Assembly (NCBI GenBank): GCA_015057325.1
Contig: SVEQ01000005.1
Location: 124,001 to 188,000, forward strand
Source of the DNA: Lachnospiraceae bacterium
GTDB lineage: Bacteria; Bacillota; Clostridia; Lachnospirales; Lachnospiraceae
Direction of reading: 5' to 3'
DNA length: 64,000 nucleotides
A program made the position numbers and the translations under genes. A model generated the notes under the pieces. It was not told the origin of the DNA and did not search any database. It worked only from the letters and a program-made list of their open reading frames with translations. Numbering within the stretch: the first letter of the stretch is position 1; each line of letters begins with the position of its first letter. This document shows, one piece after another, positions 1 to 64,000 of this stretch.

Positions 1-1169
1 GTAGCCTCTGCATAAGCAAAAAGTATCTTTGCACCGTGGCGGATAATTCCGTTATGCTCCTGTTCGGAACCCGGAAGAAATGCCGGCACATCTACCAATG
101 ATACAATAGGTATATTAAAGCAGTCGCAGAAACGAATAAATCTTGCAATCTTATCAGATGCATCAATATCAAGTGAACCACCCATAAAGTTAGGCTGGTT
201 GCAAACAAAACCTACAGTGTGTCCATCGATTCGTCCAAATCCTACAACAGCATTTTTAGCCCAGTGCTTCTGAACCTCGAAGAAACTGTCCTTATCTATA
301 ATCGCATTAACAACATCGTGGACATCATAAGATTTCTTCTTATTATCCGGCACAATATTAACTATATTTGCACAATTATCTACAGGCTTACCAACCTTAA
401 CCGGCATAGGATCCTTGTTGCTTTGAGGAAGATAAGAAAGAAGTTCTCTTACTCCGCCTAAGCAGTTCTTCTCACTCTTATAGTAGAAATGAGCCACACC
501 CGATTTCTCTGCGTGTGTCTTGGCGCCACCAAGCTCGTCCGCCGTAAGTTCCTCACCGATAACAGTCTTAACAACCTGAGGTCCTGTTATAAACATTTTA
601 CTTATATCCTCAACTACAAATATGTAATCACATATTGCAGGCGAGTAACATGCACCACCCGAACATGGGCCGAGTATTACCGCAATCTGCGGAATAACTC
701 CTGATGCAATTGTATTTCTCTCAAATATTCCCGAATATCCGCTAAGTGAATCGATTCCCTCTTCAATTCGGGCTCCGCCACTATCGTTGATACAAACAAT
801 CGGGCATCGCATCTTAAGCGCCATATCCTGAATGTGTATAATCTTTCTTGAATGATATTCTCCAAGGCTTCCTCCTATAACAGTGAAATCCTCAGAACAT
901 GCGAATACGGTCCTCCCATTAATCTTTCCGTATCCTGTAACAACTCCATCTCCCGGAACTCTCTTCTTATCAAGTCCGAAATCATCGATCCTTGATTCAA
1001 CAAGGTCATTAATCTCCACAAATGTTCCCTCATCAAAAAGAATTTCCAAACGCTCTCTGGCAGTTAATTTGCCTTTTTCATGCTGTTTGGCAATAGCCGT
1101 TTCCCCTCCGCCTAATTTGGCTTGTTCTCTACGACTTTCCAAATCGCTTATAGCATCATTCCAATTCAT
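1..1169 (-). CDS. Acyl-CoA carboxylase carboxyltransferase subunit (MmdA/PccB type), 3' part outside the window
   Basis: Reading leftwards from an ATG at 1169 gives about 389 codons without a stop before the window edge. The N-terminus has the family pattern LTARERLEILFDEGTF, followed by FGRINGR-like, GGSLGEYHS-like and SGGARIEEG oxyanion-hole segments. The second carboxyltransferase half begins and the visible part ends in ILFAYAEA. The family transfers carboxyl groups between biotin and acyl-CoA; members include propionyl-CoA carboxylase beta and the alpha subunit of methylmalonyl-CoA decarboxylase (usual length about 510-520 aa, so roughly 125 residues are missing). The start is fixed by AAGGAGG seven bases upstream. 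The substrate cannot be decided: the biotin-carrier and beta-decarboxylase genes that would separate the two uses should lie to the left, outside the window. Confidence 0.9.
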   Translation of the reverse strand, partial: MNWNDAISDLESRREQAKLGGGETAIAKQHEKGKLTARERLEILFDEGTFVEINDLVESRIDDFGLDKKRVPGDGVVTGYGKINGRTVFACSEDFTVIGGSLGEYHSRKIIHIQDMALKMRCPIVCINDSGGARIEEGIDSLSGYSGIFERNTIASGVIPQIAVILGPCSGGACYSPAICDYIFVVEDISKMFITGPQVVKTVIGEELTADELGGAKTHAEKSGVAHFYYKSEKNCLGGVRELLSYLPQSNKDPMPVKVGKPVDNCANIVNIVPDNKKKSYDVHDVVNAIIDKDSFFEVQKHWAKNAVVGFGRIDGHTVGFVCNQPNFMGGSLDIDASDKIARFIRFCDCFNIPIVSLVDVPAFLPGSEQEHNGIIRHGAKILFAYAEA

Positions 1170-1206
1170 TATGAAAACCTCCTTGACAAAACACTCTATC
1201 TTCTAC

Positions 1207-1235
1207 ATTTTGCCATTTTAAAGTTGATTTGTCAA
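1207..1235 (-). promoter_or_regulatory. Sigma-A-type promoter of the carboxyltransferase gene
   Basis: On the minus strand TTGACA (1235-1230), a 17-bp spacer and CAAAAT (1212-1207) preceded by TGG form a good promoter with an extended -10. Transcription would start near 1200, about 30 nt before the ATG at 1169. Confidence 0.6.
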
Positions 1236-1252
1236 ATAGACCGTAACACGCC

Positions 1253-1290
1253 AAAAGGACCTGATGTATACCGTACCCATCAGATCCTTT
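1253..1290 (-). terminator. Terminator-like hairpin after the permease gene
   Basis: A 13-bp stem (AAAGGATCTGATG with CATCAGGTCCTTT, one G-U pair) and an 11-nt loop lie just past the last permease of the sugar importer and before the carboxyltransferase promoter. The following T-run is only four bases, so it may be leaky. Confidence 0.6.
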
Positions 1291-1321
1291 CGCATGTTTT
1301 ATGTGCAGAAAACTTACCGGC

Positions 1322-2377
1322 TTATTTTGTGAGAAGTTTCTTCTTTTTAGCCATAACCACACTCTGGATTACGAGGAATAAACAAAGCATTGCAGCTATT
1401 GTAATTCCTGTCCACCATGCCTGATCAAGACCTGCCGAAGAAACAATATTCTGAATAGTTGCGAGTGACAACACACCAAAGAGGGTTCCTATGATATTAC
1501 CAACACCACCTGTAAGCATTGTTCCACCGATAATAGATGAAGCAATCGCGTTCATTTCCATACCACTTGCATGTGAAGCAGAACCGGAACCTACGTGCAT
1601 GAAATACACAAATCCCGCAACACCTGCAAGAAGTCCGCATATAAGATGCGAAATGAACTTAGTTCTCTTCACATTAATTCCCAACATAAGTGCGCTCTGA
1701 CTGTTACCACCGACTGCATAAAAACTTCTTCCAAGTTTTGTCCAGCGCAACGTTACAAAGAGAATTATTACAACAAGAATTGCAACGACAACACCGATTT
1801 CTACGTAAGCATTTACGTAGTTGCCTAACTTGTTAACCGAACCGAAGCCCGGAACAACAACTCTTGTGTCTTTTAATTTAACAAATGATTCATTCTCAAC
1901 ATTAAATGGTGCCGTATGAACAATCGTTGTCATACCTCTTGCAAAGAACATTCCTGCAAGCGTTACGATAAACGGCTGAATGTCAAGATATGCTACCAAA
2001 AATCCCTGAACAAGACCAAATAAAAGTCCGATTCCGAGCGCAATTCCTATCGCACCGATAATGCTTCCGCCCTTGAAATCAAGGTATACGGCACACGACA
2101 TACTAACAAGTGCAACAACTCCACCAACGGATATATCAATTCCTCCACATATCATAACGATACTCATTCCACAAGAGGTAATGATAAGTGCAGCGTTAGC
2201 ATTTAAAATGTTGAAAAATGTCTGTGGCTTTAAGAAGCCCTGTCCCTGAAAGAGAATAGCTCCTATGTACATTAAGAAAAATACAACTATTGTAATTGTA
2301 AGAAGAAGGTTGGTATCGCTTGTGCCTCCAAACCATTCCATAAACTTAGAATTCTTTTTAACATTTTTGGATTCCAT
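1322..2377 (-). CDS. Sugar ABC transporter permease (second permease, YjfF-like)
   Basis: A 351-aa polytopic membrane protein of the BPD_transp_2 (RbsC/AraH/YjfF) family. It carries the family segment GGIDISVGGVVAL near the middle of the N-terminal half and several hydrophobic helices, and it ends in a lysine-rich tail (AKKKKLLTK). An upstream in-frame start exists, but the ATG at 2377 has GGAGG seven bases upstream and lies one base after the stop of the preceding permease, so it is preferred. With its neighbour it would form the heterodimeric membrane channel for a pentose or related furanose sugar. The substrate is inferred from the nearby arabinose genes. Confidence 0.88.
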   Translation of the reverse strand: MESKNVKKNSKFMEWFGGTSDTNLLLTITIVVFFLMYIGAILFQGQGFLKPQTFFNILNANAALIITSCGMSIVMICGGIDISVGGVVALVSMSCAVYLDFKGGSIIGAIGIALGIGLLFGLVQGFLVAYLDIQPFIVTLAGMFFARGMTTIVHTAPFNVENESFVKLKDTRVVVPGFGSVNKLGNYVNAYVEIGVVVAILVVIILFVTLRWTKLGRSFYAVGGNSQSALMLGINVKRTKFISHLICGLLAGVAGFVYFMHVGSGSASHASGMEMNAIASSIIGGTMLTGGVGNIIGTLFGVLSLATIQNIVSSAGLDQAWWTGITIAAMLCLFLVIQSVVMAKKKKLLTK

Positions 2378-2378
2378 A

Positions 2379-3437
2379 TTACGCCTCCTTCTTCTTGGGG
2401 AGTATTGCTGCTCCCAGCTGTGACAGTTTCTTTCTAACAACCGGAGTACTGAGTACTACAAGAATGATAACGACAACAGCCTTGTATGCTGAAAGCGCAT
2501 CTGACTGTACGTTCATCTTGTAAAGAGTTGTAGTAAGGAACTGGATTACATATGCACCAAGAATTGAAGCGGTCATATTAAACTTACCACCACTTAACGA
2601 GTTACCACCAAGTGCTACAGCAAGGATTGCATCCATTTCAATATCCTTAGCGATAACCGAATAGTTGATTGTCGAAAGTCGACTTACTTTGATAAGTCCG
2701 GCAACAGCTACACAAAGTCCAAGTATTACAAATGTAAGGAACTTGATAAACTGTGGATTGATACCGTTAAGTCTTGAAGAACTTCCATTGATACCAACAG
2801 CCTGTGTGTACAGACCAAGTGTAGTAAACTTAAGCACAAGCATAATAATGATTACACAAATCATCGCTATAAAGAACGGTGTCGGAATAGGTACTCCCGG
2901 AATATATCCACCGAAGTATCCGAACTTTGGCTCACTGATAATAGGAAGCTCGTTGTTGTTAATCCATGCTGCAATGGAACGACCTGCTGTAAAAAGTATA
3001 AGCGTCGCAACCATCGGCTGAATCTTGAAATACGCAACCAATATACCGTTAAATGCACCAAACAACATTGCAACTACGCAAGCCACCAAAAATGCTACTA
3101 TTATAGGCGCCTGCAATGTATCAGGTCTTGAATTGGTTCCGCACAAAACTCTAAGAATAACACTACCTGCAATGGCGATTGCAGCGCCCACACTGATATC
3201 CTGTCCACCGGATGCCGCTGTAACAAGTGTCATACCGATTGCAAGAATTGCAAGCTCTGAACCGTAGTCAAGTATTGTAATAAGATAACCGGATAATACC
3301 GGAGCTCCTGCACTGTTAGTACCAAGTGCGATCTTGAAAAATGAAGGATCTTTGATAAGGTTAAACAATGCCAATGCAACAAGCGCTGCAATAGGTATAA
3401 GTAGCTGCTTGTTAAAAGATACCTTTGCTTTATTCAT
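2379..3437 (-). CDS. Sugar ABC transporter permease (first permease, YtfT-like)
   Basis: A 352-aa BPD_transp_2 permease. It contains the family signature ASGGQDISVGAAIA and a C-terminal ALGGNSLSGG segment typical of RbsC-like permeases. The start is chosen at the ATG (3437) preceded by GGAGGTGAC rather than the upstream in-frame codon. It overlaps the end of the ATPase gene by 8 bp, which suggests translational coupling. Gene order (binding protein, ATPase, permease, permease) matches YtfQ-YtfR-YtfT-YjfF importers, which use two different permeases. Confidence 0.88.
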   Translation of the reverse strand: MNKAKVSFNKQLLIPIAALVALALFNLIKDPSFFKIALGTNSAGAPVLSGYLITILDYGSELAILAIGMTLVTAASGGQDISVGAAIAIAGSVILRVLCGTNSRPDTLQAPIIVAFLVACVVAMLFGAFNGILVAYFKIQPMVATLILFTAGRSIAAWINNNELPIISEPKFGYFGGYIPGVPIPTPFFIAMICVIIIMLVLKFTTLGLYTQAVGINGSSSRLNGINPQFIKFLTFVILGLCVAVAGLIKVSRLSTINYSVIAKDIEMDAILAVALGGNSLSGGKFNMTASILGAYVIQFLTTTLYKMNVQSDALSAYKAVVVIILVVLSTPVVRKKLSQLGAAILPKKKEA

Positions 3438-4950
3438 TGTTGTCACCTCCTGCAATCGTCTTCATAATTCCGCTTTGGGTAAGCTCGTCACCCTTTAATT
3501 CGCCAACAACTTTGCGGTCACGCATAACCACAAGTCTTGAACACGTTCTTAACATTTCGTCTGTCTCTGATGATATAAATGTTACACTCATTCCTTCTGA
3601 TGCAAGCTTTAATACGAGTTTCTGAATATCAACTTTGGTACCTACATCAATACCTCTTGTAGGCTCATCAAGAATGAGATATTCAGGATGCATAAGAAGC
3701 CATCTTGCAAGTATAACCTTCTGCTGATTACCACCGGATAATGATTTGATTGGTGTATCTGCAGAAGCAGTCTTTATATCAAGCATATCTATATACTCCT
3801 CGGCAAGCTTATATGCCTTGGCTTTGGATATAGGCTTGAAAAATCCACGAAGTACCTGTGAAGCAAGTATTATATTGTCTCTTACCGATAAGTCTCCTAT
3901 AATACCGTCTACTTTTCTGTCCTCAGGAAGATAGGCTATACCGTTACGCATAGCATCTATCGGTTTGTTAATCTTAATTGTCTTTCCATTCTTCTTAACC
4001 GTTCCGCCGATAACTCTGTCTGCACCAAATATTGCACGAACACACTCGCTTCGGCCTGAACCCAAAAGTCCGGTAAATCCGTTAACTTCACCCTTTTTGA
4101 TGTAGAAATCAAATGGCTTGATTCCCGCATCACTTTGAAGTCCTTCTGCCTCAAATACAACCTCTGAAGCATCTTCTTTGTCATCTACACCTGCTTCTGT
4201 CTTAATGTCTGAAAGGTCATCCAACTCTTTACCTAACATCTTAGAAACAAGCTCTACTCTAGGAAGGTCTGCTATCTCATATTCGCCGACAAGCTTACCG
4301 TCTCGAAGTACGGTTATTCTGTCGCACACTTCATATACCTGATCAAGGAAATGTGTTACGAAAATGATTCCTACACCCTTCTTCTTAAGATCTCTCATAA
4401 GTCCGAACAATTTCTGAACCTCGTTATCATCAAGTGATGATGTAGGCTCATCAAGAATAAGAACTTTACATTCCATATCTACAGCTCTTGCAATAGCCAC
4501 CATCTGCTGAACAGCCAATGAACAACTTGCAAGCTGCTGATTTGCTTTGGCGGGAATATCCAGAGATTTGAGAATCTTATCTGCGTCCTCGTTCATTTTC
4601 TTCCAATTCTGGATTGCTCCCTTAGTTCTTCCTATATACATATTCTCTGCCACAGTCAAATTAGGACAAAGTGTTATCTCCTGATACACCGTACTAATTC
4701 CTACATCTTGTGCATGCTGTGGTGAATGAATGTTAATTGCACTGCTATGTCCTTCAAGAAAGATTTCTCCTTCATCCTTTTCATAAACTCCGGTTATGAC
4801 CTTGATAAGCGTTGACTTACCGGCACCATTTTCTCCCATTAAGGCATGTATCTCGCCCTTCCTTAATGTGAAGTCCACACCCTGTAATGCCCGCACACCC
4901 GGAAAGCTTTTATTAATGTTATGCAATTCCAATACTGCGTTATCTTTCAC
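3430..4950 (-). CDS. Sugar ABC transporter ATP-binding protein (two ATPase domains)
   Basis: A 506-aa double ATPase of the RbsA/MglA/YtfR class. The N-terminal half has Walker A GENGAGKST, an ABC signature weakened to ASCSLAVQQ, and Walker B VLILDEPTSSLD. The C-terminal half has a degenerate Walker A (GLLGSGRSE), the signature LSGGNQQK and LILDEPTRGIDVG. This asymmetry is normal for the class. It starts at a GTG (4950) with GAGGTGG upstream. It energises the two downstream permeases. Between it and the upstream binding-protein gene lies a strong hairpin that may lower its expression relative to the binding protein. Confidence 0.92.
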   Translation of the reverse strand: MKDNAVLELHNINKSFPGVRALQGVDFTLRKGEIHALMGENGAGKSTLIKVITGVYEKDEGEIFLEGHSSAINIHSPQHAQDVGISTVYQEITLCPNLTVAENMYIGRTKGAIQNWKKMNEDADKILKSLDIPAKANQQLASCSLAVQQMVAIARAVDMECKVLILDEPTSSLDDNEVQKLFGLMRDLKKKGVGIIFVTHFLDQVYEVCDRITVLRDGKLVGEYEIADLPRVELVSKMLGKELDDLSDIKTEAGVDDKEDASEVVFEAEGLQSDAGIKPFDFYIKKGEVNGFTGLLGSGRSECVRAIFGADRVIGGTVKKNGKTIKINKPIDAMRNGIAYLPEDRKVDGIIGDLSVRDNIILASQVLRGFFKPISKAKAYKLAEEYIDMLDIKTASADTPIKSLSGGNQQKVILARWLLMHPEYLILDEPTRGIDVGTKVDIQKLVLKLASEGMSVTFISSETDEMLRTCSRLVVMRDRKVVGELKGDELTQSGIMKTIAGGDNNE

Positions 4951-4982
4951 CGTTCCACCTCTTCTCGTGCTAGCTAAAGTAT

Positions 4983-5020
4983 AAAACGGTGCAGCATACG
5001 TTCATATACTGCACCGTTTT
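4983..5020 (-). terminator. Intercistronic hairpin between binding-protein and ATPase genes
   Basis: A perfect 12-bp inverted repeat (AAAACGGTGCAG with CTGCACCGTTTT) and a 14-nt loop sit in the 85-bp gap between the two cistrons; the T-tract is TTTTATACTTT. As the importer genes downstream show no promoter, it is best read as a partial terminator or an mRNA-end stabiliser that makes binding protein more abundant than the membrane complex. Confidence 0.65.
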
Positions 5021-5035
5021 CATTACATTTACTGA

Positions 5036-6052
5036 TTAGATTCCGTATTTATCTACATCGTCCTGTGTAATGGTTGATGCGTCGAATCCCTTCTCTTCCA
5101 TGATGATGGTCTTCTGCTCAGGAGTTCCGCCTCCCTCGATTGTCTTGATAACATCATCAATGTACTTAGCCTGGAATGGATTACACTGTCCATCATAGTT
5201 CCAATTCTGAGCAAGTAACTCTTCAAGAGCCCACTTGTTGCAGTCAAATCCCATTACGATTACGTCTTTGCCTACACCATGAGAGATGTTAGCTTTGTCA
5301 AGAGCCTCTACAGCACCCTTAGCCATATCATCGTTCTCTGCGTAGATTACGTTAAACTTCTCACCTGAGTCAATAACTGACTGTACGATCTGCTGAGCCT
5401 TCTCTGCGTTCCACTCTGCTGTCTGCTGTGTAACGATATTCCAGCCGTTCTCTTTTGCGAGGTCATCAAGAGCTCCGGTTCTACCCTGCTGAGCTGCTGA
5501 TCCCATAACACCCTGAAGGTGAATGATGTTGTACTCGCTTAAGTTCTGATCCTTTAACCAGTTAGCTGCTGTCTCACCTTCTTTTGCCATATCAGATACA
5601 ATTGAAGCATCATAGAGGCTGTCGCTTGCATCGATTGTACGGTCGAAAAGAATTACATGGATACCTGCATCCTGTGCGTCTTTAAGTACGCTGTCCCAGC
5701 CTGCTGTATCAGCTGCTGAAAGTAAGAGATAGTCAACACCGTCCTGAATGAACTTCTGAGCTGCTGTAATCTGCTCGTCATTCTTAAGGCTGTAAGCAAA
5801 TGAAGCTTCATAGCCGTTAGCCTCTGAGAACATTTCCTTAAGATCCTTATCATTAGCTGTACGATATCCTGACTCATTAGGATCGTTGTTAATGATACCA
5901 ACTTTGATCTTGTCTCCGCTTGATGATGAACCACCATCTGAATCTCCACCTGATGTGCTTGAGCTATCAGCTCCGCCACCGCAGGCAACAAGGCCAACCA
6001 TCATTGTTGCAGCAAGAAGTGTTGCTACTATTCTTTTACCCATCTTCCTCAT
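5036..6052 (-). CDS. Sugar-binding lipoprotein of the ABC importer (YtfQ-like)
   Basis: A 338-aa periplasmic-binding-protein type 1 family member (Peripla_BP_4; RbsB/YtfQ group) anchored to the outer face of the membrane. A lipoprotein signal ends at LVAC (Cys24), followed by a Gly/Ser/Asp-rich linker. Typical family pieces are KVGIINNDPNESGYR at the start of the mature domain, VILFDRTIDASD in the middle, IYAENDDMAKGAVEAL, and VIVMGFDCNKWALE. The start has GGAGG 8-10 bases upstream. It is the second of two related binding proteins; its position directly before the ATPase makes it the likely transport subunit. The ligand is inferred to be L-arabinose or a related pentose or furanose. Confidence 0.9.
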   Translation of the reverse strand: MRKMGKRIVATLLAATMMVGLVACGGGADSSSTSGGDSDGGSSSSGDKIKVGIINNDPNESGYRTANDKDLKEMFSEANGYEASFAYSLKNDEQITAAQKFIQDGVDYLLLSAADTAGWDSVLKDAQDAGIHVILFDRTIDASDSLYDASIVSDMAKEGETAANWLKDQNLSEYNIIHLQGVMGSAAQQGRTGALDDLAKENGWNIVTQQTAEWNAEKAQQIVQSVIDSGEKFNVIYAENDDMAKGAVEALDKANISHGVGKDVIVMGFDCNKWALEELLAQNWNYDGQCNPFQAKYIDDVIKTIEGGGTPEQKTIIMEEKGFDASTITQDDVDKYGI

Positions 6053-6104
6053 AAAGTAAATCCTCCATATTCTTTATATTTGGTTTACGTTTACCGATAT
6101 TGGA

Positions 6105-6140
6105 ATTGTAGCAAAAGAGCCTTGATTAAGATACAGAATA
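6105..6140 (-). promoter_or_regulatory. Candidate activator-dependent promoter of the importer genes
   Basis: The 173-bp AT-rich gap between the two binding-protein genes contains TGCTACAAT on the minus strand (extended -10 at 6113-6105) with no recognisable -35. A weak -35 with a good extended -10 fits a promoter switched on by the adjacent YesN-like regulator. This is inference; no binding site for that regulator can be named from one sequence. Confidence 0.35.
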
Positions 6141-6225
6141 TCCGTTGTTTTTTTTGGGAATATTTACTGTAAAAAGATTATAAATGATATTTTTTATGAT
6201 TTTTTATTTTAAGAGTTTGATTATT

Positions 6226-7278
6226 TTAATATTTTCTTCCGTCAAGAATTTCCTGTGTAAGAATTGTTACGTCATACGCCTCTTTGTCAGCGATAACTGC
6301 TTTGATTTTATCGTAAGTTGAAAATACACTTTCTTCAACATAAGTGTACTTTTCAACAGTCTTTCCTGCATTTACATCTTTAATAATCCATGCAACTTCA
6401 TCTCCCTGCAAAGGATTACATTCAACATCAAGCGCAATCTTTCCTTCTAATACGTTGCTAAGTCCTGAATGAGCAGCATCAAAGGATATAACAAGAATAT
6501 CTCCGTTATTAATATCATTTCCGACCGTCTTGCCTGCTTCTTCAATTGCCTCTATTGCGCCGATTGCCTCGTTATCATTTTCACAATATACTACATTAAT
6601 ATTGCTATGCTTTTTGAGTAACTGCTGCATTACCTCTTTGGCTTTGGTCTGTGCATAATCTGCAGGAACCGCATCAAGAAGGTCCCAACCGTTTTCTTTT
6701 GCTGCTTCTGAAAGTGCGTTTGTTCTGCCTATTTGGGAAGTTGCTCCAAGTGTACCCTGAATATCGACAATATGAAGTTCCGAAGGTTCTAACCCTTCCA
6801 CCTCTGCATATCTTTTTAACCATTCGCAAGCAATCTTTCCTTCCTTAAGGAAGTCAGAACCAACCCATGCTGTATATAAAGAATCATCCTCAACATCCAC
6901 CATACGGTCTGTAATAATAACAGGAATCTTCGCATCCTTTGCTTCCTTAAGTACCGTATCCCAACCAGTCTCAGTAACAGGAGCAAGTACGATACAATCA
7001 ACCTCCTGCTGGATAAACTTACGAATAGCCATAATCTGCTTGTCCTGCTTCTGTTGTGCATCATCAAAAAGGAGATTGAAATCATTATCAAGACTTAAGC
7101 TGTTCTTCATTGACTCGGTGTTTGCAACACGCCAATCAGACTCCGCGCCAAGCTGCGAGAAGCCAACATTTATCAAATTGCGGACATAAGCATCTTCTTT
7201 TGAAGTCTCTTCTTTTTTGCCGCAACCTGCAAGAACACCTAATACTATTAAAAATGTAAGAATGATATATTTTTTCAC
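6226..7278 (-). CDS. Sugar-binding lipoprotein encoded with the two-component system; probable sugar sensor
   Basis: A 350-aa Peripla_BP_4 lipoprotein: signal peptide ending LAGC (Cys19), then NVGFSQLGAESDWR, a central PVIITDRMVDVED segment, VVYCENDNEAIGAIEAI and VISFDAAHSG. It resembles the next gene's product throughout but is clearly diverged. It begins at a GTG with AAGGAG upstream, 29 bp after the histidine kinase gene, so it is transcribed with the kinase and regulator. In Clostridium beijerinckii a comparable protein (XylFII) binds D-xylose and activates a LytS kinase/YesN regulator pair. By analogy this protein would present bound sugar to the YesM-like kinase. It could instead be a second transport subunit. 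Confidence 0.82.
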   Translation of the reverse strand: MKKYIILTFLIVLGVLAGCGKKEETSKEDAYVRNLINVGFSQLGAESDWRVANTESMKNSLSLDNDFNLLFDDAQQKQDKQIMAIRKFIQQEVDCIVLAPVTETGWDTVLKEAKDAKIPVIITDRMVDVEDDSLYTAWVGSDFLKEGKIACEWLKRYAEVEGLEPSELHIVDIQGTLGATSQIGRTNALSEAAKENGWDLLDAVPADYAQTKAKEVMQQLLKKHSNINVVYCENDNEAIGAIEAIEEAGKTVGNDINNGDILVISFDAAHSGLSNVLEGKIALDVECNPLQGDEVAWIIKDVNAGKTVEKYTYVEESVFSTYDKIKAVIADKEAYDVTILTQEILDGRKY

Positions 7279-7307
7279 GTAACTAATCTCCTTGCATTAA
7301 GCAATAT

Positions 7308-8774
7308 TTATACTTTCGGTATCAATACCTTAACTACTGTTCCTTCATTATACTCGCTACTTACCGTTATTCCGTATGCACTGCCGTACTGCATTTCCAA
7401 ACGTTTCTCAACGTTGTACATACCAAAGCCGTGCTGTCTCTCATCATGCACCTTGCCGGATATTCTGTCACGAAGGTTCTCTAATTGCTCTTCGTTCATA
7501 CCTATTCCGTTATCCGTAATTGTAAATAGAATGTCGTCTCCTGTAATAGTTCCTGTTACAGTGATTCTACCCTTGCCGCGCTTATTCTTAATTCCGTGAT
7601 AAAGTGCATTTTCAACTATCGGCTGAAGCGTAAGCTTCTGAATATGATAGTCCAAAATCTCCTCATCAAAAAGTATCTCGTACTCCATAATATCCTGATA
7701 TCTGTAATGCTGAATCTCGAGATAACTTCTGACATGTTCACGTTCTTCTTTAACCGTTATCTGACTCTCACCTTTACTTAAAGACACGCGGAAAAATGAG
7801 GACAAATCCTGAATCATTTGTACCGCCTTTTTTGTCTCGCCTGACTCGGTAAGCCAGATAATTGCATCAAGTGTATTGTATAAAAAATGCGGATTAATCT
7901 GCTCCTGCAAAAGTCGAAGCTCCGCCTCTCTTGCATTCTCCTGCTCACGATGAATGTCAGCAACAAGCGTCTCAATCTCACCAACCATCGAGTTAAAACT
8001 GTTAGCAAGCGTCTCCATCTCGTCGTTACGATTCGTATGGTAAGAAACCGTAAAGTCACCGCCCGCAAACTTCTCTGTCATATCACAAAGCTCGGTAATC
8101 GGCGTTGTGATACGCCTTGCAAGACGCTTTGAAAAAGCAAAAATCACACCGGTCATAACAACAAAAACAACAATAAGAATTCTTACCGTGTTAATAACTC
8201 CCGCTGCAACCTCACGACGCAAAAGCTCCATGTTCGTAGCCTCGTCGTACACGTATTGCTGAATGTCCTCCTGAATTAGCGAGGTAAGCGTCCTTATATT
8301 CATGTCGAGCATTTCCATGTTCTCGTCGTAGTGTCCGCCCTCTTCAACATTTACAAGTATGTCATCAACACGCTCTTCCAAAATGTTAAAAAGTTTGACT
8401 AACGCCTCAAGGTCTGCCGTAACATTAGGCTCCGTTGCATTTTTCTTCAGCTTCTCAAAATGATCCCTCGCCTTTTTGATAAGCTCATTCGGATCCTCAT
8501 CCTCTAACTTCTTTTCAGGGTCCGTCCAGTTGGCAGAACCGATGATAATCTTGTACATCATTTCGTCCATTTCTTCCTTGAAACTCATGTTGTACTCGTT
8601 AACACCGGTAATGTTTCTTACAAGTTGATCATATTCCCTGTAATAGCCGTAAAGTCTTGTTACCGCAAACCCAAAGAGCAGAATGAACGGCACAACACAT
8701 ATCCAGATGTAAGACATCAGCCTTGACTGTATTCTGCTTTTTCCGAATAATCTTCCCATACTCGTATTTTGCAT
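7308..8774 (-). CDS. Sensor histidine kinase, YesM/LytS-like
   Basis: A 488-aa membrane kinase: a transmembrane helix near residues 20-45, an extracellular helical region of about 150 residues, a second helix near 195-215, HAMP, then a His_kinase domain with EQINPHFLYNTLDAI (the phosphorylatable His) and a HATPase_c domain (VENALYHGIKNKRG N-box, DNGIGM G1 box, GFGMYNVEKRL). This is the layout of YesM-type kinases, which pair with YesN-type AraC regulators. The gene follows the regulator with a 9-bp gap and precedes a sugar-binding lipoprotein. The short extracellular region is not a sugar-binding fold itself, which supports a partnership with that lipoprotein. Confidence 0.9.
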   Translation of the reverse strand: MQNTSMGRLFGKSRIQSRLMSYIWICVVPFILLFGFAVTRLYGYYREYDQLVRNITGVNEYNMSFKEEMDEMMYKIIIGSANWTDPEKKLEDEDPNELIKKARDHFEKLKKNATEPNVTADLEALVKLFNILEERVDDILVNVEEGGHYDENMEMLDMNIRTLTSLIQEDIQQYVYDEATNMELLRREVAAGVINTVRILIVVFVVMTGVIFAFSKRLARRITTPITELCDMTEKFAGGDFTVSYHTNRNDEMETLANSFNSMVGEIETLVADIHREQENAREAELRLLQEQINPHFLYNTLDAIIWLTESGETKKAVQMIQDLSSFFRVSLSKGESQITVKEEREHVRSYLEIQHYRYQDIMEYEILFDEEILDYHIQKLTLQPIVENALYHGIKNKRGKGRITVTGTITGDDILFTITDNGIGMNEEQLENLRDRISGKVHDERQHGFGMYNVEKRLEMQYGSAYGITVSSEYNEGTVVKVLIPKV

Positions 8775-8783
8775 AGGGATTTC

Positions 8784-10427
8784 CTATGCTTCCTTTTTTG
8801 ATTTTCTGTATTCCTTAGGGGACATGCCCTGTAATCTTTTGAAAATGAAACTGAAATAATGCGGGTCTTTGTAGCCGACCTCAAAACCGACTTCTGACGT
8901 CTTCATAGCTGTACATGTAAGCAATTCCTTTGCTTTCTCCATACGCACCGTCGTCAAATATTCGATAAATGTTTCCCCGGTTTCTTTTCTGAAAATCGCA
9001 CTGAAATGATTAGAGCTTACATTAACGTGAGATGCTACCGTCTGAAGTGACATGTCCTCATTCTGGTAATTCTCCTGAATGTAATTTCTTGCCTTATCGA
9101 TAATTTCAGTATATTTCTTACCGGACAAACTGTTTCTGTAATCAATTGTCTTGCCCAACAATTCCTTCATGTAATCTACCGCATCATCAACGGAATTGAT
9201 GTGGCTTGTAGGATCATTTAACTCACCCATATAATCTGTTATATCACCACGTTCAACACCCATTGTCTCAAGAAATGATACCGCACTAAGAAGCGAACCC
9301 AAAAGCACGTACTGGCGAAGCATCAACGATTTGATTGCCTCTTCCATGCTGCCAAAATAATCCGTCACAAAATCCTCAAGCTCCACTCTTGAACCGTTTC
9401 TTAGGAAGTTTAATACCGATCTTTGAGATATCTTGCTGATGTCAATGTTAGTTATATCAAGATTGTCTCCGGCAACATTTGCATTCTCTGTCTGCGTCTT
9501 TTCCTCGTTGCTGTAGAATATCGAGGTGCCTTCCATCATGTATCTTTCCGAGAATCTTCTGCTGGCATCACGGTAAGACATGTTAACATCTCTTAATCGT
9601 TCTACAGGATTACCCACTGAGAGACAGAAGAACATGTCATCATATTCAGACATAATCTCAGAAAGCGATTTAATTCCGGCATCTATGTTGTTGTCCAGTT
9701 CATCCTTGGAGCCTGCTTTCTCAAGGAAGCATAAAACGTCGCCAACCTGCTCGTAGAGATATACGTGGTTGTTATCTATATAGTTTTCCTTAATCTTACT
9801 GTATATTTCCTCCTTGATTGACGAGTATTCATTAACATCCCCGCCCTTGATATCCTTTGGAAATACCTGCATAAGGAACACGTTGTACCATGCTGCGGTA
9901 ATGTCGATTCCAAGCTCCTTGCCTCTTGACAAAGATTCCTGAACCGATATTCTGCCATCTATCATATCATGCAAAAACTTCTGCTGTTCAAGCATACGAA
10001 TCTCCTCACGCTCCTCCATATACTTGATGCGTGATTCTTCTTCGCGCTTGGCACTAGCAATGTCATCGCCTATTTTCTTAAGTTCTTTCATAAGGGATTC
10101 TTCAGATACCGGTTTAAGAATGTACTCCTCAACACCTATACTGATAGCTTCTTTGGCGTAATCAAAATCATCATAACCGCTCAAAATTACTATCTTGATG
10201 TTAGGCATTTCCTTCTTAACCAGTCTTGATAATTCAAGCCCGTCCATAAAGGGCATACGGATGTCCGTAATGAGAATGTCCGGCTCCGTATTAAGAATCT
10301 TTGGATAAGCCATCTCTCCGTCTCCGGCTTCTCCCACCAATTCAAAACCATCTCTTTCCCAGTGAATGGTCTTCTTTATTCCTTCGCGTATCGCGAACTC
10401 ATCTTCTACCAAAAATACCTTGATCAT
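8784..10427 (-). CDS. Response regulator with AraC-type DNA-binding domain (YesN-like)
   Basis: A 547-aa regulator. Residues 1-120 form a receiver domain (VFLVEDEFAIREG acidic pocket; phospho-acceptor Asp in DILITDIRMPFMDG; conserved Lys in EYILKPVS). A middle region of about 300 residues, partly coiled-coil, has no family I recognise. The C-terminal 100 residues are an AraC double helix-turn-helix (VASHVNVSSNHFSAIFRK and VGYKDPHYFSFIFKR). The start is set at the ATG at 10427. An upstream in-frame start would add 17 residues encoded across a GC-rich hairpin and is less likely, although the chosen start has only a weak GGGACGG site. It probably activates the importer and perhaps the ara genes in response to sugar. 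Confidence 0.88.
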   Translation of the reverse strand: MIKVFLVEDEFAIREGIKKTIHWERDGFELVGEAGDGEMAYPKILNTEPDILITDIRMPFMDGLELSRLVKKEMPNIKIVILSGYDDFDYAKEAISIGVEEYILKPVSEESLMKELKKIGDDIASAKREEESRIKYMEEREEIRMLEQQKFLHDMIDGRISVQESLSRGKELGIDITAAWYNVFLMQVFPKDIKGGDVNEYSSIKEEIYSKIKENYIDNNHVYLYEQVGDVLCFLEKAGSKDELDNNIDAGIKSLSEIMSEYDDMFFCLSVGNPVERLRDVNMSYRDASRRFSERYMMEGTSIFYSNEEKTQTENANVAGDNLDITNIDISKISQRSVLNFLRNGSRVELEDFVTDYFGSMEEAIKSLMLRQYVLLGSLLSAVSFLETMGVERGDITDYMGELNDPTSHINSVDDAVDYMKELLGKTIDYRNSLSGKKYTEIIDKARNYIQENYQNEDMSLQTVASHVNVSSNHFSAIFRKETGETFIEYLTTVRMEKAKELLTCTAMKTSEVGFEVGYKDPHYFSFIFKRLQGMSPKEYRKSKKEA

Positions 10428-10451
10428 GTGTGTACCGTCCCGTCTAAAATT

Positions 10452-10472
10452 GCGGGGAGAAAATCTCCCCGC
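10452..10472 (-). terminator. Hairpin between araD and the regulator gene
   Basis: A perfect 8-bp GC-rich stem (GCGGGGAG with CTCCCCGC) and 5-nt loop, followed on the minus strand by AATTTTAG. The weak U-tract suggests partial termination, separating high ara expression from lower regulator expression. Confidence 0.5.
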
Positions 10473-10525
10473 GCTCATTCTTATCTTATAAATATACTAA
10501 CCCAAAACCTTCACATAATCAATTA

Positions 10526-11221
10526 TTAATTCTGTCCGTAATATGCATTTTCTCCGTGCTTTCTGAAGAAATGCTTGTCTCTTATACAATCAGGTGCAGT
10601 CTTAACCTGAGGGTTAATCAGCTCGGTTTTGAGTGCCATTTTGGCAACCTCTTCAAGCACTACCGCATTGTGTACTGCTTCGGCAGCATCCTTGCCCCAT
10701 GTAAATGGTCCATGGTTGGTGCAAAGCACTCCCGGTGTGTACATAGGATTAAGACCTCTCTTATCGAAAGTCTCAATTATTACAAGTCCCGTGTTTGTTT
10801 CATAGGCTTCCTCGATTTCTTCAGGAGTGAGACTTCTCGCACAAGGAATCTCTCCATAGAAATAATCGGCATGAGTTGTTCCGTATAAAGGGATACTTCT
10901 TCCTGCCTGAGCCCACGAGGTTGCTTCCGGTGAGTGAGTGTGCACAACACCACCAATCTCCGGGTATCTCTTATAAAGTTCTAAATGAGTCGGTGTGTCA
11001 GAAGACGGCTTATACTTGCCTTCCACTTTATTACCCTCAAGATCCATAACGACCATATCATCCGGTGTCATGGTCTTATAGTCCACACCACTTGGCTTAA
11101 TTACAAATAAGCCGGACTCTCTGTCAATTCCACTTACATTTCCCCATGTATATGTTACAAGGCCACGGCGGGGTAGCTCCATGTTGGCCTCAAAAACTGC
11201 CTTCTTTAAATCTTCTAACAT
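10526..11221 (-). CDS. araD: L-ribulose-5-phosphate 4-epimerase
   Basis: A 231-aa class II aldolase-family protein, the same length as E. coli AraD. It converts L-ribulose 5-phosphate to D-xylulose 5-phosphate, the last step linking L-arabinose to the pentose phosphate pathway. Visible motifs are [19 protein letters not shown] near residues 27-45, [11 protein letters not shown], and the zinc ligands in [14 protein letters not shown] and [14 protein letters not shown], plus NHGPFTWG. The ATG at 11221 has AAAGGAAA upstream; the upstream in-frame start would lie inside a palindromic repeat. It is separated from araB by that repeat (217 bp gap), yet it is co-oriented and has no clear promoter of its own. 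Confidence 0.95.
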
Positions 11222-11248
11222 ATTAAGTTTCCTTTCATAAATTTTTCT

Positions 11249-11437
11249 GCACCTTGTTATACTTATTCGATATGTGTGGATTCGCATAGTTCCAACGCAG
11301 ACACGTTCTCACTCCGTTTTATTACGCAGCGGTACTAAGTTCGCATTTCATGCTCACTAAGTGCCGGCGTATAAAAAGGGTCTGCTTATGAAAACTATAC
11401 AAATCCACACATTAATTATACATTTTAAACAAGGTGC
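11249..11437 (-). repeat. Palindromic repeat, copy A (core 11274-11410)
   Basis: This copy fills the araB-araD gap. The core is 137 bp with terminal inverted repeats of 18 bases (GTGTGGATTCGCATAGTT against GTGTGGATTTGTATAGTT when read inward), and a further outer pair (GCACCTTGTT at 11249-11258 with AACAAGGTGC at 11428-11437). Inside are blocks shared with copies B and C: CGCAGACACG, AGCGGTACTAA, CGCATTT, TAAGTGCCG and GTCTGCTT. The mismatches between arms are mostly of the kind that become G-U pairs in RNA. No coding potential is visible. Confidence 0.8.
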
Positions 11438-11438
11438 T

Positions 11439-13025
11439 TTACAAGGTTTCAACTGCTGCCTTCTCGATTGGCAAAGTTTTCTTGAAAGTTTCCATAAAGG
11501 CGTTGAATCCGGCGATGTCTTCGTCGGAAGCGGTAATGGTGCTTCCTGTTTCGCCTGCAAAGATTGTGTTATTCAAGTAGTCTGAGAGCGACGGTTTATT
11601 CTCCAGTGATGCGTAAAGGGCAAGTATTGCAATACCCCATGCGCCACCTTCACCGGCTGTTTCCATTACTGTTACAGGACCTCCTGTTGCTGCCGACATT
11701 ATACGCTGGCCAACCTCTGGTGTTTTGAAGAAACCACCATGGCCGTAAAGCTTATCAACCTTAACCTGCTCTTCATTAAACAATATATCCAAACCATACT
11801 TAAGTGTACTAACTGCTGAGTACAAATGCAACCTCATAAAGTTGGCAAATGTAAAGTTGGCATCTACCTTTCTGGCAAATACAGGTCTTCCTTCATCAAA
11901 GCCCGTTACAGGTTCACCCGAGAAATAGTTAAAGCCTACAAGACCACCACAATCAGGTTCGCCCACATCTCCTGCCTTAAACATTGTTGTAAAGAGCTTA
12001 TTCTGGTCAATCTCAAATCCCATTGCCTCAGAAAACTCTGTAAATATCTTAGCCCACGCATTGATGTCCGAAGTACAGTTATTACAATGTACCATTGCGA
12101 CATCATCTCCGGCAGGAGTTGTAACAACATCTATTTCCTCATGGACAGCATTTAACGCTTTCTCCATAACAACCATTGCAAATATTGAAGTTCCTGCGGA
12201 TACGTTACCGGTACGAACGCCAACGCTGTTAGTTGCGGTCATTCCTGTTCCTGCATCACCTTCAGGAGGACATAGCATAATTCCCGGCTGAAGCATTCCC
12301 GACGGGTCAAGCTTCTTAACGCCTTCTTGTGTAAGTGTTCCTGCATTTTCACCCGCTACAAGCACCTTAGGAAGAATGTCTGCAAGCTTCCATGTATAGC
12401 CGTCTGCCTTAACAAGTTTCTCAAACTTCTCAATATATTCCTTGTTGTAATCTTTAGTTGTGCTGTCGATTGGGAACATTCCCGAAGCATCACCGACACC
12501 AAGTACCTTCTCTCCCGTCAACTGCCAATGAATGTAGCCTGCAAGCGTTGTAAAGAATGTCACATCCTTAACGTGAGGCTCCTTATTAAGCATTGCCTGA
12601 TAGAGATGCGAAATGCTCCATCTTTGCGGAATGTTAAAGCCAAACTCCTTCGTAAGCTTGCTTGCTGCTTCCTCAGTAATCGTGTTTCTCCAGGTTCTAA
12701 ATGGTACAAGCAGATTGTCATTTTTATCAAATGCCATGTAACCATGCATCATTGCCGAAAAACCAATTGCACGAACTTTTCTGATTACCGTATCATACTG
12801 AAGGTTTACGTCTGCCAACAAATCAGAATATGCATCCTGCAATCCGTGCCAGATCATATCGAGACTGTACGTCCATATGCCGTCCTCATACTGATTCTCC
12901 CAAGCATGACTTCCTGATGCTATCGGCTTGCCATCCTCATCAACGAGTACTGCCTTAATTCTTGTCGAGCCAAACTCAATACCTATAGTTGCTCTTCCTT
13001 CATCAATCAATTCACGAATGTCCAA
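11439..13025 (-). CDS. araB: L-ribulokinase (FGGY carbohydrate kinase family)
   Basis: A 528-aa FGGY kinase that phosphorylates L-ribulose with ATP in arabinose catabolism. The N-terminal phosphate loop is [19 protein letters not shown]. The C-terminal half has the GDAGTGM segment, [14 protein letters not shown] and the ATP-binding [20 protein letters not shown]. It is shorter than E. coli AraB (566 aa) but matches the AraB type common in Clostridia and Bacteroides. The start is a TTG at 13025 with AAGGAGG at ideal spacing, 16 bp after araA; the nominal upstream start would overlap araA and lacks a site. FGGY substrates are hard to assign from sequence, but the araA-araB-araD context is strong. 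Confidence 0.9.
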
Positions 13026-13041
13026 ATATGTCGCCTCCTTT

Positions 13042-14538
13042 TTATCTGTAGAACACTTCACCAAGCTTCAAATCTCTCTTAAACTCAGGTATGGTGGTGT
13101 GCTCATTAATAAACACCGCTTCTATTCCCATAAGCTCTGCCCAGTCGCCCATCTGCTCGGCAGTCAAGTCATAAGTAAATGCTGTATGGTGCGCGCCGCC
13201 TGCCAAAATCCACGCTTCCGCACCTGTATATAAGTCAGGGTACGGTGTCCAGAAGTTGGTTGCAACCGGAAGATTTGGCATAAGCTTCTCATTTTTCTTA
13301 CACTCAACGTCATTAATGATAAGACGGAAACGGTTGCCCAAATCAACCAACGATACTGCAATTCCTCTTCCTTCCTTAGATGTGAATACAAGTCTTGCAG
13401 GGTCTTCTCTGTTACCCATCGAAAGAGGTTTAACTCTAACCGAAATCGGGCCTTCGGAAATCGAAGGACAAATCTCAAGCATGTGAGCCTCAAGTATTCC
13501 TTCCTTACCTCTTACAAGATTGTATGTATAGTCCTCCATCATGGAAGTACCCTTTGCATCCTCCATGCCTTCGGTCATAATCTTCATAAGACGTACCATC
13601 GCAGCAACCTTCCAGTCACCCTCTGCACCAAAGCCGTAGCCCTTCTCCATAAGTCTCTGAATTGCAAGACCCGGAAGCTGCTTTAATGCACCAAGGTCGC
13701 CAAAATGGGTTACGATTGCCTGATAATTCTTCTCCTCCAAAAATCTCTCAAAACCAATCTCGATACGAGCCTGCTCTGCCACATGTCTCTTAAACTGATC
13801 AGGGTCTCTGCCGTCATAAACCATCAAGTACTTCTCATAGTACTCGTCCATAAGCTTGTTAACATCTGCTTGTGACACCGCCTCAACCGACTCGATTATG
13901 TCATTGACCGGATAAGCATCAACCTCCCAGCCAAACTTAATCTGTGCCTCAACCTTGTCACCTTCCGTTACGGCAACATTTCGCATATTATCCGCAACTC
14001 TCATGACACGAATGTGACTTGACTCAATCACACCAACCGCTGTTCTCATCCACGATGCAATCTTCTTTCTGACGACCTCGTCCTTCCAGTAGCCGACAAC
14101 GACCTTTCTCTCGATACGCATACGGCTTACGATATGACCATACTCACGGTCACCGTGTGCAGCCTGATTCTCGTTCATGAAATCCATATCAATCGTATCG
14201 TACGGAATCTCCTCATTGTACTGCGTATGTAAATGAAGGAGTGGTTTTCTGTATTCCTGAAGTCCCAATATCCACGACTTTGCAGGTGAAAATGTGTGCA
14301 TCCAGGTAATTACACCGGCACAATTCTCGTCTTCATTTGCCTCATTAAATGTGCGACGTATAAGCTCGTTAGTTATAAGCACCGGTTTCCACACAACCTC
14401 GTAAGGCAACATTTTCGAGCGGTTAAGCTCCTCTACTATTTCTTTGGAATGTCTTGCAACGTGCTCTAAAACCTCGTCACCGTAAAGATCCTGAGAACCT
14501 GTACAAAACCAAAACTTGTATTGTTTCTTCTTAATCAA
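13042..14538 (-). CDS. araA: L-arabinose isomerase
   Basis: A 498-aa protein (E. coli AraA is 500). It interconverts L-arabinose and L-ribulose, the first catabolic step, in the cytoplasm with Mn2+. Recognisable segments are [13 protein letters not shown] at the N-terminus, [71 protein letters not shown] and the metal-site [14 protein letters not shown] near the C-terminus. It starts at TTG (14538) with AAGGAGG eight bases upstream; the nominal ATG further upstream has no site. It is first in the ara transcript, with a candidate operator palindrome upstream. Confidence 0.96.
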
Positions 14539-14615
14539 TCCAAATCCCTCCTTGTAGGTGTTTTCCGAACAGTGTATTGTGGCAGGCAAACCATGCCACA
14601 ATAACAGATAGTATA

Positions 14616-14676
14616 ATTATAGAGCAGGCTATCATTTCATAAAAGTTGTTTTATTACGAACATTTTATAAAATGTT
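14616..14676 (-). promoter_or_regulatory. ara control region: -10 box and 18-bp perfect palindrome
   Basis: For araA the minus strand has TATAAT at 14621-14616 with a poor -35. Fifteen bp upstream of the -35 position lies a perfect 18-bp palindrome, AACATTTTATAAAATGTT (14659-14676). A strong -10, weak -35 and upstream palindrome suggest an activator site. It does not match the Bacillus AraR box I remember (ATTTGTACGTACAAAT), so another regulator is likely. It also lies about 30 bp upstream of the divergent promoter's -35 and could serve both genes. Confidence 0.5.
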
Positions 14677-14707
14677 ATGAAAATGAAGTGTTTTTTAATA
14701 AAAAATA

Positions 14708-14736
14708 TTGAGTTGATGCTTGATAAATGCTATAAT
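14708..14736 (+). promoter_or_regulatory. Promoter of the phenylacetate-CoA-ligase-like gene
   Basis: TTGAGT (14708-14713), 17-bp spacer, TATAAT (14731-14736) preceded by TGC (extended -10). The expected start near 14743 leaves a leader of about 47 nt before the ATG at 14790. Confidence 0.65.
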
Positions 14737-14789
14737 TGTAACGTTTTTGATTATAAACATATTCAGACGATAGGATAAGGAGACAGACA

Positions 14790-16112
14790 ATGGGAAATTA
14801 TTTTAATTTGGACATTGAAACAATGCCTGTTGACGACATTAAAAAGCTTCAGAGCGAGCGTCTTGTTGAACAGGTTAACCACGTATACAATAATGTCGAA
14901 TTCTACAAGAAAAAAATGGACGAAGCAGGTGTGACACCTAATGATATCAAAAGTGTGGACGACCTTCACAAACTTCCTTTTATAACAAAGGATGATCTTC
15001 GTGACCAGTATCCATATGGACTTTTGGGTGTACCTCTTAAGGATTGCGTACGTATCCATTCAACAAGCGGAACAACAGGTCGCCGCGTTGTATCATTTTA
15101 TACTCAGGATGATATCGATGTTTGGGATACTTGTTGTGCAAGAGCACTTGTTGCAGCAGGTGCAAGTGATGAGGATGTAGTTCAAGTCAGCTACGGTTTC
15201 GGACTTTTTACAGGTGGTTCAGGATTAAACGGTGGTTCTCACAAACTTGGATGTCTTACAATTCCTATGTCTTCAGGTAATACAGACCGTCAGATTCAGT
15301 TCATGGCAGATTTGGGTTCAACAGTTCTTTGTTGTACACCTTCATACGCTGCATTCCTTGGCGAGAGCATTGCAGAGCGTGGTGTTAAGGATCAGTTGAA
15401 ATTAAAGGCAGGTATCTTCGGAGCAGAAGCATGGACTGAAGAGATGCGCCACAATATTGAAAACTCTCTTGGCATTAAGGCATACGACATTTACGGACTT
15501 ACAGAAATCTCAGGTCCGGGCGTATCATTTGAGTGTTCAGAGCAGCGCGGTATGCATGTAAATGAGGATCATTTCATAGCAGAAATCATCAACCCTCAGA
15601 CCGGTGAGGTTCTTCCTGAAGGTGAGAAGGGCGAGCTCGTATTTACATGTATTACTAAGAAAGCGTTCCCGCTTATGCGTTACAGAACTCGTGATATCTG
15701 CGTTCTTTCAAGAGAGAAATGTTCCTGCGGACGTACATTCATAAGAATGAGCAAGCCGCTTGGACGTAGTGATGATATGATGGTTGTTAAGGGTGTTAAC
15801 GTATTCCCTTCACAGATAGAGACAGTTCTTCTTAACAAGGGTTATGAGGCAAACTACCAGCTTACTGTTGACCGTGTTGGAAACAGTGATACAATCGATT
15901 GTGATGTTGAGTGGTTACCAAATGATGCACCTGTAGATGATGCAGACAAGGCTGCCCGCGAGAAGAAGCTTGTATCTGCACTTAAGTCAATGCTTGGTAT
16001 CGTTGTTGGCGTTCATCTTGTGGCACCTAAGACAGTTCCAAGAAGTGAGGGTAAAGCAGTTCGTATCATCGACAAGCGTGCACTCTTCGAGGAGAGCCAG
16101 TTCAAGAAGTGA
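14790..16112 (+). CDS. paaK: Phenylacetate-CoA ligase family protein
   Basis: A 440-aa member of the AMP-forming PaaK branch of the ANL superfamily, at the usual PaaK length. It shows the phosphate-binding loop HSTSGTTGRRV near residues 90-100, the A5-type motif YGLTEISGPGVSFEC, the YRTRDIC segment and the GRSDDMMVVKGVNVFPSQIE hinge and lysine region. The family makes aryl-CoA thioesters from aryl acids, CoA and ATP. In gut Lachnospiraceae such genes often stand alone without a phenylacetate-degradation cluster, as here, and may form aryl-CoAs from amino-acid fermentation products; that role is inference. AAGGAG lies upstream, and a strong terminator follows directly, so it is monocistronic. 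Confidence 0.88.
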   Translation: MGNYFNLDIETMPVDDIKKLQSERLVEQVNHVYNNVEFYKKKMDEAGVTPNDIKSVDDLHKLPFITKDDLRDQYPYGLLGVPLKDCVRIHSTSGTTGRRVVSFYTQDDIDVWDTCCARALVAAGASDEDVVQVSYGFGLFTGGSGLNGGSHKLGCLTIPMSSGNTDRQIQFMADLGSTVLCCTPSYAAFLGESIAERGVKDQLKLKAGIFGAEAWTEEMRHNIENSLGIKAYDIYGLTEISGPGVSFECSEQRGMHVNEDHFIAEIINPQTGEVLPEGEKGELVFTCITKKAFPLMRYRTRDICVLSREKCSCGRTFIRMSKPLGRSDDMMVVKGVNVFPSQIETVLLNKGYEANYQLTVDRVGNSDTIDCDVEWLPNDAPVDDADKAAREKKLVSALKSMLGIVVGVHLVAPKTVPRSEGKAVRIIDKRALFEESQFKK

Positions 16113-16140
16113 TTAATATAATTACTACTATATATGAAGA

Positions 16141-16170
16141 AAAAGCTACGGATTATCCGTAGCTTTTTTT
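16141..16170 (+). terminator. Rho-independent terminator after the PaaK-like gene
   Basis: A 9-bp stem AGCTACGGA/TCCGTAGCT (16144-16152 with 16156-16164), a 3-nt loop and T7 give a near-ideal terminator. Confidence 0.92.
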
Positions 16171-16253
16171 GTTGCTAACACAAGTATAGTATGTTATCTT
16201 CTATAATAGAAAAAGTGTTCGTGATTTTTATCATATTATACGGGAGGATTTAT

Positions 16254-17864
16254 ATGAAAACAAACAAAGAACGAAAAATAAGTCACTTATCAAAGCTTTT
16301 ACTTTTTGCATTGCTAATTGTGTTAATTCCTACAGCTAAAGCACAAGCAAAAACGTACAACCTTGTAACCGATCACAAAGCATTAAAAGTAGACGATCTT
16401 TTGATTGCAAACACCGATAAGTTATATTTTGAGGGAGATAATTCATCAACCGCAGAATTCAGATACAACGATATTGATGGCAGTAACCTAATTGCAAATA
16501 ATATTTCTGCCAACACTCCTATCTTTGCGTACGACAAAACTGTCCTTAACAATAATAGAGGCGGCGGTCCTGCTGTCACATCCCTCAAAGCAAATCCTTC
16601 TGATTTTGTAGGATGGCTTGTGACTGACATACAATGGGGTCCCGACTCTGTCTGGGGAGAAGAAGTTTTAATAAGTTTAACTCTTAAAGCCGTAGCAATC
16701 GGTACCACTTTTGATATAGACTATTATGTAGATGGCGTTAAGGAAAACGACAAATACAATATAGACGGATATCCACTATCGTATACTTATGGCACACGAG
16801 AAGTTATTCCAACACAAAACGAGCCTTCAAAACCACATCACCAATTCTTGGGATGGTACAGGCAGGTTAACGGTATTGTTACCGACAAGCGCATTACTGA
16901 AATAACACCTAACGACTACGGCGATTTCATACTTGTCGCAAAGTTTAAGTTGGATAATTTCAAAATCACATACCATCTTGACGGTGGTGTTAACAATCCT
17001 GCCAACCCCGCATTGCGAGATTACGGTACAGCCGTAACTCTACTTCCGGCTACAAAAGAAGGTTATGAATTCTTAGGTTGGTACACAGGTACTGTTACAC
17101 CATATACTGTTATTTACGACACTAAGGTTGAAACCATTCCTGCTGATTACACATCCGACATAACCTTAATTGCAAAATTCTTAGATAAGAATTCTCCAAG
17201 TGATAATGGCGACGGAAACAAGAAGCGTATTACCGCTGCAGACCTTGATAAACTTAACAAAAACTCAACAAAGTCAGAAGGCGATCTTGCCAACTCATCA
17301 TTTGGTATGTTGTTTGCCCGTTCAATCAAATATACCAAGAATTCAATTACCCTTAAATGGAAGAAAGTTGACGGTGCTGACGGATACATTATTTACGGAA
17401 ACCGTTGCAACCACAAAAAGAAAAAATATAATTACGAGTACATTACAACTATCAAGAAAGCATCCACAACCAAATGGACTGCCAAGAAACTTCAGAAAAA
17501 TCGCTATTACAAGTTCTATCTTGCAGCTTATAAAGAAGTAAATGGCGAAAAGGAAATTATCTGTACATCAAAAACTGTTCATGCAACAACCATAAGTTCA
17601 GAATTTGGTGTAGCACAGTCAATCAAACTTAACAAGCCAAAAACAACACTTTCTGTCGGGAAAACATTTAAGATTAAGGCAAAAGAGACAAACAAAAGCA
17701 GACGAATTGCTTCACACAGAGCAATATGCTATGAATCATCTGATACAAATGTTGCAACCGTTGATAAGAACGGTAAAGTGAAAGCAGTCGCTAAAGGAAA
17801 GTGCAAAATCTGGATTTATGCACAAAACGGATTATATACCGTATTTAGCGTAACGGTAAAATAG
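16254..17864 (+). CDS. Secreted surface protein with InlB-type repeats, a fibronectin-III-like and a bacterial Ig-like domain
   Basis: A 536-aa exported protein starting at the ATG preceded by GGGAGG. A signal peptide (KLLLFALLIVLIPTAKAQA) is cleaved near residue 31. Residues about 35-170 form an uncharacterised domain resembling cohesin or adhesin segments. Two InlB B-repeat (Flg_new) modules follow at about 175-313, each with FLGWY and ending LVAKF or LIAKF. A fibronectin-III-like domain lies at about 345-445 (SITLKWKKVDGADGYIIY, YYKFYLAAYK). A Big_2 domain (SIKLNKPKTTLSVGKTFKIKA to the C-terminus) closes it. No LPXTG or SLH anchor is visible, so attachment is unknown. Such domain sets occur in adhesins and polymer-binding proteins. 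It shares a short operon with a 61-aa gene. Confidence 0.75.
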   Translation: MKTNKERKISHLSKLLLFALLIVLIPTAKAQAKTYNLVTDHKALKVDDLLIANTDKLYFEGDNSSTAEFRYNDIDGSNLIANNISANTPIFAYDKTVLNNNRGGGPAVTSLKANPSDFVGWLVTDIQWGPDSVWGEEVLISLTLKAVAIGTTFDIDYYVDGVKENDKYNIDGYPLSYTYGTREVIPTQNEPSKPHHQFLGWYRQVNGIVTDKRITEITPNDYGDFILVAKFKLDNFKITYHLDGGVNNPANPALRDYGTAVTLLPATKEGYEFLGWYTGTVTPYTVIYDTKVETIPADYTSDITLIAKFLDKNSPSDNGDGNKKRITAADLDKLNKNSTKSEGDLANSSFGMLFARSIKYTKNSITLKWKKVDGADGYIIYGNRCNHKKKKYNYEYITTIKKASTTKWTAKKLQKNRYYKFYLAAYKEVNGEKEIICTSKTVHATTISSEFGVAQSIKLNKPKTTLSVGKTFKIKAKETNKSRRIASHRAICYESSDTNVATVDKNGKVKAVAKGKCKIWIYAQNGLYTVFSVTVK

Positions 17865-17873
17865 GAGTTTGAT

Positions 17874-18059
17874 ATGGAGAATCAATATTTTAAGGAAGCA
17901 CTCGGTAACTTTGTTACAGACTTTAATTACGGTGGTGCCATACGCCATCTTGTCAATCACGGCTATGACGCCGAACAAATAAAAAGGGAGTTTAATTACC
18001 CCCTCTCCATAGATGCAATCCAAAAAATAATTGATGATTACAAGAGCAGTCAGAAATGA
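17874..18059 (+). CDS. Small conserved-looking protein, 61 aa, unknown function
   Basis: It begins nine bases after the surface-protein stop, with GGAG upstream of its ATG, and ends just before a terminator, which supports translation. The product is soluble and predicted helical: FKEALGNFVTDFNYGGAIRHLVNHGYDAEQIKREFNY resembles a short helix-turn-helix-like arrangement but matches no family I can name. Its stop codon lies inside the shared bidirectional terminator. Function unknown; co-transcription with the surface protein is the only clue. Confidence 0.6.
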   Translation: MENQYFKEALGNFVTDFNYGGAIRHLVNHGYDAEQIKREFNYPLSIDAIQKIIDDYKSSQK

Positions 18060-18065
18060 CTGCTC
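18044..18065. terminator. Bidirectional terminator shared by two convergent genes
   Basis: GAGCAGTCA/TGACTGCTC, a 9-bp perfect stem with a GAAA tetraloop, overlaps the last codons of the 61-aa gene on the plus strand and directly abuts the GH5 stop codon on the minus strand. The U-tracts are short (TATTT on plus, TTGT on minus). Confidence 0.65.
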
Positions 18066-19612
18066 TATTTCATTTGTTGTCTGATCCATACTCCGGTCTC
18101 TGATAAATCATCTTCTGTCCAACCGGACTTCTTTGATACATTGCTTTTAATAAGTGATGACTTCTCGTCTTTATTTGACACATTCCATGCACAATAAGAT
18201 AAGTTATTGTCATTAATAAGCTTAAACCATGCCTTTGCAGAATCATAATCCACTGTTCCGTTACCGGAAGCCTCACATATTGAAAACTCTGTTATGAAAA
18301 TAGGAAGACCTGCATTTTTAGCTGTGGTTAATTTTCCTCTCAAGTCATCCTTATGAGTTGCTGCATAGAAATGAAGCGTATACATTATATTGTCATAACC
18401 TTTTATCGGATCCTTTGCTGCAATATCTACATCCTGTGACCAGTTTGGAGTTCCTACAACAATAACTGCATTGCTGTCATTTTTCTTAATTATAGGAATA
18501 ATATCTTCTGCGTACTTCTTGATATCCGGCCACTCTGTTCCACCGTTAGGCTCATTACATATCTCGTATATAATATTGTCGCTGTTCTTGTACTCTGACG
18601 ATATTTCCTCAAAGAACTTCTTTGCCTCATCCTCGTACTTGAGCGGTGTTAAATCATGAAGAATATGCCAGTCTACAATAACATACATTCCAAGTTCAGT
18701 AGCCTCATCAATTCCTGATTTTACAAGTGCTTTAATTTTTGCCTTGTCTCCGTCTGTACAATATCCGCCACCTTCATCTGTGTACATTGCAAGACGCACA
18801 ATGTTTGCTCCCCAATCGTCACGAAATGTAGCAAAAGCATCCTTATTGACGTAATCAGGGAACCACGAAAGACCATGTGTACTTACTCCTTTTAACTGGT
18901 ACTTCTCTCCGTTCTTGTCAACCAAATCCGTACCCTTAACCGACAATGCTCCATGATTGTCGTAAGGTGTTCCACTTTCTGCTTTAACCTCTTTCTTAGG
19001 TTTCTCTTCCTCTGTTTCTTCTGCAGTAGTTTCATTTTCCGTACTCTGTTCTGTTGCAGTTTCATTTGCAGAAGCTAATACATCAACCTTCTCTCCCCCA
19101 ACATAGAGCACACCATTCTTTGAAACTTTTCCTGCTGCCTCACCGTCAGTAAATGCCACCTGAACACCACACTCAACCTTTTCGCCTGCATTTACCGTAC
19201 CATTGTAGTCTTCGGGCGTTACCGTCATAGCGCCACCGCTTATACTAATCTTGCCGTTCCAAGCATTAACAATATCGCCATCAGCCACATTGTCAAAAGT
19301 TATCTTCCAATCACTTATAGACGCTGCGGAATCATTTGTAAGCACAACGTCAAACTGAGTTACATACTTTCCGTTTTCTTCCCACGAAGACGAGGGATTG
19401 ATCGTAACGCTGTAGCCGACATTTTGTTGCACTTCCTCTGTTGTTTCTTCTTCAGAAGTCTCTTCCACCGTAGCATTTGGATCAATCATAGTATCAGGAA
19501 GTTCATCAAGCGTGGGCACTGACTTTATGTAATGAATTCTAAGTGCTATTACAATTCCGACAATTACCAACAATACAATTGATGCTGCTATTATTATTTT
19601 CTTTTTATCCAT
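18065..19612 (-). CDS. Membrane-anchored GH5 endoglucanase with a CBM2-like module
   Basis: A 515-aa cellulase. Residues 6-26 form an uncleaved N-terminal membrane anchor with no lipobox. An acidic Thr/Glu stretch (46-62) is followed by a CBM2-like cellulose-binding domain (about 66-175: DWKITFDNVADGDIVNAWNG, then GGAMTVTP and NAGEKVECGVQVAF). A second Thr/Glu linker (185-212) leads to a GH5 catalytic domain (215-515), most like subfamily 2, with acid/base Glu354 in ICNEPNG and nucleophile Glu442 in FITEFSICEASG. It would hydrolyse beta-1,4-glucans at the outer cell surface. The ATG at 19612 has AGAGG upstream; the longer in-frame start has no site. Confidence 0.9.
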   Translation of the reverse strand: MDKKKIIIAASIVLLVIVGIVIALRIHYIKSVPTLDELPDTMIDPNATVEETSEEETTEEVQQNVGYSVTINPSSSWEENGKYVTQFDVVLTNDSAASISDWKITFDNVADGDIVNAWNGKISISGGAMTVTPEDYNGTVNAGEKVECGVQVAFTDGEAAGKVSKNGVLYVGGEKVDVLASANETATEQSTENETTAEETEEEKPKKEVKAESGTPYDNHGALSVKGTDLVDKNGEKYQLKGVSTHGLSWFPDYVNKDAFATFRDDWGANIVRLAMYTDEGGGYCTDGDKAKIKALVKSGIDEATELGMYVIVDWHILHDLTPLKYEDEAKKFFEEISSEYKNSDNIIYEICNEPNGGTEWPDIKKYAEDIIPIIKKNDSNAVIVVGTPNWSQDVDIAAKDPIKGYDNIMYTLHFYAATHKDDLRGKLTTAKNAGLPIFITEFSICEASGNGTVDYDSAKAWFKLINDNNLSYCAWNVSNKDEKSSLIKSNVSKKSGWTEDDLSETGVWIRQQMK

Positions 19613-19687
19613 TCCCCAAAACCTCTTTTTCATAATAGTAGGATTGCGATACCATGCAGGTGTCGCTTTTTCCCTCCGATAAATTAT

Positions 19688-19716
19688 ATTATACAATATC
19701 ATTTCGCGCTCAACAA
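19688..19716 (-). promoter_or_regulatory. Promoter of the GH5 gene
   Basis: TTGTTG (19716-19711), 17-bp spacer and TATAAT (19693-19688) on the minus strand. The predicted leader is about 70 nt. The divergent gene begins at 19789, so the 176-bp gap serves both directions. Confidence 0.6.
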
Positions 19717-19788
19717 GGTAAGTCCGTTCTTTTCTTTTGTCGATTTGTATGATAAAATGTGGATATCATAAAACAGGGAGGAAATCTC

Positions 19789-21186
19789 ATGGTTATCGAT
19801 TGTCCGGCATGCGGTGCCGCGTTAATGTTCGACCCTGAAACAGGCAAGATGAAATGTGATGCCTGTGACAGTTTATTCGATCCCAGTGAGTTAAAAGATG
19901 ATTTTCAAGCTCGTGGACAAAAAGAACTTAAATACAGCTCCTTTGACGAAGCTGATAACAAAACATCTACATTAAAAATCAAACATGACGATACAGAAAA
20001 AATATCGCTCAAGTTAAATGATACAGAGGCACCTGCCGTATCGAGCAGTCCCTCACAAGGATTATCATTAAAACGTGAAGAAGGCGACGTATCCTTCAAT
20101 CCGGAAAGCACATTTGATAATCCCGTATATGACCATGGCGACGAAGCTTCTCAAGAACAGCTCGACCTTGATAACGAGACAATGGAATGTAAGATATACA
20201 CATGTACTTCCTGTGGTGCCGAAGTTGCCATCAACGATGTTGAGGCTTCTACTTTCTGTTCTTTCTGTGGTCAGCCTACTGTTGTATTTAACCGCGTGGA
20301 TTCGCAAAGAAAACCCAAGTACATAATACCGTTCTCCGTTACAAAAGAGACCGCTATCGAAGTAATTAGGAAAAGATTAAACAAGGGATTTTTTGTGCCT
20401 GACGCAATCAAGAACTTTGAAATAGAAAGAGTCAGAGGTATTTATATTCCATTCTGGCTTTATGATGTATATTATCACGACAAACAGTATCTAAAAGGCA
20501 AGGTTGGCAGCGGTAAAAACGAGCACACATACTACTATTACCGCGAGGCAGATTGTAACTTCAAAGAGATTACACTCGATGCTTCAAGACAGTTAAACGA
20601 CGAGAGTTCACAGCGACTCGAGCCTTACTACACTAATAAAATGAGACCATTTGCGCTTGAATATCTGTCCGGTTTTTATGCCGATACATATGATGTCACA
20701 ACCTCGGAAGTTGATACTTTAGCACTTCAGCGAGCATATGCTCTTTTCCAGGAAGCAGTTAACGAAACCATTAAAGCACATTCTATTTCCGTTATCAAAA
20801 ATGCTCCTGACTACAAGATACTGAAAACACAATATGCAATGTTTCCTGCATGGTTTTTGACATTCAGATATGAAGACAAACCGTACACATTACTTGTTAA
20901 CGGACAGACAGAGAAAATTGTAGGCGGTATACCTTATGACAGAGGCAAGGTTGCCAGTTCATTTTTCGTATTAGCTTTTATCTTCTCCATAATAGGAACC
21001 TTTGTTATGTACTGGCTTTTACAGGATAATGATAGCGAAGGAACAATGAAGCTTTTGATTACAATACTTATATTTGCAGGTTCAGGAATGATTTCAGGAT
21101 TTTCTAACCTCAATAAAGTTAAAGAAAGCGCCAAGCTTACAAGTTCTTCAGCAACCAATAACTTTGTTAAAAACCGTGGACAGTAG
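19789..21186 (+). CDS. TFIIB-type zinc-ribbon membrane protein of unknown function
   Basis: A 465-aa protein starting at the ATG after GGGAGG. It has two zinc ribbons: Cys5-Cys8/Cys23-Cys26 (CPACGA and CDACD) and Cys139-Cys142/Cys157-Cys160 (CTSCGA and CSFCGQ). They are joined by a low-complexity acidic linker and followed by a mixed alpha/beta domain (PFSVTKETAIEVIRKRL; YIPFWLYDVYY). Two transmembrane helices lie near residues 395-415 and 422-440. Proteins with this layout are widespread in Clostridia as TFIIB-type zinc ribbon-containing proteins, with no settled role. A 58-aa membrane protein gene follows after 12 bp. Confidence 0.75.
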   Translation: MVIDCPACGAALMFDPETGKMKCDACDSLFDPSELKDDFQARGQKELKYSSFDEADNKTSTLKIKHDDTEKISLKLNDTEAPAVSSSPSQGLSLKREEGDVSFNPESTFDNPVYDHGDEASQEQLDLDNETMECKIYTCTSCGAEVAINDVEASTFCSFCGQPTVVFNRVDSQRKPKYIIPFSVTKETAIEVIRKRLNKGFFVPDAIKNFEIERVRGIYIPFWLYDVYYHDKQYLKGKVGSGKNEHTYYYYREADCNFKEITLDASRQLNDESSQRLEPYYTNKMRPFALEYLSGFYADTYDVTTSEVDTLALQRAYALFQEAVNETIKAHSISVIKNAPDYKILKTQYAMFPAWFLTFRYEDKPYTLLVNGQTEKIVGGIPYDRGKVASSFFVLAFIFSIIGTFVMYWLLQDNDSEGTMKLLITILIFAGSGMISGFSNLNKVKESAKLTSSSATNNFVKNRGQ

Positions 21187-21198
21187 GAGGTATTATAT

Positions 21199-21375
21199 AT
21201 GTTTTTATTAGCTCTTTTGCTGGGCGTCTTTATCGGATGCTCCGTAAGCTTATTTATAATCGGCGGCAAGGTTGCCAAATCTAATGACATTGGTAATTCC
21301 AAAGCAGACTTTGGTGATTTTGCATCTCAAATGTTAAATGTTATAGTACAAAGAGACCGAATCAGTAAACCCTGA
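21199..21375 (+). CDS. Small single-pass membrane protein, 58 aa
   Basis: An ATG at 21199 preceded by TAGGAGG opens a 58-codon frame ending in TGA at 21375. The first 23 residues are a hydrophobic helix (MFLLALLLGVFIGCSVSLFI), followed by a polar tail (GGKVAKSNDIGNSKADFG) and VIVQRDRISKP. It begins 12 bp after the zinc-ribbon gene and its stop lies inside the operon terminator, so the two are probably co-expressed and may interact in the membrane. The start resembles small DUF3789-like membrane proteins; that likeness is tentative. Confidence 0.65.
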   Translation: MFLLALLLGVFIGCSVSLFIIGGKVAKSNDIGNSKADFGDFASQMLNVIVQRDRISKP

Positions 21376-21393
21376 TTCGGTCTTATTTTTTTT
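21353..21393 (+). terminator. Terminator of the zinc-ribbon operon
   Basis: An 11-bp stem GACCGAATCAG/CTGATTCGGTC (21355-21365 with 21372-21382) with a 6-nt loop is followed by TTATTTTTTTT. The stop codon of the 58-aa gene lies in the 3' arm. Confidence 0.9.
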
Positions 21394-21440
21394 ACGCGCA
21401 CCTCGCCTGTCGGCTCGGTCACGGCATTCGCTAAATGCCT

Positions 21441-21503
21441 ATAAATACAAATAAAAACAGCCCTTATCGTGCAAGCACGAAGGGCTGTTCTATTTGTATT
21501 TAT
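21441..21503 (-). terminator. Extended terminator hairpin of tuf
   Basis: On the minus strand ACAGCCCTT/AAGGGCTGT encloses an inner CGTGC/GCACG stem and is followed by TTTTTATTTGTAT. The flanks ATAAATACAAATA and TATTTGTATTTAT also pair, so the whole 63-bp stretch is one long imperfect palindrome. It ends the str operon about 28 bp past tuf. Confidence 0.85.
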
Positions 21504-21530
21504 GCGCTTAGCTCAAAGCTAACGTGTATA

Positions 21531-22718
21531 TTACTCGATGATTGAAGCTACACGACCAGAACCTACTGTTCTACCACCCTCACGGATAGCGAATGTAAGA
21601 CCCTGCTCCATAGCTACTGGATGAATAAGCTCGATAGTCATCTCTACGTTATCACCAGGCATACACATCTCTGTACCTGCAGGTAACTCGCAAACACCAG
21701 TTACGTCAGTTGTTCTGAAGTAGAACTGAGGACGATAGTTGTTGAAGAAAGGTGTATGACGTCCACCCTCGTCCTTAGTAAGAACGTAAACCTGAGCTGT
21801 GAACTTCTTATGACATGTTACTGAACCCGGCTTAGCAACAACCTGTCCACGAACGATGTCTGTTCTCTGGATACCACGAAGAAGTGCACCGATGTTATCA
21901 CCAGCCTGAGCCTCGTCAAGAAGCTTACGGAACATCTCGATACCAGTTACAACAGTCTTCTGTGTCTCTTCCTTAACACCGATGATTTCAACTTCATCAT
22001 TAAGGTGAAGAACACCACGCTCTACTCTACCAGTAGCAACAGTACCACGACCTGTAATTGTGAATACGTCCTCTACAGGCATAAGGAATGGCTGATCTGT
22101 TGCACGCTGAGGATCAGGAATGTACTCATCAACTGTGCTCATTAACTCAAGAATCTTGTCTCCCCACTCTCCTGAAGGATCCTCAAGAGCCTTAAGAGCA
22201 GAACCCTTGATGATAGGACAATCTGTGAATCCATACTCCTCTAACTGCTCTGTTACTTCCATCTCTACGAGCTCGATAAGCTCCTCATCATCAACCATAT
22301 CACACTTGTTAAGGAATACAACGATGTAAGGAACACCTACCTGACGTGAAAGAAGGATATGCTCCTTTGTCTGTGCCATAACACCATCAGTTGCAGCAAC
22401 AACGAGGATAGCACCATCCATCTGAGCTGCACCAGTGATCATGTTCTTAACGTAGTCAGCATGTCCTGGACAGTCAACGTGTGCATAGTGACGCTTCTCT
22501 GTCTCATACTCAACGTGAGCAGTAGAAATTGTGATTCCTCTTTCTCTCTCTTCAGGTGCCTTATCGATATTCTCGAATGCTACAGCCTCACCTGTACCTA
22601 ATCTCTCATGAAGAGTCTTAGTAATAGCTGCAGTCAAAGTTGTTTTACCATGGTCTACGTGTCCAATTGTACCGATGTTACAATGCGGTTTTGTTCTTTC
22701 AAACTTAGCTTTTGACAT
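21531..22718 (-). CDS. tuf: Elongation factor Tu
   Basis: A 395-aa EF-Tu, standard length. It delivers aminoacyl-tRNA to the ribosome with GTP. G1 [10 protein letters not shown]2 region RGITIST, G3 DCPGHADY, G4 NKCDMVDD and G5 SALK are intact, followed by the two beta-barrel domains ([13 protein letters not shown]) and the C-terminal [17 protein letters not shown] lies upstream of the ATG. It is the last gene of the str operon and has an additional promoter in the fusA-tuf gap. Confidence 0.99.
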
Positions 22719-22771
22719 TTTAAAATCCTCCTTAAATTCGCCCTATGGGCTTTTTAAATCCGCTAACACTG

Positions 22772-22800
22772 ATTATATTAAAATTAAACAATATTTTCAA
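22772..22800 (-). promoter_or_regulatory. Internal promoter of tuf
   Basis: TTGAAA (22800-22795), 17-bp spacer and TATAAT (22777-22772) on the minus strand, in the 143-bp fusA-tuf gap. It would supply extra EF-Tu beyond read-through from the operon promoter. Confidence 0.65.
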
Positions 22801-22861
22801 GTGTTTTCTTATAAAGTTTCACAAACTAAAAGTTTGTAGTAAATACGTTGTTTTTACGTTA

Positions 22862-24982
22862 TTAGTTGCCCTTCTTAGCATTAACAACCTTTTCCTGAAC
22901 GCTCTTTGGAACCGGCTCATACTTCTCGAAGAACATTGAGTAGTTACCACGTCCCTGTGTTGAAGAACGAAGGTCTGTTGCGTAACCGAACATTTCAGCA
23001 AGTGGAACATAAGCCTTAACGATCTTACCGTTACCAACATCATCCATACCTTCAATACGTCCACGTCTTGAGTTGATATCACCGATTACATCACCGAGGT
23101 ACTCCTCTGGCATTGTAACCTCAACCTTCATGATAGGCTCAAGAAGAACAGGTGATGACTTAGCCATAGCATCCTTGAATGCCATAGAACCTGCAATGTG
23201 GAATGCCATTTCTGAAGAATCGACTTCATGGTATGATCCATCATATACAGTAGCATGTACACCAACAACCGGGAATCCTGCAAGGATACCTGCATGCATT
23301 GCCTCTTCGATACCTTCGCCGACTGCAGGGATGTACTCCTTAGGAATAGCACCACCGACAACCTCTGTATCGAACTTGAACAACTCTTCACCGTTTGCAT
23401 CCATAGGCTCGAAACGAACCTTACAGTGACCATACTGTCCACGTCCACCTGACTGCTTAGCATATTTGCTTTCAACATCAACAGCCTTAGTGAATGTCTC
23501 TTTATATGCAACCTGAGGCTCACCAACATTAGCCTCTACCTTAAACTCACGAAGAAGTCTGTCTACGATAATCTCAAGGTGAAGCTCACCCATTCCGGCG
23601 ATGATTGTCTGACCAGTCTCCTGGTTAGTATGAGCACGGAATGTAGGATCCTCTTCAGCAAGCTTTGCAAGTGACTCGCCAAGCTTACCCTGATCTCCCT
23701 TAGTCTTAGGCTCGATAGCAAGCTCGATAACCGGCTCAGGGAATTCCATAGACTCAAGGATTACCGGATGCTGCTCATCACAGATTGTATCACCTGTTGT
23801 AGTTGTCTTAAATCCAACTGCTGCAGCGATATCTCCTGAGTAAACCTTATCTATCTCTGTACGGCTGTTAGCGTGCATCTGTACGATACGTCCTACACGC
23901 TCTTTTTTGCCCTTTGTAGCATTTAATACATAAGATCCTGAATTAACAGAACCAGAGTATACTCTGAAGTAAGCAAGCTTACCTACGAATGGATCCGTTA
24001 CGATCTTAAATGCAAGTGCTGAGAATGGCTCATCATCTGATGACTTTCTTGTTACTTCGTTACCGTCCTCATCAACACCTGTGATATCAGGGATATCTGT
24101 AGGTGCAGGCATGAACTCGATAACAGCATCAAGAAGCTTCTGGATACCTTTGTTCTGATGAGCAGAACCACAACATACAGGTACACCCTCATTTGAGATT
24201 GTAGCCTTACGAAGTGCAGCCTTAAGCTCAGCTACTGAAGGCTCTTCACCCTCAAGGTACTTCTCCATCAATGCGTCATCAAACTCAACGATCTTCTCAA
24301 CAAGCTCTGTATGAGCTTCTTCAGCCTCGTCCTTCATATCTTCAGGAATATCCTCGATTGAAATATCCTCACCCTTTGAATCATTGTAGATGTAGGCTTT
24401 CATTTCGAACAAATCGATAATTCCCTTGAAGTAGTCTTCCTTACCGATAGGTAACTGAATAACTACTGCGTTCTTTCCTAACTTTGTACCAATCTCTGCT
24501 ACTGTGTTAGGGAAATTAGCACCAAGAATGTCCATCTTATTAACAAATGCCATACGAGGTACTTTGTAAGTGTCTGCCTGACGCCATACGTTCTCTGACT
24601 GAGGCTCAACACCACCCTTTGCATCAAACACACCAACCGCACCGTCAAGTACACGAAGTGAACGCTCTACCTCTACAGTAAAGTCTACGTGTCCAGGAGT
24701 ATCAATGATATTGATACGATGCTCCAAAGCGCCAGCCTTAGGCTTAGCCTGCTCCTGGAGTGTCCAGTGACAAGTTGTTGCAGCGGAAGTGATTGTGATA
24801 CCTCTTTCCTGCTCCTGCTCCATCCAGTCCATGGTAGCAGTACCTTCGTAGGTCTCACCAATCTTATAGTTAACACCGGTGTAATACAGGATACGCTCTG
24901 TCAATGTAGTCTTACCAGCATCGATATGAGCCATAATACCTATATTTCTGGTTCTCTCTAACGGGTATTCTCTTCCTGCCAA
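22862..24982 (-). CDS. fusA: Elongation factor G
   Basis: A 706-aa translocase GTPase. Domain I holds [16 protein letters not shown], the switch [20 protein letters not shown] and NKMD; domains II-V follow, including the EF-G-specific VRGGQYGH-like and RGRIEGM segments. It starts at a TTG (24982) with AAGGAGG upstream, an uncommon start for this essential gene. It sits between rpsG and tuf in the usual str order. Confidence 0.99.
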
Positions 24983-25031
24983 GATTTTTTCCTCCTTAAT
25001 TTAGTACTTGTAATACTAAGAAAAAATTTAA

Positions 25032-25502
25032 TTAGAAGCGATAATGTGCAAATGCCTTATTAGCCTCTGCCATCTTATGCATATCTTCTTTCTTCTTAAC
25101 TGATGCACCTGTATTATTAGCTGCATCTAATAACTCTTTGGCCAATCTCTCTTCCATAGTCTTCTCAGATCTTGCACGAGAGTATGTTGTTAACCAACGA
25201 AGAGCCAAAGCCTGTCTTCTATCAGGTCTTACATCGATAGGTACCTGATAAGTAGCACCACCGATACGTCTTGCCTTAACCTCAAGTACAGGCATGATAT
25301 TGTTAAGAGCCTCTTCAAATACATCCAAAGCAGGCTTGCCTGTCTCATCAGCAATACGATCAAATGCGCCATAGACGATCTTCTGGGCTACACCCTTCTT
25401 ACCATCTAACATAATGTTATTGATAAGCTTGGTAACCACTTTGCTATTATAAATCGGATCCGCTAATACGTCTCTCTTTTGAATATGTCCTTTACGTGGC
25501 AC
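25032..25502 (-). CDS. rpsG: 30S ribosomal protein S7
   Basis: A 156-aa protein of standard length with [44 protein letters not shown] and the C-terminal NKAFAHYRF. It binds the 3' major domain of 16S rRNA. It begins with GTG (25502) after AGGAGGG. A 188-bp gap separates it from rpsL, long for this operon. Confidence 0.99.
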
Positions 25503-25690
25503 GTTACTTCCCTCCTATTATTATTCTTACTAAGCCGATATCCGATCGACTTAAAGGTACTCACGCTCCGCTTGGGAATTATTAAAAATTCACTTGGGGA
25601 ACCTGTTCGTGCGGGTATTGCGTACATTTATCTTAAATAATGAAAAACATAGCCGTAACCAGCACTATTAATTTGTTGACTTACCGTAGA
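25503..25690 (-). other. rpsL-rpsG intercistronic region, no gene seen
   Basis: This 188-bp spacer has no convincing reading frame or promoter. It contains a two-copy motif of the form CTTGGGnAA about 30 bp apart (near 25572 and 25592 on the plus strand). In E. coli the equivalent spacer is the S7 autoregulatory target, so a structured mRNA element is possible here. Confidence 0.35.
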
Positions 25691-26110
25691 TTATTTTGCA
25701 TCTTTCGGTCTCTTGGCACCGTACTTAGAACGAGCCTGACGTCTCTTAGCAACACCTGCTGTATCCAATGTACCACGAATGATGTGATATCTTGTACCTG
25801 GTAAGTCCTTTACTCTACCACCACGGATCATAACAACGCTATGCTCCTGAAGGTTGTGACCCTCACCTGGGATGTAGCTGGTTACCTCGATACCATTGGA
25901 AAGACGTACTCTGGCAATCTTACGAAGAGCTGAGTTCGGCTTCTTAGGTGTAGCTGTCTTAACTGCAGTACAAACACCACGCTTCTGTGGAGATGCTGTT
26001 GCTGTAGGTTTCTTCTTCAAAGAGTTGTAACCTCTAAGCAAAGCAGGTGCAGTAGACTTCTTCTCTACAGTCTGTCTTCCTTTACGAACTAACTGGTTAA
26101 ATGTTGGCAT
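25691..26110 (-). CDS. rpsL: 30S ribosomal protein S12
   Basis: A 139-aa S12 with [12 protein letters not shown], the streptomycin-site [15 protein letters not shown] and the second site [11 protein letters not shown], and C-terminal [13 protein letters not shown]. The lysines associated with streptomycin sensitivity are intact. The ATG at 26110 has AGGAGGTGA; the longer in-frame start is not needed. First gene of the str operon. Confidence 0.99.
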
Positions 26111-26211
26111 GTTTTTCACCTCCTGTATTCTGGATTTGTTATGCTGCTTTAACCAACAGCACACATTGTTGTTGCATCACAAAAAAACGCATTTTTCGCG
26201 CATGCTTAATC

Positions 26212-26240
26212 ATTATAGCCAAGCAAATACGTAGTGTCAA
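26212..26240 (-). promoter_or_regulatory. str operon promoter
   Basis: A perfect consensus TTGACA (26240-26235), 17-bp spacer and TATAAT (26217-26212) on the minus strand, about 100 bp upstream of rpsL. The predicted leader carries a short weak hairpin followed by T7. Confidence 0.85.
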
Positions 26241-26249
26241 GGAATTTTT

Positions 26250-26291
26250 ACAAAAAAACAAGGGAATCCGCATATCTAACGCGAATTCCCC
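26250..26291 (-). terminator. Terminator after the MacB-like permease
   Basis: GGGAATTCGC/GCGGATTCCC, 10 bp with one G-U pair, is followed by TTGTTTTTTTG. It insulates the export operon from the str promoter just downstream. Confidence 0.85.
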
Positions 26292-26317
26292 ATCCGTCTT
26301 TGCAAAAACTGCATTTA

Positions 26318-27556
26318 TCACTCGTGTCTTAATGCCTCAATCGGACTTAACTTGGCTGCCTTTCTGGCAGGATAGATTCCAAAGAATATACCCACCGCAG
26401 AAGAAAACAACGACGCAAGCAGTATTGTCTTGATTGAAAGAACCGGCGAAAAACTAACTCCCGGTACTAACATACCAATCATTCTTGCTATCATCCATGC
26501 ACCCATCACACCGAAAAGGATTCCAAAAATACCACCTATCAATGTTATAAATGCTGACTCTGCAAGGAACTGTATCGTGATTGACCCGGTCTTTGCACCA
26601 AGTGCCTTCCTTATACCTATCTCTCTCGTTCGCTCAGTAACTGATACAAGCATAATGTTCATAACACCGATACCTCCTACGACAAGTGAGACCGAAGCAA
26701 CAAATGCTACAAATGCGGTAAGAAGATTAATAACCTTATTAACCGTCTTCATTATGTCGTCAAAGCTCTGGAAGTAGTACACATCCTTACCCTTTGCATG
26801 ATGCGCTGTCTCAAGATACTCAACGACATCATCCGTCACTTGCTTTGGATCCGCATCATCTTCCGTAAGCACATAGAAAGAATCCAATTCTGAAGAAACA
26901 TCAAATCCAAACGCATTACCAAAAGTATTGGTCGGTACTATAATCTGTGCTGTCGGACTTGTAAGCATTGAAGTAATCTTATTATTATCTTCTTTTGATT
27001 CCGTCACACCTATAATAGTAAGGTTGACATCATACTTTTCGTACAGAGTAACCACTATGTCCATTCCGACAACATCCGTTGAACCAAAGAACTTCATGGC
27101 ATCCTCTTCACTGATGACACATACTTTCTTGCCGTCATCAGCTTCTCTTTCATTAAAGGGACGTCCCTTCACAAACTTTGACTCCAAAAACTCAAAACCG
27201 TCCTGATCGATACCTATAAAATTAACGGTAAACTCATCCTTCTTGGTCTTGGTAGTTCCCTCGTAAAACACCTGACCTGTCGCTGCCTTAACTCCTTTTA
27301 TCTGACGAATCTCCTTAAGGTCATCCTGTGTTACCAGATACTTTTCATCATACTCTTTAAGCACAAAAGCTATCTGCCCTTTACCGAGATCGCCAAGTTC
27401 AGACGTAATCAACTCCGTCGCACCATTACCAACAGAAATAATAAGGATAACCGATGAGATACCGATAATAATACCAAGCATCGTAAGGAATGTTCTTATT
27501 TTGTTCGCCCATATATTTTTGAGCGCCATCTTAACATATTCCAATAATTGTGTCAT
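26318..27556 (-). CDS. MacB-like ABC transporter permease
   Basis: A 412-aa type VII ABC (MacB-fold) permease without an ATPase domain. A first transmembrane helix (KIRTFLTMLGIIIGISSVILI, about 20-40) is followed by an extracytoplasmic MacB_PCD domain of about 230 residues and an FtsX-type block of three helices at the C-terminus (VGGIGVMNIMLVSVTERTREIGIRKALGA). It works with the adaptor and ATPase encoded upstream in the same operon. In Gram-positives such systems export or extract peptides, antibiotics or lipids; the substrate is unknown. Confidence 0.88.
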   Translation of the reverse strand: MTQLLEYVKMALKNIWANKIRTFLTMLGIIIGISSVILIISVGNGATELITSELGDLGKGQIAFVLKEYDEKYLVTQDDLKEIRQIKGVKAATGQVFYEGTTKTKKDEFTVNFIGIDQDGFEFLESKFVKGRPFNEREADDGKKVCVISEEDAMKFFGSTDVVGMDIVVTLYEKYDVNLTIIGVTESKEDNNKITSMLTSPTAQIIVPTNTFGNAFGFDVSSELDSFYVLTEDDADPKQVTDDVVEYLETAHHAKGKDVYYFQSFDDIMKTVNKVINLLTAFVAFVASVSLVVGGIGVMNIMLVSVTERTREIGIRKALGAKTGSITIQFLAESAFITLIGGIFGILFGVMGAWMIARMIGMLVPGVSFSPVLSIKTILLASLFSSAVGIFFGIYPARKAAKLSPIEALRHE

Positions 27557-27582
27557 AATCTATCCTCTTTGAATTATCAAAA

Positions 27583-29154
27583 TCACTGCGCCATACCGGG
27601 CATTCCCGTCATCGCTGCATTTTGTGGTACATAAACATCGCCGGGCTTCATATCCTTGGTAACATTTCTGATAACCTTGTCACCCTCTTCAATACCGTCC
27701 GTTATCTCATAATATTCATCAGAATATATTCCTATAGTTACATCTTTTCTTTGAATCTTGTTATCCTTGTCAACTACATAGACATAATCGCCCTTGATAT
27801 CTGTGTTAAGCGCCTCATACGGCACGCCAAATGTCTGCTCGCTTCTTCCGACAAACACATATACCTTTGCTGCAACTCCAATGAAAAGATTCTCGTCAGG
27901 ATTATCTATTTTTATTTTACCCTGAATGCTTCCGCCACTTGTGCTTCCTCCTGCAATTCCTGTTTCTGCAGTAGCCACACGGCTAACATAGCTTACTGTA
28001 CCTTCGTACTGTCTGCTTCCAACAACAACACGTGCAGCCTGACCGGGAACAATCGATCCGAGATTATCTTTGGAAATCGAAAATGTTACGCCGATATCAT
28101 CTGCGCCTGTAATGGTAAAAAGTGTCTGGGTTTCATTTGCATACGCACCCTTAACTATTGCTACAGATGTAACTACACCGTCTTCATCAGCTACAATTCC
28201 CGCTGCTCCCTCGTCAAATGATTCCTGTGCGGCATTAATTGTCATGTCAGAGAGTTCTCTTGCCGCGCTCACCTGCGCTTTGGTACTCTCCGAAACCTTG
28301 ACATCCTTGTTGGCTGAAACAATCGTCTGCTGTTCGGTAAGTTTTGCCTGTTTGTCAGCAAGTTCCTCACTCTTCTTGCTTATCTTCTTATTGATATCTC
28401 TGATTTTCTGCGTAAGCTCCTTTGTGTCCTGAAGCTTTGGTTCTCTGGTTGTACCTTTGTCATCAGGAACAGCTGCCTTGGTTTCTTCCTTGGCATTGGC
28501 TGCCTGTATATCAGATAATTGATCCTGATAACTTGTAAGAGTATCATTTAACTTCTCTATGTCTGCCTTAACATCAGCAACCTGCTGCTTATACTTCTTT
28601 GCTTTCTTCTTTGCGGCAGCCGCCTTATCTGCAGCTTCGCCTGCTGTCTCAAAACTCTGATTAGATGCAGCAGCTTCCGAACGAGCCTGAATTTTAACCT
28701 TAGCTAAATTGTCACCAAGCTCCGAGGTGTCATATGTAAGAAGCACATCGCCTTTGTGTATTGTCTGACCCACTTCAACATTTATCTCGTTAACCTTAGC
28801 AGTTACCGGAGAAGTATATGCATTCTCGTCAAGTCCTACCGTGGTGCCACTTGTGGATATCTCCTGCTCGATATCTATTTTTTCAACCGTGTAAAGAGCA
28901 TCGTTGTTCATGCCCTCCATTGCTTCCTTCATGGCAGTCTGCATTTTGTTCATTGCATTTTTAACAGCAATCGCGCCGCCAACAGTGACTGCAAGCCCTG
29001 CTACTATTGCAAGCACTATAACCCATATAGGAGTTTTCTTCTTTTTCTTTTTTGCAACAGTCTTTTTGATTTCCGGTTTCCCTTCGTTCTGCTCATCAAC
29101 AATAACTCCGGCTGCCTCATTCAATTCCGTAGTATTATCGTTCTCGTTGTACAT
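27583..29154 (-). CDS. Periplasmic-adaptor (HlyD/MacA-like) subunit of the ABC exporter
   Basis: A 523-aa membrane-fusion protein. A cytosolic tail precedes one transmembrane helix near residues 41-62 (PIWVIVLAIVAGLAVTVGGA). A lipoyl half-motif (GLDENAYTSPVTAKVNEINVEVGQTIHKGDVLLTYD) leads into a long coiled coil of about 150 residues with Lys/Gln/Glu heptads. The second lipoyl half (ADEDGVVTSVAIVKGAY) and beta-barrel domains follow. There is no outer membrane channel gene, as expected for a Gram-positive. The coiled coil is longer than in many Gram-positive MacA-like proteins. AGGAGG precedes the ATG; it lies between the ATPase and permease genes. Confidence 0.86.
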   Translation of the reverse strand: MYNENDNTTELNEAAGVIVDEQNEGKPEIKKTVAKKKKKKTPIWVIVLAIVAGLAVTVGGAIAVKNAMNKMQTAMKEAMEGMNNDALYTVEKIDIEQEISTSGTTVGLDENAYTSPVTAKVNEINVEVGQTIHKGDVLLTYDTSELGDNLAKVKIQARSEAAASNQSFETAGEAADKAAAAKKKAKKYKQQVADVKADIEKLNDTLTSYQDQLSDIQAANAKEETKAAVPDDKGTTREPKLQDTKELTQKIRDINKKISKKSEELADKQAKLTEQQTIVSANKDVKVSESTKAQVSAARELSDMTINAAQESFDEGAAGIVADEDGVVTSVAIVKGAYANETQTLFTITGADDIGVTFSISKDNLGSIVPGQAARVVVGSRQYEGTVSYVSRVATAETGIAGGSTSGGSIQGKIKIDNPDENLFIGVAAKVYVFVGRSEQTFGVPYEALNTDIKGDYVYVVDKDNKIQRKDVTIGIYSDEYYEITDGIEEGDKVIRNVTKDMKPGDVYVPQNAAMTGMPGMAQ

Positions 29155-29183
29155 ATTATCCTCCTGTCATACTGCAACTTGTG

Positions 29184-29867
29184 TTATCTTGTTATATCTT
29201 CTTCTATCTTACCATCCATGATGCGGACAACCCGCTTTGCATTAGCGGCTATTCCGTCATCATGCGTTATAAGCACAATTGTATTACCCTGTTCATTAAG
29301 TTCATTTAATATTCTCATTATGTCTTTCGTGGACTTAGAATCCAAGTTACCGGTCGGCTCATCCGCAAGTATAAGCGGAGGGGTTGCCGCAATCGCTCTT
29401 GCTATGGCAACACGCTGTTGCTGTCCACCGGACATTTCCGAAGGTTTATGCTTCATTCTGTCCGCAAGTCCAACCTTGGCAAGTGCATCCTTTGCAAGTT
29501 TATGTCTTGTGTTTCTATCCACATGGCGATAAATTAAAGGAAGCTCAACATTCTCAATAGCGGTTAAGTTCGGTATCAGGTTAAAGCCCTGAAAAATGAA
29601 CCCGATGTATTCATTGCGGACTTCCGAAAGTTCGTTATCAGTTAAATCCGACACATCTCGTCCGTTAAGAATATAACTTCCTGCCGTCGGCACATCAAGG
29701 CAGCCTAGCATATTCATAAGAGTTGATTTGCCCGAACCGGAATGACCGATTATGGCAACAAACTCACCCTTATTCACTTGAAGACTGACTCCGTCAAGAG
29801 CGTGAACTTCGTTCTCACCGGGATTATATATTTTGTACATGTCCTGCACATCAATTAAACTTGACAT
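29184..29867 (-). CDS. MacB/LolD-type ABC transporter ATPase
   Basis: A 227-aa ATPase with Walker A GHSGSGKST, signature MSGGQQQRVAIARA, Walker B LILADEPTGNLD and the H-loop LITHDD; IFQGFNLIPNLTAIENVELPL is typical of the MacB/LolD group. It drives the MacB-like permease two genes downstream. The gap upstream holds palindromic repeat copy B and no clear promoter. Confidence 0.93.
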   Translation of the reverse strand: MSSLIDVQDMYKIYNPGENEVHALDGVSLQVNKGEFVAIIGHSGSGKSTLMNMLGCLDVPTAGSYILNGRDVSDLTDNELSEVRNEYIGFIFQGFNLIPNLTAIENVELPLIYRHVDRNTRHKLAKDALAKVGLADRMKHKPSEMSGGQQQRVAIARAIAATPPLILADEPTGNLDSKSTKDIMRILNELNEQGNTIVLITHDDGIAANAKRVVRIMDGKIEEDITR

Positions 29868-29910
29868 TTTTTCTCCTTTTTATAACGTACGCGAAACAAT
29901 ACTTCACTTA

Positions 29911-30048
29911 ATTGTGCAAGTTCGCAGGTCCAACGCAGACACGTTCTCACTCGGTTATTCACGCAGCGGTACTAAGCTCATGCTTCGCATTTGCTAAGTG
30001 CCGGCGTTCATAAACGGTCTGCTTATGGACACTACAAACTCACACAAT
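29911..30048 (-). repeat. Palindromic repeat, copy B
   Basis: A 138-bp core between nfo and the exporter ATPase gene, with terminal inverted repeats (ATTGTGCAAGTTCGCAG against ATTGTGTGAGTTTGTAG). Outer arms GCGAAACA (29891-29898) and TGTTTCGC (30065-30072) extend it to about 182 bp. It shares CGCAGACACGTTCTCACTC, ACGCAGCGGTACTAAG, TAAGTGCCGGCGT and GGTCTGCTTATG with copy A, in the same orientation relative to the flanking genes. Confidence 0.8.
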
Positions 30049-30121
30049 AAATCTGCACTTTATATGTTTCGCTGTTTTACTAACAAAAACAATAATAAAT
30101 AGAAATAAAAATGCTCTTTAA

Positions 30122-31030
30122 TTAAGATTTAGCACTTTTAAGGATTTCCTCAATTAAATTCGGGGAAAATGCTCCCGAGCGGATCATGGCGATTTCGTGT
30201 TTGTAAGGTGGGTATGCTTTCTTGGCATCATCAGGATCTTTGACGTATGGGGTTTCAAGGATCTTAGGCACATTCTCGAAATCCTTGTGGTTAACTATAT
30301 ACGAAAGTGCATCGAATCCGATATGTCCGAAACCGAAGTTCTCATGGCGGTCTTTGCCTGCACCTCGTTCATTCTTACTGTCATTGATATGGAAGACCGT
30401 AATCTGGTCTTTGCCGATTATCTTATCAAACTGCTCGATAACACCGTCAAAATCATTGACTATATCATAGCCGGCATCATTAGTATGACACGTGTCGAAG
30501 CACACTCTTAATTTGTCGTTATACTTAACGCCATCATATATCATAGCAAGTTCTTCAAAGCTTCTTCCAATCTCGCTTCCCTTGCCTGCCATTGTCTCAA
30601 GTGCAATATGCACCTTGGTATCTTGCGTTAGTACTTCATTTATACCCTTGACTATCTGGGCTACGCCCTTGTCAACTCCCTCGCCTACATGCGATCCCGG
30701 GTGAAGTATAAGTTCTGTCGCTCCCATAGCAGCAGTTCTTTCTAGCTCAAGAGCAAGAAACTCAACGGCAATCTCAAAAGTCTCCGGCTTAACACAGTTG
30801 GCAAGATTAATTATATATGGAGCATGCACAACAAACTCCTTAATCCCTGCCTCTTGCATAAGGGCACGCGCCTCGGGAATCTTAAGTTCCGACAAGTCTT
30901 TCCTTCTCGTGTTCTGCGGTGCGCCAGTGTACAACATGAACACGTTCGCGCCATAGCTTATTGCTTCCTTAACAGAACCAAGCATCATATCCTTACCACT
31001 CATTCCAACATGGCATCCTAATTTCAACAT
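30122..31030 (-). CDS. nfo: Endonuclease IV (apurinic/apyrimidinic site repair)
   Basis: A 302-aa AP endonuclease 2 family TIM barrel that nicks DNA 5' of abasic sites using zinc. Visible metal-site segments are [59 protein letters not shown] and [27 protein letters not shown]. The ATG at 31030 has AAGGAG upstream; the longer in-frame start crosses a hairpin and is less likely. Length is somewhat above E. coli Nfo (285) and usual for Clostridia. Confidence 0.95.
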
Positions 31031-31050
31031 ATCATACTCCTTATAACTTA

Positions 31051-31087
31051 CAGCCACATCATTTACAACTTCCAAATAATGTGGCTG
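31051..31087 (-). repeat. Inverted repeat upstream of nfo
   Basis: CAGCCACAT (31051-31059) pairs perfectly with ATGTGGCTG (31079-31087) around a 19-nt loop, about 20 bp upstream of the nfo start. It lacks a T-run on the minus strand, so it could be a leader structure or protein site rather than a terminator. Confidence 0.4.
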
Positions 31088-31150
31088 CATTTTCATTCTT
31101 ATGCTAACATAGTATTCTTTCTATAATAATCTTAAAACCTTAACGTAACC

Positions 31151-31609
31151 TTATTTCTCACACGAGGGCGGAATATGACCCTCAAGATATTTTTTAAGCG
31201 AAACGCAAAGGAACTCATATCGCTGTCTTTTCTCTTCTTTGGCAAAATGTTCCTCTCTCGTCTGTATAGGATTGTCCTCGTAAGAGAGAACCTCATCCCC
31301 GAACTGCTCGCTTGTAAGGTCAAATACCGCGCCATCAACGACGTTATAACAATGATAATTGCCACCCGGTCTTTGTATTCCATACACTTCGCCACCGAAG
31401 ATGTCCTGCACTAAAAATGCAGTAATGGAACACTGTCCGAGCGTAATATTATCCTCGCTCCACTCATTTCTAAGACGTGGTGCACAGGTGTACTCGCACC
31501 ACACATGTTTTAACGCATCATACAACTCCTGTGGTGTTTCAATTCCTTTGTAACCCGTAGTTTTTGCAGGAACTACAGCGTCCCTCCAACCATAAAAATT
31601 ATAGCTCAT
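31151..31609 (-). CDS. YunG-like protein of unknown function
   Basis: A 152-aa soluble protein. NEWSEDNITLGQCSITAFLVQDIFGGEVYG is the Gly-Gln-Cys segment of the YunG family, with HCYNVVDGAVFDLTSEQFG later. The Cys and the two downstream His/Asp positions resemble a papain-like (transglutaminase/NlpC-type) triad, so an enzymatic role is possible but unproven. The ATG at 31609 has AGAGG seven bases upstream. Confidence 0.65.
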   Translation of the reverse strand: MSYNFYGWRDAVVPAKTTGYKGIETPQELYDALKHVWCEYTCAPRLRNEWSEDNITLGQCSITAFLVQDIFGGEVYGIQRPGGNYHCYNVVDGAVFDLTSEQFGDEVLSYEDNPIQTREEHFAKEEKRQRYEFLCVSLKKYLEGHIPPSCEK

Positions 31610-31698
31610 ATGTGTACCTCTCATCATATAAACATTTACCTTCCCAAATCCTCTTAATGATACCACAAAAATCGAGTTTTTTCTATTATAATATGCAA

Positions 31699-31726
31699 AG
31701 AGCAGAGGACATACATCCCCTGCTCT
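31699..31726 (-). terminator. Terminator-like hairpin after the two-helix membrane protein operon region
   Basis: AGAGCAGGGGA/TCCTCTGCTCT, an 11-bp stem with one G-U pair and a 6-nt loop, followed by TTGCATATT. The poor T-run makes efficiency uncertain; it separates the signalling operon from the YunG-like gene. Confidence 0.55.
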
Positions 31727-31769
31727 GATTCTTATACTCTAAATGTCTTTTTAATTGTCTTACCCTTGA

Positions 31770-32276
31770 TTACTTTCTTATAAATAAACCGACTCCAAAC
31801 GCGATAACTCCAAATATTGCGATTATCCAACCGCATATATTGAACTGGTTTGCTTCCTTTGTTTCGGGGTGCACCACAAGATTACCGTTTACAATTGCAA
31901 AGTTGTTAACATCTGTGTCGCCCACCTTCGGCTCATGTTGACCGTTGTCGTAATATGGTCTGTTCTCGGAATATGTGTAGTCCTTACCATCTATCGTCAC
32001 GCTGTATTCTACAAGGTATTCATATAAGACTTCATCATCCGAACGGCCCTTGTCGCGTTCAATCTTCTTTTCGCTCGGCGACAAGTTCCTCTCAACCTTC
32101 TCAACAGCCACAACCGTAGTAGTAACGCCCGTTTTCACGTCTTCAAGCGGAACCACTGCATTATAGTATATGTTGCCGTAGATTATACAACCAATTCCCA
32201 AAACAAGAGCGATCACTCCCGCTATAAAACAGGTCTTTGATTCTTTTGAAATATGCTTTTTCTTCTTTTTACTCAC
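31770..32276 (-). CDS. Two-helix membrane protein with extracytoplasmic domain (DUF3592-like)
   Basis: A 168-aa protein starting at GTG with AGGAGG upstream, 14 bp after the DegV-fusion kinase. A Lys-rich N-terminus is followed by a helix at about 16-35 and a second helix at about 145-165 ending LFIRK. The intervening beta-rich domain (EYLVEYSVTIDGKDYTYSENRPYY) resembles DUF3592 proteins. The spacing puts it in the signalling operon; it might be an accessory sensor for the kinases. Function unknown. Confidence 0.6.
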   Translation of the reverse strand: MSKKKKKHISKESKTCFIAGVIALVLGIGCIIYGNIYYNAVVPLEDVKTGVTTTVVAVEKVERNLSPSEKKIERDKGRSDDEVLYEYLVEYSVTIDGKDYTYSENRPYYDNGQHEPKVGDTDVNNFAIVNGNLVVHPETKEANQFNICGWIIAIFGVIAFGVGLFIRK

Positions 32277-32290
32277 TTGTCATCCTCCTA

Positions 32291-34966
32291 TTATTTCTTC
32301 CTCAAATACAAAAGTCCAAACGTTCCGCGTCCGCAGTTAACTGCAATAACCGGCGAAGCCTTCTGGAAATATATTGTTTCAAATTGCATTCTCTCTTCAA
32401 TACGTTCACGTATCCAATCCATATCTTTCTTTGTAAGACCAACGTACGTTACAAAAAGGATCTTTGTGTCAATATCCATTGGGTATTTAAGTACTGAATC
32501 AATATACTTTCTCCATGCTCGCTCTCTCGCACCAAAATATATCCTGCCGACGCCCAAATCACCCTTCTTCATAACAAGAACAGGTCTTGCCATAATTGAC
32601 TTTGTAATTCTTGCAATTCGAGGACTAACCTGACCGGCTCTTGCAAGGAAATCAAGGTTATCAACGACAAAACTTGTGTTAACACGTTCTTTTATAACTT
32701 CCAATTCTTCCATAATCTCATCAGGACGCTTACCTTCTTTTACAAGTCTGCACGCCTCTAACGCCATAAGTCCATGTCCGCTGGACAAATGTCCCGTATC
32801 AAAAATCTTCACATTATCAAACGCCTTTGCAGCTTCGACCGCCGTAAAGTACGCACTGTTAGCAAGTCCCTTAGAAATAGATATATGTATAATATCATTT
32901 GCACCATGCAGATTTTCCGCAAAAAACGCTTCCATTTTTTTGACAGACGGGCCACCGTATGAAACCACTTTATCGGGATCATCCATATAGCTTAGAAGTC
33001 CCTGTGTCTCAATCTCTAGTCCATCCTTAAATGTTCCCTCTGCGGTATGAACAAGATGTGGCAATATGGCAATCTCGTACTTGTCGACAAGTTCCTGTGG
33101 CAAATCCGCAACACTCTCTGTAGTAATAGCAACAGCAACCTTTCTCTGACCTTTGTTCATCCAAGAGATTGTTTCCTGCAATATATCCTCGTCATCACCT
33201 ATAAGGTTTGTCACATCCGAAGGCAACAAACGATAGAGCTCTCTTTCAAGAAGATCACCCGAAATCGGCTTAACAAGATATCCCTCAAATCCCTCTTTCT
33301 CATAGAGTGCACGGCTGTCCCCGCCTGCATTTGCAGTAAGCGCAACGATTCTGGATTCCTTACAACGTCCGCCGACCTGCGTACGAATCGCCTTCATACA
33401 TTCAATACCATCCATTTCCGGCATTAAATGATCCATAAATATGACATGGTAATACTCATTCAACGTCTTTTGTAATGCATCTGCACCGCTTGATGCAGTT
33501 GTAAGCTGTACCTTTGTGTTACGCAAAAGCTTTGACACAACCAAAAGATTAGAAGCATTGTCGTCAACAACCAAAACCTTTGCCTCGGGCGCTTCAAATC
33601 TCGTCACATGCTCGTGACGTACATGCATCTCTTTCCTTGCTTCAATATCAATATCACCAATCTCCTGTTCCCCGGAAACTCTCTGAGGAATCTCGATTAT
33701 AAATGTTGTTCCTTCCGTATAAATACTGTTAACGGTTATCTTGCCACCCATCAAATCAACGAACTGTTTAACTATTGAAAGTCCAAGTCCCGTTCCTTCT
33801 ATATGACGGTTTTTCTCCTCATCAACACGGCGAAATGCAGCGAACAGATATGGAATGCTCTCCTTCTTAATTCCCATTCCGGTATCAGTTACGGAATAAA
33901 TAACATTAAGCATACCGTCCGAGTATTCTCCTCGCTGAACCGACAATGATACCGAACCTTCACTTGTGTATTTTATAGCGTTATTAAGCACATTTATAAG
34001 CACCTGCTTAATTCTTACTTCGTCACCTACAAGCTCTGCCGGAATATCAGGTGCAACATTAATATGAAACTCAAGATTCTTCTCTTTTGCACGAAGCCAC
34101 AACATTCCGACAATATCCGACAACATATCTCCTGAGTTGTAAACAACAGGAGTCAACTGCATCTGCCCGGAAGCAAGCTTGGACATATCAAGGATATCAT
34201 TTATCAAATGAAGAAGCATTTTACTTGCCGACTGAATATTAATCGCATCCTCTGCAACCTCATCTGAAATGTTCTCGCGAAGAATCATTTCGTTAAGTCC
34301 GATAATTGTGTTAATCGGTGTACGTATCTCATGGCTCATGTTAGAGAAAAACTGGTTCTGCGCCTGGTTTAACTGCTCGATTTCCACGCGTTGCTCATCC
34401 GAACGCTTCACCTCGCGACGATACATACGCGACTGGAATATAAGCGAAATACTTATACATATACACACCAGCACAAGCGCATTAAATGAATACAAATGAA
34501 CGGCAAGGGTATCCTTTTGCTCAATCATATGAGGTGCATAATAAGAAATACACCAACATATTATTACCGAAAAAGCATTAAGCACATAAAAAAGCACTCG
34601 TCTCTTTCCGCTTAAGCACACCGTAACATAGAACACACAATACACAAACCAGATTGGTGCGTCTCCACTGATTCCTCCATCAAAAATATAGGAACAGGGA
34701 AGAAAGAATAACGTCATACCAAATGCAGCTAAAACGGAACCGATTTTTTCTTTGTGGTGCTTTATTGCAACCAAAGCCACAGCTGTGTACATAAACAAAA
34801 CGCCAAACAAAAACACGGTTTCCTCTATACGTTGTCCAAGAATCAAATCCTCAATCAACATCAGAGTCCAAGCGGCAACCGATACAACAGATAGTACTAC
34901 ATACATCGCCTCCTGCAAATCGCGATTGCCATCATAAATAATACTCTTTATCTTTTTATAAATCAT
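32291..34966 (-). CDS. Hybrid histidine kinase fused to a receiver and a C-terminal DegV (fatty-acid-binding-like) domain
   Basis: An 891-aa protein with four regions. Residues about 20-178 hold six transmembrane helices with short loops and no large external domain. Residues 185-430 are a kinase core: His212 in FFSNMSHEIRTP, N-box NVLNNAIKYT, G1 DTGMGI and G2 GTGLGLSIVK. Residues 462-582 are a receiver with VLVVDDN, Asp512 in IFMDHLMPEMDG and Lys566 in GYLVKPIS. Residues 609-891 are a DegV domain (AVAITTESVADLPQELVDKYEIAILP, HISISKGLANSAY, DNLDFLARAG, IMARPVLVMKKGDLG). DegV/FakB proteins bind fatty acids. Several usual ligand-contact motifs differ: TSQPS is YGGPS and GGRI is AGQV. GGAG precedes the ATG; the gene follows the HPt kinase by 4 bp. 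Confidence 0.88.
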   Translation of the reverse strand: MIYKKIKSIIYDGNRDLQEAMYVVLSVVSVAAWTLMLIEDLILGQRIEETVFLFGVLFMYTAVALVAIKHHKEKIGSVLAAFGMTLFFLPCSYIFDGGISGDAPIWFVYCVFYVTVCLSGKRRVLFYVLNAFSVIICWCISYYAPHMIEQKDTLAVHLYSFNALVLVCICISISLIFQSRMYRREVKRSDEQRVEIEQLNQAQNQFFSNMSHEIRTPINTIIGLNEMILRENISDEVAEDAINIQSASKMLLHLINDILDMSKLASGQMQLTPVVYNSGDMLSDIVGMLWLRAKEKNLEFHINVAPDIPAELVGDEVRIKQVLINVLNNAIKYTSEGSVSLSVQRGEYSDGMLNVIYSVTDTGMGIKKESIPYLFAAFRRVDEEKNRHIEGTGLGLSIVKQFVDLMGGKITVNSIYTEGTTFIIEIPQRVSGEQEIGDIDIEARKEMHVRHEHVTRFEAPEAKVLVVDDNASNLLVVSKLLRNTKVQLTTASSGADALQKTLNEYYHVIFMDHLMPEMDGIECMKAIRTQVGGRCKESRIVALTANAGGDSRALYEKEGFEGYLVKPISGDLLERELYRLLPSDVTNLIGDDEDILQETISWMNKGQRKVAVAITTESVADLPQELVDKYEIAILPHLVHTAEGTFKDGLEIETQGLLSYMDDPDKVVSYGGPSVKKMEAFFAENLHGANDIIHISISKGLANSAYFTAVEAAKAFDNVKIFDTGHLSSGHGLMALEACRLVKEGKRPDEIMEELEVIKERVNTSFVVDNLDFLARAGQVSPRIARITKSIMARPVLVMKKGDLGVGRIYFGARERAWRKYIDSVLKYPMDIDTKILFVTYVGLTKKDMDWIRERIEERMQFETIYFQKASPVIAVNCGRGTFGLLYLRKK

Positions 34967-34970
34967 AGCA

Positions 34971-37565
34971 CTACTCCTTTACCGGTTCAAAAATCAAAAC
35001 ATCGTCATCCTCTTTTTTCTCCGGAGCAAATATAAGCACCTCATCATCGCTTTCCTCCGCAGAACTTTCTGCAGGCTTGCTGTCCGCCTGTATATCATAG
35101 ATATCAGCTATATATTGCATAGTTGATTTGTATGACGACATCAATGCATTGTGGTGACCTTCTATGTAAGTTGCCTGTTCTTTCTTCGCTGCAAATTCCA
35201 AATCCTTTGCCTGCTCAGAAAGCTGTATGTTACCAAGCATTTTGGCGGTAGTTTTTAGTGCATGAACATATATCTCGTAATTCTTGAAATCCTTTTCACT
35301 GTAGTATCCTTCAATCTTGTTTTGCTTCTCTGGATATTCTTCTACAAACTGTCGAAGCAGCGCTTCATACAGTTCATCATCATTCTGACAATACTCAAGG
35401 CCAAGTGATGTATCAATTCCAAAATTATTAAGTTTGTCATAAGTTGAAAGGTCTTGATTTTCTGCCTCATTTTCCTCTAAACTTAGCGAGGAATCCACCA
35501 CAACCTCAGGCTTCTCGTATGTAATTGCAGACTTTGGAAGAACCTTCTTAAGCACTCGTTCAAGCTCCTGCTTTTCGACCGGCTTACTGACAAATCCATC
35601 AAAACCAACTGACAAAAACATTTCCTTTGCCGAACTTACCGCATTGGCAGTTAATGCCACTATCGGAAGATCCCTGTTATCTCCGGAGCGAATTGAACGG
35701 ATATGCTTCATGGCCTCAACTCCATCCATGCCCGGCATCATGTGATCCATAAATATGATATCGTACTCATTTTCATGACACATATCAATAGAATCCTGTC
35801 CGGAAGCGGCGGTTGAAACCACCATACCGTAACGCTTAAATATGCTCTTTGCAACGCTTAAGTTCATCGGCTCATCATCAACAACCAATGCTCTTATTCC
35901 GTTACAGTACATAACGTCTTCACTGTTATCCGATTGTGTAGCATCTGTATTAAGTACAGAAACAACAGGGAAACAATAGAATGGTTTCTCCATTACTCTA
36001 AGCTTAGAGCCGCGCGGAAGTTTAAATGTGCTGTCAGCAACTATTACTACGACCATATCTGATGCGAGTCTCTCCAATTCTTTAGACGCCAGCATATATT
36101 CCTCGGCAGCCACAAAAAGATGTGTGAGCTTAACCGATGAGGTAAGTTTTTTAAGATTAGCTACATTATCAACTCTGTGCATTTGAACACCAAGTCCGAC
36201 AACAATGTGACCAAGCATTGCGTTATAGTACTCACGAACATTAGGGTTCTTATATTTTTCAAAATGAAGAAATGCACCGATACATAATTCTTCGCGATTA
36301 TTAAGTGACATGCAGCTTCTAGGATCAACAACAGTTTGAGGTAACGAAACTCTTACGGTTGTACCTGCTCCCGGCTTACTTATAACCATCATGAAACCGC
36401 CAAGTGCGGATACAAAACCTGATGTAATGGAAAGACCAAGTCCAAGACCACCTGTGTGTCTGGTTCTTCCGGAATCCGCCTGATAGAAGCCGTCCATAAT
36501 ACGCTCTGTCTCTTCCTCATCCATACCGATACCGGTGTCTGTAACCTCTAATAAAAGGTTGACTCCGTACTCCTGCTTCTCAACAGAAAGTCGTGCATAC
36601 ACACCACCCTCGCTCGTGTATTTCAAACCATTCATAATAAGGTGATGAAGTATCTTTTTTAACTTGTTGATATCCGTATTCATAACGGCAGGTATTGCAG
36701 GGTCAACATCTATTACAAGCTCTATATGTTCCGGCTTATATGGACGAATCTCCGTAACGAGATCATTTAACACCGAAGATAATTCGTAATCTTCATAATT
36801 ATTTGCAAGTTTATTACTGTCAATCTCAGAGTAATCAAGAATATCACTTATTTGTTCAGCCACGCGTCGTCCTGCATTACGCACCGATATAAGATTTGAA
36901 AGTTTTTCCTCGTCGCGCTCATTGTTAATGCATATTCCGGTAAGTCCCATAATTGCATTAATCGGCGTTCTGATTTCGTGAGATACGTTAGCAAGGAAAT
37001 CATTAAGTCGCTGGGTCGCGTATGTAAGCTGTTCAATCTCACCACGTGAATGGTCAAGCACCTGCACCCATTTTGAAATTATTGTTCTGGAAATCCAGCT
37101 TATAGTGGTGATTGCGGCAATGTGAAGTAATGCTCGCGTGATAATAAGAGAATCAAACTTTTCGCCCGCGTGCCACATAGAAACAAGGCCATACCCAAAA
37201 GTTATGTAATAAAGAATCTGTAAAAATGTTATAAGTGATCTGATTCCCGTCATTGTAAAAAGAATCAGCACAATAGACATGACCGCCACGGTATCAAAAA
37301 CACTTGTCGGGTGACTGCCATAAAAGAAAAATGTAAACATTATAAATATAGAGTAAATCCATACTCTGTAACGTTCGTTAAATCTCTGCTGGATATGTAT
37401 AAACCAACATACTCCAACCCCCATTAAAATGAGCATAACCGCCCACATTTCCCATCCAAGCAAAATGGACTCTACCGTAAGGATGCCTGAAAAAATAGTA
37501 TAGCTTAACAGTATCGTCATCTGAGATGTTTGGAAAAGCTCGTTTCTTTCTTCTACCTTCTTCAT
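34971..37565 (-). CDS. Hybrid histidine kinase with receiver and HPt domains
   Basis: An 864-aa protein: six transmembrane helices (about 17-165) without a large external domain; kinase core with His196 in FLANVSHEIRTPINAIMG, N-box LIMNGLKYT and GGLGLGLSI; a region of about 420-540 shaped like a receiver without the usual Asp (pseudo-receiver); a true receiver at about 555-680 with Asp607 in IFMDHMMPGMDG; and an HPt domain at about 705-820 with His768 in VHALKTTAKMLG. The last 25 residues repeat an acidic motif (DDEVLIFAPEKK, DDDVLIFEPVKE). The gene starts 1 bp after the HD-GYP gene, with AAGGAG upstream. The HPt makes it the likely phosphorelay hub of the cluster. Confidence 0.88.
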   Translation of the reverse strand: MKKVEERNELFQTSQMTILLSYTIFSGILTVESILLGWEMWAVMLILMGVGVCWFIHIQQRFNERYRVWIYSIFIMFTFFFYGSHPTSVFDTVAVMSIVLILFTMTGIRSLITFLQILYYITFGYGLVSMWHAGEKFDSLIITRALLHIAAITTISWISRTIISKWVQVLDHSRGEIEQLTYATQRLNDFLANVSHEIRTPINAIMGLTGICINNERDEEKLSNLISVRNAGRRVAEQISDILDYSEIDSNKLANNYEDYELSSVLNDLVTEIRPYKPEHIELVIDVDPAIPAVMNTDINKLKKILHHLIMNGLKYTSEGGVYARLSVEKQEYGVNLLLEVTDTGIGMDEEETERIMDGFYQADSGRTRHTGGLGLGLSITSGFVSALGGFMMVISKPGAGTTVRVSLPQTVVDPRSCMSLNNREELCIGAFLHFEKYKNPNVREYYNAMLGHIVVGLGVQMHRVDNVANLKKLTSSVKLTHLFVAAEEYMLASKELERLASDMVVVIVADSTFKLPRGSKLRVMEKPFYCFPVVSVLNTDATQSDNSEDVMYCNGIRALVVDDEPMNLSVAKSIFKRYGMVVSTAASGQDSIDMCHENEYDIIFMDHMMPGMDGVEAMKHIRSIRSGDNRDLPIVALTANAVSSAKEMFLSVGFDGFVSKPVEKQELERVLKKVLPKSAITYEKPEVVVDSSLSLEENEAENQDLSTYDKLNNFGIDTSLGLEYCQNDDELYEALLRQFVEEYPEKQNKIEGYYSEKDFKNYEIYVHALKTTAKMLGNIQLSEQAKDLEFAAKKEQATYIEGHHNALMSSYKSTMQYIADIYDIQADSKPAESSAEESDDEVLIFAPEKKEDDDVLIFEPVKE

Positions 37566-37566
37566 A

Positions 37567-39030
37567 TTACGACTCCTTCATTGAATAATCCGTATCTTCG
37601 TCTATCATTTCCAACATAATGTCAGCAAATGTTGGATCAAATTGCGTCCCATGTCCGTTGCCGATTTCTTCCCTAACAACCTCCTGCGGAAGAATTCCTC
37701 TATAACTACGTCTGCTTGACATCGCGTCATAAGCATCTGCAACTGCAATAATTCTGGCCTCTTCAGGAATCTCTTCCCCTTTGAGTCCGTCCGGATATCC
37801 TTTGCCGTCGTAACGTTCATGATGCCACCTTGCTCCTGTTGCAAGTTCGGGCATCTCTTTAATATTTTTAAGTATTCTCGCTCCCATAACAGGATGATTT
37901 TTGATAACCTCAAACTCATCCTCTGTGAGCCTTGCAGGTTTATTGATTACCGCATCCGGTATTCCAATTTTACCTACATCATGTAGTAACCCCATCATGT
38001 AAATATCGTTTTGTTTTTCAGGAGAGTAACCTGCCCTCCCGGCAATTAATTTCGCATATTGTGCAACACGTCCCGAATGACCGTTAGTGTAAGTATCCTT
38101 TGCATCAATCGCCTCCGCAAGGGATTTAACGACATGCATCATAAGCTTCTGGTTTTCCTTCGTCTTAATATCAACCATACTGCTTAGATACTTTTTAAGA
38201 GTTTCAAGCTCAAGTATGTGACGTATACGAAGTATGAGTACCTCGGGTACAAACGGTTTCTTAATGAAATCTATAGCACCAAGTGATAAACCTCGCTTCT
38301 CCGCTTCGATACTTTCATCCGCGGTAAGAAATACAACCGGAATATCTGCAACCGCATGCTCCATGCTTCTAAGCTTTTCAAGCGTCTCGAATCCGTCCAT
38401 GCCTTCCATCTTGACATCTAAAAGAATCAAATCCGGAAGATTTTCCTCTAAGTGTTTAAGCAGGGCCTGTCCAGAGCGAAGAGCCGCCACATAATAACCT
38501 GCTTTACTAAGTGTATGTCCCGCAAGTTGAAGAATCGAAGCGTCATCATCAACGACAACTATCCTCTTCTCTCTTACCGAATCGATTCTATTCTCTTCAC
38601 CGGCAATATATTCAATCTCATAGGTAAGCGCTGTATCGTCTCTGTACTGTTCGTACCACTTTTCCAATATTGTTCCCAAAAGCTTGGAAACCGCTGCTTC
38701 CTTAATGTCCGCAGCAAGCAGAAAATACTGGTTGGCACCGCTTCTCGTCATAATATCAGACTTTCTGAAATACGCCATTACAAAGTCTCCGAATTTGTCA
38801 CACGCATCGCGATAACTTTCCGAATCTCTGCCATCTACTTTTCCAATCGTAAAAAGAATCTTACAGGCACTTTTTTTGTTGAGAACTACATGGTGCAAAA
38901 CATACCTATACACGTGAGAAAATGATTCCGCATCCAACTGCAAGGCAACATTTGATACAGCATTATCTCCAAACTTTTTCGAAAGCGTGCTTATACTTAA
39001 TTCTTCGCGGTCAAACTGTTGATACTCCAA
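37567..39030 (-). CDS. Degenerate GGDEF - receiver - HD-GYP protein (probable cyclic-di-GMP phosphodiesterase)
   Basis: A 487-aa cytoplasmic output protein. Residues about 40-145 resemble a GGDEF fold whose signature has decayed to RSGANQYFLLA. Residues 155-275 are a receiver with Asp205 in LILLDVKMEGMDG. Residues about 295-480 are an HD-GYP domain with metal and catalytic segments LLHDVGKIGIPD (His350-Asp351) and HHERYDGKGYPDGL (403-416). It would hydrolyse cyclic di-GMP when phosphorylated. It starts at TTG (39030) with GAGGAGGGG upstream. It is 35 bp after the GH9 gene and 1 bp before the HPt kinase gene. Confidence 0.87.
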   Translation of the reverse strand: MEYQQFDREELSISTLSKKFGDNAVSNVALQLDAESFSHVYRYVLHHVVLNKKSACKILFTIGKVDGRDSESYRDACDKFGDFVMAYFRKSDIMTRSGANQYFLLAADIKEAAVSKLLGTILEKWYEQYRDDTALTYEIEYIAGEENRIDSVREKRIVVVDDDASILQLAGHTLSKAGYYVAALRSGQALLKHLEENLPDLILLDVKMEGMDGFETLEKLRSMEHAVADIPVVFLTADESIEAEKRGLSLGAIDFIKKPFVPEVLILRIRHILELETLKKYLSSMVDIKTKENQKLMMHVVKSLAEAIDAKDTYTNGHSGRVAQYAKLIAGRAGYSPEKQNDIYMMGLLHDVGKIGIPDAVINKPARLTEDEFEVIKNHPVMGARILKNIKEMPELATGARWHHERYDGKGYPDGLKGEEIPEEARIIAVADAYDAMSSRRSYRGILPQEVVREEIGNGHGTQFDPTFADIMLEMIDEDTDYSMKES

Positions 39031-39065
39031 AATAACCCCTCCTCAACACATATGTCCGTTGTTAA

Positions 39066-41336
39066 TTACTTCTCTTCTAACGCCGTCATAAGATATATAA
39101 GCGGCGAGTTCCAATATATTGTTATCTCATTACAAGAATAACTCTGCACGTTATCTACATAGCATTTTGCAGGTGCAACATCTGCAAGCACTGCCTTTGC
39201 ATATGGATCCTCAAGATTACTGTTTGGTCCGCCAACAAGCATACCCGACATGCACTTTCCTGTTGCCTGCGAAGGTCTGTGGTGAGGATTTTGTGGGCTT
39301 AAATATCCCTGTCCGGTAACGAAACAATATCCTGTTGCGTTAAGTCCGAGAATATAATCAAGCTGTTTCTTTGCGCACTCAACATATTTTTCATTCGGAG
39401 CAATTTCGTTAGCCATAAGAAGTACCATTCCACTATTGCTAACACCCATATTTGAACCCCAGTAAAATGTTGTTGTAAAATCTACACCGTATGGATTCCT
39501 GCTGCAAGTCTCTACCGACTCATCCGCTTTACCAATGAAATAATCCTTTATTGTCTTTAATAAATTACTTGAATCTGTAAGAAGTTTATCATTGGTAAGT
39601 GCTGCATAACAACCATACATTCCGACACTTGCCCAACCCATTCCGTCAAGGTTTCTCTCATCATCAATATATGATGCCATTTCTGTCTTGTACTTTTCAT
39701 CACCTACCGTCTTGTAAAGCTCTGCCGAAGCCCAGAAATATTCATCTCTGTCATATGTATCAGGATACTCACCTGTTGAAATCTCATCAGGATTTTTGAA
39801 ACCTCTTTGTGCTTTGTGCTCCTCAATATAATCCCAAGCCTTCTTGGCTGCTTCAATATATTCTGAACCTGCCTTCTTATAATCTGCATCATCAATTGTT
39901 TCAAAAACTCTTCCTGCCATCGCCATAGCAGCAGCAAAATCTCCTGATGCGGTACTTGAGATAGGTGAAACTATAAGTTCTTCTGTCTCATCCTGTGGCA
40001 TTACCTCGCCCGGGAAGCTTGCGCAGGTAACCTTGTGATAAACACCACCTGATTCCTTATCCTGCATTTTCATCATCCAGTCAAGTTCGTACTTTGCTTC
40101 CTCCAAAAGCTGTTTATTACCTGAAACCTCATATGCCAATACAAGATCAGCTACAGCCTTAGCTCCCGCTACAACATATCTTCCGTAGTCACCGGCATCA
40201 TGCCATCCACCGCTTACATCAATCTTCTTATCAGTTCCGTAAATTGTTGCCTCACCTGTGTGACATGCAGGATGTGCGAAATCTCCTGCCTCATCACTTG
40301 TAAGTTCCATTCCGCATCTTTGCAGATACATCATTTTAACTACGCTGTCATATGTATCATCATATACGTTATCAGCAATCTTAAACTCACCGGACTCCTC
40401 TCCCTTGCCGGTTACAATCTTATATGTTCCTTCTTTATCAAGCTTTGTAAAATCTCCTGTGGAATCTGTTTCCCCACCTGCTCTGTACTCAGAAGGTTCT
40501 GAAAGAGTTCCTTCAAATGCAGTCTCTCCGCTTGCCGTATCAACCACAGTAAATGTTGTATCATCCTCTGCAAGGTCGGTAAATACTGCTGTTTTTGTGT
40601 CCTTGGTTCTGTAACCAACCTGATTAACCTTAATCTTTGGTGCCTCTGCAAGAGCCTCAACCTCCTGCATGTTACTTCCGTCATTAAGAACCAGAGAAAT
40701 GTTATCTATCATTATCTGATGTGCTCCTATACTTGCTGCATCTATACCTGCTTCCTTCATGCTGTCTGTGAATCCCAAGTTAAAACAAAATCTCGGTGCA
40801 GGGTCGCTTCCCTCTTCCATAGTAAACTCTGTCGAGTAGTGCTGCACCTCGCTTGTTACAGATACATTGTCTGTTGCATATGCATGATAATCCCCACCGT
40901 TTATCTGTATTCTCCATGCAATGTCACGATCTATTGTTGAATGGATATCAAAGTCGAGCTGATATACGCCGCCCTCCTGCATTGCAAATCCGTCATAAAA
41001 TACCTGAACACCATGCTCAACATTACCGATATTAGCTATGTCAACAACAAGCTCACCGTCGTCATTTACATCAAGTTTAACGCTTCCGCCGTTAGTAGTA
41101 TATGTGCCAAATGTTCCAACACCGTCAGAGAAGTCACCACCCTTTATCATGTTAACTCCTGCCTCAATTTCATCTGAAGCATCTGCAATTTCTTCCGTAT
41201 CTTCGGATACTTCCTCTGTCGCTTCCGTGTCTTCAGGCTCCGTCTTTGCTTCGTCTGCTTTATTGCCACAAGCACAAAGACTTAACATCATTGTTGATGC
41301 CATTGCAATCGCGAGCACTTTCTTAAATCTTCTCAT
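39066..41336 (-). CDS. Lipoprotein GH9 cellulase with N-terminal carbohydrate-binding and Ig-like domains
   Basis: A 756-aa enzyme. A lipoprotein signal ends LCAC (Cys23), so it is anchored to the membrane outer face; an acidic linker follows. A CBM4/9-like beta-sandwich lies at about 60-215 (NMIKGGDFSDGVGTFGTY to MIDNISLVL). A CelD_N Ig-like domain lies at about 230-320 (IKVNQVGYRTKDTKTAVF), then the GH9 (alpha/alpha)6 barrel at about 330-756 with SGGWHDAGDYGRYV (catalytic Asp pair), NPHHRPSQ and the C-terminal NEITIYWNSPLIYL (acid Glu). It cleaves beta-1,4-glucan. AAGGAGG precedes the ATG. It lies 46 bp after deoC and 35 bp before the signalling genes, all co-oriented. Confidence 0.93.
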   Translation of the reverse strand: MRRFKKVLAIAMASTMMLSLCACGNKADEAKTEPEDTEATEEVSEDTEEIADASDEIEAGVNMIKGGDFSDGVGTFGTYTTNGGSVKLDVNDDGELVVDIANIGNVEHGVQVFYDGFAMQEGGVYQLDFDIHSTIDRDIAWRIQINGGDYHAYATDNVSVTSEVQHYSTEFTMEEGSDPAPRFCFNLGFTDSMKEAGIDAASIGAHQIMIDNISLVLNDGSNMQEVEALAEAPKIKVNQVGYRTKDTKTAVFTDLAEDDTTFTVVDTASGETAFEGTLSEPSEYRAGGETDSTGDFTKLDKEGTYKIVTGKGEESGEFKIADNVYDDTYDSVVKMMYLQRCGMELTSDEAGDFAHPACHTGEATIYGTDKKIDVSGGWHDAGDYGRYVVAGAKAVADLVLAYEVSGNKQLLEEAKYELDWMMKMQDKESGGVYHKVTCASFPGEVMPQDETEELIVSPISSTASGDFAAAMAMAGRVFETIDDADYKKAGSEYIEAAKKAWDYIEEHKAQRGFKNPDEISTGEYPDTYDRDEYFWASAELYKTVGDEKYKTEMASYIDDERNLDGMGWASVGMYGCYAALTNDKLLTDSSNLLKTIKDYFIGKADESVETCSRNPYGVDFTTTFYWGSNMGVSNSGMVLLMANEIAPNEKYVECAKKQLDYILGLNATGYCFVTGQGYLSPQNPHHRPSQATGKCMSGMLVGGPNSNLEDPYAKAVLADVAPAKCYVDNVQSYSCNEITIYWNSPLIYLMTALEEK

Positions 41337-41382
41337 TCCATATCCTCCTTATATTCAGGTACATTGCATTGATGATTGTTTA

Positions 41383-42099
41383 TTATTTAGAGCTGTTTGC
41401 CTGCTCAAGAATATTAATGGTTGCTGATGTTCCGAGTCTGTCTGCACCGGCATCTATCATTGCCTTGGCAGTCTTATAATCTCTGATCCCACCTGATGCT
41501 TTAACACTCACTCTGGGATATTTTTTGCCGGTTTCTTTCTCAAGAGAAGCGACCTTGTCATCAACAGTCTTTCTCATAAGAGCAACATCCTCTGCGGTTG
41601 CACCGCCTGTCGAAAATCCGGTTGATGTCTTAACAAAATCCGCACCGGCTTCGACTGCCGCTTCACATGCAAGCACCTTTTCCTCGTCGGTAAGCAAACA
41701 TGTTTCTATTATTACTTTAAGAATTGCTTCCTGTCCCGTTGTGTTGTGACGGCATACTTCTTTGACTTCCGCTATGTCTTCTGTCACAAGCTCCCAATCA
41801 CCGTCTTTAACCGCACCAACATTTATTACCATGTCTATCTCTGTGGCACCGTCCTCAATTGCTGTTAATGTTTCCATTTTCTTTGCCATTGTACTCATTG
41901 CCCCGAGCGGAAATCCGATAACCGTACAGACATCTATGTCTGTATCAAGCAAAAGCGTTGAAACCTGTTTCGTTCTTGCACTGTTTACACAAACCGATGC
42001 AAAATTGTACTGAATTGCTTCACGCACGATGCGGTTGACATCTTCTGATGACGCATCCGCCTTTAAAATTGTATGATCAAAATATTTTGAAAACTCCAT
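41383..42099 (-). CDS. deoC: Deoxyribose-phosphate aldolase
   Basis: A 238-aa DeoC TIM barrel that splits 2-deoxyribose 5-phosphate into glyceraldehyde 3-phosphate and acetaldehyde. [13 protein letters not shown] at the N-terminus, [14 protein letters not shown], the Schiff-base lysine region [13 protein letters not shown] and [13 protein letters not shown] are visible. The ATG at 42099 has AAGGAG eight bases upstream; the longer frame would run into repeat copy C. No other nucleoside catabolism genes are nearby. Confidence 0.95.
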
Positions 42100-42138
42100 G
42101 TCGTATCTCCTTGCAAACCTTTTTATTATTTCATTTAT

Positions 42139-42278
42139 GCTTGACCGGTGCATGGTTTCACCGCAGACACGCTCTCGCTCCATTGTTCACGTAGCGGTAC
42201 TAAACTCGCATTTCATGCTCATTAAGTACCGACGGTCACAAAGGGTCTGCTTGCGAATACCATACACCTTGCCAAGCT
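42139..42278 (-). repeat. Palindromic repeat, copy C
   Basis: A 140-bp element in the 198-bp gap between the RNase H gene and deoC. Terminal arms GCTTGACCGGTGCATGGT and (reverse) GCTTGGCAAGGTGTATGGT pair imperfectly. Internal blocks CGCAGACACG, GTAGCGGTACTAAACTCGC, ATTAAGTACCG and GGGTCTGCTT align with copies A and B. It is the most diverged copy; its terminal arms differ from those of A and B, while arm complementarity is kept. Confidence 0.78.
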
Positions 42279-42297
42279 GTAAAGTAATCGTATAAAA

Positions 42298-42960
42298 TTA
42301 TAAAATTCCAAGTGCAGCTTTCGCAAGGCGATCCGCCATCTCGTTGTAGGTGACGCCGGTGTGGGCGTCCACCTTTACGAAGGTGATTTTGATCTTCTTG
42401 CGTTGCTCTTTTATAAACTCTTTGTATCGTATAGTTCCGGGCTTATTGGCCTTCCATATATTGTTTGCCCACTTCTCTATTCCTTCATAATCATAATATA
42501 TTACTACTTCTTTGTATCCATGTTCTGCCGCCCATTTGATAGCCGTCTCACTCCCAAGTATTTCTCCTGCAACATTTCTCATGGAAACATATTCTTCATC
42601 ATTGTTGTCACAGTTTAGCTTAACGACCTCATCATCAAACACGAGCACACAACCATATGCGTATCTCTCGGTGGTATCATCGTAGCTTCCGTCAACATAT
42701 GCCACAAGACATGTATCTGTACTAACACTCTGACTTTCTTTGTCATCATCTATATTGGCAGGTGTTGCTTTCTCAGTCCCGGACTCCTTCACATCCCTTT
42801 TTTCGGATGCGGCACCCAAGAAATCTTCGGCTTCATTTATGTCATTAAAACCTTTATACACCGCACCGGAAAAGCCGTCTGTCTGCGCCTTACAATCATC
42901 CCATGTAAGATATATTCCCGGGGTTTTGCCTACGGCAACTGCATAATACTTTTTTGCCAT
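42298..42960 (-). CDS. rnhA: Ribonuclease HI with N-terminal hybrid-binding (viroplasmin-like) domain
   Basis: A 220-aa protein. Residues 1-50 form a caulimovirus-viroplasmin/RNase H1 N-terminal domain (KKYYAVAVGKTPGIYLTWDDCKAQTDGFSGAVYKGF) that binds RNA/DNA hybrids. A Lys/Glu/Ser linker follows at about 55-80, and then a catalytic RNase HI domain with AYVDGSYDD (first Asp), GEILGSETAIKWA (Glu), YYDYEG (Asp) and VKVDAHTGVTYNEMADRLAK (His and final Asp). It removes RNA from hybrids such as R-loops. The start has AAGGAG. Confidence 0.92.
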   Translation of the reverse strand: MAKKYYAVAVGKTPGIYLTWDDCKAQTDGFSGAVYKGFNDINEAEDFLGAASEKRDVKESGTEKATPANIDDDKESQSVSTDTCLVAYVDGSYDDTTERYAYGCVLVFDDEVVKLNCDNNDEEYVSMRNVAGEILGSETAIKWAAEHGYKEVVIYYDYEGIEKWANNIWKANKPGTIRYKEFIKEQRKKIKITFVKVDAHTGVTYNEMADRLAKAALGIL

Positions 42961-43002
42961 ATCTCTCCTTACCTATAACCAATTTTTCTCAAGCACTTTT
43001 TA

Positions 43003-43338
43003 TCAGTGCTTTGCTCTTGCCTCTTCCCATCTATCATACTGCTTTTGATATTGCTCGTTTAACCACGCAATCATTTCTTCTTTGCCCTCGACCGTAAACG
43101 GAAACTCCGCTTCTGTTTTCTCCTCGTCTGACGTGTTCTCGAAACTGTACGGCTCCGGCCAGATTATTATATTAAATGTAGCTTCGCCCTTATCCTTTTC
43201 TGCCTTTAATGACACGTCATCCATCGGGTCTCTGGCAATTCTGTATCTCATTCCCCTATGACTTCCAAAATACGGTTGTGCGTGTTCATACCACGACAAA
43301 CCATAGGAATCCTTATTCTTAATCTCTATGTACTCCAT
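43003..43338 (-). CDS. Hypothetical protein, 111 aa
   Basis: A soluble, charged protein with several aromatic segments (YGLSWYEHAQPYFGSHRGMRYRI; FNIIIWPEPYSFE) and a C-terminal helix (EEMIAWLNEQYQKQYDRWEEARAKH). I do not recognise a family with confidence. The ribosome-binding site is weak (GGGAAAAAG), but the frame occupies a gap between co-oriented genes and its composition is protein-like. Confidence 0.6.
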   Translation of the reverse strand: MEYIEIKNKDSYGLSWYEHAQPYFGSHRGMRYRIARDPMDDVSLKAEKDKGEATFNIIIWPEPYSFENTSDEEKTEAEFPFTVEGKEEMIAWLNEQYQKQYDRWEEARAKH

Positions 43339-43393
43339 ATCTTTTTCCCATTTTTTAACCCAGTATTTTTGCGCTACCTATATGTGCATCTGA

Positions 43394-44236
43394 TTAGCTT
43401 TCAAGATATTTTTTCAAATCCTCCACTTGTCTCTTTGCATCCTCAACACCAAGATTATACATTCTCTGCATAACCTCCGTATCGTGCTCAATTCTCTTAA
43501 TAGGAATTGCCTGCGACGGTCTTATTACAAAAGCCTTGCCCTGTTTTTCAAGTTCAATTATTTCTTCAAGCGTTTTGTTATAATCAACCGGTCTGTTGTT
43601 AAGCGTATTAACAAACTCAGGGTACTTTCGATAAATAAGTGAATTAAGGAAATTATTCTCTTTCTTCTTCCTGTAATCCAACGTTCTTGTCAAAACAACA
43701 ATCATCTTGTCGCAGCCAAGCTCCATGCATTTATTAACAGGAATACTATCCGCGCATCCTCCGTCAAGATACTTCTTACCCTCATACTCAACAATCTTTG
43801 AAACGATTGGCATTGATGATGTTGCACGAAATGCTTCCATTTGTTCAAGTGCATTGTCAATCTTTATGTATTCCGCCTTACCTGTCTCAACATTGGTTGC
43901 GACAACATAAAAATCTATTCCTGCCTTCTCAAAGGCTTCTTCATCATAAACATCAAGTTTAAATGGTATCTCGTAATAACCAAACTCTTTGTTGGCAATA
44001 TTACCTGTCTTAATAAGCGAACGAAAACCCATATATCTCGGGTCTTTCGCATATTTGAGATTATATCGAAGTCCTCTTCCTCTTTGTCTTGACGGATAGT
44101 TAACACCAAAAAGCGCGCCCGCTGACACCCCCATCATTGTGTCTACCTTGATATCATTATCCATAAAAACATCGAGTACTCCAACCGTATATAATCCGCG
44201 AAGTCCACCACCCTCAAGCACCATACTTGTACTCAT
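43394..44236 (-). CDS. Patatin-like phospholipase family protein
   Basis: A 280-aa patatin-fold lipid acyl hydrolase (YjjU-like bacterial group). It has the oxyanion loop GGGLRGLYTVG, nucleophile Ser in GVSAGAL and the Asp of the catalytic dyad in YLDGGCADSIPV. It lacks a signal peptide or membrane helix, so it acts in the cytoplasm or at the inner face. AGGAGAAG precedes the ATG; it lies 48 bp past the coiled-coil membrane protein gene and may be the last gene of that operon. Confidence 0.88.
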   Translation of the reverse strand: MSTSMVLEGGGLRGLYTVGVLDVFMDNDIKVDTMMGVSAGALFGVNYPSRQRGRGLRYNLKYAKDPRYMGFRSLIKTGNIANKEFGYYEIPFKLDVYDEEAFEKAGIDFYVVATNVETGKAEYIKIDNALEQMEAFRATSSMPIVSKIVEYEGKKYLDGGCADSIPVNKCMELGCDKMIVVLTRTLDYRKKKENNFLNSLIYRKYPEFVNTLNNRPVDYNKTLEEIIELEKQGKAFVIRPSQAIPIKRIEHDTEVMQRMYNLGVEDAKRQVEDLKKYLES

Positions 44237-44284
44237 CTGTCACTTCTCCTTCTCTAACAAAATCTTCCTGCAACATAGCAACAT

Positions 44285-45460
44285 TTACACATTAATCTGA
44301 TAAACTTCCAATTCCTTGCGAACCTGTTCGCGAAGATCCGGGTCTTTCTTTAGAAGTTCTTCTATATCCTTAAGTCCCTCAACTCTAAGGCTCTCATTGT
44401 AAGCAATCTGCTCGCGAAGTTTCTGACGTCTCACATTAAGCGAATGCTTAACCTCAACCATTTCCCTCGGGTCAACAAGCGCCGGCGTCTGCTTAATCCA
44501 GATGTCCGGATCTTTAACTCCATGCGCAAAAAGTAACTTTGAAAGCGCATCCGAATACTCTCTTAGATCACCACTGTTTTTCTGATATTTCCTGACTTCC
44601 TCAACCATAATGGTATATTGGTCATACAAATACTCAAGTTCTCGCAAGTTCTTGATATTGTATTTGTTATATAGGTATTCGAGTGTAGATGTATTATTAA
44701 CATACTTAATCTTAACCTTGTTGGTAAGACTTATCGCTTTGTTTTCCTTCTTCTGCGCAAGCTTATACTGATAAGTCAACTTATGAAATGTAACAACGGA
44801 AAATGCTGTCATTCCCATAACAACAAGTACTATAAGCAAAATCGGAATCATAACATTAGCCTGCATAACTATACCCAAAATCGCAAGCACTAATATCAGA
44901 AATGCCGAAGTTCCTCCCAGCACAATCATAAACATCCTCAATCTGTGCTGCTGATCTTCGACGTTATCCTGAATATATTCCTGTGTATTTTTTTCAATTT
45001 CCAGATTCTTCAAATCCTTCTTGATCTTCATATCCATATCCTCAAGCTCTTTAAGCTGTGAGAATATCTCGGTAAGGTTCTTCTCCATGCCCTGCACCAT
45101 ACGAAAATCCGCATCACTTATTCTGTCGTCCGAGTGCAAAAACTCCTTCGTTTCGCTCTCCAACATTGCAATCTTTTTGGCAGTGCCTATAATCTCTGCC
45201 CTGACCTCATCAGGCAGATTTTCTATAGTCTGAATGTCAGTAAAATAAGACGTCACCATATCATACTCAACTTTAAGTTCATCTACATGATATGTGGCAT
45301 CAATTATCTGGTCACATTTATATGCAACATCGTCCTTATCCCCCAACGCCTCTCTTGCAGCCTGCTTTGCGAGATAGCTGTCGATACTCTCATATTCAAA
45401 TGTCTCCTCGGTCACTTCGGTTTTACTAAAGATATCCCGAATTGCACTAAACCAACTCAT
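44285..45460 (-). CDS. Coiled-coil membrane protein of the DUF5717/DUF5716-type operon, unknown function
   Basis: A 391-aa protein with long helical, charged cytoplasmic arms around a central helical hairpin: transmembrane segments at about 176-199 and 202-224. The N-terminal arm (about 50-172) and C-terminal arm (about 230-388) are rich in Lys/Glu heptads. There is no signal peptide. Its ATG overlaps the stop of the upstream gene by 4 bp (ATGA), the mark of translational coupling. It probably anchors the upstream proteins to the membrane, which is inference from operon structure. I recognise no named domain. Confidence 0.7.
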   Translation of the reverse strand: MSWFSAIRDIFSKTEVTEETFEYESIDSYLAKQAAREALGDKDDVAYKCDQIIDATYHVDELKVEYDMVTSYFTDIQTIENLPDEVRAEIIGTAKKIAMLESETKEFLHSDDRISDADFRMVQGMEKNLTEIFSQLKELEDMDMKIKKDLKNLEIEKNTQEYIQDNVEDQQHRLRMFMIVLGGTSAFLILVLAILGIVMQANVMIPILLIVLVVMGMTAFSVVTFHKLTYQYKLAQKKENKAISLTNKVKIKYVNNTSTLEYLYNKYNIKNLRELEYLYDQYTIMVEEVRKYQKNSGDLREYSDALSKLLFAHGVKDPDIWIKQTPALVDPREMVEVKHSLNVRRQKLREQIAYNESLRVEGLKDIEELLKKDPDLREQVRKELEVYQINV

Positions 45461-46290
45461 CCCATTTGCTCCCGAAACTCTGTCTTTAACTGATCTATTA
45501 CCTTATCCATACGTTGCGAAAAATCTTTAAGATTATTCTTCTCAAAATGATACAACGCCTTTTCAAGTTTTCTCGAAATCGGCGAACCGGCAACATCACG
45601 CTTTGCATTGTCTATCGATTCATAAATCGCTTCCACCATATCCTCTGCATGATAGTGTTTAGCTAGCACCTCTATGTCGTCCCGCTGCTTGACCGTTGCC
45701 ATCAACAATAGATAACCGTAAAGCGACTCCGGTCTTCTCGAAAGATTATATGCATTCATATAAGAATCCATCGCATCCTGCAACTCAAAATTATTAGCAA
45801 GTGCAATGCCCCTATTATGATATATTGAACTAAGCAACTCCGGATTATTCATGTCGGGATTCTGCTCTAATATCTCATCATATATGGCAAGTGCTCTTAA
45901 GTACTTGTGGTATCTCAAGAAACCGTCAGCCTCTAACTTTCTGTGTTTAACCGGATCAAGTTTCTTAAGTCTGTCCACACGAACGATGAACTTCTTAACC
46001 TCGTCAATAGAATAATATTCCTTATAAGTCAAGATTGTTGTGAGAAGATCGGTAAGGTCAGTACCGTCTTTTTGCTTAAGATGAGCAAGCCTGTCTGCAA
46101 GGTCCTTAAGACCAAGTTCATGACTTAACCACTTAAACATAGAAACCCCAATGAACTCCTCAGAAATGAGCGCCGTATTATTGTAGATGTAATAGCACAA
46201 CTCCTCATAAGAGAACACCTCTATCTTCGTGTTCGGAAAAATATATGAAATTGTAGCCGGTGTGGTTTCACACAAAATTACTCTGCCCAT
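45457..46290 (-). CDS. Helical (TPR-like) protein of the same operon, unknown function
   Basis: A 277-aa soluble protein. The N-terminal half starts VILCETTPATISYIFPNTKIEVFSYEELCYYIYNN and is not a family I can name. The C-terminal half has TPR-like helix pairs (YLRALAIYDEILEQNPD; YHNRGIALANNFELQDAMDSYMNAYNLS), suggesting protein binding. It overlaps the Hsp70-like gene by 13 bp at its start and the coiled-coil gene by 4 bp at its end, so the three products are probably made in fixed ratio. Confidence 0.7.
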   Translation of the reverse strand: MGRVILCETTPATISYIFPNTKIEVFSYEELCYYIYNNTALISEEFIGVSMFKWLSHELGLKDLADRLAHLKQKDGTDLTDLLTTILTYKEYYSIDEVKKFIVRVDRLKKLDPVKHRKLEADGFLRYHKYLRALAIYDEILEQNPDMNNPELLSSIYHNRGIALANNFELQDAMDSYMNAYNLSRRPESLYGYLLLMATVKQRDDIEVLAKHYHAEDMVEAIYESIDNAKRDVAGSPISRKLEKALYHFEKNNLKDFSQRMDKVIDQLKTEFREQMG

Positions 46291-47534
46291 GATATCTCTT
46301 TTCTATATATTTTGTTCGTTGTGGGATATATCTTACCAAATCCCATATCCCTGATTATTATTGCACCATTTTTCTCGTCGTAAAGTTCAACCTCGATGGA
46401 AAGTTTCGTGGTCTTTGGAGGTCGTTTTGGTAGTCCGTGTATCTCCACTACTTCCTTCTGCGTATCATCCGTGATTCTGTTACGATAAATGATTTCGACA
46501 CGGTTGGTATCGTCTAGGAACAAAATTACAGTTCCCTTCATGTTGTACCATTCGCGTCCACCTAAAGTTATCGGATAAAACTTTGTTTTGCCCGATTGGT
46601 CTCCAATTCGAACTCCTATATCGTATGCGATAAAACCATTGGTATTAAGGACTATGTCGCGTCCCTTTTCAAACGCACCGTGCTTTGCATGATAGCAGGC
46701 ACCCTTGGTGTAAATATTCTGACCGATAAATACTCTTCGTCCGTCACACAAGACATTTTGTGATTTCTTAATCCATTTATCCTTAAATCCCGTACCTGTT
46801 AAGAACACCGAAGAGATATACGTCTCTCTCATTTTCTTAAGTGCAACCTTGGCAAACAATTCGTCTAACTGCTCAAGATCGCCAAAAACCATCGAATAAT
46901 CTATCTCGTCAAGTTTGGTTTTTGTAAGGCTGTAAACCACCGTACTGTTAAGTTTCTTCCTATCCATACGGTAATAATACATTCCTTCCGTATCAAACTC
47001 AAACATCGAGATACTGTTGCTTCTTACCGACTCATCCTGATTCATGATGTACTGGAAAAATGCGTTCTCATGACTTAAAATACAGAACTTATCATCCTTA
47101 ATTCCAAGTTCACTTTTAAGTTTGTTAAGCACTTCAAATATATTCTTGTTGTAGTGCTCAACAGTTACCGTCAACGCAACAAGACTGCTATCGGGCATGC
47201 CCGCCATGAACTCTTCTATCTGTGTCTTTAAAAGAATGAGAAGCAAATCCTCGTAATTGTAAGTTACACCGTTAATAATCAACTGATTCGTTGTACCCAC
47301 ATTACCAACCACATCATCAACCAGCTTCCCGTTGTGTGAGAACTTAATACGGCTGACCTCACTTCCCACGTACCATTTATTTTCATCGGTAGAGAAGTAC
47401 ATGGTGTTAGGCAGAAGATATGTCTCTGTATTATTAAGTTGGTAGATTGATTCCGGCTCTATACTGTCGCCCTTGCAGAAACTAATCTGCATATTCGTAG
47501 CACACAAGTCTAAGCCTAAGAAGATTTCATTCAT
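46278..47534 (-). CDS. Hsp70/actin-like ATPase-fold protein (DUF5716-type)
   Basis: A 418-aa protein with features of the actin/Hsp70 nucleotide-binding fold: an N-terminal IFLGLDLCATNMQISF phosphate-loop-like strand pair, VALTVTVEHYNKNIFEVLNKL, an adenosine-motif-like VFLTGTGFKDKWIKKS, and GACYHAKHGAFE followed by a beta-rich C-terminus (about 310-418). Several canonical ATP contacts are weak, so ATP binding is uncertain. I recall this family as DUF5716, found next to a giant DUF5717 protein in Lachnospiraceae; that cannot be checked here. It lies 18 bp after the giant gene and overlaps the next gene. Confidence 0.7.
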   Translation of the reverse strand: MNEIFLGLDLCATNMQISFCKGDSIEPESIYQLNNTETYLLPNTMYFSTDENKWYVGSEVSRIKFSHNGKLVDDVVGNVGTTNQLIINGVTYNYEDLLLILLKTQIEEFMAGMPDSSLVALTVTVEHYNKNIFEVLNKLKSELGIKDDKFCILSHENAFFQYIMNQDESVRSNSISMFEFDTEGMYYYRMDRKKLNSTVVYSLTKTKLDEIDYSMVFGDLEQLDELFAKVALKKMRETYISSVFLTGTGFKDKWIKKSQNVLCDGRRVFIGQNIYTKGACYHAKHGAFEKGRDIVLNTNGFIAYDIGVRIGDQSGKTKFYPITLGGREWYNMKGTVILFLDDTNRVEIIYRNRITDDTQKEVVEIHGLPKRPPKTTKLSIEVELYDEKNGAIIIRDMGFGKIYPTTNKIYRKEISWAE

Positions 47535-47552
47535 TCTTCGCTCTCCGTTATA

Positions 47553-50500
47553 CTAAAGTATCTGTATATTCTCCTCCAAAACGGCGGATAATCTTACATA
47601 TTTTCCAATCTTATCAAGAAGCATTCTGTTGTCGCCAATCTCCTGATTGATAAGCATTGAGTTAAGCATTTCAAAGCGGTTCTCATACTGCTCCGTCTCG
47701 CCTTTGGCTTTCATTGCCATCGACTCATACACCTTCGTTGTATTCTCATGTTCAGGCTTCATACGGTACAACAGATTCTCACCGTGGAACAGCACGAACT
47801 CCTTCACATAATAGCCCGGAAGCACCTCCATCATACGTGCCTCCCTGTTAATCTCAGGTTTCTCAATACCCGACTGTATATTGTACATAAATGATATCTG
47901 CTTGCCCGCTTTATCCCTTGTGACAACGTAGGTCAAAAGGAACAAATCCTTTGGAAGCTTAACATATTTCTTGAAGTTTCTGAAAAACGGAAGAAGTATT
48001 CCACGTTTAACAAAATACTCAACCGAAGTTCGAAGCCAATTAACCTCAAGCTCTTCAAGTTTTGTCTTCTCACTCAAATATTTAAGCATCGCCGCACGGC
48101 ACATGTCATCGGTCCACTCTTCTCTCGTCATTTGCAAAAGCATCTCATCAAAGAAACCTTCCGGAAGTTCACGCTGCTCAACAAGATATGCAAAAGAAGC
48201 CCGCTTGAAGAATGCCTTAATAACCATTCCTCGCTTCTTACGTCTTACATACGACTCAAAAACCGGGAACAAATCATTTTCCCATTGCTCCGTGTAGAGC
48301 ATAAGACAAATGATATTCTCCTCAAAGCCCTCTATCTTTCTTACTCTGCCGTTAGCACGTTTCCAGAGTTTGACCATATCCTTAAGTCCACTCTGATAAT
48401 ACGACACAAGATATTCAAGTACAGGTGTCGTATCTTGTCCTAAGCTATATAAATGTTTGGCAACAGAGATAAGCGTATCCTCTCTGGCATACTGCGAGAA
48501 ACCTTTCATAACATCAACAAGCTTGATAAGATTCTCGTTGTCTACATCACCGTATCCAAACTGTTTGATTGCTCCGTATGCTTTGTCGAAAAGACCACAC
48601 ATTATAAGATTGTTAATGTACTCGCCGCTGTTCTTCTCGGAAACGTAATCATTCTCAACCCGGTCAAGATATGTGCTTAATATGTCCATATCCAAATGCT
48701 GTCTGTAGTATCTTACAATTCCCCAGATAGCCTGCTGCTTTGTCTCCTTGCTAATCTCATTAAATGACAATAAATCCCTTGCTATATTAACCTCTCTGGC
48801 GTCTTTTGCATCAAACGCCGAAAGTTCTGCGTATCTGTATAAAATATATCTGTAATCATCACTAGAATAACGTGCCAGCAAATCAATATACTGATCCTCA
48901 TCAACAAGCTTCTCCAAACGATACGGAATAGTGCTTACATATCTGTTGCGATTACGATCCACAAGAGTAATAACTGCTGATTCAGTTATCATATCAACAT
49001 ATGCAACCTTATTCTTAACCGGAACAACCAATTCCTTATCCAGCTCTCTATGGTTAACAATTACCGCAATTATGCTGTCGCTTGCAACTGTAAGCTTTCT
49101 CTTAAAGATAACATTTACAAGGCTTGGGGCATAATGAGCATTGACTGATTGCGGTCTTAAAAATTCCGAATAAATAACCGAAAGGTCATCACTTACGTTA
49201 CCCTTGATGATCTGTCCTTCCATAAATCCTAAAATGTTTGGAAGATACTCCTCAAACTGCGACAGATATTGTCTCTTGTTAACTATTACATTGGCATACA
49301 AATATGCATACTCACTATCTGTTAAGAAACTCTTATAATTGAAATAACGAAGTACGGCATCAGGGATTGTATCGTATCTCGACTTATCCATTGTGCGCAG
49401 GTAATTCTCCTGGATACCCACTAGTTTGTAGCCACATTTGATTCCCTCAAGATAATACTTGTTGTATCTGTTTTCGAGCTTGCCACCCTTAATGAGCAAC
49501 GAACAAATGATTCTGATAATCTCCGGCTTTCTTTCAATCTCATACACCATGTTAAGAAGACGGAATACCTTAGATGTAAATGCCTTCTCCTTATCTGCAA
49601 GGTGCAAAAACTCGTCAACAACCTCTTTGCTCAAATACTTGTTGTTAAGTCCGTAAGCCAATACGGATGTCTCCAACCTTCCAAGCTTCTTAAGTATAAG
49701 CGGTTCCTGATTAAACAAATCACACACTTCAATCGCTAGTACCGGACTGTCATACCCGCCAAGGTACAAGCCCTCTATCTGAGAAAACAGCCATTGTCTG
49801 TCTCTTTGATATCTCTCATCAAGATTAATCAACAACCAGAAGAAGAATACCTTATCCTTGCAGTTTGTAAGAGCCTGCTCTATCTCCTCACACGACGCAA
49901 CAATAAATCTTGTATCCTTTGAAAGCATAGCCTTCAAATACAAATAATAACAATGCTCACGCTCGCCATTCATAGAACTGTCGGAATCCTCTTCCATTCT
50001 TCTGATTTCCTGTCTGGCGTTGTCTTCCTGACCTGCAAGGATACTCATATGTATAAGACCAAGCTTATAAATGCCGGTCTTCGGCTCAAAGTTAACAAGA
50101 TTACGAAGACAGCGTTTCGCATTCTCAATAAACATTTCAAGCGAAATAACTCCGGTTCTGTAATCGAGATAATTGTGTATAAGCGATGCTTTTTCAAGCT
50201 TTCTTAATTTCCTGTCATGGTTCTTGTGAAGAACATTCTCCTCTTCCTCGGGACGTCTTATTGATATAGATACCGTTATCTTCTGATAAGTATTCTCCAA
50301 TATGATATGTCCTGACGTCGCCTTCTCCTCATCAAGAAGTTCAGGATTAAGACTATATCTGACAACTCCTGACTCGCCGTCAAAATCCATACTGCAAACT
50401 TCCGATTGATGAAGCTCAATAAAATGATCCTCCGTATAGACCTTCATTTTGCAGTAACCCCAAGTATTCTTGTTAAGAATAATCTCGTGGTCCTCTTTCA

Positions 50501-51119
50501 TTTTCGGATAATTAAACTGAAATCTGTCGTGCTCTACCTGAAGCGTAAGCGCACGTTTCTTGTGGATATACACCAAGAACTCTTCAAGTGCCTGGTTCTT
50601 ATCAACACATCCGAGCAGGCTTCTGTACACCTCTATATATTCGCCGTTTCCGGCAAGTAATGTCTTCTCGAATTCATCAGAATAAAATACTTCTATAGCC
50701 TTGTTCCAATCCGTCTCTGCAAACGCCGAAAACTTCATAAGATCCTCAATAGCCACCTTGTCCACATCAATAAATGGTGCCACAATCTCTATGTTATATG
50801 GAACAAGTATCTCCGTGCCGTTACCGATAACGTGGATGTTACCCTCGTATACGCTACCCTTAACCTTGTTAACGCCGCTGAAGGAATACTTGATTTCTCC
50901 CTTTCTGCCAACAATACTATGGTCTTCAAAAGTCAAAAAATAAGCGTCATCAAACACCATCATTTTCATTGGTATATCGTTGTCTGATGACACTAAAACA
51001 GAGCCGGAATAAACGCTTCCCGCCTCAACCTTTAACTGCAGATAATTTCTTGATAATTTGACTTCAGGGTACTCTACGTAAAAATCACCCTTCGCATATT
51101 GCTCGACCTTGCTCTTCAT
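47553..51119 (-). CDS. Giant 1188-aa protein with beta-sandwich and helical repeats (DUF5717-type), unknown function
   Basis: A cytoplasmic protein (no signal peptide or membrane helix). The N-terminal 300 residues contain two similar beta-rich modules, at about 15-115 (FYVEYPEVKLSRNYLQLKV) and 200-295 (FQFNYPKMKEDHEIILNK), that look like Ig- or BACON-like sandwiches. The remaining 800 residues are mainly helix pairs of TPR/HEAT type (for example CRNLVNFEPKTGIYKLGLIHMSILAG), with another beta-rich stretch near 690-770. No enzyme motif is visible. I recall the family name DUF5717. It is first of a four-gene coupled operon. The start has only GGGG near it. Confidence 0.72.
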   Translation of the reverse strand: MKSKVEQYAKGDFYVEYPEVKLSRNYLQLKVEAGSVYSGSVLVSSDNDIPMKMMVFDDAYFLTFEDHSIVGRKGEIKYSFSGVNKVKGSVYEGNIHVIGNGTEILVPYNIEIVAPFIDVDKVAIEDLMKFSAFAETDWNKAIEVFYSDEFEKTLLAGNGEYIEVYRSLLGCVDKNQALEEFLVYIHKKRALTLQVEHDRFQFNYPKMKEDHEIILNKNTWGYCKMKVYTEDHFIELHQSEVCSMDFDGESGVVRYSLNPELLDEEKATSGHIILENTYQKITVSISIRRPEEEENVLHKNHDRKLRKLEKASLIHNYLDYRTGVISLEMFIENAKRCLRNLVNFEPKTGIYKLGLIHMSILAGQEDNARQEIRRMEEDSDSSMNGEREHCYYLYLKAMLSKDTRFIVASCEEIEQALTNCKDKVFFFWLLINLDERYQRDRQWLFSQIEGLYLGGYDSPVLAIEVCDLFNQEPLILKKLGRLETSVLAYGLNNKYLSKEVVDEFLHLADKEKAFTSKVFRLLNMVYEIERKPEIIRIICSLLIKGGKLENRYNKYYLEGIKCGYKLVGIQENYLRTMDKSRYDTIPDAVLRYFNYKSFLTDSEYAYLYANVIVNKRQYLSQFEEYLPNILGFMEGQIIKGNVSDDLSVIYSEFLRPQSVNAHYAPSLVNVIFKRKLTVASDSIIAVIVNHRELDKELVVPVKNKVAYVDMITESAVITLVDRNRNRYVSTIPYRLEKLVDEDQYIDLLARYSSDDYRYILYRYAELSAFDAKDAREVNIARDLLSFNEISKETKQQAIWGIVRYYRQHLDMDILSTYLDRVENDYVSEKNSGEYINNLIMCGLFDKAYGAIKQFGYGDVDNENLIKLVDVMKGFSQYAREDTLISVAKHLYSLGQDTTPVLEYLVSYYQSGLKDMVKLWKRANGRVRKIEGFEENIICLMLYTEQWENDLFPVFESYVRRKKRGMVIKAFFKRASFAYLVEQRELPEGFFDEMLLQMTREEWTDDMCRAAMLKYLSEKTKLEELEVNWLRTSVEYFVKRGILLPFFRNFKKYVKLPKDLFLLTYVVTRDKAGKQISFMYNIQSGIEKPEINREARMMEVLPGYYVKEFVLFHGENLLYRMKPEHENTTKVYESMAMKAKGETEQYENRFEMLNSMLINQEIGDNRMLLDKIGKYVRLSAVLEENIQIL

Positions 51120-51140
51120 TTGTATTCCCCAAATAATATC

Positions 51141-51170
51141 TTGAAGTTATAACATAATAAATGTTATAAT
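51141..51170 (+). promoter_or_regulatory. Aminotransferase promoter with embedded inverted repeat, shared divergent region
   Basis: TTGAAG (51141-51146), 18-bp spacer and TATAAT (51165-51170) read rightwards. The spacer and -10 contain a perfect 8-bp inverted repeat, TTATAACA (51147-51154) and TGTTATAA (51162-51169), in the 109-bp gap between divergent genes. The placement over the promoter would suit a repressor. Confidence 0.5.
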
Positions 51171-51228
51171 GGATTATATCAAATTTTATCCGAAACATCA
51201 AGAAACATAAGAAAGAAGGTACAATCAT

Positions 51229-52320
51229 ATGGGCACATCAAATGATTTATTTCACGGTAGTGATCTTGACGTAATCGCAAAGCGCTACGACATACACATC
51301 GACTCAATAATACCCTATGCATCTAACGTCAATCCTATGGGAATGTCGCCCGTTGCAAGACAGGCTCTTCTTGACAATATAGATGCGGTTAGTTCTTATC
51401 CGGAGAGGGATTACGCTACTTTAAAAGAAAAAATATCCAATTATTGTGGTGCAAGTCCCGATAAGATAATTCTTGGCAACGGAACCTCAGATTTATTAAG
51501 ACTTACTTTTGATACCGTCAAACCTGAAAAAACAATGATTGTCGGTCCAACCTATTCAGAGTACACTCGTACCGCAAAAATGTTTGGAAGTGTAACTATT
51601 GGCTATATGTTAAGAAACTCCGAGGATTTTGAGCTTGACGAAACCATGTTTGTCAAGGCTTTAAATGACGATATAGATATGCTTATCCTTTGTAATCCCA
51701 ACAATCCGACAAGCAAACTTATCACTAGAAATCAATTAGATATAATACTTGATGCATGTCTTACTCATAACATATTAGTTGTTATCGACGAGACATACAT
51801 AGAGTTTGTCAAAGATGTTAATCTGGCATCCGCCATTGCATTTACAAGAAAATATGATAATCTTATCGTACTTAGAAGCGTGTCTAAGTTCTTCGCTGTT
51901 CCTGGACTTCGCCTTGGTTATGCAATTACCTCTAACGAGGATTTCTTAGAGGCAACCAACAATTCCAAGATACCATGGAACGTTAACTCGCTTGCTTCCG
52001 TAGCAGGTGTTATGTTTGAGGATGAGAAGTACATTAACCTCACAAAGAGTCTTATTCAAACAGAGAGAAACCTCATATTCTCTGCGATGTCTTCGAGAAA
52101 GACGATTAAGGTATTCAAACCGGAAGCAAACTTTATTCTTATCAAGTTGCTTAAAGAAGAGCAAACAGCCCACGAAGTGTTTGACTACTGTATCAAAAAA
52201 GGCTTGATGATTCGTGACTGTACAGACTATGAGGGCTTGGGCGACAAATATGTTCGCTTCTGCTTCTTAAAGCCTGAACAAAACGACAACATGGTTAACA
52301 CTATTTTGGAAATTGTATAA
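51229..52320 (+). CDS. Class I/II PLP aminotransferase, HisC/CobD-like
   Basis: A 363-aa fold-type I enzyme. SNVNPMGMSP and YPERDYATLKEKIS at the N-terminus, GNGTSDLLRL, CNPNNPTSKL, VVIDETYIEF and the PLP lysine in RSVSKFFAVPGLRLGYAI match the histidinol-phosphate aminotransferase/threonine-phosphate decarboxylase group. No his or cob genes are nearby, so the substrate is open. It is the only plus-strand gene in the right two thirds of the window, with its own promoter and terminator. Confidence 0.82.
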   Translation: MGTSNDLFHGSDLDVIAKRYDIHIDSIIPYASNVNPMGMSPVARQALLDNIDAVSSYPERDYATLKEKISNYCGASPDKIILGNGTSDLLRLTFDTVKPEKTMIVGPTYSEYTRTAKMFGSVTIGYMLRNSEDFELDETMFVKALNDDIDMLILCNPNNPTSKLITRNQLDIILDACLTHNILVVIDETYIEFVKDVNLASAIAFTRKYDNLIVLRSVSKFFAVPGLRLGYAITSNEDFLEATNNSKIPWNVNSLASVAGVMFEDEKYINLTKSLIQTERNLIFSAMSSRKTIKVFKPEANFILIKLLKEEQTAHEVFDYCIKKGLMIRDCTDYEGLGDKYVRFCFLKPEQNDNMVNTILEIV

Positions 52321-52322
52321 AT

Positions 52323-52352
52323 AAAAAAAGCTGCCTCGTGGCAGCTTTTTTT
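52323..52352. terminator. Bidirectional terminator between aminotransferase and HAD genes
   Basis: GCTGCC/GGCAGC (52330-52335 with 52340-52345) and a TCGT loop flanked by A7 on the left and T7 on the right can terminate both convergent transcripts. The T-run overlaps the HAD stop codon. Confidence 0.9.
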
Positions 52353-52983
52353 ATCTAAGCACTTCATCCGCAACTTTGTCTAGTTCAGCAAATTCATTAA
52401 TTACCGCAGTTTCCGCATCTACTTCTCCAAAACCGTATGCTGCGAAAATAAACTTTGCTCCGGCCTCCATGGTTGCGTTATAATCGCCCTGAATATCTCC
52501 GATATATGCGGCTTCTTCCAAACCGTTCCTCTCTATAATGTTACGAATATTTTCCCCCTTGCTAAGCTTATTGTTACCGTAACATTCTATATCTTCAAAG
52601 TAGTCTCCGAATCCATAATACTCAAGAAACGCCTCTATGTATCCGCTTTGGCAGTTGCTAACAATATATAAACTGTACTTTTCTTTGAGCTTTTTAAGTG
52701 TCTCTTCAACCTCAGGATATAATTCACCGCCGTGAACTCTTAGATAATCGTTCTCATTATTACCGCAAAGTTCAAGAAGCTCTAATTGTCTCTCCTTAGG
52801 AAGTTCAGGGAATATCCTTGCCGCAAAGGCATCCATAGGAAGTCCCATTGCCGCTTGTATCTCATCAACCGTTATAACTCTGTCAGGAGTATATTCCCTA
52901 GCCACAACTTCATTCCAACTTGCTACTACATTCTCTGACGAATCCCACAAGGTTCCGTCCATATCAAAAATCAAACCCTTCAT
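52351..52983 (-). CDS. HAD-family hydrolase (phosphoglycolate-phosphatase-like)
   Basis: A 210-aa haloacid dehalogenase-type phosphatase with motif I LIFDMDGTLWDS (nucleophile Asp), a helical cap (about 15-80), motif II YIVSNCQSG, Lys in KLSKGENI and motif IV YIGDIQGDYNATMEAG. Substrate is not predictable. The ATG at 52983 is preferred over a TTG three bases upstream, since AAGGA lies eight bases before it. It starts 4 bp after the alarmone synthetase gene, so the two are co-transcribed. Confidence 0.88.
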   Translation of the reverse strand: MKGLIFDMDGTLWDSSENVVASWNEVVAREYTPDRVITVDEIQAAMGLPMDAFAARIFPELPKERQLELLELCGNNENDYLRVHGGELYPEVEETLKKLKEKYSLYIVSNCQSGYIEAFLEYYGFGDYFEDIECYGNNKLSKGENIRNIIERNGLEEAAYIGDIQGDYNATMEAGAKFIFAAYGFGEVDAETAVINEFAELDKVADEVLR

Positions 52984-52987
52984 CAAT

Positions 52988-53860
52988 CTATCCTTCCGCT
53001 ATTTTCTTGTCTATTGTTTTTTCTTTGTCTTTCTCAACATCATCAAGCTTAATTCTAATCTGCTGCATTATCTCGTCAGTCTCAGCTATACGCTCAGCAC
53101 AGGCAAGCAGCTCCTGAGCTATTATTTCCTCCTCCTCAGGCGCAATGTTTTTCTTATACTTAAGCTCATGGTCAAGACTTGCCCAGAAATCCATCGCCAT
53201 CGTTCTTATCTGAATTTCAACTCTCATCGGCGTCTTGCCCTTTGAAAAGAACACCGGAATCTCAACTATCATATGATAACTTCGGTAACCATTAGGCTTA
53301 GGATACTTAATATAATCCTTGATGTTGATTAGTTTCAAGTCATCCTGCATTGCGATCATTGCCGCAATGCTGTAAATATCATCAATAAACTCACATATAA
53401 TTCTTACACCCGCAACATCTGTTAAGTTGGACATTATCGCTTCAACTGTAAATGGCAAGCCCTTTTTATAAAGCTTCTGCGCAATACTCTCCGGCTTCTT
53501 AACTCTTGAAGTTATGCTGCTTATCGGGTTTCTATGATACCTGACAGACATCTCGTCATTTAACACTTCAGCCTTAGTCTGAACCTCACGAATGGCGCAG
53601 GCATACATCATTTCCATCTCCTGAAATGCCTGCGAATGCTGCATAAGAATCTTTAACTGTTCCATGATGTCGCCGTCCAAAACAGGCACTTCAATCTGCT
53701 TCTCTCGAAGGGTTGGCAACATAACGGAATCATCTACAGCCTTCTTGTAAGCATCCATAATCTCTCTGCTTTCCTCAAGGTCTGTATCATCGTCGTCTAT
53801 ATCTATATTCAAACTGTTATCTATAATTTCCGGTTCTTTTTCTTTCTTCTTTCTTCTCAT
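52988..53860 (-). CDS. Small alarmone synthetase (RelA/SpoT-domain GTP pyrophosphokinase)
   Basis: A 290-aa protein of the YjbM/YwaC (RelQ/RelP) class: only a RelA_SpoT synthetase domain (about 95-245) with PISSITSRVKKPESIAQKL, DVAGVRIICEFIDDIY, the nucleotide-binding YPKPNGYRSYHMIVEIP and VEIQIRTMAMDFWASLDHELKYK. There is no HD hydrolase, TGS or ACT domain. It makes (p)ppGpp. An acidic N-terminal extension of about 65 residues and a charged C-terminal coil flank the domain. AGAGGA precedes the ATG. Confidence 0.9.
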   Translation of the reverse strand: MRRKKKEKEPEIIDNSLNIDIDDDDTDLEESREIMDAYKKAVDDSVMLPTLREKQIEVPVLDGDIMEQLKILMQHSQAFQEMEMMYACAIREVQTKAEVLNDEMSVRYHRNPISSITSRVKKPESIAQKLYKKGLPFTVEAIMSNLTDVAGVRIICEFIDDIYSIAAMIAMQDDLKLINIKDYIKYPKPNGYRSYHMIVEIPVFFSKGKTPMRVEIQIRTMAMDFWASLDHELKYKKNIAPEEEEIIAQELLACAERIAETDEIMQQIRIKLDDVEKDKEKTIDKKIAEG

Positions 53861-53941
53861 AACTGTCCTCTAATTGAATGATATAATATTTTCTCTTACT
53901 AAACTCATCTTCAACCTTGTTCAGATTCATTAAGTGCTTAT

Positions 53942-53950
53942 ATTATATCA
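53942..53950 (-). promoter_or_regulatory. Extended -10 promoter candidate for the alarmone synthetase gene
   Basis: TGATATAAT on the minus strand lies about 80 bp upstream of the ATG and just after the acyl-CoA synthetase terminator. A TTGACA nearby is only 9 bp away, too close to act as its -35. Confidence 0.4.
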
Positions 53951-53989
53951 TGTTTTTGTCAACGATTTATGAACAAAACCTTAATATTT

Positions 53990-54022
53990 TCATAAAAAAA
54001 CGCGCCAATTTACGGCGCGTTT
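53990..54022 (-). terminator. Terminator of the acyl-CoA synthetase gene
   Basis: AACGCGCC/GGCGCGTT (54014-54021 with 53999-54006 read leftwards), a 7-nt loop and a run of T on the minus strand. Confidence 0.9.
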
Positions 54023-54027
54023 AATTA

Positions 54028-55662
54028 TCAACCTTTATTCTGAGCATCAACGACACTACCGCCGGCATAGATTTCTCTAAGCTTTGGCTTCTCAATCTTT
54101 CCTGTCGGATTTCTAGGAATATCAGCAAATATAATCTTTCTAGGTCTCTTATATCTTGGAAGCTTCTGACACATTAAGTCAATCTCATCTTCCGTTATTA
54201 TTGCATTCTCCTTAGGTTCGATAATAGCACATGTAATCTCACCAAGTCTCTTATCAGGAAGTCCGATAACCGCAACATCATGAACTCCTGCATGAGTACG
54301 TATAAAGTCTTCAATCTGAACAGGATAGATATTCTCTCCACCACTTATGATAACGTCTTTCTTACGGTCTACAAGGAAAATGAAACCATCTTCGTCCTCC
54401 TGTGCCATATCACCTGTAAAGAGCCAGTCACCCTTTAATACTTCATCGGTAGATTTCTTATCATGGTAATAACAGGTCATGACGCCGGGACCCTTTACAC
54501 AAAGTTCTCCAACCTGACCTCGTTCTACAATATTGCCTTTCTCATCTACTATTTTAACTTCCCATCCAAATCCGGCTTTTCCTATAGCGCCAACCTTATG
54601 TATGTTCTCAACGCCCAAATGAACACAACCCGGTCCAATAGACTCAGAAAGTCCGTAGTTGGTATCATACTGATGATTAGGGAAGTACTCTTTCCATTTC
54701 TTGATAAGACTTGGTGGAACAGGCTGAGCACCTATGTGCATAAGTCTCCACTGAGAAAGCTCATAATCCTCAAGTTTGACCTTACCGCTTTCAATAGCCT
54801 CCAAAATATCCTGTGCCCACGGAACAAGGAGCCATACGATAGTACATTTCTCCTTAGATACCGCATCTAATATGTATTCAGGCTTTGTTCCTTTCAAGAG
54901 AACTGCTTTGCTACCTGACAACAAACTACCAAACCAATGCATCTTAGCACCTGTATGGTAAAGCGGCGGAATGCAAAGAAATACATCGTCTCTTGTCTGT
55001 CCATGGTGGTTCTGCTCAACCCTACATGAATGCATAAGACTTTCATGGTTATGAAGTATAGCCTTCGGAAATCCTGTTGTTCCTGAGGAGAAATAAATAG
55101 CCGCATCATCCTCATCGGTAAGAGTAATGTCCGGTGATAACGAAGAGCAGTTGATTGTCATAGATGTGTAGTCTTCCGCAAATGTCGGACAGTTATCACC
55201 GACATAGAAAAGAAGACGATTCTTATTGATATTGTCAGCTATCTCCTCTACACGACCGATAAACTCGGGACCAAATACAAGAATGTCTACATCTGCAAGT
55301 TTCACGCAATACTCTATCTCATCCGGTGCGTATCTGAAGTTAAGCGGAACAGCAAGTGCTCCGGTTTTCAATATTCCAAAATAAATAGGAAGCCACTCAA
55401 GACAGTTCATAAGTAAAATAGCAACCTTATCACCTTTCTTAATTCCCCTGCTTATAAGAAGATTGGCAAAACGGTTAGCCTTCTCATTCATTACGTGCCA
55501 TGTAATCTCACGTCTGTAATGAGTTGTTGGATTAGGCTCCATCAACTCATACTCTTTCCATGTAACCCTACGTACTTCCTTAACCTCCGGGTTAATCTCT
55601 ACAAGACATATATCTTCCGGATATTTCCGGGCATTTTCTTCAAGAATTTGTGTTATCGGCAT
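54028..55662 (-). CDS. AMP-forming acyl-CoA synthetase (fatty/aryl acid-CoA ligase family)
   Basis: A 544-aa ANL enzyme. The phosphate loop IYFSSGTTGFPKAILHNHESL lies near residues 190-210; YGLSESIGPGCVHLG is motif A5, GDWLFTGDMAQEDEDGFIFLVDRKKDVIISGGENIYPVQIED the hinge region, and NPTGKIEKPKLRE carries the catalytic Lys. It activates a carboxylic acid to its CoA thioester; acid chain length is not predictable. GGGAGGATAAT precedes the ATG. It has its own promoter and terminator, so it is monocistronic, immediately after rpoC. Confidence 0.9.
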   Translation of the reverse strand: MPITQILEENARKYPEDICLVEINPEVKEVRRVTWKEYELMEPNPTTHYRREITWHVMNEKANRFANLLISRGIKKGDKVAILLMNCLEWLPIYFGILKTGALAVPLNFRYAPDEIEYCVKLADVDILVFGPEFIGRVEEIADNINKNRLLFYVGDNCPTFAEDYTSMTINCSSLSPDITLTDEDDAAIYFSSGTTGFPKAILHNHESLMHSCRVEQNHHGQTRDDVFLCIPPLYHTGAKMHWFGSLLSGSKAVLLKGTKPEYILDAVSKEKCTIVWLLVPWAQDILEAIESGKVKLEDYELSQWRLMHIGAQPVPPSLIKKWKEYFPNHQYDTNYGLSESIGPGCVHLGVENIHKVGAIGKAGFGWEVKIVDEKGNIVERGQVGELCVKGPGVMTCYYHDKKSTDEVLKGDWLFTGDMAQEDEDGFIFLVDRKKDVIISGGENIYPVQIEDFIRTHAGVHDVAVIGLPDKRLGEITCAIIEPKENAIITEDEIDLMCQKLPRYKRPRKIIFADIPRNPTGKIEKPKLREIYAGGSVVDAQNKG

Positions 55663-55725
55663 ATTATCCTCCCATGTAAAAACTTTATCAATTTAGCGCT
55701 TTAACGCTTTTACCAACTAAACTTA

Positions 55726-55754
55726 ATTGTATATAAAAACCCCTAAAATGTCAA
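55726..55754 (-). promoter_or_regulatory. Promoter of the acyl-CoA synthetase gene
   Basis: TTGACA (55754-55749), 17-bp spacer and TACAAT (55731-55726) on the minus strand. The -35 element lies in the loop of a second hairpin (55738-55769). Confidence 0.7.
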
Positions 55755-55800
55755 TGTATTATAGGGGTTAAAAAAGCTGCCACTTTACGTGACAGCTTTT
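55738..55800 (-). terminator. Tandem terminators of rpoC
   Basis: The first hairpin pairs AAAAGCTGTCAC with GTGGCAGCTTTT (55800-55789 with 55783-55772) and is followed by TT. The second pairs AACCCCTA (55769-55762) with TAGGGGTT (55745-55738), followed by TTTATA. Together they end the rplJL-rpoBC transcript 12 bp after rpoC. Confidence 0.8.
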
Positions 55801-55811
55801 TGAAAAATCAA

Positions 55812-58800
55812 TTACTCTTCTGTTGTCTCAACAACTGCTTCTTCAAGTTCAACTGACTCATCATCCACAACGAGATCACTGCTATCGAAGTTCTCGATAA
55901 CTTCCTCGCTGTCAAGCTTAACGTTACGATAACGCTTCATACCTGTACCGGCAGGAATAAGCTTACCGATAAGTACGTTCTCTTTAAGACCTGTAAGAGG
56001 ATCAATTTTACCCTTGATAGCTGCTTCCGTAAGAACCTTAGTTGTTTCCTGGAAGGAAGCTGCTGACAAGAATGAACTTGTTGCAAGTGAAGCCTTGGTA
56101 ATACCAAGCATTACCTGTGTACCAACTGCAGGCTCTTTGCCCTCTGCCTCAAGGTTCTTGTTAATCTCCTCGTAATCAAGAACATCAACAAGTGTTCCCG
56201 GTAAGTACTCAGAATCTCCACTCTGCTCTATCTTAATCTTCTTAAGCATCTGTCTAACGATAACCTCGATATGCTTATCGTTGATATCAACACCCTGAAG
56301 ACGGTAAACCTTCTGTACCTCACGAAGCATGTAATCCTGTACAGCACGTACACCCTTAATCTTAAGGATATCATGAGGAGTTACGGAACCGATTGTAATC
56401 TCATCACCGGCTTCTACCATCTGGTCATCAAATACTTTAATTCTTGAATCGTAAGGAATCAAGTAAGCCTTTGACTCGCCTGTCTCATCGTTGGTTACAA
56501 CAACTTCACGCTTCTTCTTAGTGTCACGAATCTGTACTTTACCACCGATTTCTGTGATAATAGCAAGACCCTTAGGCTTACGAGCCTCAAAAAGCTCCTC
56601 GACACGAGGAAGACCCTGTGTGATATCATCACCGGCAACACCACCGGTATGGAAAGTTCTCATCGTAAGCTGTGTACCAGGCTCACCGATTGACTGAGCT
56701 GCGATAATACCAACTGCCTCACCAACCTGTACTGCCTGACCGGTTGCCATGTTAGCACCGTAACACTTAGCACAAACACCGATACGTGACTTACAGTTAA
56801 GGATGTTACGAATCTTAAGCTTAGTAATTGGATTACCATCCTTATCAACACCTGAACTGATAATTCTTTCTGCACGCTTAGGTGTAATCATATGATTAGC
56901 TTTAACGATCATCTCGCCGTTCTTGTCAAATACTGACTCTGCAGCATAACGACCTGTGATACGCTCCTCAAAGCTCTCAATCATTTCCTTACCTTCCATG
57001 AACGCTTCAACTGTAGAACCAGGAATTTCTCCTGTTCCCTCGCAACAGTCAACCTCACGGATAATAAGCTCCTGAGATACATCAACAAGACGTCTTGTCA
57101 AGTATCCTGAATCGGCTGTACGAAGCGCTGTATCTGAAAGTCCCTTACGAGCACCATGAGCTGAAATGAAGTACTCCAAAACGTCAAGACCTTCACGGAA
57201 GTTTGACTTGATAGGAAGCTCGATTGTACGTCCTGTTGTATCAGCCATCAAACCACGCATACCTGCAAGCTGTTTGATCTGCTGGTTAGAACCACGGGCT
57301 CCTGACTCAGCCATCATCTTAATATTGTTATATGTGTCAAGGCCATCCAAAAGTGCCTTGGTAAGCTTCTTATCAGCAGCTTCCCATGTTCTTACTACAG
57401 ATGTGTAACGCTCTTCTTCTGTACCGTAACCAAGCTTATACATCTCTGTAATCTTCTCAACAGTCTTCTGTGCTTCTTCAAGAATCTCTTTCTTAGCACC
57501 CGGCACTGTCATTTCTGAAATAGAAACTGTAAGTGCACCCTTTGTAGAGTACTTGTAACCGATGCTCTTGATATCATCAAGAACTTCTGCAGTCTTAGTT
57601 GCTCCATGAATGTTGATACACTTATCAAGGATTCCCTTAAGCTGCTTCTTACCTACAAGATAATCTATCTCAAGGTCAAGTGCGTTGTCTACATCACTTC
57701 TATCAACAATACCCAAATCCTGAGGAATAATCTCGTTAAAGAGTATTCTACCAAGAGTTGACTCTATAATCTTAGTAACCTCTGTTCCATCGGAAAGAGT
57801 TCCCTTAAGTCTTACTTTTATCTTAGCATGAAGTGTAATCTCACCATTCTCATATGCAAGAATTGCTTCATTCTTTGACTTGAATATCTTGCCCTCACCC
57901 TTGTCGCCCGGCTTATCAATAGTAAGGTAGTAAATACCAAGTACCATATCCTGAGAAGGTACTGCAACAGGAGCACCATCAGAAGGCTTAAGCAAGTTAT
58001 TAGGTGATAAGAGAAGGAATCTACACTCAGCCTGTGCCTCTACTGAAAGTGGAAGATGCACAGCCATCTGGTCTCCATCGAAGTCGGCGTTAAACGCTGT
58101 ACAAACGAGTGGATGAAGCTTGATTGCCTTACCCTCAACAAGAATTGGCTCAAATGCCTGAATACCAAGTCTGTGAAGTGTCGGAGCACGGTTAAGCATA
58201 ACAGGATGCTCTTTGATTACATCCTCTAATACATCCCATACAGACTCTTCTAACTTCTCAACCATCTTCTTGGCTGATTTAACATTGTGTGCAAGCTTTC
58301 TTGCAACGAGTTCTTTCATAACGAATGGCTTGAAAAGCTCAATAGCCATTTCCTTAGGAAGACCACACTGATATATCTTAAGTTCAGGTCCAACGACGAT
58401 AACCGAACGTCCTGAGTAGTCAACACGCTTACCCAAGAGGTTCTGACGGAAACGTCCCTGCTTACCCTTTAACATATCTGACAATGATTTGAGTGCTCTG
58501 TTACCCGGACCTGTTACCGGACGTCCACGACGACCGTTATCGATAAGTGCATCAACAGCCTCCTGAAGCATTCTCTTCTCATTTCTTACAATAATGTCAG
58601 GAGCACCAAGCTCAAGTAATCTGTTAAGACGGTTGTTACGGTTGATGATACGTCTGTACAAATCATTAAGATCTGATGTTGCAAAACGTCCACCATCAAG
58701 CTGTACCATAGGACGAAGATCCGGTGGAAGTACCGGAACAGCGTCAAGTATCATCCATTCAGGCTTGTTGCCGGAAGTACGGAATGCTTCTACAACCTCA

Positions 58801-59453
58801 AGTCTCTTGATGATCTTAGCGCGCTTCTGTCCTGTAGATTCCTTAAGTTCAGCCTTAAGCTCTACTGACTCTTTCTCAAGGTCAATTGCCTGAAGGAGTT
58901 CCTTGATTGCCTCAGCTCCCATACCAACACGGAACTTGCCGTATCCGTACTCTTCTTCAGCATCACGGTACTCTTTCTCTGTCAATACCTGCTTATATGC
59001 AAGATTAGTATCTCCCTGATCTAATACAACGTAAGACGCAAAGTATAATACTTTCTCAAGAGTTCTTGGTGAAATATCAAGGATAAGTCCCATACGGCTA
59101 GGGATACCCTTAAAATACCAAATGTGTGAAACAGGAGCTGCAAGCTCGATATGTCCCATTCTCTCACGTCTAACATTAGCTTTGGTTACCTCAACACCAC
59201 AACGGTCGCAGATAACACCTTTATAACGAATCTTCTTGTACTTACCACAGTGACACTCCCAGTCCTTGCTAGGTCCAAAGATTCTCTCACAGAACAAGCC
59301 GTCTCTTTCAGGCTTCAATGTTCTGTAGTTGATAGTTTCTGGTTTCTTAACCTCACCACGTGACCACTCTCTGATTTTTTCCGGAGAAGCAAGTCCAATC
59401 TTGATTGCATCAAAATTCATTTGTTGTTCTACTTGATTATTCATAGCTAACAT
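55812..59453 (-). CDS. rpoC: DNA-directed RNA polymerase subunit beta'
   Basis: A 1213-aa beta' subunit, typical of Firmicutes. The N-terminal zinc ribbon ([23 protein letters not shown]), [19 protein letters not shown], the catalytic magnesium loop [17 protein letters not shown] and the trigger-loop/bridge region [19 protein letters not shown] are intact. It ends in an acidic tail ([23 protein letters not shown]). Its start is 18 bp after rpoB with AGGAGGAG upstream. An internal ATG three codons later is a possible alternative start. Confidence 0.99.
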
Positions 59454-59471
59454 CTGTTTGCTCTCCTCCTA

Positions 59472-59534
59472 TTATTCGTCATAGTTATCATCGTAGTTAT
59501 CATCATAACTGTCATCATAGTCATCATCATAACC
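59472..59534 (-). repeat. 12-bp tandem repeats encoding an acidic YDD tail on RpoB
   Basis: The last 20 codons of rpoB read [20 protein letters not shown]. The DNA is about four copies of a 12-bp unit near TATGATGATAAC with small variations. Such slippage-prone repeats at the end of rpoB are not usual. Confidence 0.85.
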
Positions 59535-62500
59535 ATCATCGCTGCCTTCAAGCTCGAAGTTGTTATCATCGGCATCCACACCGCTGTAGCCGTGCTTCTT
59601 CATTTCAGCTTCCTGATCACCGTAATCAATGTCTGAGAATCTTCTCATGTCATCACTACCGTAATCAATTGTCTCGCCAATCTCAACCTCAGTGTTATCC
59701 TCACGGAGAACCCTAACATCAAGTGCCAATGACTGGAACTCCTTAAGAAGTACCTTAAATGATTCCGGAATGCCCGGTTCAGGAATGTTGTCGCCCTTGA
59801 TAATAGCCTCGTATGTCTTAACACGTCCTACAACATCATCGGATTTAACTGTAAGTATCTCCTGCAATGTGTAAGAAGCACCGTATGCCTCAAGAGCCCA
59901 AACCTCCATCTCTCCGAAACGCTGTCCACCAAACTGTGCCTTACCACCAAGTGGCTGCTGTGTTACGAGTGAGTATGGACCGGTTGAACGAGCATGAATC
60001 TTATCATCAACGAGGTGGTGAAGCTTGAGGTAATGCATAAATCCGATTGTTACAGGAGAGTCAAACTCTTCACCTGTACGTCCGTCACGAAGTGTTACCT
60101 TACCTGTACGGTTAATCGGAACGCCTCTCCACTCTTCTCTGTGGTCACGGTTCTCATAAAGATAATCCATAACCTCATCAGAAACTGAGCTTCTCCACTT
60201 CTTATCAAAATCTTCCCACTCTGAGTTGACGTAATCGTTAGCCATCTCGAGTGTCTCCATAATATCTTCCTCGTTTGCTCCGTCAAATACCGGAGTAGAG
60301 ATATTAAATCCAAGTGCCTTAGCTGCAAGTCCCAAGTGAACCTCAAGGACCTGACCGATATTCATACGGGAAGGCACGCCCAAAGGATTAAGCACGATAT
60401 CAAGCGGACGACCGTTTGGAAGGAATGGCATATCCTCAACTGGAAGGATACGCGAGATAACACCCTTGTTACCATGACGTCCGGCCATCTTATCACCAAC
60501 GCTTATCTTTCTCTTCTGTGCTATATATACACGAACTGACTTGTTAACTCCCGGTGGAAGCTCATCGCCGTTCTCTCTTGTAAACATCTTTGTATCCATA
60601 ACGATACCGAAAGCACCATGAGGAACACGAAGTGATGTATCACGAACCTCTCTTGCTTTCTCACCAAAGATTGCACGAAGCAATCTCTCCTCAGCGGTAA
60701 GCTCTGTCTCTCCCTTAGGAGTAACCTTACCAACAAGGATATCATTGGCACGAACTTCTGCACCGATACGAATAATACCGTTCTCATCAAGATTCTTGAG
60801 AAGGTCAGGAGACTGTCCTGCAAGTTCTCTTGTAATCTCTTCAGGTCCGAGCTTAGTATCTCTTGCATCTACTTCGTACTCTTCAATATGAACAGATGTA
60901 TATACATCTTCCTGAACAAGACGCTCTGAAAGAAGTACAGCATCCTCGTAGTTATAACCTTCCCAAGTCATGAAACCGATAAGAGGGTTCTTACCAAGTG
61001 CAATTTCTCCACCTGCAGTTGAAGCTCCATCGGCCAAAACTTCTCCGGCTTTAACTTTATCACCTTTGTTAACGATAGGTCTCTGGTTCATGCAGTTACC
61101 CTGGTTGCTTCGAGCAAACTTGATAACCTCATAAGTATCCTTAGAGCCATCTTCGCATTTAACAACGATTTCCTTACTTGTCGATTTCTCAACAATACCG
61201 TCATGCTTAGCTATAATACATACACCCGAGTCAACAGCTGCTTTCTCTTCCATACCTGTACCAACAACCGGTGCCTCTGTCTTAAGAAGAGGTACGGCCT
61301 GACGCTGCATGTTTGATCCCATAAGTGCACGGTTAGCATCATCGTTCTCAAGGAACGGAATCATTGATGTAGCAACAGAGAATACCATCTTAGGAGATAC
61401 GTCCATAAGGTCAACTCTCTCCTTCTCAAACTCTGCTGTCTCCTCGCGGAAACGTCCTGCTATACGTGAACGTGCAAATGTTCCATCAGGATTAATCTTC
61501 TCATTAGCCTGAGCTACTACGAAATTATCCTCTTCGTCAGCTGTAAGATATACAACCTCATCTGTTACAATAGGATTCTTAGGATCCTTCTTATCTAACT
61601 TTCTGTATGGAGCCTCAACAAATCCATACTGATTAATTCTTGCATATGTTGCAAGAGAGTTGATAAGACCGATGTTCGGTCCTTCCGGAGTCTCTATCGG
61701 ACACATTCTTCCGTAATGTGTATAGTGAACATCTCGAACCTCGAATCCGGCACGGTCTCTTGAAAGACCACCAGGTCCTAACGCTGACAAACGTCTCTTA
61801 TGTGTAAGCTCTGAAAGCGGATTATTCTGATCCATGAACTGTGAAAGCTGTGAACTTCCGAAGAACTCCTTAACAGCTGCAGTTACAGGCTTAATATTAA
61901 TAAGTGACTGTGGTGTGATTGTCTCAATATCCTGAGTTGACATTCTTTCTCTTACAACTCTCTCAAGTCTTGAAAGACCGATACGATACTGATTCTGCAA
62001 AAGCTCACCAACCGCACGAATACGACGATTACCTAAGTGGTCGATATCGTCCTCGTTACCGATTCCGTACTCAAGGTGGATATTGTAACTGATTGAAGCC
62101 AAAATATCCTCTTTTGTAATATGCTTAGGAATAAGGTCGTGAATATCACGCTTAATTGCATTCTTTAATTCTTCTTTGTCAGTATATTCTTCTAATAACT
62201 GAGCTAATACAGGGTAAAATACGTCTTCCGTAACACCCAATTCTTCCACATCAAAGTCAACATACTCTTTGATGTCAACCATCATGTTAGAAAGAACCTT
62301 AACATTGCGGGTTTCTGTCTGTATAAGGACATACGGAATAGCTGCATTCTGAATCTCTGTTGCCTTGTCTCTTGTAACAGTCTCACCTGCTTTGGCAATG
62401 ATTTCACCTGTAACAGGGCTTACTGCATCCTCTGCAAGAACATGTCCTGCAATACGATTCTTTAATGCAAGCTTCTTATTAAACTTATAACGTCCAACCT

Positions 62501-63317
62501 TGGCAAGGTCATATCTTCTAGGGTCAAAGAACATTGCATTGATAAGACTCTCTGCACTTTCAACCGCCAAAGGCTCACCCGGACGAATCTTTTTGTATAA
62601 CTCTAACAGACCCTCTTCATAATTAGTAGAAGGATCCTTCTCGAAGCTGGCCTCAATCTTAGGCTCATCTCCGAATAATTCTCTGATTTCATCATTGGTT
62701 CCGATTCCCAAAGAACGAATGAGTACGGTAATCGGCACCTTTCTTGTTCTATCTACACGTACATAAAAAACGTCATTTGAATCCGTCTCGTACTCAAGCC
62801 ATGCACCACGGTTAGGGATTACTGTACATGCGTACAAGGTCTTACCTAACTTATCATGACTGATCGCATAATAAATACCCGGAGAACGAACAAGCTGACT
62901 TACGATAACACGCTCTGCACCATTGATAACAAACGTGCCTGTCTCGGTCATCAGTGGAAGATCACCCATGAAAATATCATGCTGATTGATCTCGTCCGTT
63001 TCCTTATTATGAAGACGTACGTTAACCTTCAAAGGAGCTGCATATGTAGCATCTCTCTCCTTACATTCACCAATCGTATACTTCTTATCCTCTTCGCAAA
63101 GCTGAAAATCGATAAACTCCAAGCTAAGCTGTCCGGAATAATCAGTGATCGGCGAAATATCATCGAACACTTCTTTGAGTCCCGCTTCTAAGAACCACTT
63201 ATATGAGTCCTTCTGTACTTCAATGAGATTAGGCATCTCAAGCACTTCTTTTTGTCTGGAATAACTCATTCGGATTCCTTTTCCCGCTTTCACAGGACTG
63301 ATTCTGCTCTTTTCCAT
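59472..63317 (-). CDS. rpoB: DNA-directed RNA polymerase subunit beta
   Basis: A 1281-aa beta subunit with the rifampicin region ([34 protein letters not shown], residues about 480-515), [24 protein letters not shown] and the C-terminal [24 protein letters not shown]. The canonical rifampicin-contact residues Gln, Asp, His, Arg and Ser are the sensitive-type ones. The C-terminus carries an unusual run of Tyr-Asp-Asp repeats (59472-59534). The ATG at 63317 with AAGGGGTGA eight bases upstream is preferred to a GTG four codons earlier that falls inside that site. Confidence 0.99.
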
Positions 63318-63391
63318 TGACGTTTTCACCCCTTGATAATATTGATAAAATGGCTATTGAGGATAGCTACCCACAATAATCACATTGTACT

Positions 63392-63420
63392 ATTCTACCA
63401 CCATGATTTTCCAGTGTCAA
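63392..63420 (-). promoter_or_regulatory. rpoB promoter
   Basis: TTGACA (63420-63415), 17-bp spacer and TAGAAT (63397-63392) on the minus strand, about 75 bp upstream of the rpoB ATG. It lies in the 333-bp rplL-rpoB gap, which otherwise contains only the rplL terminator and about 170 bp in which I see no gene. Confidence 0.75.
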
Positions 63421-63593
63421 CCAATATTTTTCATATGTTGACAAGCTTTTTTCGATATGGAATATGTTGTGTTTCTTCCTAATTAAAGTGTCAATATCTT
63501 GTATTGACGAAAAACACGCGCCGATTCAGACAGGCAATGATCATCCACAAAAGCACCTCATCGGAGGCCGGATGTTATGAAAAAATAGAAAAT

Positions 63594-63626
63594 ATGAAAA
63601 AGCGCAACAGGTAAAACCCGCTGCGC
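63594..63626 (-). terminator. Terminator or attenuator after rplL
   Basis: GCGCAGCGGG/CCTGTTGCGC (10 bp, two G-U pairs) with loop TTTTA is followed by TTTTTC on the minus strand. As in other bacteria, it probably reduces read-through from the L10-L12 genes into rpoBC. Confidence 0.8.
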
Positions 63627-63650
63627 CTTATAAGTCTTATCAAAGCGAAA

Positions 63651-64000
63651 TTACTTAAGAGTAACCTTAGCTCCTTCAGCCTCTAACTTAGTCTTAATCT
63701 CCTCAGCCTCTGCCTTAGAAGCACCCTCTTTAAGAATCTTAGGAGCTCCGTCAACAACTTCCTTAGCTTCCTTAAGTCCAAGACCTGTTACCTCACGAAC
63801 AACCTTGATAACCTTAACCTTAGCCTCACCAACCTCAGTTAACTCTACATCAAACTCGTCCTTCTCAGCTGCTGCTTCTCCGCCTGCTGCTCCGCCTGCT
63901 GCTGCAACTACAACGCCTGCTGCTGCAGATACGCCGAACTCTTCCTCACAAGCCTTAACTAATTCATTTAACTCTAATACGCTTAACTTCTTGATCTCTT
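63651..64000 (-). CDS. rplL: 50S ribosomal protein L7/L12, start outside the window
   Basis: The last 116 codons are present: [24 protein letters not shown], the Ala/Gly hinge, then [46 protein letters not shown] and the terminal [10 protein letters not shown]. Only about five to ten N-terminal residues lie beyond the right edge. It forms the ribosomal stalk that recruits translation factors. The order rplL-rpoB-rpoC is the standard one. Confidence 0.98.

Follow-up and report, generated by a model that had tools for sequence, protein, structure and literature searches.

The window, the whole 64,000-nucleotide stretch of a Lachnospiraceae bacterium contig that was analysed, carries on its minus strand three consecutive genes encoding a response regulator with an HD-GYP domain and two membrane hybrid histidine kinases. 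The second kinase gene, gene B (32291-34966), starts with ATG and encodes 891 aa; over the same positions, frame 1 of the plus strand is full of stops. The features, with the evidence for each, are as follows.

32291-34966, minus strand: gene B, membrane hybrid histidine kinase with a C-terminal DegV domain, 891 aa (ORF, Pfam, motifs)
34382-34966, minus strand: gene B N-terminal membrane region, residues 1-195, five to six helices (hydropathy scan, Pfam)
34166-34363, minus strand: gene B HisKA, residues 202-267, phosphoacceptor His212 (Pfam, motif)
33683-34027, minus strand: gene B HATPase_c, residues 314-428, N, G1 and G2 boxes present (Pfam, motifs)
33245-33577, minus strand: gene B receiver (Response_reg), residues 464-574, phosphoacceptor Asp512, Lys566 (Pfam, alignment, motif)
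32300-33133, minus strand: gene B DegV domain, residues 612-889 (Pfam, alignment, predicted structure)
34971-37565, minus strand: gene A, second membrane hybrid kinase, ending 4 bases before gene B (ORF, Pfam, motifs)
35895-36296, minus strand: gene A middle domain, putative pseudo-receiver (receiver-like fold in a predicted model)
37567-39030, minus strand: response regulator with receiver (residues 157-269) and HD-GYP (HD_5, residues 304-449), 1 base before gene A (Pfam, motifs)

A Pfam domain search bore out the preliminary description of gene B as one frame that joins a membrane region, a kinase core, a receiver and a full DegV domain. The DegV match (PF02645) scores 145.1 bits against a cut-off of 27 and covers profile positions 2-279 of 280, which places the domain in the DegV/EDD family, and TIGR00762 scores 168.7 against a cut-off of 99.7. 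HisKA, HATPase_c, receiver and catalytic residues are all intact, making gene B a hybrid histidine kinase, with the motifs SHEIRTP at 211, NNAIKYT at 328, DTGMGI at 361, GTGLGL at 391 and MDHLMPEMDG at 511. The earlier assignment of His212, Asp512 and Lys566 agrees with these motifs and with an alignment of 25 fused proteins, in which all three are invariant. Six membrane helices had been proposed; the hydropathy scan gives five in gene B, but six is plausible, as three of the other four copies in this genome have six (the fourth has five). No sensor domain exceeded the Pfam cut-off within residues 1-195.

Gene A comprises HisKA (187-250), HATPase_c (298-411), a receiver (560-671) and an Hpt-like domain (736-795), the Hpt match of 24.0 bits lying just below the 24.6 cut-off. 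The alignment of its middle domain showed no conserved phosphoacceptor Asp. The HD-GYP protein has the motifs HDVGK at 350 and HHERYDGKGYP at 403 and matches residues 313-789 of a 793 aa protein at locus L149 with 54% identity. Its N-terminal 150 aa (38581-39030) match the part of the L149 protein that follows its GGDEF, a stretch without a GGDEF motif; by eye, these 150 residues look like a decayed GGDEF. The HD-GYP gene is preceded, at a distance of 35 bases, by a family 9 glycoside hydrolase gene (39066-41336), and apparently the same hydrolase gene, judged by eye and cut by the stretch fetched, precedes the cassette at L017.

The DegV-kinase fusion recurs within this genome and beyond it. 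Of the ten DegV matches in the 3.05 Mb genome, five are standalone and five belong to long frames; the other four long copies have the same domain order as gene B, two of them with an Hpt after the DegV domain, and all five fusions follow a gene A. By hand count, 18 DegV matches in frames of at least 650 aa occur in 9 of 26 genomes of the genus, and at least 53 long-frame matches in at least 36 of 250 genomes of the family, among matches listed to about E 1.4e-39. At locus level, 33 of those 36 family genomes were annotated, and in 32 the histidine kinase, receiver and DegV domains share one frame. A phylum-wide sample of 398 genomes (E 1e-45) returned long frames only in the window's genome (G000), G205 and G517, all of the window's family, while a class sample of 391 genomes (E 1e-72) also returned them in three congeneric genomes from a different family (f179), with the three domains in one frame in 3/3. 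Among named genomes, 174 relatives were found, of which the best 80 were kept; by depositors' labels they include Lachnospiraceae, Oscillospiraceae, Ruminococcus, Saccharofermentans and others, many from the rumen. Among all loci fetched, 130 frames carry kinase, receiver and DegV together (127 distinct over the last 200 residues), and the receiver phosphoacceptor motif is present in 122 of the 130. This survey, set beforehand as a check, found the same architecture in many genomes and no sign of a frameshift; an assembly or sequencing error that fused two genes has a negligible chance of explaining gene B, being excluded by the four other loci in its own genome and the 130 fused frames among the loci fetched, with the genus and family counts also against it and no point found in its favour.

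FakB/DegV proteins are carriers that hand fatty acids to FakA. The AlphaFold2 model of the gene B DegV domain (pLDDT 94.8) predicts, at high confidence, an intact DegV/FakB fold as found in the DegV/EDD family; its nearest solved structures are DegV/FakB proteins, many of them solved with a fatty acid. The preliminary description had named a predicted structure lacking the DegV lipid tunnel as a possible refutation; at the level of the fold, no such result appeared.

A quick maximum likelihood tree of 116 DegV domains separated 66 fused and five labelled split sequences from 45 standalone ones across a branch with SH-aLRT 100; its input took 13 of the 80 named loci and dropped L014, L024, L098 and DegV matches shorter than 250 aa. 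On this sequence tree, the kinase-linked DegVs form one clade. One of the five labelled split, L096, is a fused protein cut by a contig edge, leaving four real cases (L025, L026, L094 and L095) in which DegV is a separate gene after a hybrid kinase. Three of these (L026, L094 and L095) branch at the base of the kinase-linked side, and L025 lies inside it on a long branch. The upstream kinases at L094 and L095 have the gene A layout, and that at L026, cut by the contig end, retains the middle, receiver and Hpt parts of gene A; the hybrid kinase upstream at L025 gave no match to the gene A middle-domain or Hpt profiles built here. The basal position of the three would fit a DegV that began as a gene of its own next to a hybrid kinase and was fused later, on a quick tree whose basal fork is not settled.

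Other arrangements were also found. At L122:5431-8304 the order is permuted, with DegV N-terminal to the membrane part, kinase and receiver in a gene cut short by the contig end, and at L123 and L124 the DegV domain is attached to a kinase-like protein in which no receiver was matched (Pfam was run for L123). A fusion at L117:4117-5898 joins DAK2 and the FakA middle domain to a DegV match of full length, and its DegV is without equivalents of Arg205 and His270 of FakB1. Ordinary standalone DegV genes also occur beside signalling genes: one adjoins a hybrid kinase in the window's genome (L012:7038-10383), and two lie beside a response regulator and HAMP kinase pair (L083:4286-7005 and L090:5961-8843). 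These three loci are a second kind of DegV-signalling neighbourhood.

The predicted fold is kept, but residues by which FakB works with FakA are not. FakB1 Arg173, Arg205 and His270 correspond to Gln779, Phe811 and Asn877 in gene B, and Thr62 and Ser171 to Tyr670 and Ala777; the place of Ser95 is ambiguous, Ala in one alignment and Asn in another. According to an excerpt of PMC8892158, Arg205 is the key residue for FakA binding and also contacts the membrane, catalysis depends on Arg173, both arginines are completely conserved and essential in FakB, and His270 is a member of the network round the fatty acid carboxylate. Gene B has neither of the two arginines and does not preserve the carboxylate network (Thr62, Ser95, Ser171, His270), and it scores 117.3 bits against the 350 cut-off of the NCBIfam model NF038249, which covers FakB1 only.

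Residue counts, made after identical rows were removed, compared 136 kinase-linked DegVs (including the five labelled split, the contig-cut L120, the permuted L122 and the receiver-less L123 and L124) with 43 standalone DegVs (including FakB1 itself and the L117 fusion). Arg205 is kept in 1/136 versus 42/43, His270 in 1/136 (Asn in 132) versus 41/43, and Arg173 in 20/136 (Gln in 90) versus 43/43; all three are kept together in none of the kinase-linked DegVs and in 41 of the 43 standalone ones. Two altered motifs to which the preliminary description had drawn attention, YGGPS and AGQV, are present and align with FakB1 Thr62-Pro65 and Ser171-Ile174, but these changes, while real, are less telling than the losses of Arg205 and His270. 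The Thr62 place is Thr in 55, Ser in 37 and Pro in 32 of the 136 kinase-linked DegVs; the Tyr of YGGPS is rare among them (2/136), and the Gln of AGQV is their norm (90/136). The Ser171 place is Gly in 42/43 standalone DegVs, so the Ala of gene B there tells little. Since Arg205, Arg173 and His270 are largely lost across the clade, we infer that it has left the Fak pathway and probably no longer serves FakA.

Selection nevertheless appears to maintain the domain. For four orthologue pairs the DegV dN/dS was 0.04-0.14, a rough estimate given dS of 0.6-1.8, and this low ratio together with the retained predicted fold indicates that the domain is in use. DegV diverges faster than the kinase core, with identities of 0.80-0.88 versus 0.90-0.97 in the same pairs, and the clade has typical residues at T641, G644, A689, S871 and N877. 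Against L017 (two species), the membrane part of gene B has a dS of 0.084, compared with 0.64-1.08 for the kinase, receiver and DegV, a pattern that would suit a recent exchange of this short tract (34382-34966).

The gene neighbourhood connects the fusion to c-di-GMP enzymes, with counts that depend on how ORFs were picked here and on profiles derived from this family. The named set of 80 loci, the best of 174 by likeness to the window's branch and thus leaning to close kin, contains 77 fused proteins, three of them without an upstream gene on the contig. Gene A lies directly upstream of the fusion in 70/74 (two of these partial), with the kinase of A in frame in 68; at L139, L151 and L172, counted as lacking gene A, an opposite-strand ORF was picked. 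A c-di-GMP gene lies directly upstream of A in 58 of the 68 pairs, with A at a contig edge in 3. The commonest gene in this position (36/68) encodes a single protein that, by our own profiles and motifs, combines two receivers with GGDEF and HD-GYP, a layout confirmed by Pfam for one, L149. In the family set (39 loci chosen from the family and phylum match lists, 34 fused proteins), gene A is upstream in 30/33, two of them partial, and a c-di-GMP gene is directly upstream of A in 15/28 pairs and within two genes up or three down in 17/28; three of the 13 pairs without one directly upstream have A at a contig edge. The corresponding figures are 5/8 and, in the wider neighbourhood, 7/8 for the genus set, and 2/5 and 3/5 for the window's own genome, where the cassettes L010 and L011 have no c-di-GMP gene by this rule and L011 has an adjoining GGDEF Pfam match. 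As a rough background, 2/83 ORFs of at least 300 aa at 17 standalone-DegV loci are c-di-GMP genes by this rule, counted anywhere in the loci and unmatched in position to the cassette. Two cassettes of genes A and B stand in tandem on contig C22 of the window's genome (L009:3740-18694). The first is preceded by a receiver-HD-GYP gene, an Hpt protein is encoded between the two, and the second is followed by a receiver protein of 250 aa and an HD-GYP protein of the 7TM kind.

The likely output of the cassette is the separate c-di-GMP enzyme, which leaves DegV as a regulatory part; the N-terminal, receiver-less and separate-gene variants argue against a plain receiver-driven output and tip the balance somewhat towards regulation or sensing. 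The most parsimonious account of gene B is a part in signalling linked to lipids, and in this, as in the predicted DegV/FakB fold, the earlier interpretation finds partial support. We propose that the genes from 39030 down to 32291 on the minus strand would form one phosphorelay of two membrane hybrid kinases and a c-di-GMP-degrading receiver-HD-GYP enzyme. The DegV domain of gene B would share its ancestry with the FakB acyl-carrier fold, its service to FakA having ended. An acyl lipid, a free fatty acid or a relative, would enter DegV from the membrane or cytosol and alter its shape, and the altered domain would shift the balance of the attached kinase between its kinase and its phosphatase state. 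Phosphate would then pass from the receivers of A and B to the Hpt of A (or of B, in the long forms) and on to the receiver of the c-di-GMP enzyme. Domain order, gene order, the single DegV clade, the loss of FakA-serving residues, the predicted fold and purifying selection are the direct ground for this scheme, from which we infer lipid binding, the kind of lipid, DegV as the input and the phosphate route. It is an even call whether a FakB-related domain became a regulatory, probably acyl-lipid-sensing, part of a c-di-GMP-controlling phosphorelay. More tentatively, gut and rumen Clostridia may have a class of kinases in which a FakB-related, FakA-free intracellular acyl-lipid sensor sets c-di-GMP, a Gram-positive counterpart of RpfC/RpfG built from other parts.

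Several points weigh against a sensor: the FakB1 carboxylate network is altered, DegV is placed after the receiver at the usual site of an output domain, it diverges faster than the kinase core, and some cassettes have no c-di-GMP gene beside them. The DegV fold could instead be without a ligand and provide a docking or dimer surface joining the gene A and gene B kinases and the c-di-GMP enzyme. The loss of FakB contact residues, the almost constant adjacency of gene A to gene B and the clade-typical T641, G644, A689, S871 and N877, which could make a protein contact, would suit such a scaffold, but Asn in 132/136 at the His270 place is strong conservation that suggests a changed ligand site and not decay, and purifying selection acts on the DegV domain taken as a whole; we regard this as possible, with perhaps one chance in four. 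A rather smaller probability attaches to DegV as an output, whereby phosphorylation of the receiver at Asp512 makes the domain capture or release a fatty acid at the membrane and the kinase controls a lipid pool. Its place after the receiver in nearly all fused forms inspected, the widespread phosphoacceptor motif and the preserved predicted fold speak for this, yet DegV also occurs N-terminally, on receiver-less proteins and as a separate gene, an Hpt follows it in two long forms of this genome, the probable output enzymes are encoded by adjoining genes as receiver proteins in their own right, and Arg205, which binds both membrane and FakA in FakB1 (excerpt of PMC8892158), is lost. It is very improbable that the domain is an ordinary FakB that feeds fatty acids to its own FakA for lipid synthesis, the kinase tether serving for location only: the genome has one FakA-type gene and the predicted fold is that of FakB, but both arginines reported as essential are changed, the FakB1 model score is far below its cut-off, and five standalone DegVs are there to feed FakA.

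The regulatory reading concerns a kinase-linked DegV clade that has lost the hand-over residues and is tied, by fusion or gene order, to phosphorelays often beside c-di-GMP enzymes. The fused kinase is a recurring membrane signalling protein of gut and rumen bacteria and suggests a way to sense lipids inside the cell, and its presence five times over in a single 3 Mb genome hints at more than one signal. Should lipids be bound, this would be an input through which Clostridia of gut and rumen link their lifestyle decisions to fatty acids of the membrane or the diet, one not described in the open-licence literature searched. Gln779, Phe811 and Asn877 are clear residues for testing.

Among known systems, FakB/DegV proteins (FakB1, PDB 5uto; DegV, PDB 3fys) differ from gene B, whose DegV domain is part of a membrane kinase, has Arg173, Arg205 and His270 replaced and sits across a supported branch from the standalone DegVs. 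FakA-type proteins (FakA C-terminal domain, PDB 6w6b) have DAK2 and FakA-middle domains without kinase or receiver domains. The best NCBIfam matches of the gene B kinase-receiver core are BarA- and TorS-type hybrid sensor kinases, far below the cut-offs (293.3 versus 890 for BarA, 283.8 versus 676.5 for TorS). No description of a DegV-kinase fusion was found in the open-licence literature searched, including excerpts of PMC3146951, PMC10138225, PMC12688256, PMC9912610 and PMC3091722. There is precedent for proposing that a DegV need not feed lipid synthesis, as Streptococcus pyogenes FakB4 is proposed, in the excerpt of PMC10138225, to bind acyl groups without passing them to phospholipid synthesis. 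The closest likeness in layout is to RpfC/RpfG, the DSF system of Xanthomonas, whose fatty-acid signal is bound by a membrane hybrid kinase; this kinase carries a receiver and an Hpt and works together with an HD-GYP enzyme (excerpt of PMC5391125). Gene A, with its TM-kinase-receiver-Hpt order (the Hpt sub-cut-off, 24.0 versus 24.6) adjoining a receiver-HD-GYP protein, shares that layout, a resemblance of gene and domain order only. RpfC senses by a short N-terminal stretch and is described in that excerpt without a DegV, whereas here a second kinase carries the DegV domain.
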